Below the pieces are notes generated by a model. That model was given only the letters and a program-made list of their open reading frames with translations. It was not told where the DNA came from and made no database searches. 64,000 nt of DNA from Bacillaceae bacterium (GTDB taxonomy: Bacteria > Bacillota > Bacilli > JACDOE01): the NCBI GenBank assembly GCA_017656255.1, contig JACDOE010000007.1:1-64000 (forward strand), read 5' to 3'. The translations under genes and the position numbers were made by a program. Of this stretch, positions 1-64,000 are shown piece by piece; the first letter of the stretch is position 1, and the number at the start of each line of letters is the position of its first letter.

Positions 1-82
1 TGGCGGAATTGGCAGACGCACAGGACTTAAAATCCTGCGGTGGGTGACCACCGTACCGGTTCAAGTCCGGTCCTCGGCACCA
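1..82 (+). tRNA. tRNA-Leu (anticodon TAA), 5' truncated by window edge
   Basis: Class II tRNA with a long variable arm and an encoded CCA at 80-82. The anticodon loop CTTAAAA gives TAA. The 3' acceptor strand cctcggc (72-78) has no partner in the window, so exactly the seven 5' acceptor bases lie upstream of position 1. First of three tRNA genes ending at a terminator. Confidence 0.93.
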
Positions 83-99
83 TTCGAATAATTGCATAC

Positions 100-176
100 G
101 TGCCCGTAGCTCAACTGGATAGAGTGTCTGACTACGAATCAGAAGGTTGGGAGTTCGAGTCTCTCCGGGCACGCCA
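100..176 (+). tRNA. tRNA-Arg (anticodon ACG)
   Basis: Acceptor stem GTGCCCG pairs with CGGGCAC, followed by discriminator G and encoded CCA. Anticodon loop CTACGAA gives ACG, read as inosine-34 for CGN codons. The T-loop GTTCGAGTC is canonical. It sits 17 bases after tRNA-Leu(TAA) in the same cluster. Confidence 0.95.
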
Positions 177-184
177 TTTTAAAT

Positions 185-270
185 GCCGAAGTGGCGGAAT
201 TGGCAGACGCGCACGACTCAAAATCGTGTTCCTTTTTGGAGTGTGGGTTCGACTCCCACCTTCGGCACCA
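185..270 (+). tRNA. tRNA-Leu (anticodon CAA)
   Basis: Class II tRNA with acceptor GCCGAAG/CTTCGGC, anticodon loop CTCAAAA (CAA), long variable arm and encoded CCA at 268-270. Last gene of this cluster, followed by an intrinsic terminator at 291. Confidence 0.95.
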
Positions 271-290
271 TTACATACTGAACATTCACT

Positions 291-320
291 GACTATTCCT
301 GACAGGGATAGTCTTTTTTT
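291..320 (+). terminator. Intrinsic terminator of the upstream tRNA cluster
   Basis: GACTATTCC and GGGATAGTC form a stem with a short loop, followed by a run of seven T. Nearly the same sequence recurs at 1451-1482 on the far side of the pirin gene. Confidence 0.85.
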
Positions 321-462
321 GTTTTCGTGTCAGTACAACGTAAGGGGGACTGCCTGCCACCCGTTTGTTTTTGGAAAGGGCTGGTTTGTAGATCATTACA
401 ATTGCATAATGAAAAATAATTCATTTAAAATAAACGATATCATGTAGGATGGAGTGAACAAT

Positions 463-1344
463 ATGTCAAATTTCCGATCGATTGAGGCCACTTTTAAAGG
501 ATCGTCGTTTTCAATGGTGGGTGACGGTTTTAGGGTGTCAAATTATTTTCCATCCGGAAACAACTTATCTCAACGAATAAGTCCATTTATCCTGTTGGAT
601 TATAATTCTCCGTATGAATTTCCCGCAAGTGCGACACAGCGAGGGGTAGGAGCACATCCTCATCGAGGTTTTGAAACGGTAACGATAGCTTATGACGGAT
701 ATGTTGAACATCATGATAATGCCGGTAATCATGGTATTATAGGGCCGGGAGATGTCCAATGGATGACTGCCGGATCAGGTGTGCTACATAAGGAATACCA
801 CGAAAAATCGTTTTCTGAGCGTGGCGGTATTCTGCACATGATTCAATTATGGGTAAACCTGCCAAAAGCGTATAAAATGACAACACCCAAATATCAAACG
901 CTTTTAAGCGATCAAATGGGTAAAGTGGAACTGCCGAATCAAGGTGGCGTAGTACGTGTCATAGCCGGTGAATATGAAGGTGTTAAAGGGCCAGCTGAAA
1001 CGTTTACCCCGCTCCATTTGTTTGATATCAATTTTAATTTGAATGGCCAGGCTCAATTGACGTTACCAGTCACTTTTAATTCGGCCGTTTTGGTTCTACA
1101 GGGTAAAGTGAGAATTAATCAGACGCAGGATCGTTCTGAAACTGATTTTGTTCTGTTTAAAAATGAAGAAGGCAGAATTCTCATTGAAGGATTGACTGAT
1201 TCAGCAATGGTATTAGTATTAAGCGGAGAACCGATTAATGAACCTATGGTTCAGTATGGTCCATTTGTCATGAATACGAGACAGGAAATAAGCCAGGCAT
1301 ATGAAGATTTTCAAACAGGCAAATTTGGAAACCCAAACTTCTAG
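463..1344 (+). CDS. Pirin family protein (bicupin)
   Basis: 293-residue protein with the pirin N-terminal cupin. Metal-ligand motifs HPHRGFE (about residues 58-64) and HKEYHE (about 108-113) match the His/His/His/Glu iron-site pattern of the family. A second cupin follows (pirin C-terminal domain) with an EPMVQYGPFVMN segment typical of pirins. Family members include quercetin-dioxygenase-like enzymes and proteins of unknown substrate, so the reaction is not inferred. ATG 463 is chosen over the in-frame GTG 454 because AGGATGGAG (446-454) is then 8 bases upstream. The gene stands alone between two terminators and looks more AT-rich than its neighbours, which hints at separate acquisition. Confidence 0.9.
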   Translation: MSNFRSIEATFKGSSFSMVGDGFRVSNYFPSGNNLSQRISPFILLDYNSPYEFPASATQRGVGAHPHRGFETVTIAYDGYVEHHDNAGNHGIIGPGDVQWMTAGSGVLHKEYHEKSFSERGGILHMIQLWVNLPKAYKMTTPKYQTLLSDQMGKVELPNQGGVVRVIAGEYEGVKGPAETFTPLHLFDINFNLNGQAQLTLPVTFNSAVLVLQGKVRINQTQDRSETDFVLFKNEEGRILIEGLTDSAMVLVLSGEPINEPMVQYGPFVMNTRQEISQAYEDFQTGKFGNPNF

Positions 1345-1450
1345 GGATCTGGCCGTGACATGGTGCATTCTATAATCCTTTGGGGTTGGAAACGCTTATT
1401 TCATTCGTCGATATGATTAAAGGCTTTTGTATAAATATCAAATTTTCAGT

Positions 1451-1482
1451 GACTATTCCTGATTGGGAATAGTCCTTTTTTT
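1451..1482 (+). terminator. Intrinsic terminator after the pirin gene
   Basis: GACTATTCC...GGAATAGTC stem followed by CCTTTTTTT. It is a close copy of the terminator at 291-320, including the leading TCA(C/G)T bases. Confidence 0.85.
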
Positions 1483-1524
1483 GATAATGTAAAAATATAA
1501 AATAAAATGTATAAAAATAACATC

Positions 1525-1553
1525 TTTCCAATTATGTGTATATCTATTATAGT
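1525..1553 (+). promoter_or_regulatory. Putative sigma-A promoter of the nup operon
   Basis: TTTCCA, 17-base spacer, TATAGT. The transcript would begin about 1560, giving a leader of about 50 bases. AATTTTCAGTGACTA at 1441-1455 matches 9 leading bases of the CodY box AATTTTCWGAAAATT, but it lies far upstream and overlaps the terminator, so CodY control (known for B. subtilis nupNOPQ) is only a weak suggestion here. Confidence 0.5.
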
Positions 1554-1612
1554 AAATATGGGATTATTATCCTTACCATAATCTACATTTAATGATGAAA
1601 GGGGTCATTGGC

Positions 1613-2626
1613 ATGTTTAAAAAAGGTTTTATCTCCATCATTCTTTCCGTACTATTTTTATCACTGGTACTTTCATCATGTGGTACATCCAACACATCGG
1701 GTGGCGATCAGATCGGTGCTGATTACCAGATCGGAATGGTAACGGACATTGGAGGTGTGCATGACAACTCTTTCAACCAGAGTGCCTGGGAAGGGCTTCA
1801 GAAGTTGAACGAGGACACAGGTGCTGAAGTCAAATTTCTCGAGAGTCACAAAGATGCTGACTATGTCCCTAACCTGAATGAGTTTGTTAAAAATGACTGG
1901 AATCTGACCTGGGGCATCGGATATATGATGGGAGACGCCATTAAAGAAGTCGCCGATCAAAACCCGGAAGCCAGACTGGCAATTATCGACGCCGTGGTTG
2001 AAGCTCCCAATGTCGTTTCTGTAACCTTCAAAGAACATGAAGGTTCCTTTTTAGTCGGGGTTGTAGCCGGTATGATGACCAAGACAGACAAAATCGGGTT
2101 CGTCGGTGGTATGGACATTCCCGTTATCAAACGTTTTGAAAAAGGGTTTGTCGCCGGTGTAGAAGCCGTAAATCCGGATGCAGAAGTCATTATTAACTAC
2201 ACAGGTGCCTTCAATGCACCAGACCAGGGTAAAGCGGCTGCAGCCACCATTTACAATGACGGAGCGGATATTATTTTCCATGCAGCCGGTTCTACCGGGG
2301 ATGGTGTCTTTAACGAAGGGAAAGAGCGAAAGAAAAATGGTGAAGAAGTCTGGGTCATCGGGGTCGACAAAGATCAGTCGATCACCTTTGGTGATGATAT
2401 CACCCTGACATCGATGATGAAACGGGTCGATACCGCTGTTTACCAGGTTTCGAGAAGTTTGATTGAAGGTCAGTTTAACGGAGGAGAAATCAGATCCCTC
2501 GGACTTGCTGATAACGGGGTCGGATTACCAGAAGAGAACCCCAACATTCCTGAAGATGTCCTGGAAAAAGTGGAAGAATACAAGCAAAAAATCATCGACG
2601 GTGAGATCGAGGTGCCGTCCGAATAA
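1613..2626 (+). CDS. nupN: BMP-family nucleoside-binding lipoprotein of an ABC importer
   Basis: 337-residue precursor. A lipoprotein signal peptide runs to lipobox LSSC (Cys about residue 24), so the mature protein is lipid-anchored outside the membrane. The body has the BmpA/PnrA/TmpC fold signature, including IGMVTDIGGVHDNSFNQ near the N-terminus and GFVGGMDIPVI in the middle. This family binds purine nucleosides. It is first in a four-gene cluster arranged exactly like B. subtilis nupNOPQ (guanosine uptake). ATG 1613 is chosen over 1592 because GAAAGGGG lies 8 bases before it and the signal peptide then starts directly with MFKKG. A stem-loop follows the stop. Confidence 0.9.
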   Translation: MFKKGFISIILSVLFLSLVLSSCGTSNTSGGDQIGADYQIGMVTDIGGVHDNSFNQSAWEGLQKLNEDTGAEVKFLESHKDADYVPNLNEFVKNDWNLTWGIGYMMGDAIKEVADQNPEARLAIIDAVVEAPNVVSVTFKEHEGSFLVGVVAGMMTKTDKIGFVGGMDIPVIKRFEKGFVAGVEAVNPDAEVIINYTGAFNAPDQGKAAAATIYNDGADIIFHAAGSTGDGVFNEGKERKKNGEEVWVIGVDKDQSITFGDDITLTSMMKRVDTAVYQVSRSLIEGQFNGGEIRSLGLADNGVGLPEENPNIPEDVLEKVEEYKQKIIDGEIEVPSE

Positions 2627-2646
2627 AACATAAGGATGAACAGGAT

Positions 2647-2677
2647 AACAGGGCTAGTGGTGATAGCTAGCCTTGTT
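2647..2677 (+). promoter_or_regulatory. Intercistronic stem-loop between binding protein and ATPase genes
   Basis: AACAGGGCTAG and CTAGCCTTGTT can form an 11-pair stem (one G-U) with a 9-base loop. No T-tract follows, so it is more likely an mRNA-stabilising or partial-termination element that raises lipoprotein expression over the transporter genes than a true terminator. Confidence 0.65.
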
Positions 2678-2699
2678 ATTTACTCAGGGGGGTGAAAAA

Positions 2700-4241
2700 A
2701 TGGAAAGGCAAACAGTCATCGAAATGAGAAACATAACCAAACGTTTTCCAGGTATTGTCGCCAATGATGCCGTCAATTTGCAAGTCAGACAGGGGGAAAT
2801 TCACGCCCTCCTGGGAGAAAACGGTGCGGGCAAATCAACCTTGATGAATGTTCTTTTCGGATTGTATCAACCGGATGAAGGGGACATTTATATTCGCGGT
2901 GAGAAGGTTGAAATTACCGACCCCAATGTCGCCAACGATCTGGGAATCGGCATGGTCCATCAACATTTTATGTTGATAGATACCTTCACCGTGGCCCAGA
3001 ACATCATCCTTGGGTCAGAACCCAAAAAGAAGGGCTGGCGCATTGACTACAATAAATCAGTTGAAGAAATCCAGCAACTGTCAGAAAAATATGGGTTGCG
3101 TGTTGATCCCCACGCCAAAATCAAAGATATATCGGTCGGCATGCAGCAACGCGTTGAGATTTTGAAGATCTTATACAGGGGTGCGGACATTCTCATTTTT
3201 GACGAACCGACAGCCGTTCTAACCCCGCAGGAGATACAGGAACTGATCACCATATTTAAAAACCTTGTAAAAGAAGGAAAAACAATCCTCTTGATCACCC
3301 ATAAATTAAAAGAAATTATGGCAACCTGCGACAGGGTGACCATCATACGTAGGGGTAAAGTGATTGATGGCAGTCTCGAGGTTAGCCAAACGACACCGGA
3401 CGAGCTGGCTGCCAAAATGGTGGGCAAAGAAGTCAAATTCAAAGTGGACAAAAAGGATGCGGTACCGGGACATCCTGTACTCTCGGTCAAACATGTAACC
3501 GCTTATGATAATCGGGGAATTAAAAAACTGAATGACATCAGTTTTGAAGTTAAAGCTGGTGAGATTCTCGGCATTGCCGGAGTTGACGGCAATGGCCAGA
3601 GTGAACTGATCGATGTTATTTCCGGTTTGAGACCCGTGGCATCTGGTGAGATTCTGTTGATGGACAGGCCGATTCATCATTTATCTCCCCGGAAGATTTC
3701 CGAGAGGGGAGTCGGGCATATCCCCGAAGACCGTCAGAAAAGAGGTCTGATCCTTGACTTTTCTATCGCAGAAAATATGGTGCTGAAAAATTATCACCAG
3801 CCTGAATTCAGCAATCGGGGCTTTCTCAATTATAAAAAGGTGCGGGAACATGCTGCCAGACTGATTGCTGAATTTGACATTCGCACGCCTGATGAATCGG
3901 TAAAAGCGGGGGCGCTGTCTGGCGGTAACCAGCAAAAAGTGATTATTGCACGGGAAGTAAATCACAACCCTGATCTATTAATCGCAGCACAACCAACGCG
4001 CGGACTTGATGTTGGAGCCATTGAATTTGTGCACAGGAGACTGGTTGAACAGCGGGATAAAAAGAAGGCGGTTCTTCTGATATCTCTTGATCTGGATGAG
4101 CTATTGAACCTATCGGACCGGATTGCGGTCCTGTATGAAGGGCAAATTGTAGGAATCGTTGATCCGAGAGAAACGAATGAAAAGGATCTCGGTTTAATGA
4201 TGTCAGGCGGGAAAACCAACAGTGGGAGCTGGGGAGCATGA
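2700..4241 (+). CDS. nupO: Nucleoside ABC importer, tandem ATPase subunit
   Basis: 513 residues with two ABC domains in one chain, as in RbsA/YufO-type carbohydrate and nucleoside importers. Domain 1 has Walker A GENGAGKST, a degenerate signature DISVGMQQR and Walker B ILIFDEPT. Domain 2 has the atypical Walker A GVDGNGQSE, signature LSGGNQQK and AAQPTRGLD, the usual degenerate second site of this family. It energises uptake through the two permeases that follow. ATG 2700 has GGGGGGTG just upstream. The stop overlaps the nupP start (ATGA), indicating translational coupling. Confidence 0.93.
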   Translation: MERQTVIEMRNITKRFPGIVANDAVNLQVRQGEIHALLGENGAGKSTLMNVLFGLYQPDEGDIYIRGEKVEITDPNVANDLGIGMVHQHFMLIDTFTVAQNIILGSEPKKKGWRIDYNKSVEEIQQLSEKYGLRVDPHAKIKDISVGMQQRVEILKILYRGADILIFDEPTAVLTPQEIQELITIFKNLVKEGKTILLITHKLKEIMATCDRVTIIRRGKVIDGSLEVSQTTPDELAAKMVGKEVKFKVDKKDAVPGHPVLSVKHVTAYDNRGIKKLNDISFEVKAGEILGIAGVDGNGQSELIDVISGLRPVASGEILLMDRPIHHLSPRKISERGVGHIPEDRQKRGLILDFSIAENMVLKNYHQPEFSNRGFLNYKKVREHAARLIAEFDIRTPDESVKAGALSGGNQQKVIIAREVNHNPDLLIAAQPTRGLDVGAIEFVHRRLVEQRDKKKAVLLISLDLDELLNLSDRIAVLYEGQIVGIVDPRETNEKDLGLMMSGGKTNSGSWGA

Positions 4242-5347
4242 ATAAAGTAATTCGTATATTTATAAAAGATTCAACCCTGATTCCGGTTATATCAATTGTG
4301 CTGGGGCTCCTCATCGGTGCGCTGATCATGCTTCTGGGAGCGTATAATCCGATTCGGGCCTATGCGTCACTAATTGAAAAAGCGTTTGGTGATCTTTACA
4401 GTATCGGTGAAACCATCAGGCAAATTACGCCTCTTATTTTCACCGGATTGTCTGTCGCTTTTGCTTTTCGGATAGGGTTGTTCAACATCGGAGCAGAAGG
4501 GCAATTCATCATAGGATCTGTCACCGCGGCATTTGTCGGTATACAATTTGATCTCCCCTGGTATATACACGTCCCTTTTGCCGTGGTAGCCGGTGGTATT
4601 GCGGGAGGACTGTGGGGCAGCCTGGCCGGTTTATTAAAGGTTTACCGGGGTGTTCATGAAGTTATAGCCACCATTATGTTAAACTGGATTGCTTTATATT
4701 TATCCAATTATATTGTAAAATTTTTTCTCATCGAACCCGGTCAACAAAGATCCCGGATCCTTTCTGATTCCTCCTGGCTCTCGTCCTCATGGTTATCCCA
4801 GCTGTTTGACGGTGCGCGGATTCATTATGGGATTCTTCTCGGACTTATCTGTACGTTTCTTTTTTATGTGATTTTGTGGAAGACACGTCAGGGATATGAA
4901 CTGAGAGCAGTCGGATATAATCCGGATGCCTCAGAATATGCCGGCATTCACGTCAAAAAAAATATCGTACGGTCCATGATGGTCAGTGGTGTTTTTGCAG
5001 GACTGGGTGGTGCGTCTGAAGTACTGGGTGTTTTCCATTATCAGACCATTCATTCCGTTTTTCCGGGACACGGTTTTGAGGGAATAGCGGTCGCCCTGCT
5101 CGGAGGAAACACAGCAGTTGGAACGATTCTTGGTGCTGTGTTGTTCGGTGTGCTGACGTTTGGAGCAACCGGAATGAAGTTTGGTGCCGGTGTTCCCATT
5201 GAAATTATTAATATTGTGATTGCCCTCGTTATCTTCTTCGTGGCGGCCAGCGGGCTGGTTAAAGCCATTATCGACAAAGTGAAGAAAAAAATAATTTCCG
5301 GAGGTTCGAGCCTTCCCACTTCGCAGGACTGGAAGAAAGGGGTGTAA
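4238..5347 (+). CDS. nupP: Nucleoside ABC importer permease, first subunit
   Basis: 369-residue integral membrane protein of the BPD_transp_2 (RbsC/YufP) family with about nine hydrophobic segments. The cytoplasmic coupling region includes GYELRAVGYNPDASEYAGI (about residues 223-241) and a glycine-rich GLGGASEVLG. It starts inside the nupO stop codon and pairs with NupQ to form the heterodimeric channel. The C-terminal tail is basic and cytoplasmic. Confidence 0.92.
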   Translation: MNKVIRIFIKDSTLIPVISIVLGLLIGALIMLLGAYNPIRAYASLIEKAFGDLYSIGETIRQITPLIFTGLSVAFAFRIGLFNIGAEGQFIIGSVTAAFVGIQFDLPWYIHVPFAVVAGGIAGGLWGSLAGLLKVYRGVHEVIATIMLNWIALYLSNYIVKFFLIEPGQQRSRILSDSSWLSSSWLSQLFDGARIHYGILLGLICTFLFYVILWKTRQGYELRAVGYNPDASEYAGIHVKKNIVRSMMVSGVFAGLGGASEVLGVFHYQTIHSVFPGHGFEGIAVALLGGNTAVGTILGAVLFGVLTFGATGMKFGAGVPIEIINIVIALVIFFVAASGLVKAIIDKVKKKIISGGSSLPTSQDWKKGV

Positions 5348-5349
5348 GT

Positions 5350-6312
5350 ATGGACAGCCTTTCACTTGTTAGTGATTTGATACACACGACGATTGTATTT
5401 GCCACTGCGCTCATTTTTGCCTCACTCGGAGGCCTGTATTCGGAACGGTCCGGTGTAGTCAACATCGCTCTGGAAGGCATGATGATCATAGGTGCGTTTA
5501 CAGCAGCTGTGGTCACCTACTTTGTTGATATGCAACTGGGAGGGAGTTCCTTTTCGCCCTGGCTCGGTTTTATAACGGCAATCGGAGTGGGAATGATCTT
5601 CGCCATTCCCCATGCCGTGGCAACTGTTACTTTTAATGCTAATCAGGTTGTCAGTGGTGTTGCTCTTAACTTCCTTGCTATCGGGGTATCCATCTATTTG
5701 ACCAAAATTCTTTTTGATGGATCCGCTCAGACAAAGACACTTGATTCAACATTAAGTACCTGGCATATACCGGGATTGGCCGAGATTCCTTTTTTGGGCC
5801 ATGCGTTTTTCAGCGCCTATCCAACCAGTTTCATCGCGTTTTTGTTAGTAGCTGTTACGTATTACATTCTGTTTAAGACACCGTTCGGATTACGGCTTCG
5901 TTCAGTGGGAGAGCATCCCCGAACAGCCCATACGATGGGAATTAATGTTTATAAGATGCGTTATTTAGCTGTCATGATCAGTGGGGGACTCGCTGCAATG
6001 GGCGGTGCAACGATTGCCCTGACCACAACCAGTAATTTTTCCCATACGACTATTTCCGGTCAGGGGTACATCGCACTTGCTGCACTCATATTCGGAAAAT
6101 GGCATCCCCTTGGAGCGATGTTTGCCGCCCTGTTCTTCGGGATTGCGTCAGCTCTGAAATCAGTATTTCAGGTCTACGGGATCACTGACTACATTCCGGT
6201 CGATTTTATCTTCTTGTTCCCATATGTCCTGACAATACTGGTACTGGCAGGCTTTGTCGGTAAGGCGACTCCGCCTGCGGCCATCGGACAATCGTATGAA
6301 AAAGGGCACTAA
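5350..6312 (+). CDS. nupQ: Nucleoside ABC importer permease, second subunit
   Basis: 320 residues in the same permease family as NupP, about eight membrane segments. It carries the coupling motif GLRLRSVGEHPRTAHTMGI and the glycine-rich LAAMGGATIAL. The gene starts 2 bases after the nupP stop with AAAGGGGTG as ribosome site. It is the last gene of the operon and is followed by a long perfect inverted repeat at 6334-6375. Confidence 0.92.
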   Translation: MDSLSLVSDLIHTTIVFATALIFASLGGLYSERSGVVNIALEGMMIIGAFTAAVVTYFVDMQLGGSSFSPWLGFITAIGVGMIFAIPHAVATVTFNANQVVSGVALNFLAIGVSIYLTKILFDGSAQTKTLDSTLSTWHIPGLAEIPFLGHAFFSAYPTSFIAFLLVAVTYYILFKTPFGLRLRSVGEHPRTAHTMGINVYKMRYLAVMISGGLAAMGGATIALTTTSNFSHTTISGQGYIALAALIFGKWHPLGAMFAALFFGIASALKSVFQVYGITDYIPVDFIFLFPYVLTILVLAGFVGKATPPAAIGQSYEKGH

Positions 6313-6333
6313 AAACGAAAGTGGTTCATGCCA

Positions 6334-6375
6334 TGCCACATTTTTTAGGTTTCAGAAAACTTAAAAAATGTGGCA
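6334..6375 (+). repeat. Perfect 14-bp inverted repeat downstream of nupQ
   Basis: TGCCACATTTTTTA at 6334-6347 is mirrored by TAAAAAATGTGGCA at 6362-6375 with a 14-base loop. It could stop or stabilise the nup transcript, but there is no T-tract after the stem, so it is not a textbook terminator. The first tRNA-cluster promoter begins just after it. Confidence 0.6.
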
Positions 6376-6381
6376 AACCCT

Positions 6382-6409
6382 TTGAATATCAGGTTTTTCA
6401 CGTTATAAT
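6382..6409 (+). promoter_or_regulatory. Upstream candidate promoter of the second tRNA cluster
   Basis: TTGAAT, 16-base spacer, TATAAT. It lies about 80 bases before a stronger promoter (6463-6491), so the tRNA operon may have tandem promoters. Confidence 0.5.
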
Positions 6410-6462
6410 AGATAGTGCACAGCGAAATTTTAACTTATGGTTAAATTTCCTGAAAATGATGT

Positions 6463-6491
6463 TTGACATCACGGCAAAACCTTGTTATTAT
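6463..6491 (+). promoter_or_regulatory. Strong sigma-A promoter of the tRNA cluster
   Basis: TTGACA, 17-base spacer, TATTAT. This is near-consensus and lies about 45 bases before the first tRNA of the cluster. Confidence 0.8.
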
Positions 6492-6535
6492 TATTTTCGT
6501 GACTGTCACGAACAGCGCCAAACGAACTAACCTGT

Positions 6536-6612
6536 CGGGACGTGGCGCAGCCTGGTAGCGCGCACCCTTGGGGTGGGTGAGGTCGCAGGTTCAAATCCTG
6601 TCGTTCCGACCA
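6536..6612 (+). tRNA. tRNA-Pro (anticodon TGG)
   Basis: Acceptor CGGGACG pairs with CGTTCCG (one G-U). Anticodon loop CTTGGGG gives TGG. Encoded CCA at 6610-6612. First of nine tRNA genes. Confidence 0.95.
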
Positions 6613-6613
6613 C

Positions 6614-6687
6614 AGGGGCATAGTTCAATGGTAGAACAGCGGTCTCCAAAACCGCCAATGTGGGTTCGATTCCTACTGCCCCTGCCA
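6614..6687 (+). tRNA. tRNA-Trp (anticodon CCA)
   Basis: Acceptor AGGGGCA/TGCCCCT with discriminator G. Anticodon loop CTCCAAA gives CCA. The 3' CCA is encoded. Only one base separates it from tRNA-Pro. Confidence 0.95.
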
Positions 6688-6743
6688 TTTTCCCTTACAT
6701 GACATGATGACAGATCACGTTGATCGATGTTAAACTGGTATTT

Positions 6744-6820
6744 GTCCCAGTAGCTCAGCTGGATAGAGCAACGGCCTTCTAAGCCGTGTGCCGGGAGTTC
6801 GAATCTCTCCTGGGACGCCA
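6744..6820 (+). tRNA. tRNA-Arg (anticodon TCT)
   Basis: Acceptor GTCCCAG/CTGGGAC, anticodon loop CTTCTAA giving TCT, encoded CCA at 6818-6820. Reads AGA/AGG. Confidence 0.95.
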
Positions 6821-6832
6821 TGCTCTTGAGAT

Positions 6833-6907
6833 GGGCCTATAGCTCAGAGGATAGAGCACTGGTCTCCGGAACCAGGTGCCCAGGTTCGATTCCTGGTAGG
6901 CCCGCCA
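6833..6907 (+). tRNA. tRNA-Arg (anticodon CCG)
   Basis: Acceptor GGGCCTA/TAGGCCC, anticodon loop CTCCGGA giving CCG, encoded CCA. Reads CGG, which the ACG isoacceptor at 100-176 does not cover. Confidence 0.94.
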
Positions 6908-6940
6908 TCTTCTCTATATAACATCATCATTACTGAATAT

Positions 6941-7027
6941 GCGGTCGTGGTGGAACCGGCAGACACGCTATCTTGAGGGGGTAGTGGGCGTACGCCCGTG
7001 CGAGTTCGAATCTCGCCGACCGCACCA
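6941..7027 (+). tRNA. tRNA-Leu (anticodon GAG)
   Basis: Class II tRNA with acceptor GCGGTCG/CGACCGC, anticodon loop CTTGAGG giving GAG, long variable arm and encoded CCA. Reads CUU/CUC. Confidence 0.95.
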
Positions 7028-7031
7028 TAAC

Positions 7032-7108
7032 GGACCCATAGCTCAGCTGGTTAGAGCGCCATCTTGACATGGTGGAGGTCACAGGTTCGAATCCTGTTGG
7101 GTCCACCA
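7032..7108 (+). tRNA. tRNA-Val (anticodon GAC)
   Basis: Acceptor GGACCCA/TGGGTCC, anticodon loop CTTGACA giving GAC, encoded CCA at 7106-7108. Reads GUU/GUC. Confidence 0.95.
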
Positions 7109-7120
7109 TCTTTTGGAAAT

Positions 7121-7219
7121 GAGAAGTGGGAAGTGAGAAGTGAGATAGATAATGGGATCGACAAAGTTGATTTCAAAAAGCGAATCTCACATCACACCTC
7201 ACACCTCCCACATCTATAA
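7121..7219 (+). repeat. Heptanucleotide-repeat hairpin, copy 1
   Basis: The left arm is four heptads (gagaagt, gggaagt, gagaagt, gagatag; 7121-7148). The right arm is pyrimidine-rich heptads (tctcaca, tcacacc, tcacacc, tcccaca; 7185-7212). The arms are partly complementary and are separated by a 36-base loop. It lies between tRNA-Val and tRNA-Glu. A sister copy is at 7318-7390. Confidence 0.75.
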
Positions 7220-7225
7220 CGGAGT

Positions 7226-7302
7226 GGCCCGTTGGTGAAGTGGTTTAACACACCAGCCTTTCACGCTGGCATGCAGGGGTTCGAATCCCCTACGGGTCAC
7301 CA
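7226..7302 (+). tRNA. tRNA-Glu (anticodon TTC)
   Basis: Acceptor GGCCCGT/ACGGGTC (one G-U), anticodon loop CTTTCAC giving TTC, encoded CCA at 7300-7302. Heptad-repeat hairpins lie on both sides. Its charged product is also the substrate of HemA, encoded 3.9 kb downstream. Confidence 0.94.
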
Positions 7303-7317
7303 TCTTTCTAGAAAAAT

Positions 7318-7390
7318 GAGAAATGGGAAGTGAGAAGTGGGACAGATGCAAACAGTCATTCTCACCTCACACTTCACACCTCTCACTTCT
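7318..7390 (+). repeat. Heptanucleotide-repeat hairpin, copy 2
   Basis: Left arm heptads gagaaat, gggaagt, gagaagt, gggacag (7318-7345). Right arm heptads tctcacc, tcacact, tcacacc, tctcact (7360-7387). Same design as copy 1, but with a 14-base loop of unrelated sequence. It lies between tRNA-Glu and tRNA-Asp. Confidence 0.75.
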
Positions 7391-7395
7391 AAAAC

Positions 7396-7472
7396 GGAGC
7401 TGTGGTGAAGTTGGAGTTCACGCCGGTCTGTCACACCGGAGGTCGCGGGTTCGAGTCCCGTCAGCTCCGCCA
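7396..7472 (+). tRNA. tRNA-Asp (anticodon GTC)
   Basis: Acceptor GGAGCTG/CAGCTCC, anticodon loop CTGTCAC giving GTC, encoded CCA at 7470-7472. Confidence 0.94.
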
Positions 7473-7485
7473 TTTTAAAAAAGTA

Positions 7486-7514
7486 TTGACAAATCGATAA
7501 GAAGCATGTATAAT
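7486..7514 (+). promoter_or_regulatory. Perfect-consensus promoter before tRNA-Leu(CAG)
   Basis: TTGACA, exactly 17 bases, TATAAT. It lies 16 bases before the mature 5' end of tRNA-Leu(CAG), which is therefore probably transcribed independently of the upstream tRNA genes, perhaps on into rnpB. Confidence 0.88.
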
Positions 7515-7530
7515 TAAGTCTTGTGATCGT

Positions 7531-7617
<87 letters not shown>

Positions 7618-7710
7618 TTTTTATTTTATACGACTTTTATACTGTGACTGATCACGGTCATCATAGATTAATTTACATTTATCGGGTACGACTTTTGATA
7701 CCTGATCATT

Positions 7711-7774
7711 AGTCGGACCAGAAGAAATGAGCCTTGCTCAATCCGGCTTCTGGCCTCCGACATCTGACATTTGA
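7711..7774 (+). repeat. Heptad-type hairpin upstream of rnpB
   Basis: GTCGGA then CCAGAAG (7712-7724) pair with CTTCTGG and TCCGAC (7747-7761). An inner TGAGC/GCTCA stem stacks on top. The right side continues as heptads cctccga, catctga, catttga. Composition and periodicity resemble the arrays at 7121, 7318 and 56751. Confidence 0.6.
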
Positions 7775-7777
7775 AAA

Positions 7778-8198
7778 TAAGGCATGCGGATAGCCGCTGT
7801 CCGCACCTGTGTGTGGATAGAGGAAAGTCCAGGCTCGCCCGGGCTGAGATGCCCGGAGTGTTCGTGCCTTACGCAAGTAAGGGCAATCCGGTTCCTGCAC
7901 AATTCGGCGGTAACGGGATTGACGGCGGTGAAACCTCCTGTGTCCTGACGGATATGGAGGGAATAGCCCTAAGGTGCCACAGTGACGATGCCTTCGGGAA
8001 ACCGAAGGAGTGGAACGCGGTAAACCCCTCGAGCGAGCAACCCAAATAATGGTAGGGGCACTGTCCGGAGGGAAATGAACCGAAGGACAGAGTGTATGGG
8101 TATGACCATACGCTAGATAGATGGCTATCCCTTTTGTACCAGGCTGGCTGCCGTTATGAGTACAAAAGGACAGAACCTGGCTTACAGCATGCCTTATG
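7778..8198 (+). ncRNA. rnpB: RNase P RNA, class B (Bacillus type)
   Basis: The catalytic RNA of RNase P, which trims tRNA 5' ends. Conserved blocks are visible in order: GAGGAAAGTCC near the 5' end (P4 5' strand region), GAGATGCCCG, AGTGTTCGTGCCT, GTGCCACAGTGACG, GTGGAACGCGGTAAACCCC, CTCGAGCGAG, AACCCAAAT with GGTAGGGG, then CAGAACCTGGCTTACAG (P4 3' strand). The closing P1 helix is GGCATGC (7781-7787) with GCATGCC (8188-8194). The block layout resembles B. subtilis rather than E. coli RNase P RNA. The exact ends are approximate. It sits directly after the tRNA genes whose transcripts it processes. Confidence 0.93.
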
Positions 8199-8226
8199 CC
8201 TGATTTATTTATACAGTACACGAATT

Positions 8227-8254
8227 CCCCCTCTGTAACTAAAGAGGGGGTTTT
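8227..8254. terminator. Bidirectional terminator between rnpB and the ABC operon
   Basis: CCCCCTCT (8227-8234) and AGAGGGGG (8243-8250) form an 8-pair stem followed by TTTT on the plus strand. The minus-strand transporter operon ends at 8277, so the stem may serve both transcripts. Confidence 0.8.
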
Positions 8255-8276
8255 CATTTTATTTGTCTTAAATCCA

Positions 8277-9122
8277 TCAATCCCGTTGTTTCAAAAGGTG
8301 TTTTTCCAGCGATACGACTGCCTGATACATGAAGGTGGCGCATATGGCAATAATAAAAAGACTGACATAAACAAGCGTGAAATTGAACACCTGAAATCCG
8401 TAAATAATCAAATAGCCGAGGCCGAATTTGGAAACCAGAAATTCCCCGACGATGATGCCAACCCAGGCCAGCCCGACATTAACTTTCAGCGTTGAAATGA
8501 TCGTTGGAAATGACGCCGGGAAAATGACTTTCTGGAAAATCTGGCTTTTACTCGCACCGAACGTACGGGCCAGTTTGATGTAGTTGGGGTCCACTTCGCG
8601 AAAGCTGGTGTAGACGACAATCGTTGTGATGATGACGGAAATGGCGACTCCCATGGCGATGATCGCGCCGTATCCGCCCCCGAATGCCACGATGAATATG
8701 GGACCCAGTGCCACCTTGGGCATCCCGTTAAGTACAACCAGATACGGATCGACCACATCGGAAACAAAGCGGGACCACCAGATCCCGACGGCAGCGAGGG
8801 TACCGAACAACGTCCCCAGAAAAAATCCGAGTATGGTTTCCAGAAGTGTGGCGGTAATATGCACCGTTAATTCGCCGCCAAGCAACATGGATACAAACAG
8901 GGACCAGATTTCAGAAGGACTGCTAAAAAGAAGCTGGTTAATCCACTGTTTATGAGACGCAGTTTCCCACAGCAGTAAAAAGGCAAATAACAAAAAAATC
9001 TGGGTGAGCCTGACCAGAATTCTGTTTATCCGGTATTTTTTTAAATAAGCAGCATGTATGGAAGATTCCGCCCCCCGGGTCAAATACTTTTCAAACAATC
9101 CCGTTTTGGCCGTCTTATTCAT
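8277..9122 (-). CDS. SsuC/TauC/ThiX-like ABC transporter permease
   Basis: 281-residue inner-membrane permease with about six membrane segments. It has the binding-protein-dependent transport motif (EAA loop) near LARTFGASKSQIFQKVIFPA (about residues 183-202). This family moves sulphonates, nitrate, bicarbonate or thiamine precursors, and the sequence does not decide between them. It is last in a three-gene minus-strand operon and starts inside the end of the ATPase gene (8-base overlap). The set resembles B. subtilis YtlA-YtlC-YtlD, whose substrate is unsettled. Confidence 0.87.
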   Translation of the reverse strand: MNKTAKTGLFEKYLTRGAESSIHAAYLKKYRINRILVRLTQIFLLFAFLLLWETASHKQWINQLLFSSPSEIWSLFVSMLLGGELTVHITATLLETILGFFLGTLFGTLAAVGIWWSRFVSDVVDPYLVVLNGMPKVALGPIFIVAFGGGYGAIIAMGVAISVIITTIVVYTSFREVDPNYIKLARTFGASKSQIFQKVIFPASFPTIISTLKVNVGLAWVGIIVGEFLVSKFGLGYLIIYGFQVFNFTLVYVSLFIIAICATFMYQAVVSLEKHLLKQRD

Positions 9123-9891
9123 CCCGGTTCATCACCTTCCAGATGTTTTGAAAGTAATTTTGAAACTCCGGTAAATCCCTTGAGTAAAAAGGCAGGGGAT
9201 CACGTAAAGCGGAAGGGATGTGTATTTCAGATTTGATTTGCCCCGGACGGCCGGTGAGTATCAGAATCCGGTCTGACATGGCAATAGCTTCAGAGATATC
9301 ATGGGTGACGAGGATTGCCGTTTTCTTATGTTTACGCAGGGTTTTCACAACCAGGTCTTCCAGCCTTAGCCTCGTTGTAAAGTCCAGGGCTGAAAAAGGT
9401 TCATCCAGCAGTAAAATGTCCGGCCTGGTTGCCAGTGTTCTGGTCAGGGCGACACGTTGCCTCATGCCACCCGATAACTGGCCGGGGTAATAGTTGCGAT
9501 AATCGGACAATCCCATTTCATCGAGAAGTTTAAGGGCATATTCCCGATTTGCGTCATTGATCTGCCTTTGAATTTCCAGCCCGAGCAAAATATTTTGTTC
9601 AATGGTCCGCCAGTTTAAAAGGTAATCCTGCTGCAACATATAGCCGATCTTTCTTGAAGGAGATGTGACCGGTTTCTGTTCAATCAGAACGGTTCCTCCG
9701 GTTGGTTTGATTAATCCGGCAAGCAGGGACAGAATGGTACTTTTTCCGCAGCCGCTGGGCCCGAGCAGCGTGACGAATTCGCCTCGAAAAACGTGAAAAT
9801 TGATGTTCTCCAGTGCGGTGGTTTCACCGTCCAGTGTGACGTATGTTTTGCCAACCTGTTCAAATTGAATGAAAGGCTCCCGGTCGGTCAC
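9115..9891 (-). CDS. SsuB/TauB-like ABC transporter ATPase
   Basis: 258 residues, single ABC domain: Walker A GPSGCGKST (about residues 45-53), Q-loop MLQQDYLL, signature LSGGMRQR, Walker B ILLLDEPFSALD, switch histidine in LVTHD. It supplies energy to the adjacent permease and is closest in style to the nitrate/sulphonate/taurine importers. Gene order binding protein, ATPase, permease is typical of this class. It lies 18 bases downstream of the binding-protein gene, and its 3' end overlaps the permease start. Confidence 0.9.
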   Translation of the reverse strand: MTDREPFIQFEQVGKTYVTLDGETTALENINFHVFRGEFVTLLGPSGCGKSTILSLLAGLIKPTGGTVLIEQKPVTSPSRKIGYMLQQDYLLNWRTIEQNILLGLEIQRQINDANREYALKLLDEMGLSDYRNYYPGQLSGGMRQRVALTRTLATRPDILLLDEPFSALDFTTRLRLEDLVVKTLRKHKKTAILVTHDISEAIAMSDRILILTGRPGQIKSEIHIPSALRDPLPFYSRDLPEFQNYFQNIWKVMNRDE

Positions 9892-9909
9892 GGCACGATC
9901 ACCACCCCG

Positions 9910-10923
9910 TTATTGTTTTTCGGCCTGGATCGCTTTTTCCGCAAATTCAGTGTTGACGATCATGTCATAAGGGACTTTTTTGGATAATTCACCGGCATGC
10001 GCCATCACGTTTTCAAGGTTTTGATATTCGTCCTGATCCAGAATGGGATCGGTTGCCCACGAATTTTGATTTTTGTATCGTGTCAACACGGTCACCATGG
10101 TTTTTCGGTCAATTTCCTGAAAATGGGGGGCTATGGCATCAGCTATCTCTTCTATCGTATGATTCTCGACCCATTTTTGCGCACGATAAACTGCGTTTGT
10201 AAACCGCTGAACCACATCGGGATTTTCCTGGATAAAGCTTTTCTTTGTAATGTAGATGGTGTAAGGCAGTTTTCCACTTTCTTCTCCGAAAGAAGCTACC
10301 ACATACCCTTTTCCTTCAAGCTCCAGTTTGGAAGCGATCGGTTCGAACAACTGCGCAAAATCCCCGGTACCTGAAGCGAACGCACTGCCCAGATTTTTGT
10401 AATCGACGTTCTGTATAATTTCAACGTCCTTATGTGGAATCACCCCATTTTGTGACTGTACGTATTCACTGACCATTTGCGGCATGCCACCCTTTCGCTG
10501 TCCGAGCAGCGTTTTTCCTTTCAACATATCCCAGCTGAAATTTTCAATGGGTGTGCGGGAGACCAGGAAAGATCCGTCGGTCTGGGTCAACTGGGCAAAG
10601 TTGATCGCCAGATCTGACGCTCCCTGGTTGGCGACATAGATGGTGGCTTCAGATCCCATCAAGATAATATCGGCGTTGTCGCTAAGGAGAGCGGTCATCG
10701 TTTTGTCACCGCCGAAACCGTTGGTTAATTCAATTTCCAGGCCTTCATCTTGAAAAAATCCCTGTGTCATGGCCACATACTGCGGGGCATAAAAGAGAGA
10801 GTGGGTGACCTCAAATAACCGGATACGCGTGGTTTCTTCCCCTGAATCAGAAGGCGAGCAGGCCGTAACGAATAAAAAGATGAATATTATGGAAAAAATA
10901 AATATTATACGGATGATCCTCAT
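9910..10923 (-). CDS. NMT1/THI5-like substrate-binding lipoprotein
   Basis: 337-residue precursor. A short hydrophobic signal ends at lipobox VTAC (Cys about residue 22). The mature part has the SsuA/THI5-like fold signature: FYAPQYVAMTQGFFQDEGL (about residues 45-63), then GGDKTMTALLSDNADI. The family binds sulphonates, nitrate or pyrimidine thiamine precursors. No TPP riboswitch is visible upstream, so a thiamine-precursor role has no regulatory support. First gene of the operon. The ribosome site before ATG 10923 is weak (AAAGGGGG 13 bases away), so the start has some doubt. Confidence 0.85.
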   Translation of the reverse strand: MRIIRIIFIFSIIFIFLFVTACSPSDSGEETTRIRLFEVTHSLFYAPQYVAMTQGFFQDEGLEIELTNGFGGDKTMTALLSDNADIILMGSEATIYVANQGASDLAINFAQLTQTDGSFLVSRTPIENFSWDMLKGKTLLGQRKGGMPQMVSEYVQSQNGVIPHKDVEIIQNVDYKNLGSAFASGTGDFAQLFEPIASKLELEGKGYVVASFGEESGKLPYTIYITKKSFIQENPDVVQRFTNAVYRAQKWVENHTIEEIADAIAPHFQEIDRKTMVTVLTRYKNQNSWATDPILDQDEYQNLENVMAHAGELSKKVPYDMIVNTEFAEKAIQAEKQ

Positions 10924-11056
10924 CTTATCGTTTCATCCCCCTTTCGAGCGTTTTGCAGGTTTTACGTCGGGATATTTTATGATACAGTAGCCCATATGGT
11001 TCACATTTTCGGGTCATAAATTTTTCACAAAATCAACCTGCGGTTTTATAGCCATA

Positions 11057-11065
11057 TGTTATAAT
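11057..11065 (+). promoter_or_regulatory. Extended -10 promoter of the hem operon
   Basis: TGTTATAAT is a TGn-extended -10 element with no good -35 at 17 bases. It lies about 105 bases before hemA. The long leader holds a direct repeat AAGAAGATCAAC (11114-11125, 11130-11141). No riboswitch was recognised. Confidence 0.55.
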
Positions 11066-11169
11066 GTTAGATGGTAAAGGACTAATCGTTAATTTTTCTT
11101 ATTTTTCCAGGGGAAAGAAGATCAACTAAAAGAAGATCAACAAGTTGTCCGGATAGGGGTGGTTTCACA

Positions 11170-12555
11170 ATGAATATCCTGTCAATTGGAATAAACCATA
11201 AAACAGCCCCGGTCGAAATTCGTGAACGGTTCGTGTTTCAACAGGAACGGATGTCTGAAGCACTCAAAACCCTGCATCAAACCAAAAGTATCCAGGAGTG
11301 TGTGATTTTGAGCACATGCAACCGGATGGAGATTTATGCAGTGGTGGATCAGCTTAACACCGGAAGGCATTATATTAAAAGTTTTCTGTCCAATTGGTTC
11401 GGGATGAACAAAGCGGATTTTACGGATTACCTGTATATTCGTGAAGATGATGATGCGGTCGATCACCTGTTCCATGTCATCTGTGGCCTTGACTCCATGG
11501 TACTCGGTGAAACGCAGATTCTCGGCCAGGTGCGTGATGCGTTCCTTTTTGCACAGGAACAGGGGACAACCAGTAATATTTTCAATTCGTTGTTCAAGCA
11601 AGCGGTAACCCTTGCCAAGAAAGCACAGACGGAAACGAATATCGGGGAAAATGCGGTTTCCGTCAGTTACGCGGCGGTTGAACTGGCGAAGAAAGTGTTC
11701 GGGTCTTTCAAAAAGAAATCGGTACTCATCATTGGTGCGGGCAAAATGAGTGAGTTGACCGCCAGACACCTTCATGCCAACGGTGTCGGCTCAGTTACCG
11801 TGGCCAATCGGACTTATGAGCGGGCTTCAAGGCTGGCCGAACAGTTTGACGGTAACGCCTGCACAATGGACCAGTTAGAGGAAGCTCTTCGACATACAGA
11901 TATTTTGATCAGTTCCACCGGTTCCGAGGATTATGTCCTGACCCGGTCCGATATGGATACGATCATGAAAGTCAGGGGAGATCGTCCGCTGTTTATGATC
12001 GATATTGCTGTGCCGCGGGATCTGGATCCGGCTATTAATGATCTCGATAATGTCTATCTCTATGATATCGATGACCTTGAGGGAATTGTAGATGCCAATC
12101 TGCAGGAACGGGCACGGGAAGCTGAGAAAATCGAGGTCATGATCGGTGAAGAACTGGTGGCATTTAAAAACTGGCTACAAACACTGGGTGTGGTTCCGCT
12201 GATTACGTCACTACGTGAAAAAGCCATGAATATCCAGGCTGAAGCAGTCAAAAACATTGAAAACAAACTCCCGGATCTGACGGAAAAAGAGAAACGAATC
12301 ATTCGAAAATATACCCGAAGCATGATCAACCAGCTGATGCATGATCCGATTGTATCCGTCAAGGAACTGGCCAGTGAGGCCGACCGGGATGACAAACTGG
12401 AATTGTTTACCCGTATCTTCGGCCTGGAAGAGCTGGTTGAGGAGAAAAAGAAGGAAGAAGAAAAAAAACAGGAAGCGTCTTCAACAAGTAGGGTGAAGGA
12501 AGACAATACCCGTCGTTCTAACCAATTATCCCCTTATGAAGTACCGGTCCGGTAA
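11170..12555 (+). CDS. hemA: Glutamyl-tRNA reductase
   Basis: 461 residues. It reduces glutamyl-tRNA to glutamate-1-semialdehyde, the committed step of C5-pathway haem synthesis. Visible motifs: GINHKTAPVEIRE at the N-terminus, catalytic Cys in STCNRMEIY (about residue 50), GLDSMVLGETQILGQV (about 100-115), the NADPH Rossmann motif IGAGKMSELTARHL (about 188-201) and a C-terminal helical dimerisation domain. An added lysine/glutamate-rich tail occupies roughly the last 35 residues. ATG 11170 follows AGGGGTGG. First gene of hemAXCDB-EHY. Confidence 0.96.
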   Translation: MNILSIGINHKTAPVEIRERFVFQQERMSEALKTLHQTKSIQECVILSTCNRMEIYAVVDQLNTGRHYIKSFLSNWFGMNKADFTDYLYIREDDDAVDHLFHVICGLDSMVLGETQILGQVRDAFLFAQEQGTTSNIFNSLFKQAVTLAKKAQTETNIGENAVSVSYAAVELAKKVFGSFKKKSVLIIGAGKMSELTARHLHANGVGSVTVANRTYERASRLAEQFDGNACTMDQLEEALRHTDILISSTGSEDYVLTRSDMDTIMKVRGDRPLFMIDIAVPRDLDPAINDLDNVYLYDIDDLEGIVDANLQERAREAEKIEVMIGEELVAFKNWLQTLGVVPLITSLREKAMNIQAEAVKNIENKLPDLTEKEKRIIRKYTRSMINQLMHDPIVSVKELASEADRDDKLELFTRIFGLEELVEEKKKEEEKKQEASSTSRVKEDNTRRSNQLSPYEVPVR

Positions 12556-12591
12556 TATGATCTGGCTTCCTGAAAGGAAGGGGAACTGCTG

Positions 12592-13422
12592 ATGATAATG
12601 GGGCAAAGCTGGATGCTTCATGCCATAATTTATCTCTACACCCTGAGCATTCTTTTCTACTTTTCAGATTTTCTAAACAGCAACCGGCAGGCTAATCGTT
12701 TAGCCTTCTGGTTGCTTGCTGCTGTTTGGGCGATGCAAACCACCTTTTTTGTCAATCGGATGATGGTAGAATCTTATTTTCCTGTCGTTACATTATTCGA
12801 GTCTCTCTTTTTTTATTCGTGGGTGCTGGTTACCCTGTCACTGGTGATCAATTACTTTTTTAAAATTGATTTTTTTGTGTTTTTTACAAACTTGATCGGT
12901 TTTGCTATGCTGGCGCTCAATTTGTTTACAAACCCGGATGCGCCGCCCCGTGTCTCGGAACTGTTAATATCCGACCTTCTGGTCATTCACATCACACTTG
13001 CTTTTTTAGGTTACGGGGCCTTCTCCCTTTCTTTTATTTTTTCGGTGATGTATCTGATTCAGCACCGGTTGCTGAAGGAGAAAAAGTGGAACCACAAACT
13101 GCGCAGGCTTCCGAGTCTGTCTCAACTGGATCTTTATTCTTATCGTCTCAATATGCTTGGGGTTCCGGTTCTTCTCGTCTCAATCATCCTGGGATTTATC
13201 TGGGCGTATCTGAAATTGGACAGGATATGGATGTTCTGGCTGGATCCCAAGGTGTTACTCTCCATTGTCGTCCTGCTTGTCTTTTCCTTATATTTATATC
13301 AGCGCGTTGTGAAGAAACAGCAGGGGTTACGCCTCGTCTTCTGGAACGTCGGGGCCTTTATGATCATGATTATCAATTTCCTCATTTCCGATTCTGTTTC
13401 TTCTTTTCACCGCTGGTTCTAA
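12592..13422 (+). CDS. hemX: HemX, cytochrome c assembly (CcsA/CcmC-like) membrane protein
   Basis: 276 residues, about eight membrane spans. It belongs to the CcsA/CcmC-like family, with tryptophan- and histidine-containing segments such as HITLAFLGYGAFSLSFIF. In B. subtilis HemX lowers the cellular amount of HemA. Its position immediately after hemA is conserved. The start at 12592 has AAGGAAGGGG 8 bases upstream; ATG 12598 is an alternative. Confidence 0.9.
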   Translation: MIMGQSWMLHAIIYLYTLSILFYFSDFLNSNRQANRLAFWLLAAVWAMQTTFFVNRMMVESYFPVVTLFESLFFYSWVLVTLSLVINYFFKIDFFVFFTNLIGFAMLALNLFTNPDAPPRVSELLISDLLVIHITLAFLGYGAFSLSFIFSVMYLIQHRLLKEKKWNHKLRRLPSLSQLDLYSYRLNMLGVPVLLVSIILGFIWAYLKLDRIWMFWLDPKVLLSIVVLLVFSLYLYQRVVKKQQGLRLVFWNVGAFMIMIINFLISDSVSSFHRWF

Positions 13423-13449
13423 ACTTCAAACCCTGAGGGGGATTCGTTC

Positions 13450-14394
13450 ATGAAAAAAATAGTCATTGGATCAAGACAGAGTGAGCTGGCGATGACCCAG
13501 ACCCGCTGGGTGATCGACCGGTTGCAGAAACTGGCGCCTGATTATGAGTTTGAGGTTAAGAAAATCGTAACCAAAGGGGATCGTATTCTGGATGTCACCC
13601 TGTCCAAAGTAGGAGGCAAAGGCCTGTTTGTCAAGGAAATTGAGCAGGCTATGCTGGACGGGGAAATCGACATGGCGGTTCACAGTATGAAAGATATGCC
13701 CGCAGAACTTCCGGACGGGCTGGTGATCGGTTCGGTTCCGGAGCGGGTTGATCCGCGGGATGTGCTGATATCCAAAACAGGTGCAACACTGGATCAGTTG
13801 CCGGAAGGTGCGATTATCGGTACCAGTAGCCTGCGTAGAGGGGCGCAGATGAAAGCCTACCGACCTGATTTTCAGATCAAGCCGGTACGGGGGAATGTCG
13901 GTACCCGCCTGCGAAAGCTGGAGGAGGAAGACTACGATGCCATTATACTGGCGGCAGCCGGCATGGAACGGCTCAACTGGGATGAAAAGGTCATCACGCA
14001 GTACCTGCCGGTGGAAATCAGCCTTCCTGCAGTCGGACAGGGGGCGCTGGCCGTGGAGTGTCGCGAAGATGACCATACGCTGCTGGAACTTCTGGCGCAA
14101 TTGAATCATCCGCTCACGCAACTTACGGTTGAAGCTGAAAGGGCCTTTCTACATACCCTTGAAGGGGGATGTCAGGTCCCGATCGGTGCCTATGCCACTC
14201 TATCCGGAGATCCGACCGGGGATTATCAGATTCATCTGACAGGATTTGTTGCTTCTCCGGACGGCAGTGAATTGCTAAAAGAGAGCATGACCGGAAGAGA
14301 ACCCGGCAAATTGGGGAAAGACCTGGCCGCCAGTCTGGCGGAAAAAGGAGCAGAGCATATCCTGGAGCGTTTCAGGGAGGAACAGAATCAATGA
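13450..14394 (+). CDS. hemC: Porphobilinogen deaminase (hydroxymethylbilane synthase)
   Basis: 314 residues. It polymerises four porphobilinogen molecules to hydroxymethylbilane. Motifs: [16 protein letters not shown] at the N-terminus, [33 protein letters not shown], and the dipyrromethane-carrying Cys in [11 protein letters not shown] (about residue 241). Full family length. The stop overlaps the hemD start (ATGA). Confidence 0.96.
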
Positions 14395-15179
14395 AGCTGC
14401 CCCTGGACGGCAAACGGATCCTGATAACCAGGGCTCCGCATCAGGCGGATGAACTGGCGGCGCTTATCCGGCAAAAAGGGGGCGAACCGGTCTCCGTTCC
14501 GTTGATTAAAACCATATCACCGGCCGACCCGGATACGCAGAAAGCGCTGACGACAACGCTGAGCCTGCTGGATCAGTTTGACTGGATCATTTTTACCAGC
14601 ACCAATGCCGTCAACTTTTTTTTCGAACATCTGGGAAAACGGGGTAAGACTCCTGCGGACATAAGTCATTTACGTACAGCAGTTGTAGGTCCTAAAACAG
14701 CCCAACTGTTACGAGAAAAAGGGCTGTCCGTCGATGTGATGCCGGAACAATATGATGCCGAAGGGTTGCTTCAGGCACTTGAGCAAACACTGAAACCGGG
14801 AGCACGGGTGCTTTTCCCGAGAGCAAAGCAGGTTCGCAGGCTGTTACCGGAATCGTTGAAAGAAAAGGGAGTTGATCTGACGGAAGTCGTCATTTATGAA
14901 ACCGTTCCGGCCATGGAGTACAGGGAGACGTTGCACAGGTTGATCCGGAACCGGGAAGTGGATGCCATAACGTTTACCAGTTCATCCACGGTTAAACATT
15001 TTGTATCGTTTCTCGAAGGGTATAACCGGGAAACGTACCTGAAGGGCATTCGTCTAGTCAGTATCGGTCCTGTTACTGCGAAAACAGCGGAAAAACTCGG
15101 GGTTAAAATAGATGCCTTTGCCCGTACTTATACCATGCAGGGGCTGGTTGAAGCTCTCTGCCAGTTATACAAATCATGA
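14391..15179 (+). CDS. hemD: Uroporphyrinogen-III synthase
   Basis: 262 residues. It cyclises hydroxymethylbilane with inversion of ring D. Sequence is weakly conserved across the family, but [17 protein letters not shown] at the N-terminus, [16 protein letters not shown], and [16 protein letters not shown] are the expected landmarks of the two Rossmann-like lobes. It overlaps hemC by four bases, and position between hemC and hemB confirms identity. Confidence 0.93.
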
Positions 15180-15209
15180 TGGGATCCCACCAAAAGGAGG
15201 CGGTTTAAG

Positions 15210-16190
15210 TTGGAACTCCGTTTTGAGAGGTTACGCAGGTTGAGACGATCGACAGCGATGCGGAATCTGGTGAGAGAAACGCATCTTCATGTTCATGACT
15301 TGATTTATCCCATTTTTGTCGCCGAAGGACAGGATATCAAGAAAGAGGTTTCATCGATGCCCGGAGTCTACAACCTGTCCCTGGACAGGCTGGAACCGGA
15401 AATTAATGAGATTCTGGATCTGGGCATCCAGGCGGTGATTCTGTTTGGTGTTCCCGGGCACAAGGATCCGGTGGGAACCGGAGCTTATGACGCCGAGGGG
15501 ATTGTACAGAAAGCCACCCGCAAAATTAAGGAGATGGCACCGGATCTACTTGTGATTGCGGATACTTGCCTGTGTGAGTACACCGACCACGGGCACTGCG
15601 GCGTGATTCATGATCGGGAGGTGGTCAATGATCCGTCACTGGAACTGCTGGTGAAAACAGCTGTCTCGCAGGCAGAAGCAGGTGCAGACATTATCGCTCC
15701 TTCCAATATGATGGACGGTTTTGTGGCGGCCATCCGCAAAGGGCTCGATGATGCCGGATACACAGAGGTTCCGATCATGTCCTATGCCGTGAAATATGCG
15801 TCGGCGTTTTACGGACCTTTCCGTGAAGCAGCCGGTTCTGCCCCGCAGTTCGGAGATCGCAAAACCTACCAGATGGATCCGGCCAATGTGCGTGAAGCCA
15901 TTCGCGAGGCGGAAGCGGATGTGAAACAGGGAGCCGATATGTTGATGGTTAAGCCGGCGATGGCTTATATGGACGTGATCCGTGCAGTGAAGGAACATTT
16001 TTCGCTGCCGCTCGCCGCTTACAATGTCAGCGGAGAATATGCCATGATTAAAGCGGCTGCTGCCAGGGGATGGGTTGATGAGAAAGGGATTGTCATGGAG
16101 ATGCTGACCGGCCTCAAACGGGCAGGCGCCGACATCATCATCACCTATCACGCCAAAGACGTTGCCCGCTGGCTCAGGGAAGAGAGATAA
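15210..16190 (+). CDS. hemB: Delta-aminolevulinic acid dehydratase (porphobilinogen synthase)
   Basis: 326 residues. It condenses two aminolevulinates to porphobilinogen. The zinc site [14 protein letters not shown] (about residues 117-130) keeps all three cysteines, so this is a zinc enzyme. Schiff-base lysines lie in [14 protein letters not shown] and [13 protein letters not shown] 15210 is chosen because AAAAGGAGG precedes it by about 9 bases and the protein then begins [12 protein letters not shown] as in relatives. Confidence 0.95.
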
Positions 16191-16223
16191 ACCTTAAAAA
16201 ACATAATAAGTGAGGTTCTGGAT

Positions 16224-17255
16224 ATGAAAAATGATCGTTTTCTTCGTGCATGCAGACAGGAAAAAACAGATACGGTCCCGGTCTGGTATATGCGTCAGGC
16301 GGGACGCTACCAGCCGGAATATCGCGAGATCAGAAAAAAATACAGTTTGATTGAAATCACGACTATTCCCGATGTCTGTGCAGAAGTTACCATGTTGCCG
16401 GTGCAACAGCTGGGAGTGGATGCGGCTATTCTTTTTTCCGACATCATGGTACCGGTAGGCGCCATCGGCCTTCCTTTTGAAATTAAAAGCGGTGTGGGGC
16501 CGGTGATTGAAACGCCGATTCGCACACTCGACGACGTCAACCGGTTGCATGACTTTGATATGGAACAGGATCTCGGGTACGTCGTGGAAACGATCCAGAT
16601 TTTAAACCGGGAACTGGATGTGCCGCTCATCGGTTTTTCCGGGGCGCCGTTTACCCTGGCCAGTTACATGGTGGAAGGTGGTCCTTCCCGCAATCATCTG
16701 AAAACCAAGGCGATGATGTATCGGGCTCCTGAAGTGTGGGAAGCCTTAATGGCACGACTGGAAAAAACGATTGTTCATTATCTGGAAGGCCAGGTGAAAG
16801 CGGGGGCTCAGGCACTGCAGATTTTTGACAGCTGGGTGGGAACGCTGAGTCCTCTGGATTACAAGCGTTATGTTCTTCCTGCGGTGAAACGGATTTTTGC
16901 AGGCATTCAGCATCTGGATGTCCCCAAGATTTATTTTGGGGTTGGAACGGGTGAATTGTTAACCCAATTTCCGGAAACCGGTGCTGATGTGATCGGTATT
17001 GACTGGCGTGTTCCCCTGAGTGAAGCCGGAAAACGAGTCGGCGATAACGTGGCGATACAGGGCAATCTCGATCCGGCAGTCCTTTTGGCACCCTGGCCGG
17101 AAATCGAACAGCGGGCGAAAACAATTATCGATCAGGGAAAACAGCACCCCGGACATATCTTTAATCTGGGACACGGTGTTTTTCCGGATGTGGAAGTGGA
17201 TACGCTTCGCCGCCTGACAGAATTTATCCATGAATATGGTCGGACCTCCCTTTAA
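16224..17255 (+). CDS. hemE: Uroporphyrinogen decarboxylase
   Basis: 343 residues. It removes four carboxyl groups from uroporphyrinogen III to give coproporphyrinogen III. Signature VWYMRQAGRYQPEYR (about residues 19-33) and FSDIMVPVGAIG, then GFSGAPFTLASYMVEGG. It lies 33 bases after hemB in the same direction, so the B. subtilis hemEHY block is joined to hemAXCDB here. Confidence 0.95.
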   Translation: MKNDRFLRACRQEKTDTVPVWYMRQAGRYQPEYREIRKKYSLIEITTIPDVCAEVTMLPVQQLGVDAAILFSDIMVPVGAIGLPFEIKSGVGPVIETPIRTLDDVNRLHDFDMEQDLGYVVETIQILNRELDVPLIGFSGAPFTLASYMVEGGPSRNHLKTKAMMYRAPEVWEALMARLEKTIVHYLEGQVKAGAQALQIFDSWVGTLSPLDYKRYVLPAVKRIFAGIQHLDVPKIYFGVGTGELLTQFPETGADVIGIDWRVPLSEAGKRVGDNVAIQGNLDPAVLLAPWPEIEQRAKTIIDQGKQHPGHIFNLGHGVFPDVEVDTLRRLTEFIHEYGRTSL

Positions 17256-17282
17256 TTGTGGCCCGATAAGGAGGATTCAAAC

Positions 17283-18227
17283 ATGGAAAAAAACAAAACC
17301 GGTGTCCTGCTGATGGCTTATGGTACACCGGCAAGTCTGGATGAAGTGGAAGAATACTATACGCATATTCGGCGCGGGAGAAAGCCGTCTCCTGAGCAGT
17401 TGCAGGATCTGATCGATCGTTATAAAGCCATTGGTGGGCTGTCACCACTCAATGAAATTACGCAAAAACAGGCACGGGAGCTTGAACAGCTTTTGAATCG
17501 CAAACACGAAGGTGAAAATACGTTTAAGGTTTACCTGGGCATGAAGCACAGTCACCCCTTCATTGCGGATACCGTAAAACGCATGGTGGAAGACGGGATG
17601 ACGAAAGCTGTGGGTCTGGTACTGGCCCCGCACTATTCCGTGATGAGTATTGGCAGTTACATAAAAACCGCCCAGGAGGCGGTTGAGGAGCATAACGGCC
17701 CGCAGATCTCATATGTGAAAAGCTGGCATCTTCACCCCCTGTTTCTCCAGACCCTTGAGGACAGGGTGAAAGAGGCACTAGCTCAACTGAACGGCGATTT
17801 AAACTCAGGAGAAGTCAAAGTGATTTTTTCTGCGCACAGTCTGCCGAAACGGATTCTGGAGCAGAACGATCCCTATCCGGACCAACTGAAAGAAACGGCA
17901 CAGGCGGTGGCTGACCGGCTTGATCTGTCCGAGTCAGACTGGACCGTTGCCTGGCAAAGTGCGGGGCAGACCCCGGAACCCTGGCTGGGTCCCGATATTC
18001 TCGACGTGATTGAATCACTGCATCAACAGGGATATCGCAAACTGGTCAGCTGTCCGGTCGGATTTGTTTCGGACCACCTGGAAGTTTTGTATGATATTGA
18101 TATTGAATGCCGAACGCTGTGCGACAAGCTGGGGATGCAACTGGTTCGTACCCGGTCCCTCAATGCGGATCCGGAATTTATCGAGGCACTGGCAGACATC
18201 GTAGACCGGCAAATGGCAGGTGAATAG
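17283..18227 (+). CDS. hemH: Coproporphyrin III ferrochelatase
   Basis: 314 residues. It inserts iron into coproporphyrin III in the Gram-positive pathway (CpfC). Catalytic His is in FSAHSLPKRI (about residue 187) and the acidic partner in SDHLEVLYDID (about 267). GLLLMAYGTP-like opening (GVLLMAYGTPASLDE) is typical. ATG 17283 follows AAGGAGGATTC. Two bases separate its stop from the next start. Confidence 0.94.
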   Translation: MEKNKTGVLLMAYGTPASLDEVEEYYTHIRRGRKPSPEQLQDLIDRYKAIGGLSPLNEITQKQARELEQLLNRKHEGENTFKVYLGMKHSHPFIADTVKRMVEDGMTKAVGLVLAPHYSVMSIGSYIKTAQEAVEEHNGPQISYVKSWHLHPLFLQTLEDRVKEALAQLNGDLNSGEVKVIFSAHSLPKRILEQNDPYPDQLKETAQAVADRLDLSESDWTVAWQSAGQTPEPWLGPDILDVIESLHQQGYRKLVSCPVGFVSDHLEVLYDIDIECRTLCDKLGMQLVRTRSLNADPEFIEALADIVDRQMAGE

Positions 18228-18229
18228 AG

Positions 18230-19687
18230 ATGGAGTTGAAACAGGTGGTTGTTGTCGGAGGCGGTATCACCGGTCTGAGTACCGCTTTTTATCTCAAAAA
18301 AAAAGCAGCGGAAAACGGTGAGAATATTAAGATTCACGTCGTTGAGAAAGCGGATCGGTTTGGCGGGAAGATCCGGACATTCCGGCGTGACGGATTTATT
18401 CTTGAAGAAGGACCGGATTCGTTTCTCGCCAGAAAAGAAGCCGCTCTCCAGTTGTGCCGGGATCTGGGACTGGAAGTACAGTTAACCGGCACCAACCCGG
18501 ATGCCAGAAAAAACTACATTTTGCGTAAAAATAAGTTGCATCTGATGCCGCCCGGAACGATGCTGGGGGTTCCTGCAGAAATCACCCCTTTTGCCCGGAC
18601 GCGGCTTTTATCACCTGCCGGAAAATTGCGGGCTGCGATGGATCTGGTGTTACCCCGCGGCAATGATGAACATGATGAATCACTGGGCCTTTTTTTACGG
18701 AGACGTTTTGGTGATGAACTGGTCGATCATCTGATTGAACCGCTGCTGTCGGGAATTTATGCCGGAAATGCCGATTTACTCAGTCTTCAGGCTACGTTTC
18801 CTTTATTTCATGATCTGGAGAAGAAGCATCGCAGCCTCATCCTTGGGATTATGAAGCAGAGGAAACAACAGCGAATCAGGCAAAAACAGATAGCACCGGA
18901 CGGCAAGAGCTCGAAGCATCCCAGTATGTTCCTGGCCTTAAACTCAGGGTTTGATACGCTGATTAAGCGATTGACCGAACAACTGGAACGGGACGGTATT
19001 TCATTGATCTCGGAAGCACTTGTGACACAGGTTGAGAAATTGCAGGAAAATGGACGGCCGCATTACCAGATTAAACTGACCAATCATAACGCCATTCGCG
19101 CAGATGCCGTGGTGATGGCAGCACCCGCTTTTGCTACACAGAAATTATTATCTAAATTAATTGCGACCGAACCGCTTTCCCAGATTCCTTATGTTTCGGT
19201 TGCCACGGTGGGTCTGGCTTTTAATAAAGATCAGATACAGCACCCGCTGGATGGAAGCGGCTTTGTTGTCCCGCATAAAGAGAACCGATTTATAACGGCC
19301 TGTACCTGGGTCTCTTCCAAATGGCCCCACACCACACCGGAGGGTAAGTTATTATTGCGTTGTTTTACCGGTCACTCCGGAGATGAAAGGCATAAGGATC
19401 TGTCTGATGAGGAAATTGTGACACGCGTGTTAAAAGATCTGGCTGATATTATGGGGATCTCATCTGAACCTGAATGGACCCATGTTTCAAGGTGGAATCA
19501 GGCGATGCCCCAGTACCTGGTTGATCATCTTTCCCGTCTTGGGGAATTTGAATCGCGAATCAAAGATCAGTTGCCCGGCATTATGCTGACAGGAGCGGGG
19601 TATTATGGAGTGGGTGTTCCCGATTGTATCGCTCAGGGAATGCAGACAGCGGAAAAAGTACTCTCGTATTTGTCTGACGAGGGATAA
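18230..19687 (+). CDS. hemY: Coproporphyrinogen III oxidase, oxygen-dependent flavoprotein (CgoX/HemY)
   Basis: 485 residues. An FAD enzyme formerly called protoporphyrinogen oxidase; in Firmicutes it oxidises coproporphyrinogen III to coproporphyrin III. Dinucleotide motif VVVGGGITGLSTAFYL (residues 7-22), EKADRFGGKIRTF, EEGPDSFLARK, and C-terminal LTGAGYYGVGVPDCIAQG. Last gene of the hemAXCDBEHY run; a terminator follows. ChdC (HemQ), the final decarboxylase, is not in the window. Confidence 0.94.
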   Translation: MELKQVVVVGGGITGLSTAFYLKKKAAENGENIKIHVVEKADRFGGKIRTFRRDGFILEEGPDSFLARKEAALQLCRDLGLEVQLTGTNPDARKNYILRKNKLHLMPPGTMLGVPAEITPFARTRLLSPAGKLRAAMDLVLPRGNDEHDESLGLFLRRRFGDELVDHLIEPLLSGIYAGNADLLSLQATFPLFHDLEKKHRSLILGIMKQRKQQRIRQKQIAPDGKSSKHPSMFLALNSGFDTLIKRLTEQLERDGISLISEALVTQVEKLQENGRPHYQIKLTNHNAIRADAVVMAAPAFATQKLLSKLIATEPLSQIPYVSVATVGLAFNKDQIQHPLDGSGFVVPHKENRFITACTWVSSKWPHTTPEGKLLLRCFTGHSGDERHKDLSDEEIVTRVLKDLADIMGISSEPEWTHVSRWNQAMPQYLVDHLSRLGEFESRIKDQLPGIMLTGAGYYGVGVPDCIAQGMQTAEKVLSYLSDEG

Positions 19688-19692
19688 CAGGA

Positions 19693-19724
19693 TGCCCTGC
19701 GGAACACGCAGGGCCTTTCATTTG
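19693..19724 (+). terminator. Intrinsic terminator after hemY
   Basis: GCCCTGCG (19694-19701) and CGCAGGGC (19707-19714) with a 5-base loop, followed by a T-rich stretch CTTTCATTTG. It separates hemY from hemL. Confidence 0.78.
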
Positions 19725-19754
19725 TTCCAGCTGTTTTTGGGAGGCTCTGATTCC

Positions 19755-19880
19755 ATGAGTAAATGTATAAATAAAAAGAACCGCATTTTCATGCGGTTCC
19801 AGAGGGGTGCTGGATATAAAGATTTTATCCAGCGGTTAGGATAGTAGATACCGGTTACCGGAATGGTAAATAACCGGATT
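19755..19880. other. Structured non-coding segment: three hairpins between hemY and hemL
   Basis: Three consecutive hairpins: GAACCGCAT/ATGCGGTTC (19778-19799), GCTGGATA/TATCCAGC (19809-19833) and CCGGTTA/TAACCGG (19851-19877). The first is preceded on the plus strand by AAATAAAAA, which makes it a good terminator for minus-strand transcription. A 29-codon frame (19755-19844) with GGGAGG upstream crosses two of the hairpins and is probably not a gene. Confidence 0.55.
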
Positions 19881-19948
19881 ACCTGCTTAAAATCTTTCTC
19901 TTAACAGACCTGCATATCCTGTGAAAAAGAAATAAATAAAATTTTATC

Positions 19949-19960
19949 GTAAAATTTTAC
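19949..19960. promoter_or_regulatory. Palindrome GTAAAATTTTAC, copy 1
   Basis: Perfect 12-bp palindrome in a strongly AT-rich stretch between hemY and hemL. An identical copy lies 127 bases downstream. Probably an operator for an unidentified dimeric regulator. Confidence 0.5.
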
Positions 19961-20074
19961 AATAATATATTTAATATATTAACTATTAATAATATAAATA
20001 TCAAAATGTAAGGTTTTTTTAAAACATAACAAATTGAACATATCAACAATGTGTTTATAAAATAAAAATTTATC

Positions 20075-20088
20075 CGTAAAATTTTACG
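20075..20088. promoter_or_regulatory. Palindrome CGTAAAATTTTACG, copy 2
   Basis: 14-bp perfect palindrome containing the same 12-bp core as copy 1, just upstream of the hemL promoter. It resembles but does not match a Zur box: the centre is even rather than 7-1-7. Confidence 0.55.
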
Positions 20089-20111
20089 ATTCGTCCCAAT
20101 TCTTTTTACAG

Positions 20112-20140
20112 TTTGGTGTTTTGTCCGATTGTGTTATCAT
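20112..20140 (+). promoter_or_regulatory. Putative hemL promoter
   Basis: TTTGGT, 17 bases, TATCAT with an extended TGT before the -10. It lies 24 bases after the second palindrome and about 50 bases before the hemL start. It gives hemL expression separate from the main hem operon. Confidence 0.5.
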
Positions 20141-20189
20141 GGAAGAAATGTGGAATTGAAAGTTAATTCGTTGCGGGGAGGTTTATCAT

Positions 20190-21479
20190 ATGGGAAACAG
20201 TTATGAAAAATCGGCCAGAAATTTTGAAGAAGCAAAAAAATATATTCCCGGTGGCGTGAACAGCCCGGTTCGTGCATTTAAATCGGTGGGAACCGTTCCG
20301 GTTACCATTGACAGAGGACAGGGGTCCAGAGTTTATGATGTGGATGGAAATGAATACATCGATTATGTCGCTTCATGGGGACCGCTGGTTCTCGGGCATT
20401 CCCATCCTGCTGTTGTGGAAGAACTGAAAAAAATGGCGGAAAAAGGGACCAGCTTTGGCGCTCCCACTGAAATTGAAACCCGCCTGGCCAAACTGGTGAC
20501 AGAGATTGTACCTTCGGTCGAAGTGGTTCGAATGGTAAATTCGGGGACCGAAGCGACAATGAGTGCGCTCAGACTGGCCCGGGGATACACGGGAAGAAAC
20601 AAGATCATGAAATTTGAAGGATGCTATCACGGACATGCCGACAGTCTATTGATCAAGGCCGGTTCCGGAGTGGCAACCCTGGGATTGCCGGATAGCCCGG
20701 GTGTTCCTTCGGATATTGCCCATCACACGATTACAGTCCCTTATAATGACCTTGACAGTGTGAAACTGGCTTTTGAACAGTTTGGTGAAGACCTTGCGGC
20801 CGTCATCGTGGAACCGGTTGCCGGCAACATGGGCGTTGTACCGCCGCAACCCGGCTTTCTGGAAGGGCTGCGGGAGATTACCCGTCAGTACGGAACGCTT
20901 TTGATATTTGACGAGGTGATGACGGGTTTCCGGGTTGACTATCACTGTGCACAGGGTCTGTATCAGGTCGAACCGGATCTGACTACCCTGGGAAAAGTAA
21001 TCGGAGGCGGGTTGCCCGTCGGTGCTTATGGCGGAAAGCGCGAAATCATGCAAATGATGGCACCGGAAGGACCGATTTACCAGGCGGGTACGCTGTCCGG
21101 AAATCCGCTGGCTATGACCGCCGGATATGTAACCCTGACCGAACTGGGCAAACCCGGTGTGTTTGACCAATTAAAGCAGAAAGCGGCACGATTGCATGAA
21201 GGGCTTGAGGAAATTGCCGGTGAAAAAGGGATTCCTCACTGTATCCATTCAGTGGGATCGATGGTATGTCTGTTCTTTACCTCTGAAGACGTAATCAACT
21301 ATGATCAGGCCAAAACAGCGGATACGGAGATGTTTGCCCGTTATTTCCGCAACATGCTCGAAGAAGGGATTTACCTTGCCCCTTCCCAGTTTGAAGGGAT
21401 GTTTGTATCAACCGCACACAGCGACGAGGATATCGAACGAACCCTGGAAGCCAGCCGTCGTGCATTGAGTCGATTATAA
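20190..21479 (+). CDS. hemL: Glutamate-1-semialdehyde 2,1-aminomutase
   Basis: 429 residues. This PLP enzyme converts glutamate-1-semialdehyde, the HemA product, to 5-aminolevulinate. Motifs: [11 protein letters not shown] at the N-terminus, [28 protein letters not shown], and the PLP lysine in [18 protein letters not shown] (about residue 271). GGGGAGG precedes ATG 20190. In B. subtilis hemL is inside the hem operon; here a 500-base regulatory region sets it apart. Confidence 0.96.
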
Positions 21480-21505
21480 AAAACGAACAGACAATCGTAT
21501 TCGTG

Positions 21506-21532
21506 AAGACCGCACATTTTGCGGTCTTTTTT
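21506..21532 (+). terminator. Intrinsic terminator after hemL
   Basis: AAGACCGCA and TGCGGTCTT form a strong stem with a short loop, and the stem runs into TTTTTT. Confidence 0.9.
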
Positions 21533-21600
21533 ATGTAAAATCTGGTACACTCTAAATGACAATATGTCCAACTGAGGAAAATTGATGGAAGGGGAAATTT

Positions 21601-21921
21601 ATGAAAAAGCAACCTGTCTATTGCGACGAGTGTGGCGGAGAAATTCATAACCGGGATGAATTGGTGGTAGCACAATTTTTTTTAAATGTAGTGCCCTATC
21701 ATGACAGATGTTTCTCTCAGGCACTGAAAGGGTGCCAGACTGCTTTTGTGGCAAACACTCCGATCAACGGAGTGTCAGGAACAACGTCGGCCGTGTTCTT
21801 GTTACTGGTAGCTGTGGTCTTGTTTTTTATTCCCGAATATCGCATGGTAGCTCTTATCCTTTTCATCCAGCCGGCTTTAAGACTTTATTCCTGGTTAAAA
21901 TATGAACGTAATCTATCATAA
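21601..21921 (+). CDS. Small membrane protein with a zinc-ribbon-like N-terminus
   Basis: 106 residues, family not recognised. The N-terminus CDECGGEI (Cys 8 and Cys 11) with a later HDRC offers a possible four-ligand metal site (Cys, Cys, His, Cys). The second half has two hydrophobic segments (about residues 60-80 and 82-96), so the protein is likely membrane-anchored with the metal site on one side. GGAAGGGGAAA precedes ATG 21601. It is alone between the hemL terminator and the sigma-E-like promoter of spoVID. I infer no function. Confidence 0.7.
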   Translation: MKKQPVYCDECGGEIHNRDELVVAQFFLNVVPYHDRCFSQALKGCQTAFVANTPINGVSGTTSAVFLLLVAVVLFFIPEYRMVALILFIQPALRLYSWLKYERNLS

Positions 21922-21968
21922 AATTTTTGATCCTGCAATTTAATCTTCCGGTCAATCAAAACTATTTC

Positions 21969-21997
21969 GCATATTCCCCGGACTGCCTCCATATATT
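21969..21997 (+). promoter_or_regulatory. Sigma-E-type sporulation promoter of spoVID
   Basis: GCATATT (-35), 14 bases, CATATATT (-10). It fits the mother-cell sigma-E pattern and the known sigma-E control of spoVID in B. subtilis. The same layout occurs before spoIVFA at 46287-46315. Confidence 0.65.
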
Positions 21998-22031
21998 TGA
22001 AGGAGAAGTGTTATGGGGAGGAGGAACTGAT

Positions 22032-23588
22032 TTGACTGGTCGTCGTGAAGATATGTCATCCCTTCGTTTTGAATTGCAGGAAACCGTGTTTTTGGATCAG
22101 GACCGTCCGGGAATCGACCAAATAGAAGAAATTCAACTTGTTCCCGAGATTGAAGTGCTGGAAAGAGAAGGGGAAGTTCGCATCGCCGGTTATCTGGCCC
22201 TGTTCGGACAGTATAAAGGAAAATCGGAATCACTTTCAGAAGACGAAGAGGAAAAACAGGGAGATTCTGAATCGTCATCAGTAAAAATTCCCCCTTTTCA
22301 GGTGGAACAGAGTGCCTTTTCTCCCTGGAGGAAAAAAGGTGAGATTTATCATCACATTCCGGTCAACATTATTTTGCCTGAGGATCGCATTGCCAATCTG
22401 GATGACGTGTTTGCGGTCGTGGACTCCTTTGATTATGAGATCGAATCCCCCCGGCATCTCTTGATTTCTGCGGAGCTGGTCATTACCGGAATCGTAACGG
22501 AAGAGGATCAACTTCTCGCAAAACCGTTTTTGCCCGAGGATAAGTGGTCGCCGGTATCCGGAAAGGAAGACGATCGCGACCCGGGTTGGGGAGCCTGGTT
22601 TCCCAAATCCGACAAAGAATCTTCAGACGAAAATTCTTCCTGGACGGATTCCAATACCTCGCTGTCCAATGAATCTCAGTCCGGTGAATCAAATCAGGTT
22701 TCAGAATCATCTAACCCGGACCCCGAAAGTGATACATCCGATTATCAAATGAACCTGCATGGCGAGAGTGGGTCACCCGAATCAAAAATCGAACACCATT
22801 CCGATTATGACGAGAGCGAGAATGTTGAATCGGCTCAGGATTCATTTGAAGATTCGATTCAATCTGATTCAGAGACTGAGTCGGAGTCTACGGAAAGTCG
22901 GGAAGATGAAAATGTGGTTCCCCTTTTCCAGGATGAAGCAGCCGAACCGGAAGAGCCGCAGGACTCAGAACCCCCGGATCAACCCGATCGTAAAATCATC
23001 CGGGATGATTCAGAAAGTGGAGATGTAAAGGTCGCAATTACCGGAAAAGGGAATCGGGACGATCATAAACCCGTAGACCTGTCTTCCGTGTTCCGAAGGA
23101 CATCTCCTTCGCCTGTAGAATCCCTGAGCCGTGAATCGCAGGGGGAATCCACGGAAGTGGGATCTGATTCTGCTGTTATGGAAGACCATGATTCCAGAGG
23201 TAGCGAAGAGTCGCCACGTGATCAACAAGACCGGTACGACTCTTATCCTGAACAGGATGAATCGTGGGAAGAGAGTTCCAGGCAGGACAGCTTTGAAAAG
23301 AGCATGACAGACAGAGAACCTGAATTGACGGATGAGGAAGAATCAACAGAGAGCAGGGGAGAATCCGGTGAAAGTGCTTCTGAAAAAGAAGATGCCCTTT
23401 ATTTAACGCAGTTTCTGGAAAACAAGGAAGAAGATTTTACCCGATTGAAAATCGTCATTGTACAAAAAGAAGAAAGTATTGATGCCATAGCAGAGCGATA
23501 TTCCGTTTCCGTCGAAAGTATTTTAAGTCGCAACAAACTGGAATCCCGAAATCTTGAAGCCGGACAGATTTTGTATATGCCCGGGTAA
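22032..23588 (+). CDS. spoVID: Stage VI sporulation protein D (spore coat morphogenesis)
   Basis: 518 residues. The N-terminal region (about 1-170) is the SpoVID/SpoIVA-interaction domain, opening LRFELQETVFLDQD and containing the GQYKG segment. Then comes a long serine/aspartate/glutamate-rich linker (about 190-460), and a C-terminal LysM domain (about 470-518: VQKEESIDAIAERYSVS, LEAGQILYMPG). In B. subtilis SpoVID encases the forespore with coat proteins and binds SafA. TTG 22032 follows GGGAGGAGG; ATG 22053 is an alternative. The in-frame extension upstream overlaps the promoter and is rejected. First gene of a three-gene spore operon. Confidence 0.9.
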   Translation: MTGRREDMSSLRFELQETVFLDQDRPGIDQIEEIQLVPEIEVLEREGEVRIAGYLALFGQYKGKSESLSEDEEEKQGDSESSSVKIPPFQVEQSAFSPWRKKGEIYHHIPVNIILPEDRIANLDDVFAVVDSFDYEIESPRHLLISAELVITGIVTEEDQLLAKPFLPEDKWSPVSGKEDDRDPGWGAWFPKSDKESSDENSSWTDSNTSLSNESQSGESNQVSESSNPDPESDTSDYQMNLHGESGSPESKIEHHSDYDESENVESAQDSFEDSIQSDSETESESTESREDENVVPLFQDEAAEPEEPQDSEPPDQPDRKIIRDDSESGDVKVAITGKGNRDDHKPVDLSSVFRRTSPSPVESLSRESQGESTEVGSDSAVMEDHDSRGSEESPRDQQDRYDSYPEQDESWEESSRQDSFEKSMTDREPELTDEEESTESRGESGESASEKEDALYLTQFLENKEEDFTRLKIVIVQKEESIDAIAERYSVSVESILSRNKLESRNLEAGQILYMPG

Positions 23589-23630
23589 TCGAAGTGTTTT
23601 CGACTTTTAATCAGAGGCGGGGTGATCCGC

Positions 23631-24545
23631 TTGAATTTGTCCCGGACACAGGCAGGTCAAATCCTGCAGGCATACGATTGGAAAGTGTATCGGGGCCGAC
23701 CGCATCAAAACGGTATTTTGCTTGAGACCAATAAAGGAAAAAAACAGATTAACTTCTGGCATGACCGGGTGACGTTTACCTGGTCTTATATGTGGAGAGA
23801 AGAATTGGCCAGAAGCGGTTATCGTACGGTGGAACGGTTTTTGCCTACCCGGAATAACAGGCCCGGCTTCGTCATGGATCAATGGATTGTGGCGGCCACC
23901 GATTATTATAGCGGCATATCCGTTGATCATCGGAAGCATCGGGATCACTATGTCCTGGGAAAAGTGCTGGGAAGATTACACAAAACGCTGGAAAAATTAA
24001 AGAATCATCGTACGATGAAGCGGATTGAATCGGTGTGGAAGAAAAATAACACTTTTGAAATTTTTGACGTGAGGCCGTTACCCCAACCGGAGAATAAACA
24101 CAATTTTACCAGTGGTGTGGAAGCGCGAATCAAAAAGTCACTTGAATTATCCAGTAAGGTCCATCTGCTACGAAAACATTTACCTCTCTCTCATGCCGGC
24201 TTCTCCGGAGATAATCTGATCAGAATCTCCAGGCAATGGTACTTGACCGGCTTCCACAATCCTTCATTGAAACTTTTGCATCATGACACCTCTCATGCCA
24301 TCTCACACATTTATCAGAACAGCGAATGGAATCTGGATCACGTTGCTGCTTTTATTAAGGGATATCGAACAGAACGTCAATTATCACGGGAAGAGTGGAT
24401 TTATATGTTGTCCATTCTCATTTACCGGGGAGAAACAGGAGAACTCGGTGACAGTGGGACACTCAATGATCAAAAAGACAAATGGGACCGGCTCGTCCGC
24501 TGGATAGCCGGTTATCTTGAACGGGAAAGTGAGGTGCCTTCATGA
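23631..24545 (+). CDS. CotS/YsxE-family protein with degenerate kinase motifs
   Basis: 304 residues. Length, tryptophan-rich composition and position suggest a CotS-family (aminoglycoside-phosphotransferase-fold) spore coat protein, paralogous to the next gene. The expected catalytic loop HGxLxxxN is replaced by HAGFSGDN (about residues 187-194), and the metal-binding IDFD block appears as LTGFHNP, lacking the aspartates. I infer a pseudokinase. TTG 23631 is preferred to GTG 23622, which lies inside the ribosome site GAGGCGGGG. It ends four bases into ysxE, so the two are translationally coupled. No ATP-binding lysine is obvious. Confidence 0.7.
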   Translation: MNLSRTQAGQILQAYDWKVYRGRPHQNGILLETNKGKKQINFWHDRVTFTWSYMWREELARSGYRTVERFLPTRNNRPGFVMDQWIVAATDYYSGISVDHRKHRDHYVLGKVLGRLHKTLEKLKNHRTMKRIESVWKKNNTFEIFDVRPLPQPENKHNFTSGVEARIKKSLELSSKVHLLRKHLPLSHAGFSGDNLIRISRQWYLTGFHNPSLKLLHHDTSHAISHIYQNSEWNLDHVAAFIKGYRTERQLSREEWIYMLSILIYRGETGELGDSGTLNDQKDKWDRLVRWIAGYLERESEVPS

Positions 24546-25567
24546 TGAATGCCCCTCATCCTTATGAAGAATATGTCCTTCGTGAATATGACCTGGTTCC
24601 TCGAACCATCATCCCGCTTCCCGGCAAGAACGTGTGGAAGGTGGTTACGCCGTTTGGCCATTTTTTGCTGAAAAAAAGCCACGCTTCATCGGAACAGTTG
24701 CAATTTGTCGCAGAACATTTACAGGTCCTGGCGAGAAAAGGATTTTCCGCAGCACTGCCTTTTGTTCCGACAAAGTACGGAGAGGCCTTTGTTTCTTCGG
24801 AATCGGGGCTCTATTATCTGGTGCCCTGGGTAGAAGGCCCGTTATCACGGGATTGGCAGGAAAATGAATCACTGGACTGGCATGAGAAAGTGCTGGAAAA
24901 AATGGCGCAAATGCATTATTTAACTTTACGTTTCTGGTCGCGAAACCACAAATTTCATCAGTGGAATAGGGTAACCGGTCAAAAATTGATTCGTCGCTGG
25001 GAAAAAAGGCTTGACATGGTTAAAAAATACAATGAAGAAGTAAAAAAATCGGCCTATCCTTCTCCGTTTGAGACGGCCTTTAAAGCCAATGCCTCCAGTA
25101 TTGTGGAGATGGGAAAGACAGCTATCGCGCAATTAAGGGAATGGCTGGATCGGAAAAAACAGTTTCGCCATGTATTCTGTCACGGCAGATTGCATCGTGA
25201 GAATATTCTGTTCAATCAACGTGGTCAGGTTGTGTTTATAGATTTTGATCATGCCAACCTCGATACACCGGTGAGAGATCTGGCCCTTTTTTTCCGGAGA
25301 CATATGAACCGGTTTGACTGGCACTTCGAAGTCGGGGATGACTGGATGGAAATTTATCAAACTATTTTTCCGCTAACGGAACAGGAACGCAGGTTAATGT
25401 CTGTTTATCTGCTGTACCCGGAAAGAATTATGAAGCTGATTCAGCAATACCAAAATCGTGATCGGGACAGTTCGGAAATCTTTTTTGTCCGGCAATTTGA
25501 AAAACAGGTGAATCAGTGCCTGTTAATTCGCCAGTTTGCCTATCACTTTATACGTCACTATACGTAA
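24542..25567 (+). CDS. ysxE: Spore coat protein YsxE, CotS-family kinase-like
   Basis: 341 residues. It has an aminoglycoside-phosphotransferase fold with a catalytic loop CHGRLHRENILF (about residues 213-224) and VFIDFDHANLDTPVRDLA (about 231-248), so the motif residues are kept. A lysine pair LLKK near residue 40 could be the nucleotide lysine. In B. subtilis ysxE sits beside spoVID and encodes a coat protein of the CotS family. Position between spoVID and valS is conserved. Confidence 0.87.
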   Translation: MMNAPHPYEEYVLREYDLVPRTIIPLPGKNVWKVVTPFGHFLLKKSHASSEQLQFVAEHLQVLARKGFSAALPFVPTKYGEAFVSSESGLYYLVPWVEGPLSRDWQENESLDWHEKVLEKMAQMHYLTLRFWSRNHKFHQWNRVTGQKLIRRWEKRLDMVKKYNEEVKKSAYPSPFETAFKANASSIVEMGKTAIAQLREWLDRKKQFRHVFCHGRLHRENILFNQRGQVVFIDFDHANLDTPVRDLALFFRRHMNRFDWHFEVGDDWMEIYQTIFPLTEQERRLMSVYLLYPERIMKLIQQYQNRDRDSSEIFFVRQFEKQVNQCLLIRQFAYHFIRHYT

Positions 25568-25571
25568 AGGA

Positions 25572-25811
25572 CTATAACCAGCCCATTTCCAGCCCGGCAT
25601 AGGTTGCGATAAACAGGAGAAGTATGATAACATCCAGTGCCGTTGGGAATATAAGGGTACGGATCAGTTGAAAAATCATGAGTGGGGCGATGAATTGCTT
25701 AAGCCCGGCACGAAATTTATAATACCACGGGTGGGATCTGAGACGGTATTTCACTCCTGTCACCATCCTTTCAACTGAAAGGTATCTGTGATCAAAGGGG
25801 AAATGGTTCAA
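25572..25811 (-). CDS. Small membrane protein, unknown
   Basis: Up to 79 residues on the minus strand, converging on ysxE with a 4-base gap. It has a basic amino-terminal part (KYRLRSHPWYYKFRAGLKQF) and two hydrophobic segments, roughly residues 42-57 and 58-76. No clear ribosome site precedes ATG 25811; a shorter start at an internal GTG (MKYRLRS...) after AAAGGATGG is possible. Composition looks coding and no plus-strand gene competes. Family not recognised. Confidence 0.55.
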   Translation of the reverse strand: MNHFPFDHRYLSVERMVTGVKYRLRSHPWYYKFRAGLKQFIAPLMIFQLIRTLIFPTALDVIILLLFIATYAGLEMGWL

Positions 25812-25935
25812 AGGTTCTTTTATCTATTGTATGAAGAACAGATTCGGGGTGTTCCGGATAAAATGGTAAACAACGGGTATGTTGAAGGAAAAACCGGGTT
25901 ACACTGGCAAATAGGCAGAAGAATGGGGAAAATGG

Positions 25936-25965
25936 TTGACGTTTTTTGTGGCTGTCGATTAAGAT
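25936..25965 (+). promoter_or_regulatory. Promoter of the valS T-box leader
   Basis: TTGACG, 18 bases, TAAGAT. Transcription would start about 25972, just before the T-box leader. Confidence 0.55.
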
Positions 25966-25972
25966 ATAAGAA

Positions 25973-26320
25973 GAAATCTGATAGGAATAGGAACAACACG
26001 ATGACGGGGAAGAGTAGGCAGTGAACCCTACAGAGAGAGGTGCCTGTAAGGAGGCCGGTTTCTTCTTGCATGCTGGAAGGCGCTTCAGGATGTAGCTGTT
26101 GAAGGTAGCCCCTGAGTAGCTCCATTGAACCTTTCTCTCAGAGTGAAAGCAAGTAGATGGAGCCGTTGCCTGCGTTAAGGGCTTGAGTGAACGAAGCAGT
26201 TTTTGCGATTCGATACATTATCTGTAGCGTGGCCTGTAGCTGTGGGCTGTTTCGTTAACAAAGGTGGTACCGCGGATAATCCTTCCGTCCTTTGGGGATG
26301 GAAGGTTTTTTTATGTGATT
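25973..26320 (+). promoter_or_regulatory. T-box riboswitch controlling valS
   Basis: The T-box core AAGGTGGTACCGCGG is at 26261-26275. It is preceded by a long structured Stem I region and followed by a terminator, stem CCTTCCGTCC/GGGATGGAAGG (26281-26305) with seven T. In GAAGGTAGCC (26101-26110) the triplet GTA at 26105-26107 is the likely valine specifier codon. Uncharged tRNA-Val(UAC) pairing there and at the T-box bulge would allow read-through into valS. The 5' end is approximate. Confidence 0.92.
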
Positions 26321-26362
26321 TTGCTGACGAATTTGTTAAAAGGATAAAGGAGGTTCGGTCGT

Positions 26363-29017
26363 ATGACTCAACAAAAAGAGCTGGATATGCCGACGAAGTA
26401 TGATCCCAAAGAAATTGAATCCAAATGGTATGAATTCTGGGTGGATAAGGGGATGTTTGAACCGAAACATCCCGGACGCGAATCATTCAGCGTCGTGATT
26501 CCACCGCCGAATGTAACCGGTGTGCTTCACCTGGGACATGCCCTCGACTTTACCCTGCAGGACATCCTGGTCCGGATGAAGCGGATGCAGGGCTATGATA
26601 CACTGTGGCTTCCGGGGACCGATCATGCCGGGATTGCGACTCAGGCCAAGGTGGAAGCCAAACTTCGGGAAGAAGGACTCAGCCGTTACGATCTGGGTCG
26701 CGAGAAATTTCTGGAGAAGGTCTGGGAATGGAAAGAGCATTATGCCGGAACCATCCGCCGGCAGTGGAGCAAAATGGGCTTTTCTCTCGATTATTCACGG
26801 GAACGGTTTACGATGGATGAAGGTCTTTCACGGGCGGTTCGCACGGTATTTGTCAAGCTGTATGAAAAAGGCCTCATTTATCGCGGCAAATACATTATCA
26901 ACTGGGATCCCGCGGCGAGAACCGCACTCTCTGATATTGAAGTGGAATATAAAGAGGTTCAGGGTGCGCTCTACCATATGAAATATCCGCTAAAAGACGG
27001 CAGCGGCCATATTTCGGTGGCGACCACCCGTCCGGAAACGATGCTCGGAGATACAGCCGTAGCCGTTCATCCGGATGATGAACGCTACAAAGACCTGATC
27101 GGAAAAACGGTTATCCTTCCGATCATCGGAAGAGAAATCCCGATTATCGCCGATGAATATGTGGATCGTGAATTTGGAAGCGGTGCTGTGAAAATTACCC
27201 CTGCCCATGACCCCAATGACTTTGAAATCGGACTCCGTCACGACTTGCCTCAGATTGTGGTGATGGATGAAGCGGCGAAGATGAATGAAAATGCCGGCAA
27301 ATATCAGGGGATGGACCGCTTTGAATGCCGCAAACAGATTGTCAAAGATCTGCAGGAAGAAGGTACCCTGTTCAAGATCGAAGAGCATGTTCATTCCGTT
27401 GGTCACAGTGAACGAAGCGGTGCAGTAGTCGAACCGTATCTGTCCACCCAGTGGTTTGTCAAAATGAAGCCGCTGGCCGAAAAAGCGATTGAATTGCAGA
27501 AAAGCGGTGAGGGCGTAAAGTTTGTCCCGGAGCGTTTTGAAAAGATCTATCTGCACTGGATCGAAAATGTGCGTGACTGGTGCATTTCCCGTCAGTTATG
27601 GTGGGGACATCGTATTCCGGCCTGGTATTGCGGTGGGTGCGGTGAGATGACCGTTGCCATGGAGGAACCTCACCGTTGTCCGAAATGTGATTCCGATCAA
27701 CTGGAACAAGATTCTGACGTACTGGATACCTGGTTCAGTTCTGGATTATGGCCATTTTCCACCATGGGCTGGCCGGAAGAAACGGAAGACTTAAAACGGT
27801 TCTATCCCACGAATGTACTGGTTACCGGGTATGATATTATTTATTTCTGGGTAGCCCGCATGATCTTCACTGCCCTTGAATTTACCAGACAAAAACCGTT
27901 TCAGGATGTGTTGATTCATGGCCTGATCCGGGACTCCGAAGGACGTAAAATGTCCAAATCCCTCGGTAACGGGGTGGATCCGCTGGATGTCATCGATAAA
28001 TACGGGGCGGATGCCATGCGGTTTATGCTGTCCACGGGAAGTACCCCCGGACAGGATCTGCGTTTTCACTGGGAAAAGGTTGAAGCAGCGCGTAACTTCG
28101 CCAACAAGATCTGGAACGCATCCCGTTTTGTGCTGATGAATCTGGAAGGATTCGAGTACAAAGATATTGATTTGAGCGGCCCGCTGGGAACCGCAGACAA
28201 ATGGATCCTGCATCGTCTGAGCGAAACGGCGGAAGAAGTCACCCGCCATCTCAACGAATACAATTTCGGAGAAGCGGGGCGTGAACTTTACGAGTTTATC
28301 TGGAATGAATTCTGTGACTGGTACATTGAGCTGTCCAAACTTTATCTGTACGGTGATGACCCGGCAGCAAAGAAAACCACCCAGTCCGTACTCTGTTATG
28401 TGCTGGACCGGACACTGCGGCTGCTCCATCCGTTTATGCCGTTCATTACGGAAGAGATCTGGCAGCATATTCCGCATCAAGGCGAAAGCATTGTCGTGGC
28501 GGAATGGCCGGAAAACAGGGGCGAGTATCACTTCCCGGATGCTGTACGTAAAATGACCCTGCTGATGGATGTCATCAAAAACGTCCGCAATATTCGGGCT
28601 GAAGTGAACGTCCCGATGAGTAAAAAAATTCAGTTGATTATTCGTCCGGATAACGAACAGATCGAGGAAGATCTGCAACAGGGCAAGGAATATCTTGAAC
28701 GGTTCTGTAATCCAGAAAAACTGGAGATCGATATGAAACTGTCCACACCGGACAAGGCGATGAGTGCGGTTGTCAGTGGAGCGGAACTGTTCCTGCCACT
28801 GGCCGGACTGATTGATATCGACCAGGAGATCAAGCGTCTGGAGAAAGAGTTGGAGACGTTAAACAGCGAAGTGGAAAGGGTTCAAAAGAAACTGGCCAAC
28901 AAAGGTTTTGTTGAAAAAGCGCCCGCTCATGTCGTGGAGCAGGAAAAAGCCAAGGAGAAAGATTATCTGGAAAAGCGGGAAAAAGTGAAGTCGCGGATTG
29001 CAGCGCTAAAAGCGTAA
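26363..29017 (+). CDS. valS: Valyl-tRNA synthetase
   Basis: 884 residues, full length. Class I synthetase. HIGH-type motif [16 protein letters not shown] (about residues 47-62). The editing (CP1) domain holds [19 protein letters not shown], and a zinc-finger insert CGGCGEMTV...HRCPKC lies at about 419-440. The KMSKS motif [14 protein letters not shown] is at about 529-542. An anticodon-binding domain and a C-terminal coiled coil (last 65 residues) follow. ATG 26363 has AAGGAGG 9 bases upstream. Controlled by the T-box leader. Confidence 0.97.
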
Positions 29018-29060
29018 CGATTTTCATGATGACGATCATGAGAAAAAAGGGTGCATGCCA

Positions 29061-30398
29061 ATGAAAAATGCAGAAGAAGTCATTGAGTGGATACACAGTC
29101 TGATGCCGCTTGGAATCAAACCGGGGTTGAAAAGAATGGAATGGATGCTCGAACGCCTTGACCATCCGGAGCGCCGTCTCTCGTTTATCCATGTAGCCGG
29201 TACGAACGGCAAGGGTTCTACGGCATCCTTTATGGCAAGTGTGCTTCAGGAAGCCGGTTATCGTGTGGGGATGTTTACCTCCCCATATGTTGAAACGTTT
29301 CATGACCGCATTCGATTCAACGGCGAATTTATCTCCGGTGAGGAACTGGTTATCGTGGCCAATCAGATCAGGCCGCTGGTCGAAGAACTGGCATCACACG
29401 AACTGGGGTCGCCCACTGAATTTGAAGTCATTACCACAATGGCCATGCTCTATTTTGCCAGCATGAAAGTGCCAGATTTTGTGGTGTGGGAGACAGGGCT
29501 GGGGGGACGATTGGATTCGACCAATGTCGTCCGCCCGCTTGTATCCATTATCACCAATGTCGGGTATGACCATATGAATATATTGGGAGATACTTTAGAG
29601 GATATCGCGCGTGAAAAATCCGGTATTATCAAGCCTGGTGTTCCTGTTGTGACCGGTGAGACCAATCCTGTTCCACTTCAGGTCATACAAGAAGTTGCGG
29701 CACAACAGAAAGCTGCTCTTTATCAAGCTGGAAAACAGTTCAACGTTGAACGGCTCTCTTTGTCCTCGGAAGAGCAAACATTTGTGTTTAAGGGTCCTTA
29801 TCGTCAGTATCGACCTGTTACCATCAGGCTTCTGGGCCCGCATCAACTCTCAAATGCGGGGAATGCCATCATGGCGCTGGAACTGTTAAGACAATTTTAT
29901 GCCGTTTACATCGAAGAAGAACATATTATAAGGGGAATGGCAGCGGCTTTTTGGCCGGGGCGATTTGAAAAGCTGGAGCAGGAAAATATGCCAGTGGTGG
30001 TTCTCGATGGTGCCCACAATTCGGAAGGGGTTCGCAGTCTGGCGGCGACGATTGAAGAGCTTTATTCCGAACATACAATCCATCTGCACATGGCCGTACT
30101 AAAAGACAAAAACTGGGACGACATTGTGTCTCCCCTGTTACCACTCTGTCACACGATCACGGTATCCGAGGTGAATCACCCGCGCAAAGCAGAAGCCGAT
30201 CAAGTTGCCGAGTTCATCAAACAAAAGGCGCCGGAATGCAAAGTGACTGCCATTCCGAATGGTCGTGATGCGCTCGAATCGATCATCCGAATGGCAGAGC
30301 CCCGGGAACTTGTATTGATAACAGGATCCCTCTATTTTGTTTCAGAAATGCGAGACAGATGTTTGCAATTGTTTGAGGAGGCTGGTGTTAAACAGTGA
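29061..30398 (+). CDS. folC: Folylpolyglutamate synthase / dihydrofolate synthase
   Basis: 445 residues. Mur-ligase fold enzyme adding glutamate to folates. P-loop AGTNGKGSTASFM (about residues 47-59), TSPYVETFHDRIRFNG, WETGLGGRLDSTN (about 151-163), and GAHNSEGVRSLA in the C-terminal domain. ATG 29061 is preferred over 29055 because AAGGGTG then lies 7 bases upstream. The stop overlaps the murC GTG start. Follows valS as in B. subtilis. Confidence 0.93.
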   Translation: MKNAEEVIEWIHSLMPLGIKPGLKRMEWMLERLDHPERRLSFIHVAGTNGKGSTASFMASVLQEAGYRVGMFTSPYVETFHDRIRFNGEFISGEELVIVANQIRPLVEELASHELGSPTEFEVITTMAMLYFASMKVPDFVVWETGLGGRLDSTNVVRPLVSIITNVGYDHMNILGDTLEDIAREKSGIIKPGVPVVTGETNPVPLQVIQEVAAQQKAALYQAGKQFNVERLSLSSEEQTFVFKGPYRQYRPVTIRLLGPHQLSNAGNAIMALELLRQFYAVYIEEEHIIRGMAAAFWPGRFEKLEQENMPVVVLDGAHNSEGVRSLAATIEELYSEHTIHLHMAVLKDKNWDDIVSPLLPLCHTITVSEVNHPRKAEADQVAEFIKQKAPECKVTAIPNGRDALESIIRMAEPRELVLITGSLYFVSEMRDRCLQLFEEAGVKQ

Positions 30399-31804
30399 AT
30401 ACATTTAAACAGGAAAAGGGCGGCCCGGAAAAAACAGAACATGTCCATTTTATTGGAATCGGCGGATACGGTATGAGTGCAATTGCCCGTGTCATGCTGG
30501 ATATGGGGTACCACATCACCGGATCCGATATGACCAGAAAAGAACTGACGGACAAACTTGAGGCCAGAGGGGCTACCGTTTTTATTGGGCACAGTCCTGA
30601 GCATGTCAAAGGTGCTGACATCGTGGTCTATTCAACTGACATACCGGAAGACAACGTCGAAAGGAAGGCAGCGGAAGAAAACAGCATTCCGCTGGTTCAC
30701 CGTTCCAGGATGCTGGCCCGGCTTTTAAATGAGAAAAAGGGGATTGCCGTTTCAGGGGCACACGGCAAGACGACCACGTCATCGATGATTGCACTGGTGA
30801 TGGAAAGAGCGGGGGCTGATCCGACCTATTTGATCGGCGGAGAAATTATGGATGTCGGAAGCAATGCCCGTTCCGGTAAAGGAGACTATGTCGTCGCGGA
30901 AGCGGACGAAAGCGATGGTTCTTTTTTGCAATATCACCCTTATATGGCTGTCATCACCAATATCGAACCGGACCATCTCGAAAATTATGACGGCAGTTTT
31001 GAAAACCTCAAGAACGCCTACCGTAAGTTTATGCAAAACCTTAAAGAAGACGGAATGGCGATTTTATGCAAAGATGACCCCTATGTGCGTGAATTGATCA
31101 GTGAGAACCAGAACCGGAATATCATCACATACGCCATTGATTCAGAAGCGGATTATACGGCACAAAACATCAAACTGGGGGATCGGTCCGTCTCGTTCTC
31201 TTTGTATCAGGGCGAAAATATGCTGGGCCAACTGAATCTTTCCGTCCCGGGTCGTCATAATGTCTACAATGCACTGGCTGCCGCAATCGTGTGTCTCAAG
31301 GCCGGAATCTCTTTTGAACAGGTCCGTCAGCATCTCCCTCTTTTTAAGGGGGCGAAACGACGGTTTCAGTTGATGGGGCAGGCGAAAGACATTTTAATTA
31401 TTGATGATTACGCCCATCATCCCACTGAAATTCAGGCCACCATTGAAGCCGCCCGTTCGACAGGGCGAAGAATTCTCGCTGTATTCCAGCCTCAGCGATA
31501 TACACGGACCTTCTTTTTACTCGATGCTTTCAGCAGAGCTTTCGGCGCCGCCGATCAGGTTATCATCACCGATATCTATTCCCCGGCCGGAGAGAAGCAG
31601 ATTGAAGGGGTTAGTGCCGAAAATCTGGTCGAACGCATCAGGCAAAACAGTAACCCCCATACCCTTTACATTCCCACCAAACAGGAAGTCCATCAGTACC
31701 TGGCTCAGCATGCGCAGCCGGGAGATCTGGTTCTGACAATGGGAGCCGGAGATATCTGGAAAGTGGCAAAGAGTCTGTCTGATCACTTCATGAAAATAAA
31801 ATAA
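30395..31804 (+). CDS. murC: UDP-N-acetylmuramate--L-alanine ligase
   Basis: 469 residues. It adds the first peptide residue to UDP-MurNAc in the cytosol. FIGIGGYGMSAIARVMLDMG (about residues 20-39) is the UDP-binding Rossmann motif. ATP P-loop SGAHGKTTTSSM (about 118-129), EADESDGSFL, and IDDYAHHPTEI (about 336-346) are diagnostic of MurC. GTG start overlaps the folC stop. In B. subtilis murC lies at a different locus, so this folC-murC pairing is a departure from that order. Confidence 0.95.
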   Translation: MNTFKQEKGGPEKTEHVHFIGIGGYGMSAIARVMLDMGYHITGSDMTRKELTDKLEARGATVFIGHSPEHVKGADIVVYSTDIPEDNVERKAAEENSIPLVHRSRMLARLLNEKKGIAVSGAHGKTTTSSMIALVMERAGADPTYLIGGEIMDVGSNARSGKGDYVVAEADESDGSFLQYHPYMAVITNIEPDHLENYDGSFENLKNAYRKFMQNLKEDGMAILCKDDPYVRELISENQNRNIITYAIDSEADYTAQNIKLGDRSVSFSLYQGENMLGQLNLSVPGRHNVYNALAAAIVCLKAGISFEQVRQHLPLFKGAKRRFQLMGQAKDILIIDDYAHHPTEIQATIEAARSTGRRILAVFQPQRYTRTFFLLDAFSRAFGAADQVIITDIYSPAGEKQIEGVSAENLVERIRQNSNPHTLYIPTKQEVHQYLAQHAQPGDLVLTMGAGDIWKVAKSLSDHFMKIK

Positions 31805-31820
31805 AACGGTTCACTCAAAC

Positions 31821-31858
31821 AAAAAATGGGCGTTTTTTGAAGGAATACGCCCATTTTT
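31821..31858 (+). terminator. Intrinsic terminator after murC
   Basis: AAAAATGGGCGT and ACGCCCATTTTT form a 12-pair stem around a 14-base loop. The symmetrical A and T tracts would allow it to act in both directions. Confidence 0.85.
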
Positions 31859-31890
31859 GTCGAATACATGAAAAAAAAGGCAGGCTGGGG

Positions 31891-33624
31891 GTGAATCCTA
31901 TCATAGGCTGGAATTATATGTTTGTCAGTCTGGCCATTGTCACTATTTTTTTTATCGTGATGGCCTTTATGCGTTACCCCTTACAAATGACATGGCGAAA
32001 CATTCTGTTTGTTTCCCTTTCCTCATTCATTGTGATAACGGCATTTCCATATATTAACATGAAATTTTCGCTGAATGAAACGATCCTATTCTCCCTTCTC
32101 CTCATCGGGCTGTTCAGTTACATATCAACAAAACTGGATGCCGATTTTGGCGGAATAAAGGAAGAAGTTGCCGGTGCCGAGGAGGGGGTTCATTCAGAGG
32201 GAATGCTTACGCAACTTCCGGAAGATTTGATCGATAAACCGAATCCGGCTGCCTTATCAGAGCAGCAGGGGGATGAAGGAAACCGGTCCTTTTTTTATGG
32301 CGATGAACCTGTCGAGAATAGCGACTCACCTCCTGACGAAGAGGAAAAAACCGTTACTGAAACCGGTCAGCCGGCACAGGCCATTCCGGAACTGCCCGGG
32401 GTGGACGAGCCTGTTGAAACGCAGGAATTTGTGACGGACCGGAAAGATCCAGAAGTAGAAGAACCCGACCGGATCATTGAATTACCACCTGTTTCTGAAT
32501 CACCTCACTGGCTGGAAGAATCTGTAGCAAAGCCGGAGAACGATACGGAGATCAGTCCAGAATATGAGGAGGATTCCGGGGACAGGCAAGAACCGACGAA
32601 ACAGGAAGAGCCTTTGTTGTTGCAGGAACCCCCTCGCTCACATGCTGAGGCATCGGAGCGAGATGTGGTGAAGGAACTCGATCACGAGGACAGGGATGAA
32701 CCCATCCGGGAAACCGGTTTTGATCCGCCGGATTTAGCGGAGACACCTTTTCCGGAAGAAGAAACGGATACTTTTACAGACTTTTCTGCTGAGTCAGGGC
32801 AGGGGGATCTGACGGAGGAACAGTCTGTCAGCATCGAACAACAGGAGGACATGGATAGGCTCGTAACGGGCGATGAAACAGATGCCGAAGAGAAAGAACC
32901 CGGTATCCCGGCAGAAGAAGAAAGCACTTTCAATCATACAATCCCGCATCCGGATGAGGTGTCGGAGGAGTCGGAACATCAGGCGTGGTTCGAATTAGCT
33001 CAGGATGAAGAAGAAACTTTACCGGAATTGCAGGAACAGGATATGACGCCTGAATCAGGGGAAACCGATTTCGAAGAAGAGAAAGAAAGTGAACCCCAAT
33101 CAGAAATCATGGCTTTGATTGAAGACATCGAAGACCATCACCGGGAACCGGTCCAGGAAGTTGCATCCGCTATAGAATCTGTAGAAGAAACAATTACGGA
33201 ACAACCACCGTTTGACGAAGAAAAGTTTTTTGGACTGATGGATCGCGTACTTGCGTCGAAAACGTCAGGAGATCCGGATGGCGCCATTGAATCATTGAAA
33301 GAAATGATTGAAATGCAACCGCCACTGGACAGATTGGTCATGTTGTCGATGGAGGCCTACCGCCTGTACCAGATGAAAGGGAATTACCAGAAAGCCCGTT
33401 CCATCCTGGAACTGGTATTGTATAATGAAGAAAATCAAACATTAGATGCCCATCTTCGACAGGAATTATATAATAAATTAAAATATAATCAGATTTTGGA
33501 GGAAGTTCTCTACAAATTTAATTTGACTGGTTTGCCCATTCATCTTGTACCGAGGTATGTGAGGAAAGAAATGGACGAAAAGTACCGTTTGTGGTTGAAA
33601 GAATACAAGGATAGGGGAGTTTGA
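31891..33624 (+). CDS. Membrane protein with long acidic linker and C-terminal helical (TPR-like) domain, unknown
   Basis: 577 residues. Three hydrophobic segments lie near the N-terminus (about residues 8-27, 36-54, 61-80). An acidic, proline- and glutamate-rich linker of about 370 residues is presumably disordered. The C-terminal 110 residues are helical and resemble tetratricopeptide repeats (GDPDGAIESLKEMIEMQP, KGNYQKARSILELVL). Family not recognised. GTG 31891 is chosen because upstream in-frame codons fall in the murC terminator and AAGG sits 10 bases before it. It overlaps or abuts the PRC-barrel gene, so the two products may work together at the membrane. It may act as a scaffold. Confidence 0.72.
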   Translation: MNPIIGWNYMFVSLAIVTIFFIVMAFMRYPLQMTWRNILFVSLSSFIVITAFPYINMKFSLNETILFSLLLIGLFSYISTKLDADFGGIKEEVAGAEEGVHSEGMLTQLPEDLIDKPNPAALSEQQGDEGNRSFFYGDEPVENSDSPPDEEEKTVTETGQPAQAIPELPGVDEPVETQEFVTDRKDPEVEEPDRIIELPPVSESPHWLEESVAKPENDTEISPEYEEDSGDRQEPTKQEEPLLLQEPPRSHAEASERDVVKELDHEDRDEPIRETGFDPPDLAETPFPEEETDTFTDFSAESGQGDLTEEQSVSIEQQEDMDRLVTGDETDAEEKEPGIPAEEESTFNHTIPHPDEVSEESEHQAWFELAQDEEETLPELQEQDMTPESGETDFEEEKESEPQSEIMALIEDIEDHHREPVQEVASAIESVEETITEQPPFDEEKFFGLMDRVLASKTSGDPDGAIESLKEMIEMQPPLDRLVMLSMEAYRLYQMKGNYQKARSILELVLYNEENQTLDAHLRQELYNKLKYNQILEEVLYKFNLTGLPIHLVPRYVRKEMDEKYRLWLKEYKDRGV

Positions 33625-33626
33625 TG

Positions 33627-34415
33627 ATGAAGAAAAGTCGTGACATTATTGGATTGCCGGTCATTAGTATTGCCGACGGAAAAGAAATGGGAACGATTAA
33701 AAGTCTGGTGGTTAACCCGGACCAGGGTTCGGTAGAATTTATGGTGGTTTCCAGTGAAGAATGGGAACTCGGAATTAAAGCTATTCCATTTAAATTGATT
33801 GTGGGATTAGGGGAATTTGCCGTTACCATTGAATCCTCTTCCTCCATTATTGATCTCGCTGAAATTCCGATTGCCAATGAACTGCTTGCCAAGAACATTC
33901 AGATTCATGCTACCCGAATCATTACCCGGAAAGGTCGTTTGATGGGACAGGCTGAAGAATATTTCCTCGACGAAGAAACCGGGAAGATCGCAGCTGTATC
34001 TTTCCGTCCGCATGGCAGTGAAGAACAGAAAATTCTACCCGAAGACATCGTGCTGACCTTCGGCCGTGAAATCATTGTGGTGTCCGAAGATGCGGATGAT
34101 CATGTACTGAATTCCATTGAAGATGTGGAGCAGGCAGAGGTTGAAAAACCGGAGAGCCGCGAACAAATGGCTGCATCGGTTGAAACCGCCACTGCAGCAG
34201 CCCCTTCTGTTTCGGACGGTAAAGATCTGGAAGAAGATTTCGATATGAGACAATTTCCTTTTCTCGTAGGAAAAAAGGTAACGGCTGATATTCTTGATGA
34301 CCAGGGGAATGTTCTGGTAGCAAAAGGGGATACCGTTACCGAAGACATTTTCCACAAGATTCGCAATCAGGGTCGATCCAAATTGATTGAATTAACGATT
34401 AAAGTAGAAGATTAG
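33627..34415 (+). CDS. PRC-barrel domain protein
   Basis: 262 residues. Two PRC-barrel-like units: residues about 4-80 (DIIGLPVISIADGKEMGTIK) and about 85-155 (GRLMGQAEEYFLDEETGKI). Then an alanine/glutamate linker, and a C-terminal module (FPFLVGKKVTADILDDQG...) built of short strands. PRC barrels act in RNA processing, photosynthetic and envelope proteins, so no specific role is inferred. ATG 33627 has AGGGGAG 7 bases upstream; 33624 is an alternative. It directly follows the acidic membrane-protein gene and probably shares its transcript. Confidence 0.8.
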   Translation: MKKSRDIIGLPVISIADGKEMGTIKSLVVNPDQGSVEFMVVSSEEWELGIKAIPFKLIVGLGEFAVTIESSSSIIDLAEIPIANELLAKNIQIHATRIITRKGRLMGQAEEYFLDEETGKIAAVSFRPHGSEEQKILPEDIVLTFGREIIVVSEDADDHVLNSIEDVEQAEVEKPESREQMAASVETATAAAPSVSDGKDLEEDFDMRQFPFLVGKKVTADILDDQGNVLVAKGDTVTEDIFHKIRNQGRSKLIELTIKVED

Positions 34416-34457
34416 TAGACTTCAGCAATTTTTCTATTTCCAGGGAGTGACGCCGGC

Positions 34458-35831
34458 ATGAGAGGATGGGGGAAGTTTTTAATCATCTATTTATTCATTT
34501 CGCTCCAGGTATTTTTAGGTGTATCTCTCGGTTATGCATCACAGGCCGTATTCAACTCCCGCGATGAACAGGTGATGAACAAAAGTATCGTCGTAATGGG
34601 AATTGACCTGAAGGGAATGACAGGTGAAGAAATCTATAAAAAGTTAAAATACAGGGCAAAGAATATTCCACCCAAAATCATTTTTGGTTTTCAGGATCGA
34701 AAATATCTGATGGATGTCGAGAGCATCGGATTGCAATATGACATTGACAGCATCCTGGATTATGTCTTTGAAGAACAGACGGCCCCCGATCAGCTTGATT
34801 TTACGTATGATCGGGAGGCAGCCGTTCAGTGGCTGAACCGCTATGCAGAAACGATCAATCAAGAGCCGATTAATGCAAAGTTGGTTGGAAACAACGGTCA
34901 CTATCAGGTCCGTGAAGGAAAACCTGGAAAAAAGATTGATATCGATCAGACGCTGCAGGAACTGGAGCGGTCTTTTGCTGAATTCAGACTGTATGATCAG
35001 CCGGCCATCCCGCTGGTGGTCAAAAAGGTGAATCCCACCGTTCAGAAACAGGATATTGAAGAGATGACCACACTGCTCGGGCAGTCTGTCACCCGATTCA
35101 AAACCGACAAACAACACAGGGTCCATAATCTGAACATTGCAGCTCAATCACTGAATCGGATCATCGGACCGGGTGAGTCGTTTTCCTTCCAGGAAGAGAT
35201 CGGCCCGTTTAACAGGGAGCTGGGGTATCGTGAAGCCAACGTGTTAATCAATGCCGAGATTGAACAAGGAATCGGAGGCGGTGTCTGTCAGGTATCTTCG
35301 ACCCTTTATCATGCCGGTTTGAAGTCGATGATGGAGATTGAAGAACATCATCCCCATTCCGTTCCCGTCAATTACATTCCGATCGGCATGGATGCCGCTG
35401 TCGATAACGCACACCTGGATCTGGTGTTCCGTAATCCGTTTGAGCAACCGGTCTATATTCAGAGCGAGGTCAAGCAGGGAACCTTAACTGTTTCCTTTTT
35501 TACCCGTGATGAATCGTTGAGAAAACAGGTAAAGATTATTACCAGCGATGCCACGATCCTGCCGAGAGAAATCAAACTGGAAGCCTCGGCAGATATCGAA
35601 AAGGGAAAACCGCAATGGACGCAGAAAGGCAAAGACGGTTACCGGTTAAAAGTATGGAGGTTGATCTCCGATGGCCCGCAGGTAAAAAGAGAACTGATAT
35701 CCATTGTGACCTATCCCAAAAAAGATGATATTATTTCACATCATCCGGACGAAGATGATGCGGTTTTGCAAGAGTTGAAGGAAAAAGTAGAAAAGGAAGC
35801 TGATCAAGATTCCGTGGCTGAACTCGGGTAA
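34458..35831 (+). CDS. VanW family protein (YoaR-like)
   Basis: 457 residues. One amino-terminal membrane segment or signal (residues 5-27), then a putative peptidoglycan-binding region (PG_binding_4 type, about 40-200). The VanW domain follows at about 215-345, with GPGESFSFQEEIGP and the hallmark GGGVCQVSSTLY and HPHSVPVNYIPIGMDAAV segments. A tail rich in lysine and acidic residues ends the protein. Probably anchored with the domain outside the membrane. VanW proteins often occur near cell-wall genes but their reaction is unknown. The last 24 bases of the gene form half of its own terminator. Confidence 0.88.
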   Translation: MRGWGKFLIIYLFISLQVFLGVSLGYASQAVFNSRDEQVMNKSIVVMGIDLKGMTGEEIYKKLKYRAKNIPPKIIFGFQDRKYLMDVESIGLQYDIDSILDYVFEEQTAPDQLDFTYDREAAVQWLNRYAETINQEPINAKLVGNNGHYQVREGKPGKKIDIDQTLQELERSFAEFRLYDQPAIPLVVKKVNPTVQKQDIEEMTTLLGQSVTRFKTDKQHRVHNLNIAAQSLNRIIGPGESFSFQEEIGPFNRELGYREANVLINAEIEQGIGGGVCQVSSTLYHAGLKSMMEIEEHHPHSVPVNYIPIGMDAAVDNAHLDLVFRNPFEQPVYIQSEVKQGTLTVSFFTRDESLRKQVKIITSDATILPREIKLEASADIEKGKPQWTQKGKDGYRLKVWRLISDGPQVKRELISIVTYPKKDDIISHHPDEDDAVLQELKEKVEKEADQDSVAELG

Positions 35832-35850
35832 GCCGGCGGAATCTTTTTTG
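35807..35850 (+). terminator. Intrinsic terminator overlapping the end of the VanW gene
   Basis: GATTCCGTGGCT (35808-35819, coding) pairs with AGCCGGCGGAATC (35831-35843), followed by TTTTTT. The left arm lies inside the VanW reading frame and the stop codon falls in the stem-loop. Confidence 0.8.
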
Positions 35851-35861
35851 GTTCTATTAAT

Positions 35862-35901
35862 CTCTCATTTTCATAGAATGTAGTATCAAGGAAAATGAGA
35901 G
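35862..35901 (+). promoter_or_regulatory. Inverted repeat next to the spoIIB ribosome site
   Basis: CTCTCATTTTC (35862-35872) and GAAAATGAGAG (35891-35901) are perfectly complementary across an 18-base loop. The right arm overlaps the first bases of the GAGAGGTGG ribosome site, so folding in mRNA could limit translation. It might also be a DNA operator. Confidence 0.5.
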
Positions 35902-35915
35902 AGGTGGAAGCGGCT

Positions 35916-37031
35916 ATGAAACAATCCCGCATTACGATACAACTGCATTCCCGGGATCAGAAAAAACAAACGGATAAACCCGAGCAAAACCGGAAAGTGG
36001 ACAACCCCGGGGCACCGGGGCAGGATAAAAAGATTGAACCGATCTACGCCGGTGAGGAGACAAAAAATCGTGTTCCAACAATTCGCCGCCACCATCGGCA
36101 TCACCGGAACAAAAGGAGGGGTTTTAACCACTGGAAACAGTCTGTCTGGTTTCGAATCGGGGCACCGGTCGTGTCGGCAACCCTGATAGGCGTTGTGTTT
36201 GGTTTTGTTGTTCTGGCGGTTTTTGTTAACCCGGAGTGGGATCCGGAAAACATGATGGAGGGGACGCAACGTAATATAAATGCGGTATCCGGTACCCCTT
36301 CAGGGGGACAGGATGTTGAAGCGGAATCGGACAACACGGGGCAAACGGCAATGGGTGGAACCGAACCAGCAGATCCTGACACGCAAATTCGTGCTGTGTC
36401 GATGCAAATCCCGTCTGCGACCTTTTTTATGGTTCAGGCCGGTGTATTTGGGGATCGGGCCGGAGCTGAAAAGTCTGTTCAAACTTTCGGGGAAAAAGGA
36501 TGGCCTTCTGTCGTGATGGCCCAGGATCAATATCATGTATTTTTGAGTACCGCTTTAAATCGTGAAAGCGCACTGGCGATGGGATCTTATTTTCAGCAAC
36601 AGGACGTTGTCATCTATGTCAAAGAATGGGTTGTCCCTTCATTTAACGGAACGGTCACACTCAAGGGAGGGACAGAAGGACTGGAAGGGTTTCTGGATGA
36701 AGGCAGACAGTTGTTTGATCGCCTGTCAGCATCCACCTCAAATGTCATGACATCGTCGACAGAGCCGGATCAGACAGAATGGAAAAAAATACAGGATCAT
36801 CATCGAAATATGATCGACTACCGGCGTCAGTTAAAGTTTGATTCTTCCCTGGATGATCTGGCGGCGCGGATGGAAAAAAATCTGACGGCGGCTGTATCAG
36901 CACTCGATCAATACCGCAAACAAAAAAATCAGTCCTATCTGTGGCAAACGCAACAAAATTTGCTTCAATACGTGAAGGATTATCAGGTTTTTTTGACAGA
37001 ATTGTCAGCTGATAGTCCGTCGGCGGGTTAA
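35916..37031 (+). CDS. spoIIB: SpoIIB-like SPOR-domain protein
   Basis: 371 residues. Basic cytoplasmic amino-terminus with a RRHHRHHRNKRR cluster, one membrane span (about residues 74-100), a linker, then a SPOR-type peptidoglycan-binding domain (about 163-225: FFMVQAGVFGDRAGAEK..., typical Q-A-G-x-F). The remainder is helical. SpoIIB in B. subtilis localises to the sporulation septum and binds denuded glycan. Position before maf-radC-mreB matches B. subtilis spoIIB, which is the main reason for the symbol. ATG 35916 has GAGAGGTGG 9 bases upstream. Confidence 0.75.
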   Translation: MKQSRITIQLHSRDQKKQTDKPEQNRKVDNPGAPGQDKKIEPIYAGEETKNRVPTIRRHHRHHRNKRRGFNHWKQSVWFRIGAPVVSATLIGVVFGFVVLAVFVNPEWDPENMMEGTQRNINAVSGTPSGGQDVEAESDNTGQTAMGGTEPADPDTQIRAVSMQIPSATFFMVQAGVFGDRAGAEKSVQTFGEKGWPSVVMAQDQYHVFLSTALNRESALAMGSYFQQQDVVIYVKEWVVPSFNGTVTLKGGTEGLEGFLDEGRQLFDRLSASTSNVMTSSTEPDQTEWKKIQDHHRNMIDYRRQLKFDSSLDDLAARMEKNLTAAVSALDQYRKQKNQSYLWQTQQNLLQYVKDYQVFLTELSADSPSAG

Positions 37032-37161
37032 AAAATTTGAGCGGTTTACAAAACAGGAAAACATTGTTTAAATGCTGACAATTTGCTACACTTATCTTGA
37101 ATTAACAACAATTTATGACTGCAACAAAGATGAAATAAACATCAGCCAGGGGACGGGGAGA

Positions 37162-37404
37162 ATGAATATTAAAAGTACACTTGTGTTACTGGTATTACTG
37201 CTTTCAGGAATGATTTTCGGAAATTTGCTTGGCAAATTGCTGGGTCCCTGGATTCCGTTTCTCAAAATGAGTGAAACGATTGTCTGGCAGCCGCGGGGCG
37301 ATTTCGGAATCATTCAGTATGATTTCTGGTTACAGATTCAAATGAATCTGGCAGGGTTAATCGGAATTGTACTCGCAATCTGGTTATATAAAAAATTTAT
37401 CTAG
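37162..37404 (+). CDS. DUF4321 family small membrane protein
   Basis: 80 residues. Two membrane segments (about residues 5-25 and 56-76) with LLGKLLGPWIPFLK and QYDFWLQIQMNLAGLIGI between and around them. The DUF4321 pattern, commonly placed just before maf in spore formers, fits. ATG 37162 follows GGGGACGGGGAG; the longer frame from 37072 lacks a ribosome site and is rejected. Function unknown. Confidence 0.8.
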   Translation: MNIKSTLVLLVLLLSGMIFGNLLGKLLGPWIPFLKMSETIVWQPRGDFGIIQYDFWLQIQMNLAGLIGIVLAIWLYKKFI

Positions 37405-37449
37405 GACATTTTACTTATTACAGTCCAAAAAACAACAGGTGATCACGAA

Positions 37450-38049
37450 ATGAATATGGAGAAACGTATTATTCTTGCTTCTTCCTCACCACGCCGGAAA
37501 CAGTTGATGGAAGGAATGGGGTTGAATTTTGATGTTATCCCCAGCCGGGTTGATGAAACGGTATCTGAAGACCTGGAACCTTCTGAAATTGTGGAAACGC
37601 TGGCGCTGCGCAAAGCATCGGAAGTGGCGGAGCGTGTTGGAGGAGGCATTGTGATCGGTTCAGATACAGTCGTGGTCCTGGACGGCAATGTTCTTGGAAA
37701 GCCGCGTGATGAGTCCCACGCGTTTGACATGTTAAACCGACTGCAGGGACGGACTCATCTGGTCTACAGCGGTCTTGCCGTGATTGATAACGGAACCGGA
37801 CGTCAGATATCAGGACATTGTGTCACCCGTGTACACATGAAATCACTCTCCCCCCGAAAAATAAAAAAGTATATAGACAGCGGCGAACCTCTGGACAAAG
37901 CTGGTTCTTATGCTATTCAGGGTATCGGAGCCACCCTGATTGATTTCATTGAAGGTGACTATTTCAATGTTGTGGGGCTGCCTGTTTCCCTGCTGGCCGA
38001 TTACCTGGAAGAACTGGGTATCGACGTGTTGTCCGGAGATCGGGACTGA
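37450..38049 (+). CDS. maf: Maf family nucleotide pyrophosphatase
   Basis: 199 residues. House-cleaning pyrophosphatase acting on dTTP/UTP and modified nucleotides; overexpression blocks septation in B. subtilis. ILASSSPRRKQLMEGMGL (residues 7-24) is the Maf signature, and GSDTVVVLDGNVLGKP the metal and base region. AGGTG precedes ATG 37450. Order spoIIB-(DUF4321)-maf-radC-mreB is conserved. Confidence 0.94.
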   Translation: MNMEKRIILASSSPRRKQLMEGMGLNFDVIPSRVDETVSEDLEPSEIVETLALRKASEVAERVGGGIVIGSDTVVVLDGNVLGKPRDESHAFDMLNRLQGRTHLVYSGLAVIDNGTGRQISGHCVTRVHMKSLSPRKIKKYIDSGEPLDKAGSYAIQGIGATLIDFIEGDYFNVVGLPVSLLADYLEELGIDVLSGDRD

Positions 38050-38085
38050 TTGTGGTATCATCCAACATTTTTCGGGAGGGCGAGT

Positions 38086-38769
38086 ATGACAACCTTATCA
38101 TTAAAAGAAGTTCCGAGTGAAGAACGGCCACGGGAACGTCTGATTGAAAACGGAGTGGAACGGTTGACCAATACCGAATTAATCGCGATCCTTCTCCGGA
38201 CAGGGTCGCGTCATTTGTCCGCCGTGGCGCTGGCTCAACAGGTGCTGTCACGTTCGGGAGGATTGCGCGGATTGTTTGACATGTCCCTCGGTGAATTGAC
38301 TCAGTTGAAAGGGATCGGTCCCGCCAAGGCGGTTCAGATTCTGGCCGGAATTGAACTGGGCCGGAGGCTTTCCAGAGAATCCCGTACCAGCGGCTCTCCT
38401 CTTCATTCCCCACAGGCTGTAGCCGATCTGTTGATGGAAGACCTTCGCTACTTTTCCAAAGAGCATTTTATTTGTCTGTTTCTAAACACAAAGAACCGTG
38501 TTATTTCACGAAAGACGATTTTTGTAGGCAGTCTCAATGCATCGATTGTTCATCCGCGTGAAATTTTCAAGGAAGCGATCCGGCAGAGCAGTGCTTCCAT
38601 TATCTGCGCACACAACCATCCCAGTGGTGACCCCACTCCGAGCAGGGAAGACATCAATGTCACCAAGCGGCTTGTTAAAGCCGGGGACATCGTCGGGATC
38701 GACGTGCTGGATCACATTATTATCGGGGATACAAGTTATGTCAGTCTTAAAGAAAAAGGTTATATTTAA
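38086..38769 (+). CDS. radC: RadC family JAB-domain protein
   Basis: 227 residues. A helix-hairpin-helix amino-terminal region (LKGIGPAKAVQI, about residues 76-87) precedes a JAB/MPN metallo-domain with HNHPSGDPTPSREDI (about 175-189), the zinc-ligand motif. Despite its name, a DNA repair role is not established. GGGAGGGCG precedes ATG 38086. Confidence 0.94.
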   Translation: MTTLSLKEVPSEERPRERLIENGVERLTNTELIAILLRTGSRHLSAVALAQQVLSRSGGLRGLFDMSLGELTQLKGIGPAKAVQILAGIELGRRLSRESRTSGSPLHSPQAVADLLMEDLRYFSKEHFICLFLNTKNRVISRKTIFVGSLNASIVHPREIFKEAIRQSSASIICAHNHPSGDPTPSREDINVTKRLVKAGDIVGIDVLDHIIIGDTSYVSLKEKGYI

Positions 38770-38911
38770 CAGAGTGAATTCATCAACTGTTCGCTGGGAA
38801 TCAAATAGGAAGTACAGTATAATGTTGAAAAGAAAAGCACCTGTTTTTTCAAGCAGGGTCAGTGATTAACATCAGTAAACCTGGAATGATGATGAAGGGA
38901 GTATTACAGCA

Positions 38912-39937
38912 ATGTTTGGTGTTATCAGAGATATGGGAATTGATTTAGGTACAGCCAATACACTTGTTTTTGTTAAAGGAAAAGGGATTGTCGTCAGGGA
39001 GCCTTCCGTTGTGGCCATTCGTACAGATACAGGATCCATTGAAGCGGTAGGGAATGCCGCTAAAAATATGATCGGTCGTACACCGGGTAATATCGTGGCG
39101 GTTCGTCCCATGAAAGACGGCGTGATTGCAGACTTTGAAACGACTGCCACCATGATGAGGCATTTTATCAGTCAGGCTCAGAAAAAGAGAGGTGTCCTGG
39201 CCAGACGCCCCAATGTGATGGTATGTGTTCCGTCAGGTATTACCGCAGTTGAAGAAAGGGCGGTCATCGATGCCACCAAACAGGCCGGGGCAAGAGAGGC
39301 CTATGTGATTGAAGAGCCCTTTGCTGCAGCGATCGGGGCAGATCTGCCTGTCTGGGAACCTACCGGAAGTATGGTAGTTGATATCGGGGGCGGTACCACA
39401 GAAGTGGCGATTATTTCATTCGGCGGCATCGTGGTAAAAAGATCGATCCGTGTCGCCGGTGATGAGATGGATGAGGCTATCATGCAATACATTAAACGGA
39501 AATATAATATGATGATCGGAGAAAGAACATCTGAATTACTCAAGATGGAGATTGGTTCCGCCATTGCTCCGGATGAAGAGGAATCTCTGGAAATTCGCGG
39601 ACGTGATCTGGTATCGGGATTACCCAAAACCCTGGAAATCAAATCGAGGGAAATCGCGGAGGCTCTCTCTGAGACGGTGGGCAGTATTGTGGAAGCCGTG
39701 AAAGTCACCCTCGAAGAAAGTCCACCGGAACTGGCGGCCGATATTATCGATCGGGGAATTGTTCTGACCGGAGGAGGCGCTCTGCTTCGTAATCTGGACA
39801 AATTATTGAGTGAAGAAACGGGCATGCCGGTTATTGTCGCAGAAAATGCACTGGATTGTGTTGCGATCGGTACGGGACGTGCTCTGGAGAACATTCATCT
39901 GTTCAAGTCCAGATCCGGTAAGTCAACTTCCAAGTAA
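38912..39937 (+). CDS. mreB: Rod shape-determining protein MreB
   Basis: 341 residues. Actin-like ATPase that guides lateral wall synthesis by the RodA-PBP2 complex. [20 protein letters not shown] (about residues 9-28), phosphate-2 loop [13 protein letters not shown] (about 158-170), [18 protein letters not shown] (about 283-300). An N-terminal amphipathic start MFGVIRDMG suits membrane binding. TATAAT at 38818-38823 may be its -10, though no good -35 is visible. Confidence 0.96.
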
Positions 39938-39996
39938 ATCATGCCGATACTGATTATGAAGACACTTTTCATGAGTAGGTAAGTGGGTGTTTGATA

Positions 39997-40899
39997 TTGT
40001 CCAACTTTTTTGCCAATAAGCGACTGATTGTCCTGTTATCCAGTCTGATCATTCTCATTATTTTGATGGGAGTGACACTGGGTGAAAGAGAAAATGCGAC
40101 GTGGCCGGAAAAATTCGTGCGTGATTCGATGGCGCTCGGTCAGGGGATTTTTTCACAGCCTGCTCAATCATTCAGCCGTTTTATTGATAATATTCAGCAC
40201 ATGTATCGGGTCTATGAGGAAAACAGAATTCTGAAACAAAACCTGGACCGGCTGGCTCAGCTTTCCGCCGAGGTTAAACGATTGCAGAGTGAGAATGATA
40301 GATTAAGAGAAATGCTGGGGGCAAAATCAACGTATAAAAATTACCAGTTGCGGTTTGCAGAGGTTATCGGACGCAGTCCGGATCGGTGGAACCAGGTGAT
40401 TGTAATCGATCTGGGCTCCAAAGACGGCATCAAGGCCGGGATGGCTGTGGTGACGGCGAAAGGGATGATCGGTCGGGTACAGAGTGCCTCCCACTTTTCT
40501 TCCCAGGTGGAGCTATTATCCGATATCGAACGGGGGAATTTCCTGTCTGCGATCATCCAGGCTGAACAAACGGTATACGGGGTTATTGAAGGTTATGACG
40601 TCAAGCAGAATATACTAATCATGCGTAAAATCCCCCTCGGTGCGGAAATAAAACAGGGAGAGACGGTCATTACTTCCGGACTGGGGGATCCTGCGATTCC
40701 ACCGGGAATCATCATCGGTGAGATCGTTGGCATCAGTCCGAGTGATTATGGGTTGACACAGGTAGCCTATATTAAACCAAGTGCTGATTTTTACAGACTG
40801 AATGAAGTCTATGTGGTGGAGCGATATCTGCCTGATTCACAACATCAAGGGGAGAATGCTGAGGGCGATAAACGTGAACAGGAGGCGCAGGCGCAATGA
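39997..40899 (+). CDS. mreC: Rod shape-determining protein MreC
   Basis: 300 residues. One membrane segment near the amino-terminus (about 11-30), then a coiled coil (about 70-115, MYRVYEENRILKQNL...LQSENDRLREML) and the two beta-barrel domain (EVIGRSPDRWNQVIVIDLGSKDGI). The start at TTG 39997 gives MSNFFANKRL, like the MPQFFxNKRL of relatives, with GGGTG 8 bases upstream; TTG 39991 is also possible. Overlaps mreD (ATGA). Confidence 0.93.
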   Translation: MSNFFANKRLIVLLSSLIILIILMGVTLGERENATWPEKFVRDSMALGQGIFSQPAQSFSRFIDNIQHMYRVYEENRILKQNLDRLAQLSAEVKRLQSENDRLREMLGAKSTYKNYQLRFAEVIGRSPDRWNQVIVIDLGSKDGIKAGMAVVTAKGMIGRVQSASHFSSQVELLSDIERGNFLSAIIQAEQTVYGVIEGYDVKQNILIMRKIPLGAEIKQGETVITSGLGDPAIPPGIIIGEIVGISPSDYGLTQVAYIKPSADFYRLNEVYVVERYLPDSQHQGENAEGDKREQEAQAQ

Positions 40900-41420
40900 A
40901 TCCGTATGTCTGGTTATCGGCTCTGCTGACGGTTCTTCTGCTGCTTGAAGGAACCGTATTGCAATTTGTCTCCCCGGATACCTGGGGGATCACCATTCAG
41001 ATGATTCCCCGTTTTGTGGTCGTGGGCGTGATTTATATTGCCCTTTACCTCGGTAGAAGAAAAGGACTCTGGTATGGACTCATATTCGGTCTGTTGCAGG
41101 ATATTCTGTACAGTGATGTCATTGGCGTCTATGCATTCGGAATGGGGCTGGTCGGTTATTTTTCCGGGCTGGCTTTTAAGTTGTTTCATCAGGGTCTGTT
41201 ACTGATTCTGTTAACCATGATTGTGAGTATCCTGATCTATGATCTGGTCATCTACAGTTTCTTTTCCATGTTCGGGATCGCCAGCGTTAACCTGCAATGG
41301 ATGATGATGAACCAGCTGATACCCACTTTATTTCTCAATGCCATTTTTGCTGTCCTGATTTACGTCCCGATGAAAAAAATACTGGAAGGCATCGAGCTCG
41401 AAGAAGAGGATCGGGAATAA
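40896..41420 (+). CDS. mreD: Rod shape-determining protein MreD
   Basis: 174 residues, about five hydrophobic segments. FGLLQDILYSDVIGVYAFGMGLVGY (about residues 64-88) is the typical MreD core. Integral membrane partner of MreC in the elongasome. Its start overlaps the mreC stop, and PBP2 follows 15 bases after its stop. Confidence 0.91.
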   Translation: MNPYVWLSALLTVLLLLEGTVLQFVSPDTWGITIQMIPRFVVVGVIYIALYLGRRKGLWYGLIFGLLQDILYSDVIGVYAFGMGLVGYFSGLAFKLFHQGLLLILLTMIVSILIYDLVIYSFFSMFGIASVNLQWMMMNQLIPTLFLNAIFAVLIYVPMKKILEGIELEEEDRE

Positions 41421-41435
41421 AAGGGAGGGTCGGCC

Positions 41436-43280
41436 GTGAACGAGAATCAAAAGCAAAAACCCCATATTCCACAACGATTAAACTATATTTTTCTGTTCGT
41501 GTTTCTTTTTTTTGCTGCCTTGATTCTCCGGCTAGCTTTTGTACAGCTGGTTCATGGCGAAGAATACCGGTATGAATCACAGATCATGAGTACCAAAACC
41601 CTTCCGATCGCAGCACCGCGGGGACGTATTCTCGATCGTGACGGAGAGGTTCTGGTTACCAACAAGCCGGTTTTTACCGTCACCTACACCCAGAGTCAAA
41701 ATATTGAAGTGGATGAAGAAGAGCTGGCGGATAAACTGGCCAGCTATCTGGATGACATGTCGGCTGAAGAAGTGTTGACGGCCATGAAAGGAAACGGTCC
41801 CAAATATATTCCCAGGCGCATTAAAGTCGGATTATCTGAGGTGGAAATATCGCGTCTGGTTGAGCACCGCACGGAATTGCCGGGGATTCAGGTGATTGAG
41901 GACCCGCTGCGTGAGATCCGGGAAGATGCGGAAGGCGGCGGCATAGCCTCCCACGTGCTGGGCTATATCCGGCAGATCCGAGCGGATGAGCTGGACGAAT
42001 ATATGGCGAGAGGATATCGCAATACGGACCGGATCGGCGTGATCGGTCTGGAAAAATATTATGAAGATCAGCTAAAAGGAAAAGACGGGGAAATCGAAGT
42101 CAAAGTCAATAAAGATATGGAAACCATCGAAAGGCGGGTACAGATCCCGCCGGTTCCGGGCAATGACCTGATTCTGACCCTCGATCTGGAGTTTCAGGAT
42201 AAAGTGGAAAAAATTCTGGCCGACTCGATTAAACAGATACAGAATGATCCCCGCAACCCTCGTCCCTACGTGGAAAAGGCAACGGCTGTCGCCATGAATC
42301 CGCAGACAGGTGAAATACTGGCCCTGGCCAACTATCCTGATTTTAATCTCAACGATTATTATGAAAAGGGGTACAGCACGATAGCGGGTCGCGAACTGAA
42401 TCTGGCCATCGGTAGCCCGCATCTCGTCGGGTCTGTCGTCAAACCGGCCTCTGCCATGATGGGGTTGCAGGAGGAATTGATCACCCCCAGTACGACCATT
42501 TTTGACAGAGGTTATCTGCAGGTGGGAGATCGGAAGCTCTGGAACTGGCGAACAGGTGGACACGGCCGGGTGGATGTCCAGAGAGCGATCAAGGTATCCA
42601 ACAATACCTTCTTCTATGATCTGTCCCTTCGCCTCGGCAACTATCCGGAATCCGTCACCGAATATAAAACGAAGTTTAAAACGGTGGATTACTATTTCAG
42701 CCAGTTCGGACTGGGTGTAAAGACCGGAATTGATCTTCCCTATGAGAAAAAAGGCTACTTTTCGCCTTATCGACAACTGGGGAATCTCGCCTATTCCCTG
42801 ATCGGACAGCAGAATAGTTATACCGCGATACAGCTCGCCCAGTATGTCAGTACCATTGCCAATGACGGGTATCGGATGCGTCCCTACCTGGTCAAGGAAA
42901 TCCGCAGAGGGACGATCGGCGAGGAAACCCTCGGACCTGTACTGATGAAACGGGAACCCGAGGTGCTGAATCGGGTTGATATCGATTCCAAATATATTGA
43001 GCTGGTTCAACAGGGGATGAGAATGGTCACCGAAACAGGTGGGACCGGTTACTGGGCCTTTTATAAAACGCCTTACACGGTGGCGGCCAAGACGGGAACG
43101 GCTCAAAACTGGCAGGGAGATGACCACTCCACTCTGATTGCCTATGCGCCCTATGAAAACCCTGAGATTGCAATAGCGGTTATTGTACCGTTTGGGGGCA
43201 GTGGTTCTGATACCAGCGGGCCGATTGCCCGAAAAATATTGGACGCGTATTTCGGTGTTGAACCGGAAGAAAGCCAGTAA
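41436..43280 (+). CDS. mrdA: Penicillin-binding protein 2 (elongasome transpeptidase)
   Basis: 614 residues. Class B transpeptidase of the MrdA type. Single amino-terminal membrane anchor (about 16-37), a pedestal domain opening AAPRGRILDRDGEVLVTN, then the transpeptidase domain. Active motifs: SVVK (Ser about 333), SNN (about 388) and KTGTAQ (about 552). Crosslinks wall during cell elongation with MreBCD and RodA. GTG 41436 follows GGGAGGG. In B. subtilis pbpA lies elsewhere; its place between mreD and minC is the clostridial arrangement. Confidence 0.94.
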   Translation: MNENQKQKPHIPQRLNYIFLFVFLFFAALILRLAFVQLVHGEEYRYESQIMSTKTLPIAAPRGRILDRDGEVLVTNKPVFTVTYTQSQNIEVDEEELADKLASYLDDMSAEEVLTAMKGNGPKYIPRRIKVGLSEVEISRLVEHRTELPGIQVIEDPLREIREDAEGGGIASHVLGYIRQIRADELDEYMARGYRNTDRIGVIGLEKYYEDQLKGKDGEIEVKVNKDMETIERRVQIPPVPGNDLILTLDLEFQDKVEKILADSIKQIQNDPRNPRPYVEKATAVAMNPQTGEILALANYPDFNLNDYYEKGYSTIAGRELNLAIGSPHLVGSVVKPASAMMGLQEELITPSTTIFDRGYLQVGDRKLWNWRTGGHGRVDVQRAIKVSNNTFFYDLSLRLGNYPESVTEYKTKFKTVDYYFSQFGLGVKTGIDLPYEKKGYFSPYRQLGNLAYSLIGQQNSYTAIQLAQYVSTIANDGYRMRPYLVKEIRRGTIGEETLGPVLMKREPEVLNRVDIDSKYIELVQQGMRMVTETGGTGYWAFYKTPYTVAAKTGTAQNWQGDDHSTLIAYAPYENPEIAIAVIVPFGGSGSDTSGPIARKILDAYFGVEPEESQ

Positions 43281-43388
43281 CCCGTCTACGGGTGGATGTG
43301 GATCAGCACTTTAACATATTTTTCGCACGGGTAGAAGGAAAATCTGATCAGGGTGGCGAAAGGATAGAAAGTGAGGTGATCTTTGGAC

Positions 43389-44051
43389 ATGACCACGACC
43401 CGGCATAAAGTCACAATTAAAGGAACCAAAGATGGCCTTGTTTTTTTCATGGATGACACCTGTTCATTCGATGAACTGATTCAAGATTTGAGAAACAAAG
43501 TGGAAAACAGTCATCAGCAGATACTGACAGGTCCTTTGATTCGTGTAACCGTTAACCTGGGTTACCGTTATTTAACCGATGAACAGGAACAGCAAATTCG
43601 CGGGATCATTCGCAAACGCGGCAATCTGGTGATCAAGGAATTTGTATCGGAGGTCATTTCCAGGGAACAGGCCTATCTGGAACAACTGGCATCGCAAATT
43701 CGTCTGGAAGTCGGAACGGTCCGCTCAGGACAGGTTCTCGAACATCAGGGGGATTTGCTGCTAATGGGGGATGTAAACCCGGGAGGTTGCATCCAATCAA
43801 CCGGCAGTATCTTTGTACTGGGAAGTCTCAGGGGAACAGCCAGAGCCGGAATGGATGGAAACGAGGATGCGATTGTTGCCGCGTCTCAATTACTTCCGAC
43901 ACAACTTCGGATTGCGGATGTCATCAGCCGTCCGACGGAAGAATGGCTTGATCAAACCACCGGTATGGAATTCGCCTATTTAAAAGACGGTGTGATGAAC
44001 ATCGATAAAATCAATCGGCTTCATCGAATTCGTCCTGAATGGAAGAAATAA
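43389..44051 (+). CDS. minC: Septum site-determining protein MinC
   Basis: 220 residues. N-terminal FtsZ-inhibiting domain and C-terminal beta-helix domain for MinD binding (RSGQVLEHQGDLLLMGDVNPGGCIQSTGSIFVLGSLRGTA region, about 117-156). ATG 43389 has GAGGTGAT 8 bases upstream; TTG 43383 in the same frame is less well spaced. Followed by minD. Confidence 0.94.
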   Translation: MTTTRHKVTIKGTKDGLVFFMDDTCSFDELIQDLRNKVENSHQQILTGPLIRVTVNLGYRYLTDEQEQQIRGIIRKRGNLVIKEFVSEVISREQAYLEQLASQIRLEVGTVRSGQVLEHQGDLLLMGDVNPGGCIQSTGSIFVLGSLRGTARAGMDGNEDAIVAASQLLPTQLRIADVISRPTEEWLDQTTGMEFAYLKDGVMNIDKINRLHRIRPEWKK

Positions 44052-44154
44052 TGTCACGTCCTTATCGTTACTGGTATACATAATTTTATTGGATCAAAAA
44101 TGAAAAGTCCTCACCCTTCAGCGGATGAGTGAAAGTGAACAGGGGGGAGTTTCA

Positions 44155-44949
44155 ATGGGAGAAGCGATTGTCATCACTTCAGGTAAAGGTGGCGTGGGAA
44201 AAACGACGACCTCTGCCAATATTGGGGCAGCTCTGGCGTTATCCGGTAAAAAAGTGTGCCTGGTGGACACGGATATCGGGTTGCGCAATCTGGATGTCGT
44301 CATGGGACTTGAAAACCGGATCATTTTCGATCTGGTGGATGTGGTGGAAGGTGCGTGCCGCCTGGAACAGGCACTGATTACAGATAAACGGTTTGAGACA
44401 CTGTCCCTGCTTCCGGCTGCCCAGACGCGGGACAAGTCTGCCATCACACCGAACCAGATGAAAAAACTGGTGACGGATCTGAAAACGGATTTTGATTATG
44501 TGATCATTGACTGTCCGGCCGGCATTGAACAGGGTTTTAAAAACGCCATCGCCGGAGCGAACCGGGCCATTGTGGTGACCACCCCGGATACATCGGCCGT
44601 TCGTGATGCTGATCGTATCATCGGCCTTCTGGAAAAAGAAAAAGTGGGAACTCCCAAACTTCTGATTAACCGGATCCGACCGCAGATGGTGAAAAACGGA
44701 GAAATGCTGGAAGTGGATGAAATCGTCAATGTTCTGGCCATAGATCTGATCGGAATTGTCCCGGATGACGAGAGCATCATCCGCTCCGCCAACCGTGGCG
44801 AACCGGTCGTGATGAAACATGACTCACCGGCATCACTGGCCTATCGGAATGTGGCCCGAAGAATTCTGGGCGATTCAGTTCCATTGATGAATCTGAACCA
44901 GCAGACGGGCATTTTTTCCAAAGTTAAAAAGTGGTTTGGCATGGGGTAA
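44155..44949 (+). CDS. minD: Septum site-determining ATPase MinD
   Basis: 264 residues. Deviant Walker A SGKGGVGKTTTSANIG (residues 8-23), Walker B VIIDCPAGIE (about 118-127), and a C-terminal membrane-targeting amphipathic helix (IFSKVKKWFGMG). It positions MinC on the membrane to block polar division. AGGGGGGAG lies 5 bases before ATG 44155. No minE lies between it and rodA. Confidence 0.95.
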   Translation: MGEAIVITSGKGGVGKTTTSANIGAALALSGKKVCLVDTDIGLRNLDVVMGLENRIIFDLVDVVEGACRLEQALITDKRFETLSLLPAAQTRDKSAITPNQMKKLVTDLKTDFDYVIIDCPAGIEQGFKNAIAGANRAIVVTTPDTSAVRDADRIIGLLEKEKVGTPKLLINRIRPQMVKNGEMLEVDEIVNVLAIDLIGIVPDDESIIRSANRGEPVVMKHDSPASLAYRNVARRILGDSVPLMNLNQQTGIFSKVKKWFGMG

Positions 44950-44990
44950 GGTGGACGACACAACACAAAACCGGCACGATTCGCCTTTCT

Positions 44991-45026
44991 AAGTAGGAAC
45001 TCATTTTTTGTTCCTGCTATTTTTTT
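44991..45026 (+). terminator. Intrinsic terminator after minD
   Basis: AGTAGGAAC (44992-45000) and GTTCCTGCT (45010-45018), then ATTTTTTT. It ends the mre-min transcript before rodA. Confidence 0.85.
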
Positions 45027-45041
45027 GCATGGAAGGCCCTG

Positions 45042-45070
45042 TTTTCATTCATGATCGGTCGGTTTATAAT
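45042..45070 (+). promoter_or_regulatory. Promoter of rodA
   Basis: TTTTCA, 17 bases, TATAAT. It lies 45 bases before the rodA start, just after the minD terminator. Confidence 0.6.
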
Positions 45071-45114
45071 ATAAAGAGATAAAGAACGTTCAACCCGTGA
45101 GGAGGAGCTTTTGT

Positions 45115-46245
45115 TTGGATTTTGAAAAAAAATATCTTAAAAATATAGACTGGAGTATTCTCCTGATTCTTTTTTTTCTTGCTGTTTACAGTTATATCGG
45201 GATTTCCGGCGCTTCTCAAGAAAATCCTCTTGAACAAAAGCAAATGATGTATTACGTGATGGGATTTACGGTCATGATTGTGGTCCTATTGTTTGATTAC
45301 ACCTGGATCGCCGGGCTTTCCTACATTCTGTACGGGATAGGCATTCTTTCCCTGATTGGTGTCCTGTTTGCACCCGAGATTAATAATGCGCACAGCTGGT
45401 ACAAAATCGGCGGATATCTTATTCAGCCAGCGGAACCGGTCAAACTGTTTACCGTGATGGCGATCGCCCGTTATCTGTCAAAACGGGATGAAACGGGGAA
45501 ACCGATCCAGAATTTGATCGATCTGGGCCCCGTGTTTTTGTTTGTCCTGGTTCCGATGGGGCTGATCTTTATTCAGCCTGACCTGGGTAATGCCCTTGTT
45601 TTTACCGGGATTTTGACCACGATGTTGATTGCAGGCGGTACACCGCTACGCTATCTCCTGTCAATGGTGGGGGTTGTGGTGGCCGGATTGGCCTCTCTCA
45701 TCCTGGTGTACCAGTTTAACCCGGACCTTTTTTTCAAAATCATTCATGAGTACCAGTGGAACCGGATTGTCAGCTGGATTCATCCCGAACAGGATCCCGT
45801 CGGGACCGGCTACCAGCTGATTCAGTCCCTGATTGCCATCGGTTCCGGACAGCTGTTAGGCCGCGGGATCGGTGAAGATACCCAGGCCAAATACGGATGG
45901 ATCCCGGTGGGAGAAAGTGACTTTATCTTTACCGTGATTGCCGAGCAACTCGGGTTTATCGGTGCCAGTGTCCTCATTTTTTTGTTTTTCTTTATGATTT
46001 ATCGGATGGTTCGGATTGGTATGGAATCCCGGGACTCCTTCGGTGCTTATTTTGTTTCCGGTGTGATCGGGATGTTTGTCTTTCAAATTTTTGAAAATAT
46101 CGGGATGACGATTCAACTGATGCCCATTACCGGGATTACACTTCCTTTTATCAGTTACGGCGGAAGTTCCCTCTTGACCAACTTTGTGATTGTCGCCATG
46201 GTCATCAATATCGGTATGCGAAGGAAAACCCTGATGTTTGACTAG
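45115..46245 (+). CDS. rodA: Lipid II polymerase RodA (SEDS family)
   Basis: 376 residues, about ten membrane spans. SEDS glycosyltransferase of the elongasome. Family motifs: NNAHSWYKIGGYLIQPAEPVKL with the W-x-x-x-G-x-x-x-Q-P-x-E pattern (about residues 89-110), FIQPDLGNAL, RI(V)SWIHPEQDP, and TGITLPFISYGGSSLL near the C-terminus. TTG 45115 is chosen since GGAGGAG (45101-45107) is 7 bases before it; the GTG at 45097 overlaps that site. Works with the PBP2 encoded at 41436. Confidence 0.93.
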   Translation: MDFEKKYLKNIDWSILLILFFLAVYSYIGISGASQENPLEQKQMMYYVMGFTVMIVVLLFDYTWIAGLSYILYGIGILSLIGVLFAPEINNAHSWYKIGGYLIQPAEPVKLFTVMAIARYLSKRDETGKPIQNLIDLGPVFLFVLVPMGLIFIQPDLGNALVFTGILTTMLIAGGTPLRYLLSMVGVVVAGLASLILVYQFNPDLFFKIIHEYQWNRIVSWIHPEQDPVGTGYQLIQSLIAIGSGQLLGRGIGEDTQAKYGWIPVGESDFIFTVIAEQLGFIGASVLIFLFFFMIYRMVRIGMESRDSFGAYFVSGVIGMFVFQIFENIGMTIQLMPITGITLPFISYGGSSLLTNFVIVAMVINIGMRRKTLMFD

Positions 46246-46286
46246 CCGGTTCGTTCTTGAAAACGGAATTTAACCTGCCGCTGTCT

Positions 46287-46315
46287 GCATATCTTGTCCT
46301 CCCTTTTCATAGATT
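46287..46315 (+). promoter_or_regulatory. Sigma-E-type promoter of spoIVFA-spoIVFB
   Basis: GCATATC, 14 bases, CATAGATT. Same elements and spacing as the spoVID promoter at 21969-21997. The spoIVF operon is sigma-E dependent in B. subtilis. Confidence 0.65.
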
Positions 46316-46351
46316 GATAGAAAAGATATAGACCAGGAAAGGGTGGGAACA

Positions 46352-47155
46352 ATGAAATTCAATCAGAACCGGATCAAAAAACGGCGGCAGGAACGGATTC
46401 GGCGACTTCGGCAAAGAATGGAACGAACCGGTATCGATGACAGATATCAGGAAGAGCCGGTGACTCCCACATTCTCCCGGTATCTTTCCGATAATTGGGA
46501 TGCTCCCCCGTGGGAGACGGATGGACCGGCTGAACCGATGAAACGTCTGTCATACCCGCAGCAAAAAAGGTACAAATGGATGCTTCAGATTGTTATTTCC
46601 CTTCTCTTGTTTTCGCTGGTTTACCTTGTTTTTCAGATCCAGTCTCCACTTACCCAGTCCACCCGTCAGTTCGTAACGGAAGTGATGAACCGGCCATTTA
46701 ATTTTGATGGCCTGGCTTACTGGTATGAAAAAACGTTCGGAGAACGCCCTTCGCTACTTCCGGCCCTGGCTCGAAATGAGCAGACGGCAGAAACGGGTCC
46801 GCCCGAGTTTGTGCCCCCGCTTAAGGGGACAGTCATCTCCCCCTTTTACAGGGATGGACAGGGCATTCTGCTGGGTGCCGATGATAGTGGCAGGGTGTCG
46901 GCCATCGATGAGGGATGGGTGACGTTTGTCGGTCAAAAAGAAGAACTGGGGCTTACCGTCATTATCCGGCACCAACAGGGGGTCGAATCCTGGTATGCCC
47001 ATCTGGATCAGGCACTGGTGCAACAGAATGACTGGGTTCAACCCGGACAAATGATTGCCACGCTCCCCACTGAAAAAGATCAGCGAACCCTTTATTTTGC
47101 CGTTAAAAAAGATCACCGGTTTATAAATCCGGTAGAAGTGATATCCTTTGAATAA
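46352..47155 (+). CDS. spoIVFA: Stage IV sporulation protein FA (M23-type, SpoIVFB regulator)
   Basis: 267 residues. Arginine-rich cytoplasmic amino-terminus, one membrane span (about 75-95), then a degenerate LytM/M23 peptidase-fold domain (about 160-267; VESWYAHLDQALVQQNDWVQPGQMIATL). In B. subtilis SpoIVFA holds BofA and SpoIVFB in the outer forespore membrane and inhibits pro-sigma-K cleavage. ATG 46352 has GGAAAGGGTGG upstream. Its stop overlaps the spoIVFB start. Confidence 0.9.
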   Translation: MKFNQNRIKKRRQERIRRLRQRMERTGIDDRYQEEPVTPTFSRYLSDNWDAPPWETDGPAEPMKRLSYPQQKRYKWMLQIVISLLLFSLVYLVFQIQSPLTQSTRQFVTEVMNRPFNFDGLAYWYEKTFGERPSLLPALARNEQTAETGPPEFVPPLKGTVISPFYRDGQGILLGADDSGRVSAIDEGWVTFVGQKEELGLTVIIRHQQGVESWYAHLDQALVQQNDWVQPGQMIATLPTEKDQRTLYFAVKKDHRFINPVEVISFE

Positions 47156-48023
47156 CCCTGTTTTTGGTGGTGTCCGGGTCAGGATTCACCCCCTGTTCAT
47201 CGTGATGATGTTCGGATCGGTCTGGACCGGCTATTTTATTGAAATGTTCACGCTGTTTGGGCTGGTGGTGATCCATGAACTGGGACATGTCTTTGTTGCC
47301 CGTGCATTTGCCTGGAAAATCAGGCAGATCAATCTGCTCCCGTTCGGCGGAGTAGCGGAGGTGGAAGAGTGGGGGAATACGTCCCCGAAAGAAGAGGTCA
47401 TCGTTGCGCTGGCCGGACCGTTATTAAACGGCGTGATGTGGGTCATGGCGCTTTTTTTCTGGAAGATCGGGATCTGGGATGAAACGTGGACCCGTTATTT
47501 TATGAGCTGTAATTTGCTGATCGCCGGGTTTAATCTGATTCCGGTGCTTCCCCTGGACGGAGGAAAAGTGGTTCAGGGATTCTTGAGCATGGGGCTTCCG
47601 TATCGCAAAGCCGTCTATTTGACATACATGATGAGTTTTACCGGGATTATGTTGCTGTTTGCCGGTATTTTTGCCGAATCGGCTCCGAAGATCAACCTTT
47701 TTATGATCGGAACGTATCTGTTGGTACAAAATATCATGGAATACCGTCGTGTTCCCTATCAGATCATGCGATTCTGGATGATGAAGTATGAACGTTTAAA
47801 AAAGGGATCCCACCACTGGCCTTCTATTCGGGAAACGGTTTCCCCGGACATCAGGGTGTCGGAATGTATGAAAGTCCTGCGAAAAGGGCGTTTTCACCAG
47901 TTTCTGATTAAATCGGACAGACTCAAAACGTTTAAAATGGTGGACGAGCAACAGGTCCTGCAGGCTTATTTTGAGAAAAAACAACCGCAACGTGAAGTTT
48001 CTGAGATTTTCATGATAAGATGA
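47148..48023 (+). CDS. spoIVFB: Stage IV sporulation protein FB, intramembrane metalloprotease
   Basis: 291 residues. Site-2 protease family (M50). HELGH zinc motif (about residues 41-45) and NLIPVLPLDGG (about 126-136) supplying the third ligand; about six membrane segments; a cytoplasmic tail that in relatives carries a CBS domain. Cleaves pro-sigma-K in the mother cell. TTG 47148 lies inside the end of spoIVFA. The stop overlaps the RNase gene start. Confidence 0.92.
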   Translation: MNNPVFGGVRVRIHPLFIVMMFGSVWTGYFIEMFTLFGLVVIHELGHVFVARAFAWKIRQINLLPFGGVAEVEEWGNTSPKEEVIVALAGPLLNGVMWVMALFFWKIGIWDETWTRYFMSCNLLIAGFNLIPVLPLDGGKVVQGFLSMGLPYRKAVYLTYMMSFTGIMLLFAGIFAESAPKINLFMIGTYLLVQNIMEYRRVPYQIMRFWMMKYERLKKGSHHWPSIRETVSPDIRVSECMKVLRKGRFHQFLIKSDRLKTFKMVDEQQVLQAYFEKKQPQREVSEIFMIR

Positions 48024-49729
48024 GATTAGTGAATGATGTTCGGGAGTTGAGCCTGTTGAATCAGATTATTGTCAACTGTAAAAACCGTGAAACGCGTGTT
48101 GCCGTAACAGAAAAGGGCCGCCTGGTGGAACTGTTTATTGAGAGACCTGCTGAAAAAAGAGTGGTCGGCAACGTCTATAAAGGACGGGTCGCCGATGTGG
48201 TTCCAGGTATGCAGGCGGCATTTGTCGATATTGGCATTGATAAAAATGCGTTTCTGTATGTGGATGACTGTTTTCCCGGTGGTTCCAGGCCGGCGGACAG
48301 GATTAAAATTCAAGAGGTGTTGAAGGAAGGGCAGGAAATTCTGGTCCAGGTGACCAAGGAACCGCTGGGCACCAAGGGAGCGCGTGTGACCACCCACATT
48401 ACGCTGCCCGGCAGGTTTATGGTTTATGTTCCCGGTCATGAGGAAATCGGGGTGTCACGCCGAATCGTCAATGAACAGGAAAGGGAACGGCTGCGGGATC
48501 TGGCGCAGTCTTTGTGCAACCCGGGTGAAGGCATCATTATCCGAACGGCCGCCGAAGGCATTGCTGAAGAAGAACTGCGCGAAGATCTGGAAAGCCTGCG
48601 CGCACGCTGGCACAACGTGTCTGAACGGGCCCGTATAATCACGGCGCCGGCTTCTGTTTATGAGGATCTGACTCTGGTGCCACGGATCATTCGGGATTTG
48701 TTCCGGGACGATATCGACGAAATCATCATCGACAGCCGACGCGACTATCACCAGGTGCTGGAAGCGCTGAAAACGTCGATCCCCGGCCTTGAAAGCAAAA
48801 TGAAACTGCACCGTGACAACAAAAGCATTTTTGATGCTTACCAGATTGAGCATGAAATTGAAAAGGCACTCCGTCCCAAAGTATGGCTCAAAAGCGGCGG
48901 CTATATCGTTATTAATCAGACGGAAGCCCTGGCATCCATTGATGTCAATACGGGCAAGTATACCGGAGGGCATGATCTGGAAGAGACCGTTTTGAAAACC
49001 AATCTGGAAGCGGCGGCTGAAATTGCCCGTCAGTTAAGGCTCAGAGATATCGGCGGGATTGTGATCATTGATTTCATCGACATGCAGCAGGAAAACAACC
49101 GGGAACTGGTGATCAAAGAGCTGGAGGCGCAATTGAAAAAAGATCGGACCAAATCACATATCCTCGGGATTACCCGGCTCGGCCTGGTGGAAATGACCCG
49201 CAAAAAAGTGCGTCGGAATCTGAGGGAAGTTCTGACGGTTTCCTGCCCCTGCTGTGCAGGTGAGGGGCGGATCCGATCGGAAAGTGAAACAGCCGGCAGG
49301 GTGGAAAGGGAAATTCGTGAGTATGCCGGCTCGGATGTGGAGGCGGTGCTGGTGGAGGTCCATCCTCGAACCGCTTCCGTCTTGATCGGTAACAATGGAC
49401 ACGAACTGAAAAGAATCGAGCAGATCACCGGTCTGACGCTCTACGTTAAAACGAACGACGACCTGGCGTTCCATGATTATCGGATTGCCTATGCGGGCAG
49501 TGAGCAGGAAGCCAGAAGGCTGGCTCTGCCTGTCAAAGAGGGTGAAATCCTCTCGCTGACGGTGGAAGAGAAGCATGCTCAGAAGCCGGGTGACGGCATT
49601 GCAAGATTGGAAGGGTTTGTCATCCAGATCGCAGGGGCCGGCCATCAAGTTGGAAACAGAGTCCTGGTCAAAATCGATCACGTGTATCCGACCAGCGCCA
49701 CGGCCTCTATTTTCCCCCTGACGGGATAA
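48020..49729 (+). CDS. rng: Ribonuclease E/G family endoribonuclease
   Basis: 569 residues. An S1-like RNA-binding domain starts near residue 38 (VGNVYKGRVADVVPGMQAAFVDIG). DNase-I-like catalytic core includes SIDVNTGKYTGG and DFIDM with the metal aspartates (about 308 and 351). The zinc-link CPCC (about 408-411) joins dimers. No long RNase E scaffold tail, so it is G-type in length. Overlaps spoIVFB by 4 bases, linking it to a sporulation operon. B. subtilis has no such gene; many Clostridia and some Bacilli do. Confidence 0.92.
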   Translation: MRLVNDVRELSLLNQIIVNCKNRETRVAVTEKGRLVELFIERPAEKRVVGNVYKGRVADVVPGMQAAFVDIGIDKNAFLYVDDCFPGGSRPADRIKIQEVLKEGQEILVQVTKEPLGTKGARVTTHITLPGRFMVYVPGHEEIGVSRRIVNEQERERLRDLAQSLCNPGEGIIIRTAAEGIAEEELREDLESLRARWHNVSERARIITAPASVYEDLTLVPRIIRDLFRDDIDEIIIDSRRDYHQVLEALKTSIPGLESKMKLHRDNKSIFDAYQIEHEIEKALRPKVWLKSGGYIVINQTEALASIDVNTGKYTGGHDLEETVLKTNLEAAAEIARQLRLRDIGGIVIIDFIDMQQENNRELVIKELEAQLKKDRTKSHILGITRLGLVEMTRKKVRRNLREVLTVSCPCCAGEGRIRSESETAGRVEREIREYAGSDVEAVLVEVHPRTASVLIGNNGHELKRIEQITGLTLYVKTNDDLAFHDYRIAYAGSEQEARRLALPVKEGEILSLTVEEKHAQKPGDGIARLEGFVIQIAGAGHQVGNRVLVKIDHVYPTSATASIFPLTG

Positions 49730-49731
49730 CG

Positions 49732-49760
49732 TTGACTTGGATTGTGATTTGTGGTAACCT
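49732..49760 (+). promoter_or_regulatory. Promoter of rplU operon
   Basis: TTGACT, 17 bases, TAACCT, starting 3 bases after the RNase stop. Transcription would begin at about 49767. Confidence 0.6.
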
Positions 49761-49765
49761 AGTGC

Positions 49766-49885
49766 TTGTTGGATAAGTATGCTGTTTTTTGCACTGCATA
49801 CTTCAACCGCACAGTTCGGGTATGAAAGACGGCCTGTTGGCTGCACCCGGAAATACTGGCGAGTCTAAGTACAGGAGGTGCAAAG
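49766..49885 (+). promoter_or_regulatory. Ribosomal protein L21 leader
   Basis: About 120 bases of leader with GTATGC(tgttttttgcact)GCATAC as a first stem, then a second structured part (CGGGTATGAAAGACGG ... GCACCCGGAAATACTGGCGAGTCTAAGTAC) ending at the ribosome site AGGAGGTG. This matches the known L21 leader in position and general form; autoregulation by L21 is the accepted idea. Confidence 0.75.
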
Positions 49886-49887
49886 TC

Positions 49888-50199
49888 ATGTACGCGATTA
49901 TCGAAACAGGTGGAAAGCAGTATAAAGTTCAGGAAGGCGATACTATCTTTGTGGAGAAGTTATCCGATGCCGAAGGCGATACGGTAACCTTCGACAAAGT
50001 CCTGTTTGTTTCCAAAGACGGTGATGTTGTGGTCGGAGATCCGGTTGTTTCCGGTGCGACCGTAACCGGAAAGCTGGAGAAGAACGTCAAGGGGCGCAAG
50101 ATCATTGTATACAAATACAAGCCCAAGAAAAACTATCGCCGCAAACAGGGACATCGTCAACCCTATTCCAGAGTTGTGATTGAAAAAATCAACGCATAA
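49888..50199 (+). CDS. rplU: 50S ribosomal protein L21
   Basis: 103 residues. [20 protein letters not shown] opening, and [22 protein letters not shown] ending, both standard for bL21. ATG 49888 with AGGAGGTG upstream; the frame extends into the leader but those codons are untranslated. Forms the rplU-prp-rpmA unit. Confidence 0.97.
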
Positions 50200-50210
50200 T
50201 CAGGGATCTT

Positions 50211-50570
50211 ATGATTAAGGTTCAGGTTACCCGAAATCAGAATCAGGAAATTGATACCATCACGATCACCGGGCATGCACAGTTTGATGAACCCGGCAGG
50301 GACATTGTGTGTGCAGCGGTTTCAGCCATCAGTTTCGGTCTGATCAATTCGGTTGAAATGTTGTTGGATGAGGAACTTCATGTTACCATGAATGAGAAGG
50401 AGGGGGGCTTCCTTCGCATAAGTCCTCCCGACAGATTGAATCGTGAAAAGCGGGAAAAGGTCCTGCTTCTGCTGGAAGCAATGGTCGCTTCGATTCAGTC
50501 AGTTGCCCGTGATTACAGTGAATACGTTCAAATAGAGGATCTTGATCAACCAGGAGGTGAATCATCATGA
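50211..50570 (+). CDS. prp: Ribosomal-processing cysteine protease Prp
   Basis: 119 residues. [20 protein letters not shown] holds the catalytic His (about residue 22) and Cys (about 34). Prp removes the short leader of L27 in Firmicutes. Placed between rplU and rpmA as usual, with its stop overlapping the rpmA start. Confidence 0.95.
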
Positions 50571-50857
50571 TCAGAGTAGACTTGCAATTTTTCGCTCAGA
50601 AAAAAGGGGTCGGTAGTACCAAAAACGGTCGTGACAGTATCTCCAAGCGTCTCGGTGTGAAGCGCGGAGACGGTCAGTTCGTGAAAGCCGGAAACATTCT
50701 GGTTCGCCAGCGCGGAACCCGGATCTATCCCGGATTGAATGTACGCCGTGGCGGAGATGACACGCTTTTTGCTACTGCTGACGGTATTGTACGTTTCAAA
50801 CGCCTGGGTCGCGATCGCAAACAGGTTATGATTGAGCCAGTTGAGGTTGAGGCATAA
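50567..50857 (+). CDS. rpmA: 50S ribosomal protein L27, precursor with cleavable N-terminus
   Basis: 96 residues. The amino-terminus reads [20 protein letters not shown]: the LQFFAxKKG motif marks the Prp cleavage site after Phe-Phe... region, so the mature L27 begins with A-x-K-K-G. The rest is the standard bL27 core (GRDS...[25 protein letters not shown]). AGGAGGTG precedes ATG 50567. Confidence 0.96.
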
Positions 50858-50875
50858 ACGGAATTCGAGATATGG

Positions 50876-50910
50876 AAGCCCTGCGTTTTATCGTAGGGCT
50901 TTTTCTTTCT
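50876..50910 (+). terminator. Intrinsic terminator after rpmA
   Basis: AGCCCTGCG and CGTAGGGCT form a stem around TTTTAT, followed by TTTTCTTTCTT. Confidence 0.85.
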
Positions 50911-50962
50911 TATACATAACGAGGTTGATCGATGAAAAAACGGGTTTTTTCGGGAGGATAAT

Positions 50963-52839
<1,877 letters not shown>

Positions 52840-52857
52840 AAGACTATATATTTTAGC

Positions 52858-52895
52858 GACGTCAATTGGATTAATTTTTCAATTGACGTTTTTTA
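52858..52895 (+). terminator. Intrinsic terminator after obg
   Basis: ACGTCAATTG (52859-52868) and CAATTGACGT (52880-52889) form a perfect 10-pair stem, then TTTTT. Confidence 0.9.
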
Positions 52896-52902
52896 TACAT
52901 GG

Positions 52903-52924
52903 GTGTACTATTACATTAGTACAC
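52903..52924. promoter_or_regulatory. YtrA-type operator
   Basis: GTGTACTA and TAGTACAC form a perfect inverted repeat with a 6-base centre, 35 bases before the first gene of a module that encodes a YtrA-type GntR regulator. YtrA-family sites are inverted GTGTA...TACAC repeats, so autoregulation is the natural reading. Confidence 0.65.
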
Positions 52925-52958
52925 TAATACATAAATACAATGTGCGGGAGGCGTCTCT

Positions 52959-53732
52959 ATGAAAGGATGGCTGGCCCTGTTGAAGAAGGAGTTACGATTA
53001 ACCCGTTCCGTGGTGTGGACCGGGATCGTGTTAATGATTGTCATCTATCTGTTTAATCACGTTTTTGTGTCCCAGACCGGTCTCGACCAGACCAGACTCG
53101 GACCGGCTGCCGGGCTTTTGTTCCTGCATATATTCTATCTGCCGGTATATATGTTGATCAGCTTACAGGCTGAAACCCGGCACATGCATCTGTGGCTTCA
53201 TCATCCGGGATCCGGGTGGATGCTTATGGGAACCAAACTGCTGAGCGGTATTCTGGCATTTGTCCTGTCACTGGCCGTTACCCTCGTGTTGACCGGCATC
53301 ACCCTGTATCCCGATATCGCGCAAAACCGTTCGGAATTACTGTCATTTTTTCCGTTGATCGTAACAAGTATTCTGCATCTGGCCGGTTATGGTGTGTATC
53401 TGGCAGTCTGGTTTGTGTTTCTGTGGACGGTTTATCAGATACTGAAGTCTCGTATTGGAAAATGGAGCTGGCTGGCAATCGCTGCTTTGCTTTTGATTTC
53501 ATTTCGGCTGTTGCATTTGATCAGGGAAGCGGCATGGTACCGTCAGGTCACGCAATGGGGGATGATTCAGCTGGATCTGGCGAAGTGGCTTGATGCCTTT
53601 TTCCCGGGACAGGTGCCTGGCACCAATCCGGTGATCAACCTGTATGCAGGGGAGTACGCCTTTTATGTTCTGCTGTCGGTTGTCTTATTCTGGGTATCCG
53701 GCTGGATGCTAGATCGAAAGGTTGAGGTGTAG
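52959..53732 (+). CDS. ABC transporter membrane subunit (YtrC/D-like), unknown substrate
   Basis: 257 residues with about six hydrophobic segments, starting with a KGWLALLKKELRLTRSV amphipathic lead typical of ABC-2 export permeases. First gene of a five-gene module (permease, GntR, ATPase, ATPase, permease). The substrate is not evident; comparable B. subtilis ytr genes respond to cell-wall antibiotics. GGGAGGCG lies upstream of ATG 52959. Confidence 0.78.
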   Translation: MKGWLALLKKELRLTRSVVWTGIVLMIVIYLFNHVFVSQTGLDQTRLGPAAGLLFLHIFYLPVYMLISLQAETRHMHLWLHHPGSGWMLMGTKLLSGILAFVLSLAVTLVLTGITLYPDIAQNRSELLSFFPLIVTSILHLAGYGVYLAVWFVFLWTVYQILKSRIGKWSWLAIAALLLISFRLLHLIREAAWYRQVTQWGMIQLDLAKWLDAFFPGQVPGTNPVINLYAGEYAFYVLLSVVLFWVSGWMLDRKVEV

Positions 53733-53733
53733 G

Positions 53734-54126
53734 ATGATGAAAGAATTTGATTCCTCCCAGCCGATCTATCTGCAGCTGGCTCAGCGCATCAGCCGACGCA
53801 TTGTAAGAAATGAACTGAGACCGGGAGAAAAATTGCCATCAGTCCGTGAAACAGCGGTGGAGTGGGGTGTCAATCCCAACACCGTACAGCGGACGTTTCA
53901 GGAACTGGAACGCATGGGGATTGTCGAAACACGGCGCGGGCAGGGAACCTTTGTCACGGAACAACAGGACATCCTCGACCGGCTCAGGGCCCGATTAAAA
54001 GAGGAACAGATTGAATCATTTGTGCGGGATATGACGGAGCTTGGTTTTACACCGGAAGAAATCACCCGGGGCCTGCAGGAATTCCTGCAATCCCATTTTG
54101 AAAAAGGAGCGTCTGAACATGATTAA
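53734..54126 (+). CDS. GntR-family regulator, YtrA subfamily
   Basis: 130 residues. Winged helix-turn-helix (QPIYLQLAQRISRRIVRNEL, RPGEKLPSVRETAVEWGVNPNTVQRTFQELE, about residues 8-60), then the short two-helix dimerisation tail that defines the YtrA subfamily. Probably represses its own operon through the inverted repeat at 52903-52924. It overlaps the next gene by 8 bases. ATG 53734 or 53737 is likely; the spacing favours neither strongly. Confidence 0.88.
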   Translation: MMKEFDSSQPIYLQLAQRISRRIVRNELRPGEKLPSVRETAVEWGVNPNTVQRTFQELERMGIVETRRGQGTFVTEQQDILDRLRARLKEEQIESFVRDMTELGFTPEEITRGLQEFLQSHFEKGASEHD

Positions 54127-54829
54127 ACTGGATCATGTCACCAAAACCTATACCAATCGAATCGCACTGGATGATGTTTCGGTTACGTTTCCCGCAGGGA
54201 AAATCATCGGCGTAGTCGGTGCCAATGGAAGCGGCAAATCGACGTTGCTCAAGCTGATTGCCGGGCTGAGCAAACCTGACCGGGGAACGGTAACCGTCAA
54301 CGGTGTCCGGGCCGATCGCAAAATTTGCCGTGATGTTGCCTATTTGCCTGAAAACGATGATTTTTATCCGTTTCTTACCCTGGATGAAACGATCCGTTTT
54401 TTTGCCACTCAGTTCGGAGGTTATGACATGGAACGGGCGGCCGACATGATGTCCTTTTTATCACTGGATCCGGGACAGAAGGTCAAGAACATGTCGAAGG
54501 GACAGCGGGGAAGGTTGAAGTTGATCCTGGCACTGGCCCGGGACGTTCCGGTGGTCCTCATGGATGAACCGTTGTCCGGCCTGGATCCGATGGTACGAGA
54601 ATCCATCGTACGGGGTGTGATCTCCTTTATGGATCTTTCCAGACAAACCGTGCTGCTGACAACCCATGAACTGGATGAGGTGGAACCGCTGATCGACACG
54701 GTGGTGCTGTTAAAAGCCGGACGGTTGATCCGGATGGAAGAAGTCGATCAGATTCGCGAAGATGAAGGGCTGAATCTGAAAGACTGGGTGAAAGCAGCGT
54801 ATCAGAAAATAGGAGAAAAGGATGAGTGA
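54119..54829 (+). CDS. ABC exporter ATPase (first)
   Basis: 236 residues. Walker A GANGSGKST (about 34-42), signature MSKGQRGRLKL (a degenerate LSGGQ), Walker B VVLMDEPLSGLDP, switch His in LTTHE. Small ATPase of the YtrB/BcrA class, presumably paired with the permease at 52959. GGAG precedes ATG 54119 and its stop overlaps the next gene region. Confidence 0.88.
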   Translation: MIKLDHVTKTYTNRIALDDVSVTFPAGKIIGVVGANGSGKSTLLKLIAGLSKPDRGTVTVNGVRADRKICRDVAYLPENDDFYPFLTLDETIRFFATQFGGYDMERAADMMSFLSLDPGQKVKNMSKGQRGRLKLILALARDVPVVLMDEPLSGLDPMVRESIVRGVISFMDLSRQTVLLTTHELDEVEPLIDTVVLLKAGRLIRMEEVDQIREDEGLNLKDWVKAAYQKIGEKDE

Positions 54830-54831
54830 AC

Positions 54832-55773
54832 ATGAGCAAAACGTATGCACTGGACGTTCAGGATCTGCATAAGTCTTTCGGGGATAAACATGTGATTCGG
54901 GGCGTCAGTTTCCGGGTCGAACACGGAGACATTTTCGGATTTCTGGGGCCCAACGGATCGGGGAAAACCACCCTGATCCGAATGATTCTCAATCTGGTTC
55001 ATCCGGATCGTGGCAGGGTGTTGATCAATGGCTATGATACCCGGACCCGGTTTCTACAGGCAATAGCCAGTGTGGGAGCGGTAGTGGAGTCTCCCAGCCT
55101 GTATCTGCACCTGACAGCCCGGCAGAATTTGAAACTGATCGCCAATCTTCACCCGGAACTGCCGGTGGAACGAATTGACGAAATCCTGGATCTGGTGGGG
55201 TTGTCCGGGCGTGGCGATGAGAAGGTAAAAAACTATTCACTGGGCATGAAACAGCGTCTCGGCATCGCCCAGGCCCTGATTCACAACCCGAACCTGGTCT
55301 TTCTCGATGAACCGACCAACGGTATCGACCCCCAGGGTGTTATTGAAATACGGGAACTGATTACACGGCTGGCCCGTGATCACGGGATTACCTTTTTTAT
55401 CACCACCCATCAGCTTCATGAAGTGGAACAGATCTGTAACCGGGTGGCTATTTTGAAAAATGGGCACGTGATTGAGGAAGGTTTTGTGGAGGATTTGCTG
55501 AACCGGGAGGAGGATGAGGTGGAAGTGGTGACCCGTGACCGGGATCGGGCGATGGCGATCATTGAAAAACAACCTTATGTGAAAGATGTTTCCCGTGCCT
55601 CGGATAGACTCAAGGTTCGGGTGGAGCAGGGGACAACAGGTCAATTGAATCGCGAGTTGATCACACAAGGGATTACCGTTGATTACCTGGTACCAGTCAG
55701 AACAACACTGGAACATTATTTTATTGAACGGACGGAGGGGGAGGCGCATGCTGTACCGGTTGATCAAAAATGA
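54832..55773 (+). CDS. ABC exporter ATPase (BcrA-like, second)
   Basis: 313 residues. Walker A GPNGSGKTT (about 38-46), signature YSLGMKQRLGIA, Walker B LVFLDEPTNGIDPQG, switch His in TTHQLHEVE. The C-terminal 85-residue extension is common in BcrA/CcmA-type bacitracin and lantibiotic exporters. It directly precedes the permease, whose start lies inside its end. ATG 54832 is preferred; GTG 54826 is possible. Confidence 0.9.
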   Translation: MSKTYALDVQDLHKSFGDKHVIRGVSFRVEHGDIFGFLGPNGSGKTTLIRMILNLVHPDRGRVLINGYDTRTRFLQAIASVGAVVESPSLYLHLTARQNLKLIANLHPELPVERIDEILDLVGLSGRGDEKVKNYSLGMKQRLGIAQALIHNPNLVFLDEPTNGIDPQGVIEIRELITRLARDHGITFFITTHQLHEVEQICNRVAILKNGHVIEEGFVEDLLNREEDEVEVVTRDRDRAMAIIEKQPYVKDVSRASDRLKVRVEQGTTGQLNRELITQGITVDYLVPVRTTLEHYFIERTEGEAHAVPVDQK

Positions 55774-56521
55774 AGTGTTCAAGATATTTCTCAGTAAAAA
55801 AATCTATGCGATTATGATTGTCATGTTATTTTTCACGATCCTGCCCAAGTTTGAAGAACTGGTCGGGAACATTGATATCCCGGTGCACGGCCAGAATCTG
55901 CCGATCTATATGCTGGGAACCCATGTGATTGTCATCATTCCGCTGTTTATTATCGTAGCGGTGGCCCAGATGTTTACGGAGGAGTACACCGCCGGGACAC
56001 TTAAGAACACACTGCTTCACCCGGTGACCCGGACCCGGTTGTTAAACGCCAAATTACTGGGGCTGGTGGTAACGGTGATGGCTCTTCTCCTGTTTGGCAT
56101 GTTAATCGCTTACGGGTTCGGAACGCTGTTCTTCGGCTGGGGCAATTCGTTCTATTTTGACGGGCAGTATTATACGACAGGAGAAGGTTTTATGATCACT
56201 ATCGGTTCATATCTGGCTGCGGTGGTTCCCCTGATGGTTTTTGCCATGGTGATGATGTTGCTCTCCTTCTTTTTTACCAGCAGCGGAGTATTGGCCGGCA
56301 TCTCGATCGGACTTCTGGTTTTGATGAATTTGTCAGGAGAAATGTTTAAAATGCTGCAGCCTTATTTGCTGGTAGGGTCCTTTCGCGGCTTCCCCATTAC
56401 GGTGTTTGTGGAAGGGGATATGGCAAATGCCGGGTTTCAACTGCTGGTGATGGCGGTGTACAGTGTGATCAGTTATGGTGTGTCGGTGATGTGGTTTAAG
56501 CGTAAGGATCTGGCTTATTGA
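55748..56521 (+). CDS. ABC-2 type permease (BcrB-like)
   Basis: 257 residues, about six membrane spans. MLYRLIKNEVFKIFLSKKIYAIMIV opening and FTEEYTAGTLKNTLLHPVTRTRLL coupling region (about 79-102) are typical of ABC-2/NatB-like export permeases. Pairs with the BcrA-like ATPase. GGAGGGGGAGG precedes ATG 55748. Last gene of the module; a terminator follows. Confidence 0.87.
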   Translation: MLYRLIKNEVFKIFLSKKIYAIMIVMLFFTILPKFEELVGNIDIPVHGQNLPIYMLGTHVIVIIPLFIIVAVAQMFTEEYTAGTLKNTLLHPVTRTRLLNAKLLGLVVTVMALLLFGMLIAYGFGTLFFGWGNSFYFDGQYYTTGEGFMITIGSYLAAVVPLMVFAMVMMLLSFFFTSSGVLAGISIGLLVLMNLSGEMFKMLQPYLLVGSFRGFPITVFVEGDMANAGFQLLVMAVYSVISYGVSVMWFKRKDLAY

Positions 56522-56575
56522 GCCGGGAGATTGGCGGAAGTAAAATGGTTTCTAATTAAAGAGAAAAAAATGGAG

Positions 56576-56609
56576 ACCCCGTTTCAGAATATGAAACGGG
56601 GTTGTTTTA
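56576..56609 (+). terminator. Intrinsic terminator after the ABC exporter module
   Basis: ACCCCGTTTCA and TGAAACGGGGT form a perfect 11-pair stem with a 5-base loop, followed by TGTTTT. Confidence 0.85.
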
Positions 56610-56878
56610 TAGGAGGGTCGTCACCTGACAGGATCAGCCATCTGCTTGTTAGGGTCCGTAAACCCCTGGCACATATTGTGGGTCGAAAAGTAACGAAAAT
56701 ACAACAACGTGGAGATCCGAAATATTAGCGAAAAAAATCCACTCTTCCAAATCCGACCTCCGACCTCTGATGAGTCGAGATCCGGAGAAGAATCCTCTCA
56801 ACCCCACTCCTCCTCCCTCCATCCTATTTTCAGAATTAAAAAACTTCTTTCTGCAAACGGATACATGAAAAAAATATC
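56610..56878. other. Non-coding gap with a heptad-repeat patch
   Basis: No convincing gene. Heptads atccgac, ctccgac, ctctgat at 56751-56771 are flanked by imperfectly complementary purine- and pyrimidine-rich stretches (gagatccggagaagaatcctc on the right). This resembles the heptad hairpins at 7121, 7318 and 7711. Confidence 0.55.
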
Positions 56879-56907
56879 TTGTCACCAGCAAAAGGCTGCG
56901 TTATAAT
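56879..56907 (+). promoter_or_regulatory. Promoter of the pheB-hom-thrCB run
   Basis: TTGTCA, 17 bases, TATAAT. It lies 42 bases before pheB. Confidence 0.8.
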
Positions 56908-56948
56908 GTCCACTATATGTAAACAAATGTTTTTCGCAGGAGGACTAT

Positions 56949-57395
56949 ATGAGCAAGAACGATGAGAAGTTTTATCTGATTCGTTCGGATATCCTGCCGG
57001 AAGCCATACTCAAGACGGTACAGGCGAAAAAACTGGTGGAATCCGGAGAAGCCCGGACGGTAAATCAGGCTGTGGAACGGGTCGGGCTGAGCCGCAGTGC
57101 CTATTACAAATATAAAGACGGGATTTTCCCTTTTAATGCCGCGACCCGGCAGCAGATCGTCACCATCTCCATGATCTTAGAGCACCGGTCAGGGGTGCTG
57201 TCCCAGGTACTCAGCTTCGTTGCCCTGGAGGGCGGTAACATCCTGACCATCAATCAGACGATTCCGTTGCAGGGGATGGCCAATGTGGTTATTTCCGTGG
57301 ATACGGTATCGCTGAAACCCTCGACGACCGATTTTCTGGAACATCTTGGACAACTGGACGGGGTCCGACACGCCATGATTGTCGGACAGGAGTAA
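56949..57395 (+). CDS. pheB: ACT domain-containing protein PheB
   Basis: 148 residues. N-terminal part has a helix-turn-helix-like stretch (RTVNQAVERVGLSRSAYYKYK, about 37-57). The C-terminal ACT domain (about 70-145; HRSGVLSQVLSFVALEGGNILTINQTIP) suggests amino-acid sensing. PheB is a conserved Bacillales protein of unclear function; in B. subtilis it sits with pheA. Here it heads a run with hom and thr genes. AGGAGG precedes ATG 56949. Confidence 0.88.
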   Translation: MSKNDEKFYLIRSDILPEAILKTVQAKKLVESGEARTVNQAVERVGLSRSAYYKYKDGIFPFNAATRQQIVTISMILEHRSGVLSQVLSFVALEGGNILTINQTIPLQGMANVVISVDTVSLKPSTTDFLEHLGQLDGVRHAMIVGQE

Positions 57396-57451
57396 ATGTA
57401 GTAATCTATTGAATTATAAAATATCAGACATAAAGAAAAGAAGGTGGAGAG

Positions 57452-58756
57452 ATGAGCAGGAGAAAAGTGAATGTCGGACTGATGGGACTTGGAACTGTCG
57501 GGACCGGTGTCGTTCGAATTATTCAGGGACACCAGGAAGACTTGATCAAACAGACCGGAATGGAAATCGAGATCAAACGCATTCTGGTTAAAGATATCAA
57601 TAAACAGCGGAAAATTACGGTGGATCCCGCCATGGTCACATCGGATCCCTACGAGGTCATCCGGGATCCGGAGATCGATGTCATCGTGGAAGTGATCGGG
57701 GGGATCGAAACCACCAGGGAATACATTCTGGAAGCGCTGGAGCAGGGTAAGCACGTGGTGACGGCCAACAAGGACCTAATGGCCCTGCATGGTGCGGAAA
57801 TTCTTAAAAAAGCCGAGGAAAAGGGCTGCGATATCTTTTATGAAGCCAGTGTTGCCGGTGGAATCCCCATTTTGCGTGCACTGGTTGAAGGGTTTTCTTC
57901 CGACCGGATTACCCGCATGATGGGGATTGTCAACGGCACGACCAACTACATCCTGAGCAAGATGAGTGAAGAAGGCGCTTCTTATGAAGAGGTGCTGAAA
58001 GAAGCACAGGAACTGGGCTATGCGGAAGCCGATCCTACAGCGGATGTAGAGGGACATGATGCTGCCCGTAAAATGGCGATTCTCAGCACACTGGGCTTTC
58101 ATGTCGATATGAATCTCGATGATGTCAGCTGTAAAGGGATCTCGGAAGTGACACAGGAGGACATTCAACTGGGTAAAAAACTGGGCTACGAAATGAAACT
58201 GCTGGGTATCGCCCGGCGTGATGATGACATGATCGAGGTCAGCGTCGAGCCGACGATGGTGCATCATACCCATCCCCTCGCTTCGATCAAGGGTGTTTTC
58301 AATGCCGTTTATGTCTACGGGGAAGCGGTTGGGGAAACCATGTTTTACGGACCGGGGGCCGGTGAACTCCCGACAGCGACTGCAGTTGTATCAGACCTTG
58401 TAACGGTGGTGAAAAATATGAAACTGGGTGTTAACGGACGCGGTATCGTCGCACCTTACAAAGAAAAGCAACTGAAAAATGATGATCAGATTATGAGCAA
58501 ATATTTCATGCGTTTTATCGTGCGTGATGAGCGAGGTGTACTCGCCAAAATCACGCAGATTCTGGCGGACCAGGATGTCAGTCTGGAGCAGGTCCTGCAG
58601 CAGCCGTACAACAGTGGCAAAAAAGCAGAGATTATTCTGGTGACGCATGAGGCTTCCCGCAAGAACATGGACACGGTGGTCAAACAATTTGCGGAACTGG
58701 ATGTCATTACGGAGATCAAAAGTATCTACCGGGTCGAAGGCGGGGAAAAATTATGA
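57452..58756 (+). CDS. hom: Homoserine dehydrogenase
   Basis: 434 residues. It reduces aspartate semialdehyde to homoserine for threonine and methionine. NAD motif [26 protein letters not shown] (about 168-177), and [16 protein letters not shown] with the catalytic lysine area. A C-terminal ACT domain (about 350-430, [20 protein letters not shown]) provides threonine feedback. AAGGTGGAGAG precedes ATG 57452. It overlaps thrC by four bases. Confidence 0.95.
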
Positions 58757-59823
58757 GCCGCATGAACGGAATTATTCAGAGATATCAGGATTATCTGCCG
58801 GTTACGGACAAAACGCCTTTTTTAACGCTGCATGAGGGGAATACGCCTCTGATTCACGTGCCGTCCCTGTCCGATGAATTAAAACTGGACCTGTACGTGA
58901 AATACGAAGGACTCAATCCCACCGGATCGTTTAAAGATCGGGGGATGGTCATGGCGGTCGCCAAAGCGATGGAAGAAGGGAGCCACACCATCATGTGTGC
59001 TTCCACCGGAAATACGTCTGCCGCGGCGGCTGCGTATGCCGCCCGGGCGGGCATGCGCTGTATCGTGTTGATTCCGGACGGCAATATTGCCCTCGGGAAA
59101 CTGGCGCAGGCCGTCATCTATGGAGCAGAGGTCATCGCCATTCGGGGCAATTTTGACCAGGCCCTAAAAATCGTACGGGAGATCACGGAGAAAGAACCGA
59201 TTACACTGGTCAACTCCGTCAATCCTTACCGACTGGAAGGACAGAAAACAGCCGCTTTTGAAATCTGCGACGAACTGGGAGAAGCACCGGATATTCTGGC
59301 AATTCCGGTGGGAAATGCCGGAAATATTTCGGCCTACTGGATGGGCTTCAAACAGTACCATGAAGCGGGTAAAGTGAAAAACCGCCCAAAAATGTATGGC
59401 TTTGAAGCGGAAGGCGCCGCGGCGATCGTCAAGGGTAAAGTGGTCGAGGAACCGGAAACCATCGCCACAGCCATCCGTATTGGAAATCCGGCCAGCTGGG
59501 AAAAAGCGGAAAACGCCGTTCAGGAGTCCGATGGACATATTGATTATGTCACCGATGAAGAAATTCTGGAAGCCTACCGCAAACTGGCCGAGACCGAAGG
59601 GGTTTTTGCGGAACCGGCATCTGCGGCTTCCCTGGCCGGCATTATCAAAATGCGCCGTAGCGGCCAACTGGAAGAAGGGAAAAAAGTGGTCTGTGTCCTG
59701 ACTGGAAACGGATTGAAGGATCCCAATATTGCCCTGAAAGCCGTCGAAGTGGATCCGCTCGTCGTGGACAATGACCCCCAGGCAGTCATGAATGTGATTC
59801 AAGCAGGTGAGAACCGTGAATGA
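58753..59823 (+). CDS. thrC: Threonine synthase
   Basis: 356 residues. PLP enzyme that converts O-phosphohomoserine to threonine. PLP lysine in [11 protein letters not shown] (about residue 58), [18 protein letters not shown], the phosphate loop [12 protein letters not shown] (about 187-198). Short type-2 threonine synthase as in Bacillus. It overlaps hom by the ATGA start and runs into thrB. Confidence 0.95.
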
Positions 59824-60745
59824 TCAGGCTGTATATGTCCGGGTTCCCGCCAGTACCGCCAATCTGGGCTCCGGATTCGACTCCATCGGCATGGCCTTTC
59901 AATTGTACACCACAATTAAAATGAGGGTGGCTGAGCAGACGGTTATTCAGCACCGGGGTCCTCATCTGGAGGGTATCCCGACAGACAAAAGCAATCTTAT
60001 CTATAAAGCGGTGGAAAAAGTGTTTCATGTCGCCGGAAAGCCTGTTCCCGAGCTGGAGATCGAGGTGGAGAGTGAGATCCCATTGACCCGGGGACTGGGG
60101 AGCAGTGCTGCCGCCCTTGTTGGCGGACTGGTTGCCGGCAATCAGCTGGCTGGAAATCCGCTGGATCAGGATGAATTGTATCAGATTGCATCCGTATGGG
60201 AAGGGCACCCGGACAATGTCGGGGCCTCCCTTTACGGCGGCATCATTATCGGAGCGATGGACGGCGACCATGTATCGCACATTCGGGTTTCACCCCCTCC
60301 CCTTTTGAAAGCGGTCGTGGCAATCCCGGATTTTCAACTTTCCACGCGCCTGGCGCGCAGTGTTCTGCCCACCCAGTACGCGAGGGAAGATGTGGTCTAT
60401 TCCGTCAGTCATGCCGCCCTGCTAGCCGCTGCGTTATCGACCGGAGATACGTCGGTACTGGCAAAAGCGATGCAGGATCGGATTCATCAGCCTTACCGGA
60501 TGACACTGGTACCGGGGATGGAAAAACTTTTAAAAAATGCGGTTGAATACGGCGCCCTTGGGGTTGCCCTGAGCGGAGCGGGGCCGACGGTCATCGCCCT
60601 GGTGGAAGGGGAGGAAGAATCGTTGAAACAGTACATGGCGGATGTTTTCGCACAGGAGGAGATCCGCTGCGAGGTGAAAACCCTTTTGCCCGACCTGGAT
60701 GGCGTTTTGTTAAAATCCATGGTTGACACACAGGAAGGAGCATAG
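59816..60745 (+). CDS. thrB: Homoserine kinase
   Basis: 309 residues. GHMP kinase that makes O-phosphohomoserine for Thr[21 protein letters not shown] opening, ATP loop [17 protein letters not shown] (about 85-101), and [17 protein letters not shown] near the C-terminus. GTG 59816 is chosen for spacing from CAGGTGAG; GTG 59807 also in frame. It overlaps thrC. Confidence 0.95.
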
Positions 60746-60803
60746 TAGAGTAGTTGGAAATACCATTAGTACGTTAAAGTACGACAGAAAGAGATGAGGA
60801 TGG

Positions 60804-61694
60804 ATGGAGAGACATATCGCATTTTTGGGACCGAGAGGAACCTTTACGGAAGAAGCGGCGAGGTATCTGTTTGCGGGAGAAGAAGACCGGTTTATTCCGC
60901 AGGGAAGTATCCCGGATGTCCTGGAATCCGTGGCGGAACAGCGAGTGGAATACGGGGTGGTTCCCATGGAGAATTCCATTGAAGGCTCGGTTAATCTGAC
61001 GCTGGACTGGATGATCCACCAGGTCAAGATTCCCATTCTGGCTGAGCTGGTCCTGCCGATTCATCAGTATCTGCTGACGGCGGAACGAAAGGAACCCCTC
61101 CAGCCACAGGACGTGGAAATGGTGCTGTCACATCCCCATGCCGTTGCACAGTGTCATCATTTCATGCGAACGCATATGAAAGATGTAGAAATTGAATATA
61201 CCAGCAGTACCGCTGAAGCGGCCCGTATTGTCAGCGAGAATCCCGACCGTCCCTGGGCGGCGATAGGCACGAAACTGTCCGGACAATTTTATGGCCTCAC
61301 GATTTTAAAAGAGCACATTGAGGACCATGACAACAACTACACCCGTTTTGTGATGGTGGGAGAAAAGGCGCCGGAACTGGCTGAATCCGATCATCACAAG
61401 ACCACGGTTCTGGTCACATTGCCTTCCGATTTTCCGGGGGCACTCTATCAGGTTCTGGCGGCTTTTGCCTGGCGCAAGTTGAACCTGTCACGGATTGAGT
61501 CCCGTCCCACAAAAAAAGGGCTGGGCAGCTATCATTTTATCATTGATATCGAACAGGGAATGGATGAGGTGCTGCTTCCCGGCGCGTTTGCCGAGATCGA
61601 AGCGATCGGTTGCCAGATTTCACTGCTGGGGTCGTATCCCTGTTATGTAAAAAAAGACGAAAAAGTGTCAAAGGATTTTGAAAAAACATATTGA
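60804..61694 (+). CDS. pheA: Prephenate dehydratase
   Basis: 296 residues. It forms phenylpyruvate for phenylalanine. FLGPRGTFTEEAA opening, PMENSIEGSVNLTLD (about 54-68), NNYTRFVMVG (about 175-184) and a C-terminal ACT domain with ESRPTKKGLGSYHF (phenylalanine site). Follows thrB by 58 bases, without an obvious terminator, so could be co-transcribed. Confidence 0.95.
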   Translation: MERHIAFLGPRGTFTEEAARYLFAGEEDRFIPQGSIPDVLESVAEQRVEYGVVPMENSIEGSVNLTLDWMIHQVKIPILAELVLPIHQYLLTAERKEPLQPQDVEMVLSHPHAVAQCHHFMRTHMKDVEIEYTSSTAEAARIVSENPDRPWAAIGTKLSGQFYGLTILKEHIEDHDNNYTRFVMVGEKAPELAESDHHKTTVLVTLPSDFPGALYQVLAAFAWRKLNLSRIESRPTKKGLGSYHFIIDIEQGMDEVLLPGAFAEIEAIGCQISLLGSYPCYVKKDEKVSKDFEKTY

Positions 61695-61719
61695 CTTTCT
61701 GAACGCCTGCTCGTATAAT
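61691..61719 (+). promoter_or_regulatory. Promoter of the ilvE riboswitch transcript
   Basis: TTGACT, exactly 17 bases, TATAAT. It overlaps the last codons of pheA. The transcript starts at about 61726, 25 bases before the aptamer. Confidence 0.85.
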
Positions 61720-61748
61720 GAGCATTAAAATTTAACACGATTTTGAAT

Positions 61749-61870
61749 TGTCAGAAGGGTACCTAAGGGTTCCGTTTCGAAATGTTCGAAAGTCTGGACC
61801 AAGCGGTACCAGCACTCTGTGAGAGAGTGTACACCGTGGGGATAAAAACCTCTGGCGGCAAGTTCTGACC
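61749..61870 (+). promoter_or_regulatory. ykkC-family riboswitch aptamer, probable ppGpp class
   Basis: Conserved ykkC core in order: CTAAGGGTTCCG (61763-61774), GTCTGGACC (61792-61800), then a hairpin GCACTCT...AGAGTGT, and ACACCGTGGGGATAAAAACC (61831-61850), the ykkC ACGGnGGGAUAAAA block. P1 is TGTCAGAA (61749-61756) with TTCTGACC (61863-61870). Subclass ppGpp (2a) is preferred over guanidine-I or PRPP because the downstream gene is ilvE; ppGpp-class members precede branched-chain amino acid genes. This is inference from context, not from a ligand-specific base I verified. Confidence 0.82.
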
Positions 61871-61925
61871 TCCTGGATACCAGATGAGGGTGAACTGTCG
61901 GAGAGGGGTTTTTTATTTGTTGAAC
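61844..61925 (+). terminator. Riboswitch-controlled terminator before ilvE
   Basis: AAAACCTCT...GCAAGTTC (61845-61865) can pair with GAACTGTC...GAGAGGGGTTTT (61892-61913), closing over an inner CTCCTGG/CCAGATGAGG hairpin and followed by TTTTATTTG. The left arm shares bases with the P1 3' strand, so P1 and terminator cannot coexist: ligand binding should favour read-through. Confidence 0.72.
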
Positions 61926-62013
61926 GGGTGGATGTAATTCCGGGATCAAAAAACGGAATGTGACGTTCCATATTAAAAATTGTGCAAATATTTGGATAAA
62001 ACGTGGAGGTGCG

Positions 62014-62919
62014 GTGAGCGTGGAGCGCTGGATTTATTTAAACGGGGAGTATGTCAAGAAAGAAGATGCCAAAGTATCCGTGTTTGATCACGGTCTGCTA
62101 TACGGGGACGGAATCTTTGAGGGGATTCGGGTCTATAACGGGAACGTTTTTAAAATGAAGGAGCATATCGACCGCCTGTACGATTCGGCCAAGTCGATCA
62201 TGCTGGACATTCCCCATACGCGTGAAGAGATGACGGATATTGTGGTGAAGACGGTTGAGAAGAATCAAATGCGAGATGCCTATATTCGTCTGGTTGTGAC
62301 CCGGGGAACCGGTGATCTGGGACTGGATCCGCTGAAGTGTCCCAAACCGAATGTTTTTTGTATCGTGGAACAACTGGCTCTGTTCCCGAAGGAACTCTAT
62401 GAAAAAGGGATTCGTATTGTAACTGTCCCGACCCGCCGCAATGTGCCTGATGCGCTGAATCCCAAGATTAAATCGCTTAACTATCTGAACAATGTGCTGG
62501 TTAAGATGGAAGCCAACATGGCCGGGGTAAGCGAAGCCCTGATGCTCAACCATGAAGGGTATGTCACCGAAGGTTCGGGTGATAATATTTTTATCATTAA
62601 AAATAACGTGATCACCACGCCCCCCAGCTATCTGGGAGCTCTGGAAGGGATCACCCGCGGGGCGATCATCGATATTGCCCGGGACCTGGGTTATGAGGTA
62701 AAAGAGCAGCCGTTTACCCGTCACGATGTCTACATTGCCGATGAGGTCTTTTTAACCGGTACTGCGGCTGAAGTCATCGCCGTCACGGAAGTAGACGGAC
62801 GTGTGATCGGGGAAGGTAAGAGCGGACCGATTACCAACCGCCTGCTGGAGGAATTCCGCAAGATCGTGGAAGTGGACGGCGTGAAAGTGTTTGAGGATTC
62901 TGTGCAGAAAGCCCTGTAA
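62014..62919 (+). CDS. ilvE: Branched-chain amino acid aminotransferase
   Basis: 301 residues. Class IV PLP aminotransferase for the last step of valine, leucine and isoleucine. SVFDHGLLYGDGIFEGIRVYNG (about residues 22-43), PLP lysine in NPKIKSLNYLNNVL (about 154), EGSGDNIFIIKN (about 188-199). GTG 62014 gives MSVERWIYLNGEYV; GTG 62020 is an alternative with wider spacing from GGAGG. Expressed from the riboswitch leader. Confidence 0.93.
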   Translation: MSVERWIYLNGEYVKKEDAKVSVFDHGLLYGDGIFEGIRVYNGNVFKMKEHIDRLYDSAKSIMLDIPHTREEMTDIVVKTVEKNQMRDAYIRLVVTRGTGDLGLDPLKCPKPNVFCIVEQLALFPKELYEKGIRIVTVPTRRNVPDALNPKIKSLNYLNNVLVKMEANMAGVSEALMLNHEGYVTEGSGDNIFIIKNNVITTPPSYLGALEGITRGAIIDIARDLGYEVKEQPFTRHDVYIADEVFLTGTAAEVIAVTEVDGRVIGEGKSGPITNRLLEEFRKIVEVDGVKVFEDSVQKAL

Positions 62920-62951
62920 GATTATGGTATCATATAACAGGATGAATACGG

Positions 62952-62979
62952 CGGCATGTTCTCGGAACATGCCGTTTTT
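62952..62979 (+). terminator. Intrinsic terminator after ilvE
   Basis: CGGCATGTTC (62952-62961) and GAACATGCCG (62965-62974) form a perfect 10-pair stem with a 3-base loop, then TTTTT. Confidence 0.92.
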
Positions 62980-63047
62980 CCGTCATGCCTGTGGTACGAG
63001 CCATGTGGCGGTGACGATTAATTCGGACTTTGTCAGGAGGGGTTATG

Positions 63048-63377
63048 ATGGCAACGATCGAGGATTTTCAAAAGTTGGATATCCGCGTGGGAACGGTTAG
63101 AAAGGCGGAAATGTTCAAGGAAGCGCGAAAACCGGCGATTAAACTGGAGATCGATTTTGGCGAACTGGGAGTCAAACAGTCCAGTGCGCAGATCACCAGA
63201 CGGTATGAGCCGGAAGAAATGATCGGGCGCCAGGTGGTGGCTGTGGTCAATTTTCCGCCGCTTCGCATCGCCGGTTTTAAATCGGAAGTGCTGGTACTGG
63301 GCGGTGTTCCGGAAGAAGGGGATGTGGTCCTGTTAAAACCGGATATGGAGATACCGAATGGGACCCCGATTGCATGA
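63048..63377 (+). CDS. csaA: CsaA-like tRNA-binding domain protein
   Basis: 109 residues. EMAP/Trbp OB-fold as in B. subtilis Csa[29 protein letters not shown] (about 9-36), SSAQITRRY, and [23 protein letters not shown] (about 65-87). CsaA is a dimer with chaperone-like and tRNA-binding activity reported. CAGGAGGGG lies 6 bases upstream of ATG 63048. Confidence 0.92.
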
Positions 63378-63383
63378 CCCTGT

Positions 63384-63428
63384 GACCCTGTAAGATCCCT
63401 GTGATCGGCAGGGTCTTATTTTTTTTTT
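63384..63428 (+). terminator. Intrinsic terminator after csaA
   Basis: GACCCTG (63384-63390) and CAGGGTC (63409-63415), or the nearer GATCCCTG with the same right arm, followed by a long T run (TTATTTTTTTTTT). Confidence 0.85.
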
Positions 63429-63498
63429 GCCAGCCGGTAACTTCTCGGCAATCCAATGGCGTTATTCCCGTCCGTAAAAGTCTCCAGCAATTTTTAAT

Positions 63499-63525
63499 GT
63501 CATTTGGGCGGCTGATGCATATGAT
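63499..63525 (+). promoter_or_regulatory. Possible sigma-E promoter of safA
   Basis: GTCATTTG, 11 bases, CATATGAT. The -10 is good, but the spacer is shorter than in the two sigma-E promoters at 21969 and 46287. SafA is made under sigma-E in B. subtilis. Tentative. Confidence 0.35.
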
Positions 63526-63557
63526 GTAAGTGAATTTTGGGAGGGAGGTAACGTCGA

Positions 63558-64000
63558 GTGAAGATTCATGTCGTGAAACAGGGAGAAAATCTGAGGAAAA
63601 TTGCCAAAAAGTATAACGTGGATGCGGAGAAATTGATTGCCGTCAATCGGCACATCCAGGACCCTTATAAACTGAAGCCCAGGACAAAAGTGAAGATCCC
63701 CACGGAAGGGGTTCCACTCAGGCCGAAAAAAGCTGAAGTCCAGGCAGCAACGGTCCAGAGTCGTCCCGGGGACTCCTACGACAGCAATGCCGATTCATCA
63801 GCGGATCAGAGCAATCTGTCTGATTCACAGGACAGTTACTGGGGGGATATGACCTCTTCAAATATGGATTATTCCGGTATGACGTCGGGAGAATCCTGGA
63901 TGGATGACGCTGAATCCCCTTATGCGCATATGCCGGGATACGGGATGGCACCTTACATGCATCAACCCATCATGCCGTATGCGTATCCGTCGTATCCGAA
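63558..64000 (+). CDS. safA: SafA-like spore coat assembly protein, 3' truncated by window edge
   Basis: 147 codons present, open at the window end. N-terminal LysM domain (residues 1-50: MKIHVVKQGENLRKIAKKYNV, KPRTKVKIPTE), a serine/aspartate linker, then a region rich in Met, Tyr, Pro, Ser (MPGYGMAPYMHQPIMPYAYP). This layout matches SafA, which localises to the cortex-coat boundary and binds SpoVID. GTG 63558 follows GGGAGGGAGG. Synteny after pheA/csaA supports safA. Confidence 0.85.
   Translation, partial: MKIHVVKQGENLRKIAKKYNVDAEKLIAVNRHIQDPYKLKPRTKVKIPTEGVPLRPKKAEVQAATVQSRPGDSYDSNADSSADQSNLSDSQDSYWGDMTSSNMDYSGMTSGESWMDDAESPYAHMPGYGMAPYMHQPIMPYAYPSYP

Follow-up and report, generated by a model that had tools for sequence, protein, structure and literature searches.

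A predicted ppGpp-type ykkC riboswitch with a rare G at position 96 precedes ilvE in a Bacillaceae bacterium

Introduction

The ppGpp riboswitch is ykkC subtype 2a (Sherlock et al. 2018, as described in PMC7266159 and PMC10687018). RNAs of this subtype bind ppGpp, act as ON switches, and control branched-chain amino acid (BCAA), glutamate, and transport genes (PMC7266159; PMC5912903). In the solved structure, the guanine of ppGpp pairs with C75 (PMC6031431). Cotranscriptional probing of a Clostridiales ppGpp RNA showed that the ligand stabilizes helix P1, which then resists invasion by the terminator (PMC10687018).

Two nucleotides help to tell the ykkC types apart. Position 49 is an A in guanidine-I aptamers and a pyrimidine in ppGpp and PRPP aptamers (PMC6031431). 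At position 96, the PRPP aptamer carries a G that pairs with C75, and changing this G to A yields a ppGpp binder, a 40,000-fold swing (PMC6031431). The Thermoanaerobacter mathranii aptamer binds ppGpp at 91 µM with G at position 96 and at 1.8 µM with A, a 50-fold difference (PMC6031431). For ppGpp aptamers, A, C, U, or the absence of a nucleotide was reported at this position, where the alignment was called uncertain (PMC6031431). Subtype 2a RNAs with G at position 96 were dropped by a precautionary filter in PMC10687018.

Here we analyzed the leader of ilvE in a 64,000-nucleotide (nt) stretch of DNA from a Bacillaceae bacterium (the window), for which an earlier note, made from the letters alone, had proposed a ykkC riboswitch. 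With the ppGpp riboswitch, the ilvE leader has in common the scaffold, a pyrimidine at position 49, the P1 add-on helix, a BCAA gene downstream, and predicted ON-type antitermination with a terminator that invades P1; it differs by a G at position 96 in a 2-nt P4 bulge and by an extra A in the CUAGGG stretch. With the PRPP riboswitch (subtype 2b; PMC5912903, PMC6031431), it shares the scaffold, the add-on helix, the predicted ON switching, and G96, whereas PRPP riboswitches are linked to purine genes and have a CCC-A/G-G-GCGG S-turn and GAAAG/GGUUUC around P1. The Guanidine-I riboswitch (RF00442) has the scaffold in common with the leader but carries A at position 49, lacks the P1 add-on helix, and is linked to guanidine genes. 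The closest comparison comes from the same genome, in which a tandem of a 2a RNA and a T-box (L001/L180) precedes ilvB. Its P1 (GUCAGAA/UUCUGAC) and its CGGCAAG linker are identical to those of the ilvE leader, from which it differs by a single-U bulge, by the usual CUAGGG, and by its junction to the T-box.

Promoter, gene, and conserved context of ilvE

The whole element, from promoter to U-tract, spans positions 61691-61914 (plus strand, as are the features of the locus given below), and every sequence element cited in the earlier note is present. The sigma-70-type promoter TTGACT-17-TATAAT at 61691-61719 was confirmed with 11 of 12 matches (-35 box at 61691-61696, -10 box at 61714-61719). 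Its -35 box overlaps the stop codon (61692-61694) of pheA, the conserved 5' neighbor, which encodes prephenate dehydratase (60804-61694); the genes upstream of the leader are hom, thrC, thrB, and pheA. The downstream gene (62014-62919) was correctly named ilvE, since its product, a branched-chain aminotransferase, reaches 362.5 bits with TIGR01122 (cut-off, 245.6). It starts at GTG 62014 or GTG 62020 and has a Shine-Dalgarno sequence, GGAGG, at 62005-62009. Because a terminator-like hairpin follows at 62950-62978 (z -4.0, then U5), ilvE is probably transcribed alone.

A lone ilvE had been regarded as an oddity, a view that did not hold. The order pheA-[2a RNA]-ilvE recurs at 24 loci of the class (the window locus included), the order thrB-pheA-[RNA]-ilvE was seen at locus L182, and the ilvBNC-leuAB operon is located on another contig. 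Thus, a lone ilvE is a normal arrangement in this class.

Other modes of control at the locus were rejected. No CodY-box was found near the ilvE promoter when up to three mismatches were allowed, although codY is present in the genome. A second regulatory hairpin between the terminator and the ilvE start codon was dismissed, as the stability of this segment was no better than that of shuffled sequences. A full-length Rel is encoded on the same contig (868 bits).

Assignment to ykkC subtype 2a

The aptamer with its flanks lies at 61743-61877. An Rfam covariance search, which had been suggested for separating the subclasses, failed in this respect: with E values up to 1, no family other than Guanidine-I matched the ilvE leader. 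The match (61752-61859) had an E value of 3.1e-9 over 801 nt and a score of 56.3 bits, short of the 63-bit cut-off for the family. Scores below the cut-off are as expected for subtype 2 variants scored with a guanidine model, and all three ykkC RNAs found in the whole genome, which precede ilvE, ilvB (L001), and purE (L003), fall below it.

Since Guanidine-I was the sole match and the subtypes were inseparable in Rfam, we built our own subtype models. Relatives were gathered by pattern and model, and the first downstream gene was assigned by comparison with the IlvE, IlvB, PurE, and PurK proteins of this genome; at the family and order levels, the searches covered a single genome, the window's own. 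The relatives fell into two clear groups. The P4 tail is CCUC-(N)N-GCGG in RNAs linked to ilvE or ilvB, whose P1 ends are of the CAGGUUCUG type; purE-linked RNAs have the P4 tail CCC-A/G-G-GCGG and UAGGUUUC. Covariance models were made for subtype 2a (alignment A1, model R1; 25 RNAs) and subtype 2b (alignment A2, model R2; 17 RNAs), with the window RNA left out of both.

The window RNA scored 108.6 bits with the amino-acid-linked model R1 (E = 1e-31) and 67.9 bits with the purine-linked model R2, a gap of 40.7 bits. For scale, the ilvB RNA of the same genome scored 123 and 79.4 bits and its purE RNA 71 and 107.9 bits with R1 and R2, respectively; both were in the training sets and so do not test the models independently. 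RNAs kept out of training were sorted correctly, both those of subtype 2a (L053, L056, L072, L073, L083, and L087) and those of subtype 2b (L040, L041, L042, L050, and L081). Throughout the class survey, all ilvE- and ilvB-linked RNAs scored higher with the 2a model and all purE-linked RNAs with the 2b model, and the R1 score of the window RNA lies within the range of the other ilvE copies. In Bacillota outside the class, the ilvE-linked RNAs L218, L224, L246, L248, and L263 score better with R2 than with R1. As the models were trained on relatives from the class and these distant ilvE-linked RNAs favor R2, the score difference is a valid divider for relatives of this class rather than a universal one, and does not by itself prove the ligand.

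In the RF00442 alignment, the equivalents of G48 and C49 lie at 61803-61804. Position 49 is thus a C (61804), the pyrimidine that marks subtype 2, and the downstream ilvE belongs to the genes expected for subtype 2a (BCAA, glutamate, or amino-acid transport). The likelihood that the ilvE leader is a Guanidine-I riboswitch, as its only Rfam match would have it, is practically negligible: the score stays below the cut-off of that family, position 49 is not A, a conserved P1 add-on helix is present, the downstream gene is an amino-acid gene, and guanidine RNAs of the class reach only 42-50 bits with R1. Both the two model scores and C49 uphold the earlier call of a ppGpp-type RNA; judged from its sequence, the body of the ilvE-leader RNA is that of subtype 2a.

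Aptamer fold and terminator

The motifs of the ykkC core named in the earlier note were recovered as CTAAGGGTTCCG (61763-61774), GTCTGGACC (61792-61800), and ACACCGTGGGGATAAAA (61831-61847), and P1 proved to be a 7-bp helix of GUCAGAA (61750-61756) with UUCUGAC (61863-61869). This add-on helix, which is called P0 in the PRPP structure, closes the junction and covaries in 87 relatives; its 3' strand is partly reused by the terminator. The P2 5' strand, GGUACC (61758-61763), pairs with 61805-61810; P3 is the hairpin GCACUCU/AGAGUGU (61812-61830), and in P4 (61834-61858), CCGU-GGGG faces CCUC-[UG]-GCGG with a 2-nt bulge. Alignments place the equivalents of C75-A76-C77-C78 at 61832-61835, and the C75 equivalent, C 61832, is invariant in alignment A1.

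The RNAalifold consensus of A1 consists of P1, P2 with an internal loop, P3, and P4. Among the 87 aligned relatives, 95.8% of the cells were paired (at most 45.7% when the partners were slid by one) and 24 of 36 pairs showed changes on both sides, figures that lean in favor of the structure because the alignment was fitted to it. When the transcript ending at 61877 was folded without constraints, exactly the aptamer was obtained (-47.9 kcal/mol). The leader folds 3.9 s.d. below its dinucleotide shuffles.

The intrinsic terminator (61847-61914) has a stem formed by approximately 61847-61866 with 61892-61908, followed by U6 at 61909-61914, and its region folds 3.5 s.d. below shuffles. An overlap of its left arm with the P1 3' strand had been predicted; this is correct, and the arm additionally takes in the P4 3' strand and the linker, with only part of the P1 3' strand. 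The full leader up to 61920 folds as the terminator, and P4 and P1 are dismantled; enforcing the aptamer costs 13.2 kcal/mol. Since the terminator, once transcribed, beats the aptamer by 13 kcal/mol, the modeled folds indicate that the ilvE leader should be an ON switch. The proposed antitermination layout ahead of ilvE is thereby supported by folds in which aptamer and terminator are mutually exclusive. It seems to be shared by relatives: in each of the 41 ilvE leaders, the most stable hairpin with a U-rich 3' end draws 9-14 letters from the P4 3' strand and linker and 1-7 from the P1 3' strand, with the proviso that some of these folds extend downstream and that the energies are rough. The layout also matches that of the Clostridiales RNA in PMC10687018.

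Taken together, the ilvE leader is very probably a ppGpp-sensing ykkC 2a riboswitch acting by transcription antitermination, for which we infer the ligand and the direction of control in the cell. Class membership, the fold, the mutual exclusion of aptamer and terminator, the gene identity, the presence of rel, and the conserved context were computed here. In the proposed mechanism, RNA polymerase would start at approximately 61726 and first transcribe the aptamer with its four-way junction. In the ligand-free state, the newly made P4 3' strand, linker, and P1 3' strand would be captured by the arm at 61892-61908, and the resulting terminator would end transcription around 61914, at the U-tract. 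Once Rel, triggered by uncharged tRNA, raises the ppGpp level, ppGpp would pair with C75 (61832), stabilize P1, and block the terminator, so that ilvE would be transcribed.

Two departures from the subtype 2a consensus

Nearly all relatives have CUAGGG where the ilvE leader has CUAAGGG; the stretch UAAGGG lies at 61764-61769, and the extra A is 61765 or 61766. In the class survey, an extra letter in this stretch was found in 1 of 87 RNAs and was missing from the other 86. The extra A is not unique to the window RNA, however: elsewhere in the Bacillota, L239 also reads CUAAGGG, and a different additional letter stands at this place in L209, L210, L215, L220, L221, and L231.

The second departure is the G directly 5' of GCGG (61854), the equivalent of position 96, which is rare in subtype 2a and invariant in the 2b set. 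The window RNA thus shares the G of PRPP aptamers and departs from the published 2a tendency. In the class survey, position 96 is U in all 21 ilvB-linked RNAs and G in all 18 purine-type RNAs, and the 41 ilvE-linked RNAs have A (8), U (21), C (1), G (3), or no nucleotide (8). Besides the window RNA, the ilvE-linked RNAs with G are L116, the orthologous locus in another family with the same UG bulge, and L053, which has a single-letter bulge. L122, a relative of L116 in the same genus, has a UA bulge. In the phylum survey, G was present in L199 (UG; gene for an M20 amidohydrolase), L228 (CG; oligopeptide permease gene), L205 (AG; gene for a protein with a class-II glutamine amidotransferase domain), L229 (AG; ilvB), and L226 (sodium-dependent transporter gene). 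All G-bearing 2a RNAs precede amino-acid, peptide, or transport genes, and none precedes a purine gene.

These model-based surveys led us to reject a G unique to the window RNA. Searching the named genome collection for a CCU-stem pattern had returned no further 2a RNA with G at position 96 among its matches, which were two purine-type RNAs beside guanine aptamers and chance matches; the pattern was too narrow and missed the G-bearing RNAs. There was also no sign of an assembly error behind the two departures: when ten window proteins were checked, 8 matched NCBIfam families near full length, and no frameshift was found.

The G at 61854 raises the question of whether an RNA with a 2a body, in which G96 pairs with C75, senses PRPP (or PRPP and ppGpp) and acts on ilvE by the same antitermination. 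We consider this very unlikely, despite the G in 18 of 18 purine-type and only 3 of 41 ilvE-linked RNAs and despite the specificity swap by a single base in the T. mathranii aptamer (PMC6031431). The G lies in a 2-nt bulge (CCUC-UG-GCGG), a C95-G81 pair can form, and the PRPP-type S-turn context, CCC-A/G-G-GCGG, is absent, as are the purine-type P1 letters. The leader is followed by ilvE alone and then a terminator, not by a de novo purine gene; the G recurs in amino-acid-linked 2a RNAs; and metabolism offers no obvious reason why PRPP should control a transaminase. In family f30 (ten genomes), moreover, the ilvE bulge reads UG, UA, UU, GU, AU, AA, or U, a variety that resembles drift at a site under weak constraint when the bulge has 2 nt.

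Two departures within highly conserved stretches could alternatively reflect a decaying aptamer, in which these two changes weakened ligand binding and left the leader mostly a fixed attenuator. This is highly improbable, as the unconstrained transcript folds exactly as the aptamer, each departure is also found in other RNAs, the promoter and the terminator are intact, and the 2a score falls among those of the other ilvE copies. Because both departures recur in other amino-acid-linked 2a RNAs, our reading is that they are tolerated variation.

Membership of the ilvE-leader RNA in the ppGpp class is provisional: all features tested fit a ppGpp riboswitch but one, the lack of G at position 96, which we take to be usual in the class rather than strictly required. 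From class membership, we infer that the ligand would still be ppGpp; a small doubt remains, the main alternative to a plain ppGpp ligand being a weakened or dual specificity. Rather unlikely, though worth stating, is that the 2a RNAs in which G is the 3' nucleotide of a 2-nt P4 bulge (the window RNA, L116, L199, and their kin) form a functional subgroup. In such a subgroup, competition of the G with the ligand for C75 would either raise the ppGpp threshold or allow both ppGpp and PRPP to be sensed, and the switch would respond only when the stringent response is strong. The comparison suggests that the published rule excluding G from position 96 of ppGpp aptamers is not strict, and filters against this G may lose real amino-acid-linked 2a members. 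The natural G and bulge variants are available for testing what the P4 bulge does. The ilvE-leader RNA is a good but ordinary class member with one rare base; it adds a well-supported ppGpp-type leader from the only genome of its order in the search set.

Other regulatory RNAs in the genome, its relatives, and the window

On contig C12 of the same genome (L180:1504-2004), the 2a RNA (61.4 bits with RF00442) is followed by a T-box (101.1 bits) and precedes ilvB-ilvN-ilvC-leuA-leuB, genes named from their sequences and, for ilvB, by match. Such a tandem of ppGpp aptamer and T-box has already been described as an AND gate (PMC5912903). The third RNA, on contig C2 (L003:1492-1646), is the PRPP-type 2b RNA (107.9 bits with the 2b model) before purE-purK. 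Three ykkC RNAs thus divide the work in one genome, with 2a alone at ilvE, 2a plus T-box at ilvBNC-leuAB, and 2b at purE.

Among relatives, family f48 has ilvE-linked 2a RNAs without the P4 bulge and hence without position 96 (L156, L157, L158, L159, L162, L163, and L169), and some f48 RNAs have altered P4 pairs (CCUU-AGGG...CCCU-GUGG, CCCU...GCGG). The RNAs L171:305-441, L218, L224, and L248, the last three of which precede ilvE, favor the purine-type model and are possible intermediates between 2a and 2b.

Elsewhere in the window, a T-box leader (25992-26295; 101.8 bits) lies directly 5' of valS (26363-29017), and an L21 ribosomal protein leader (49795-49876; 48.3 bits, cut-off 36) precedes short open reading frames up to 50857. 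The window also contains tRNA clusters at 1-267 and 6536-7614 and a class B RNase P RNA at 7782-8189.
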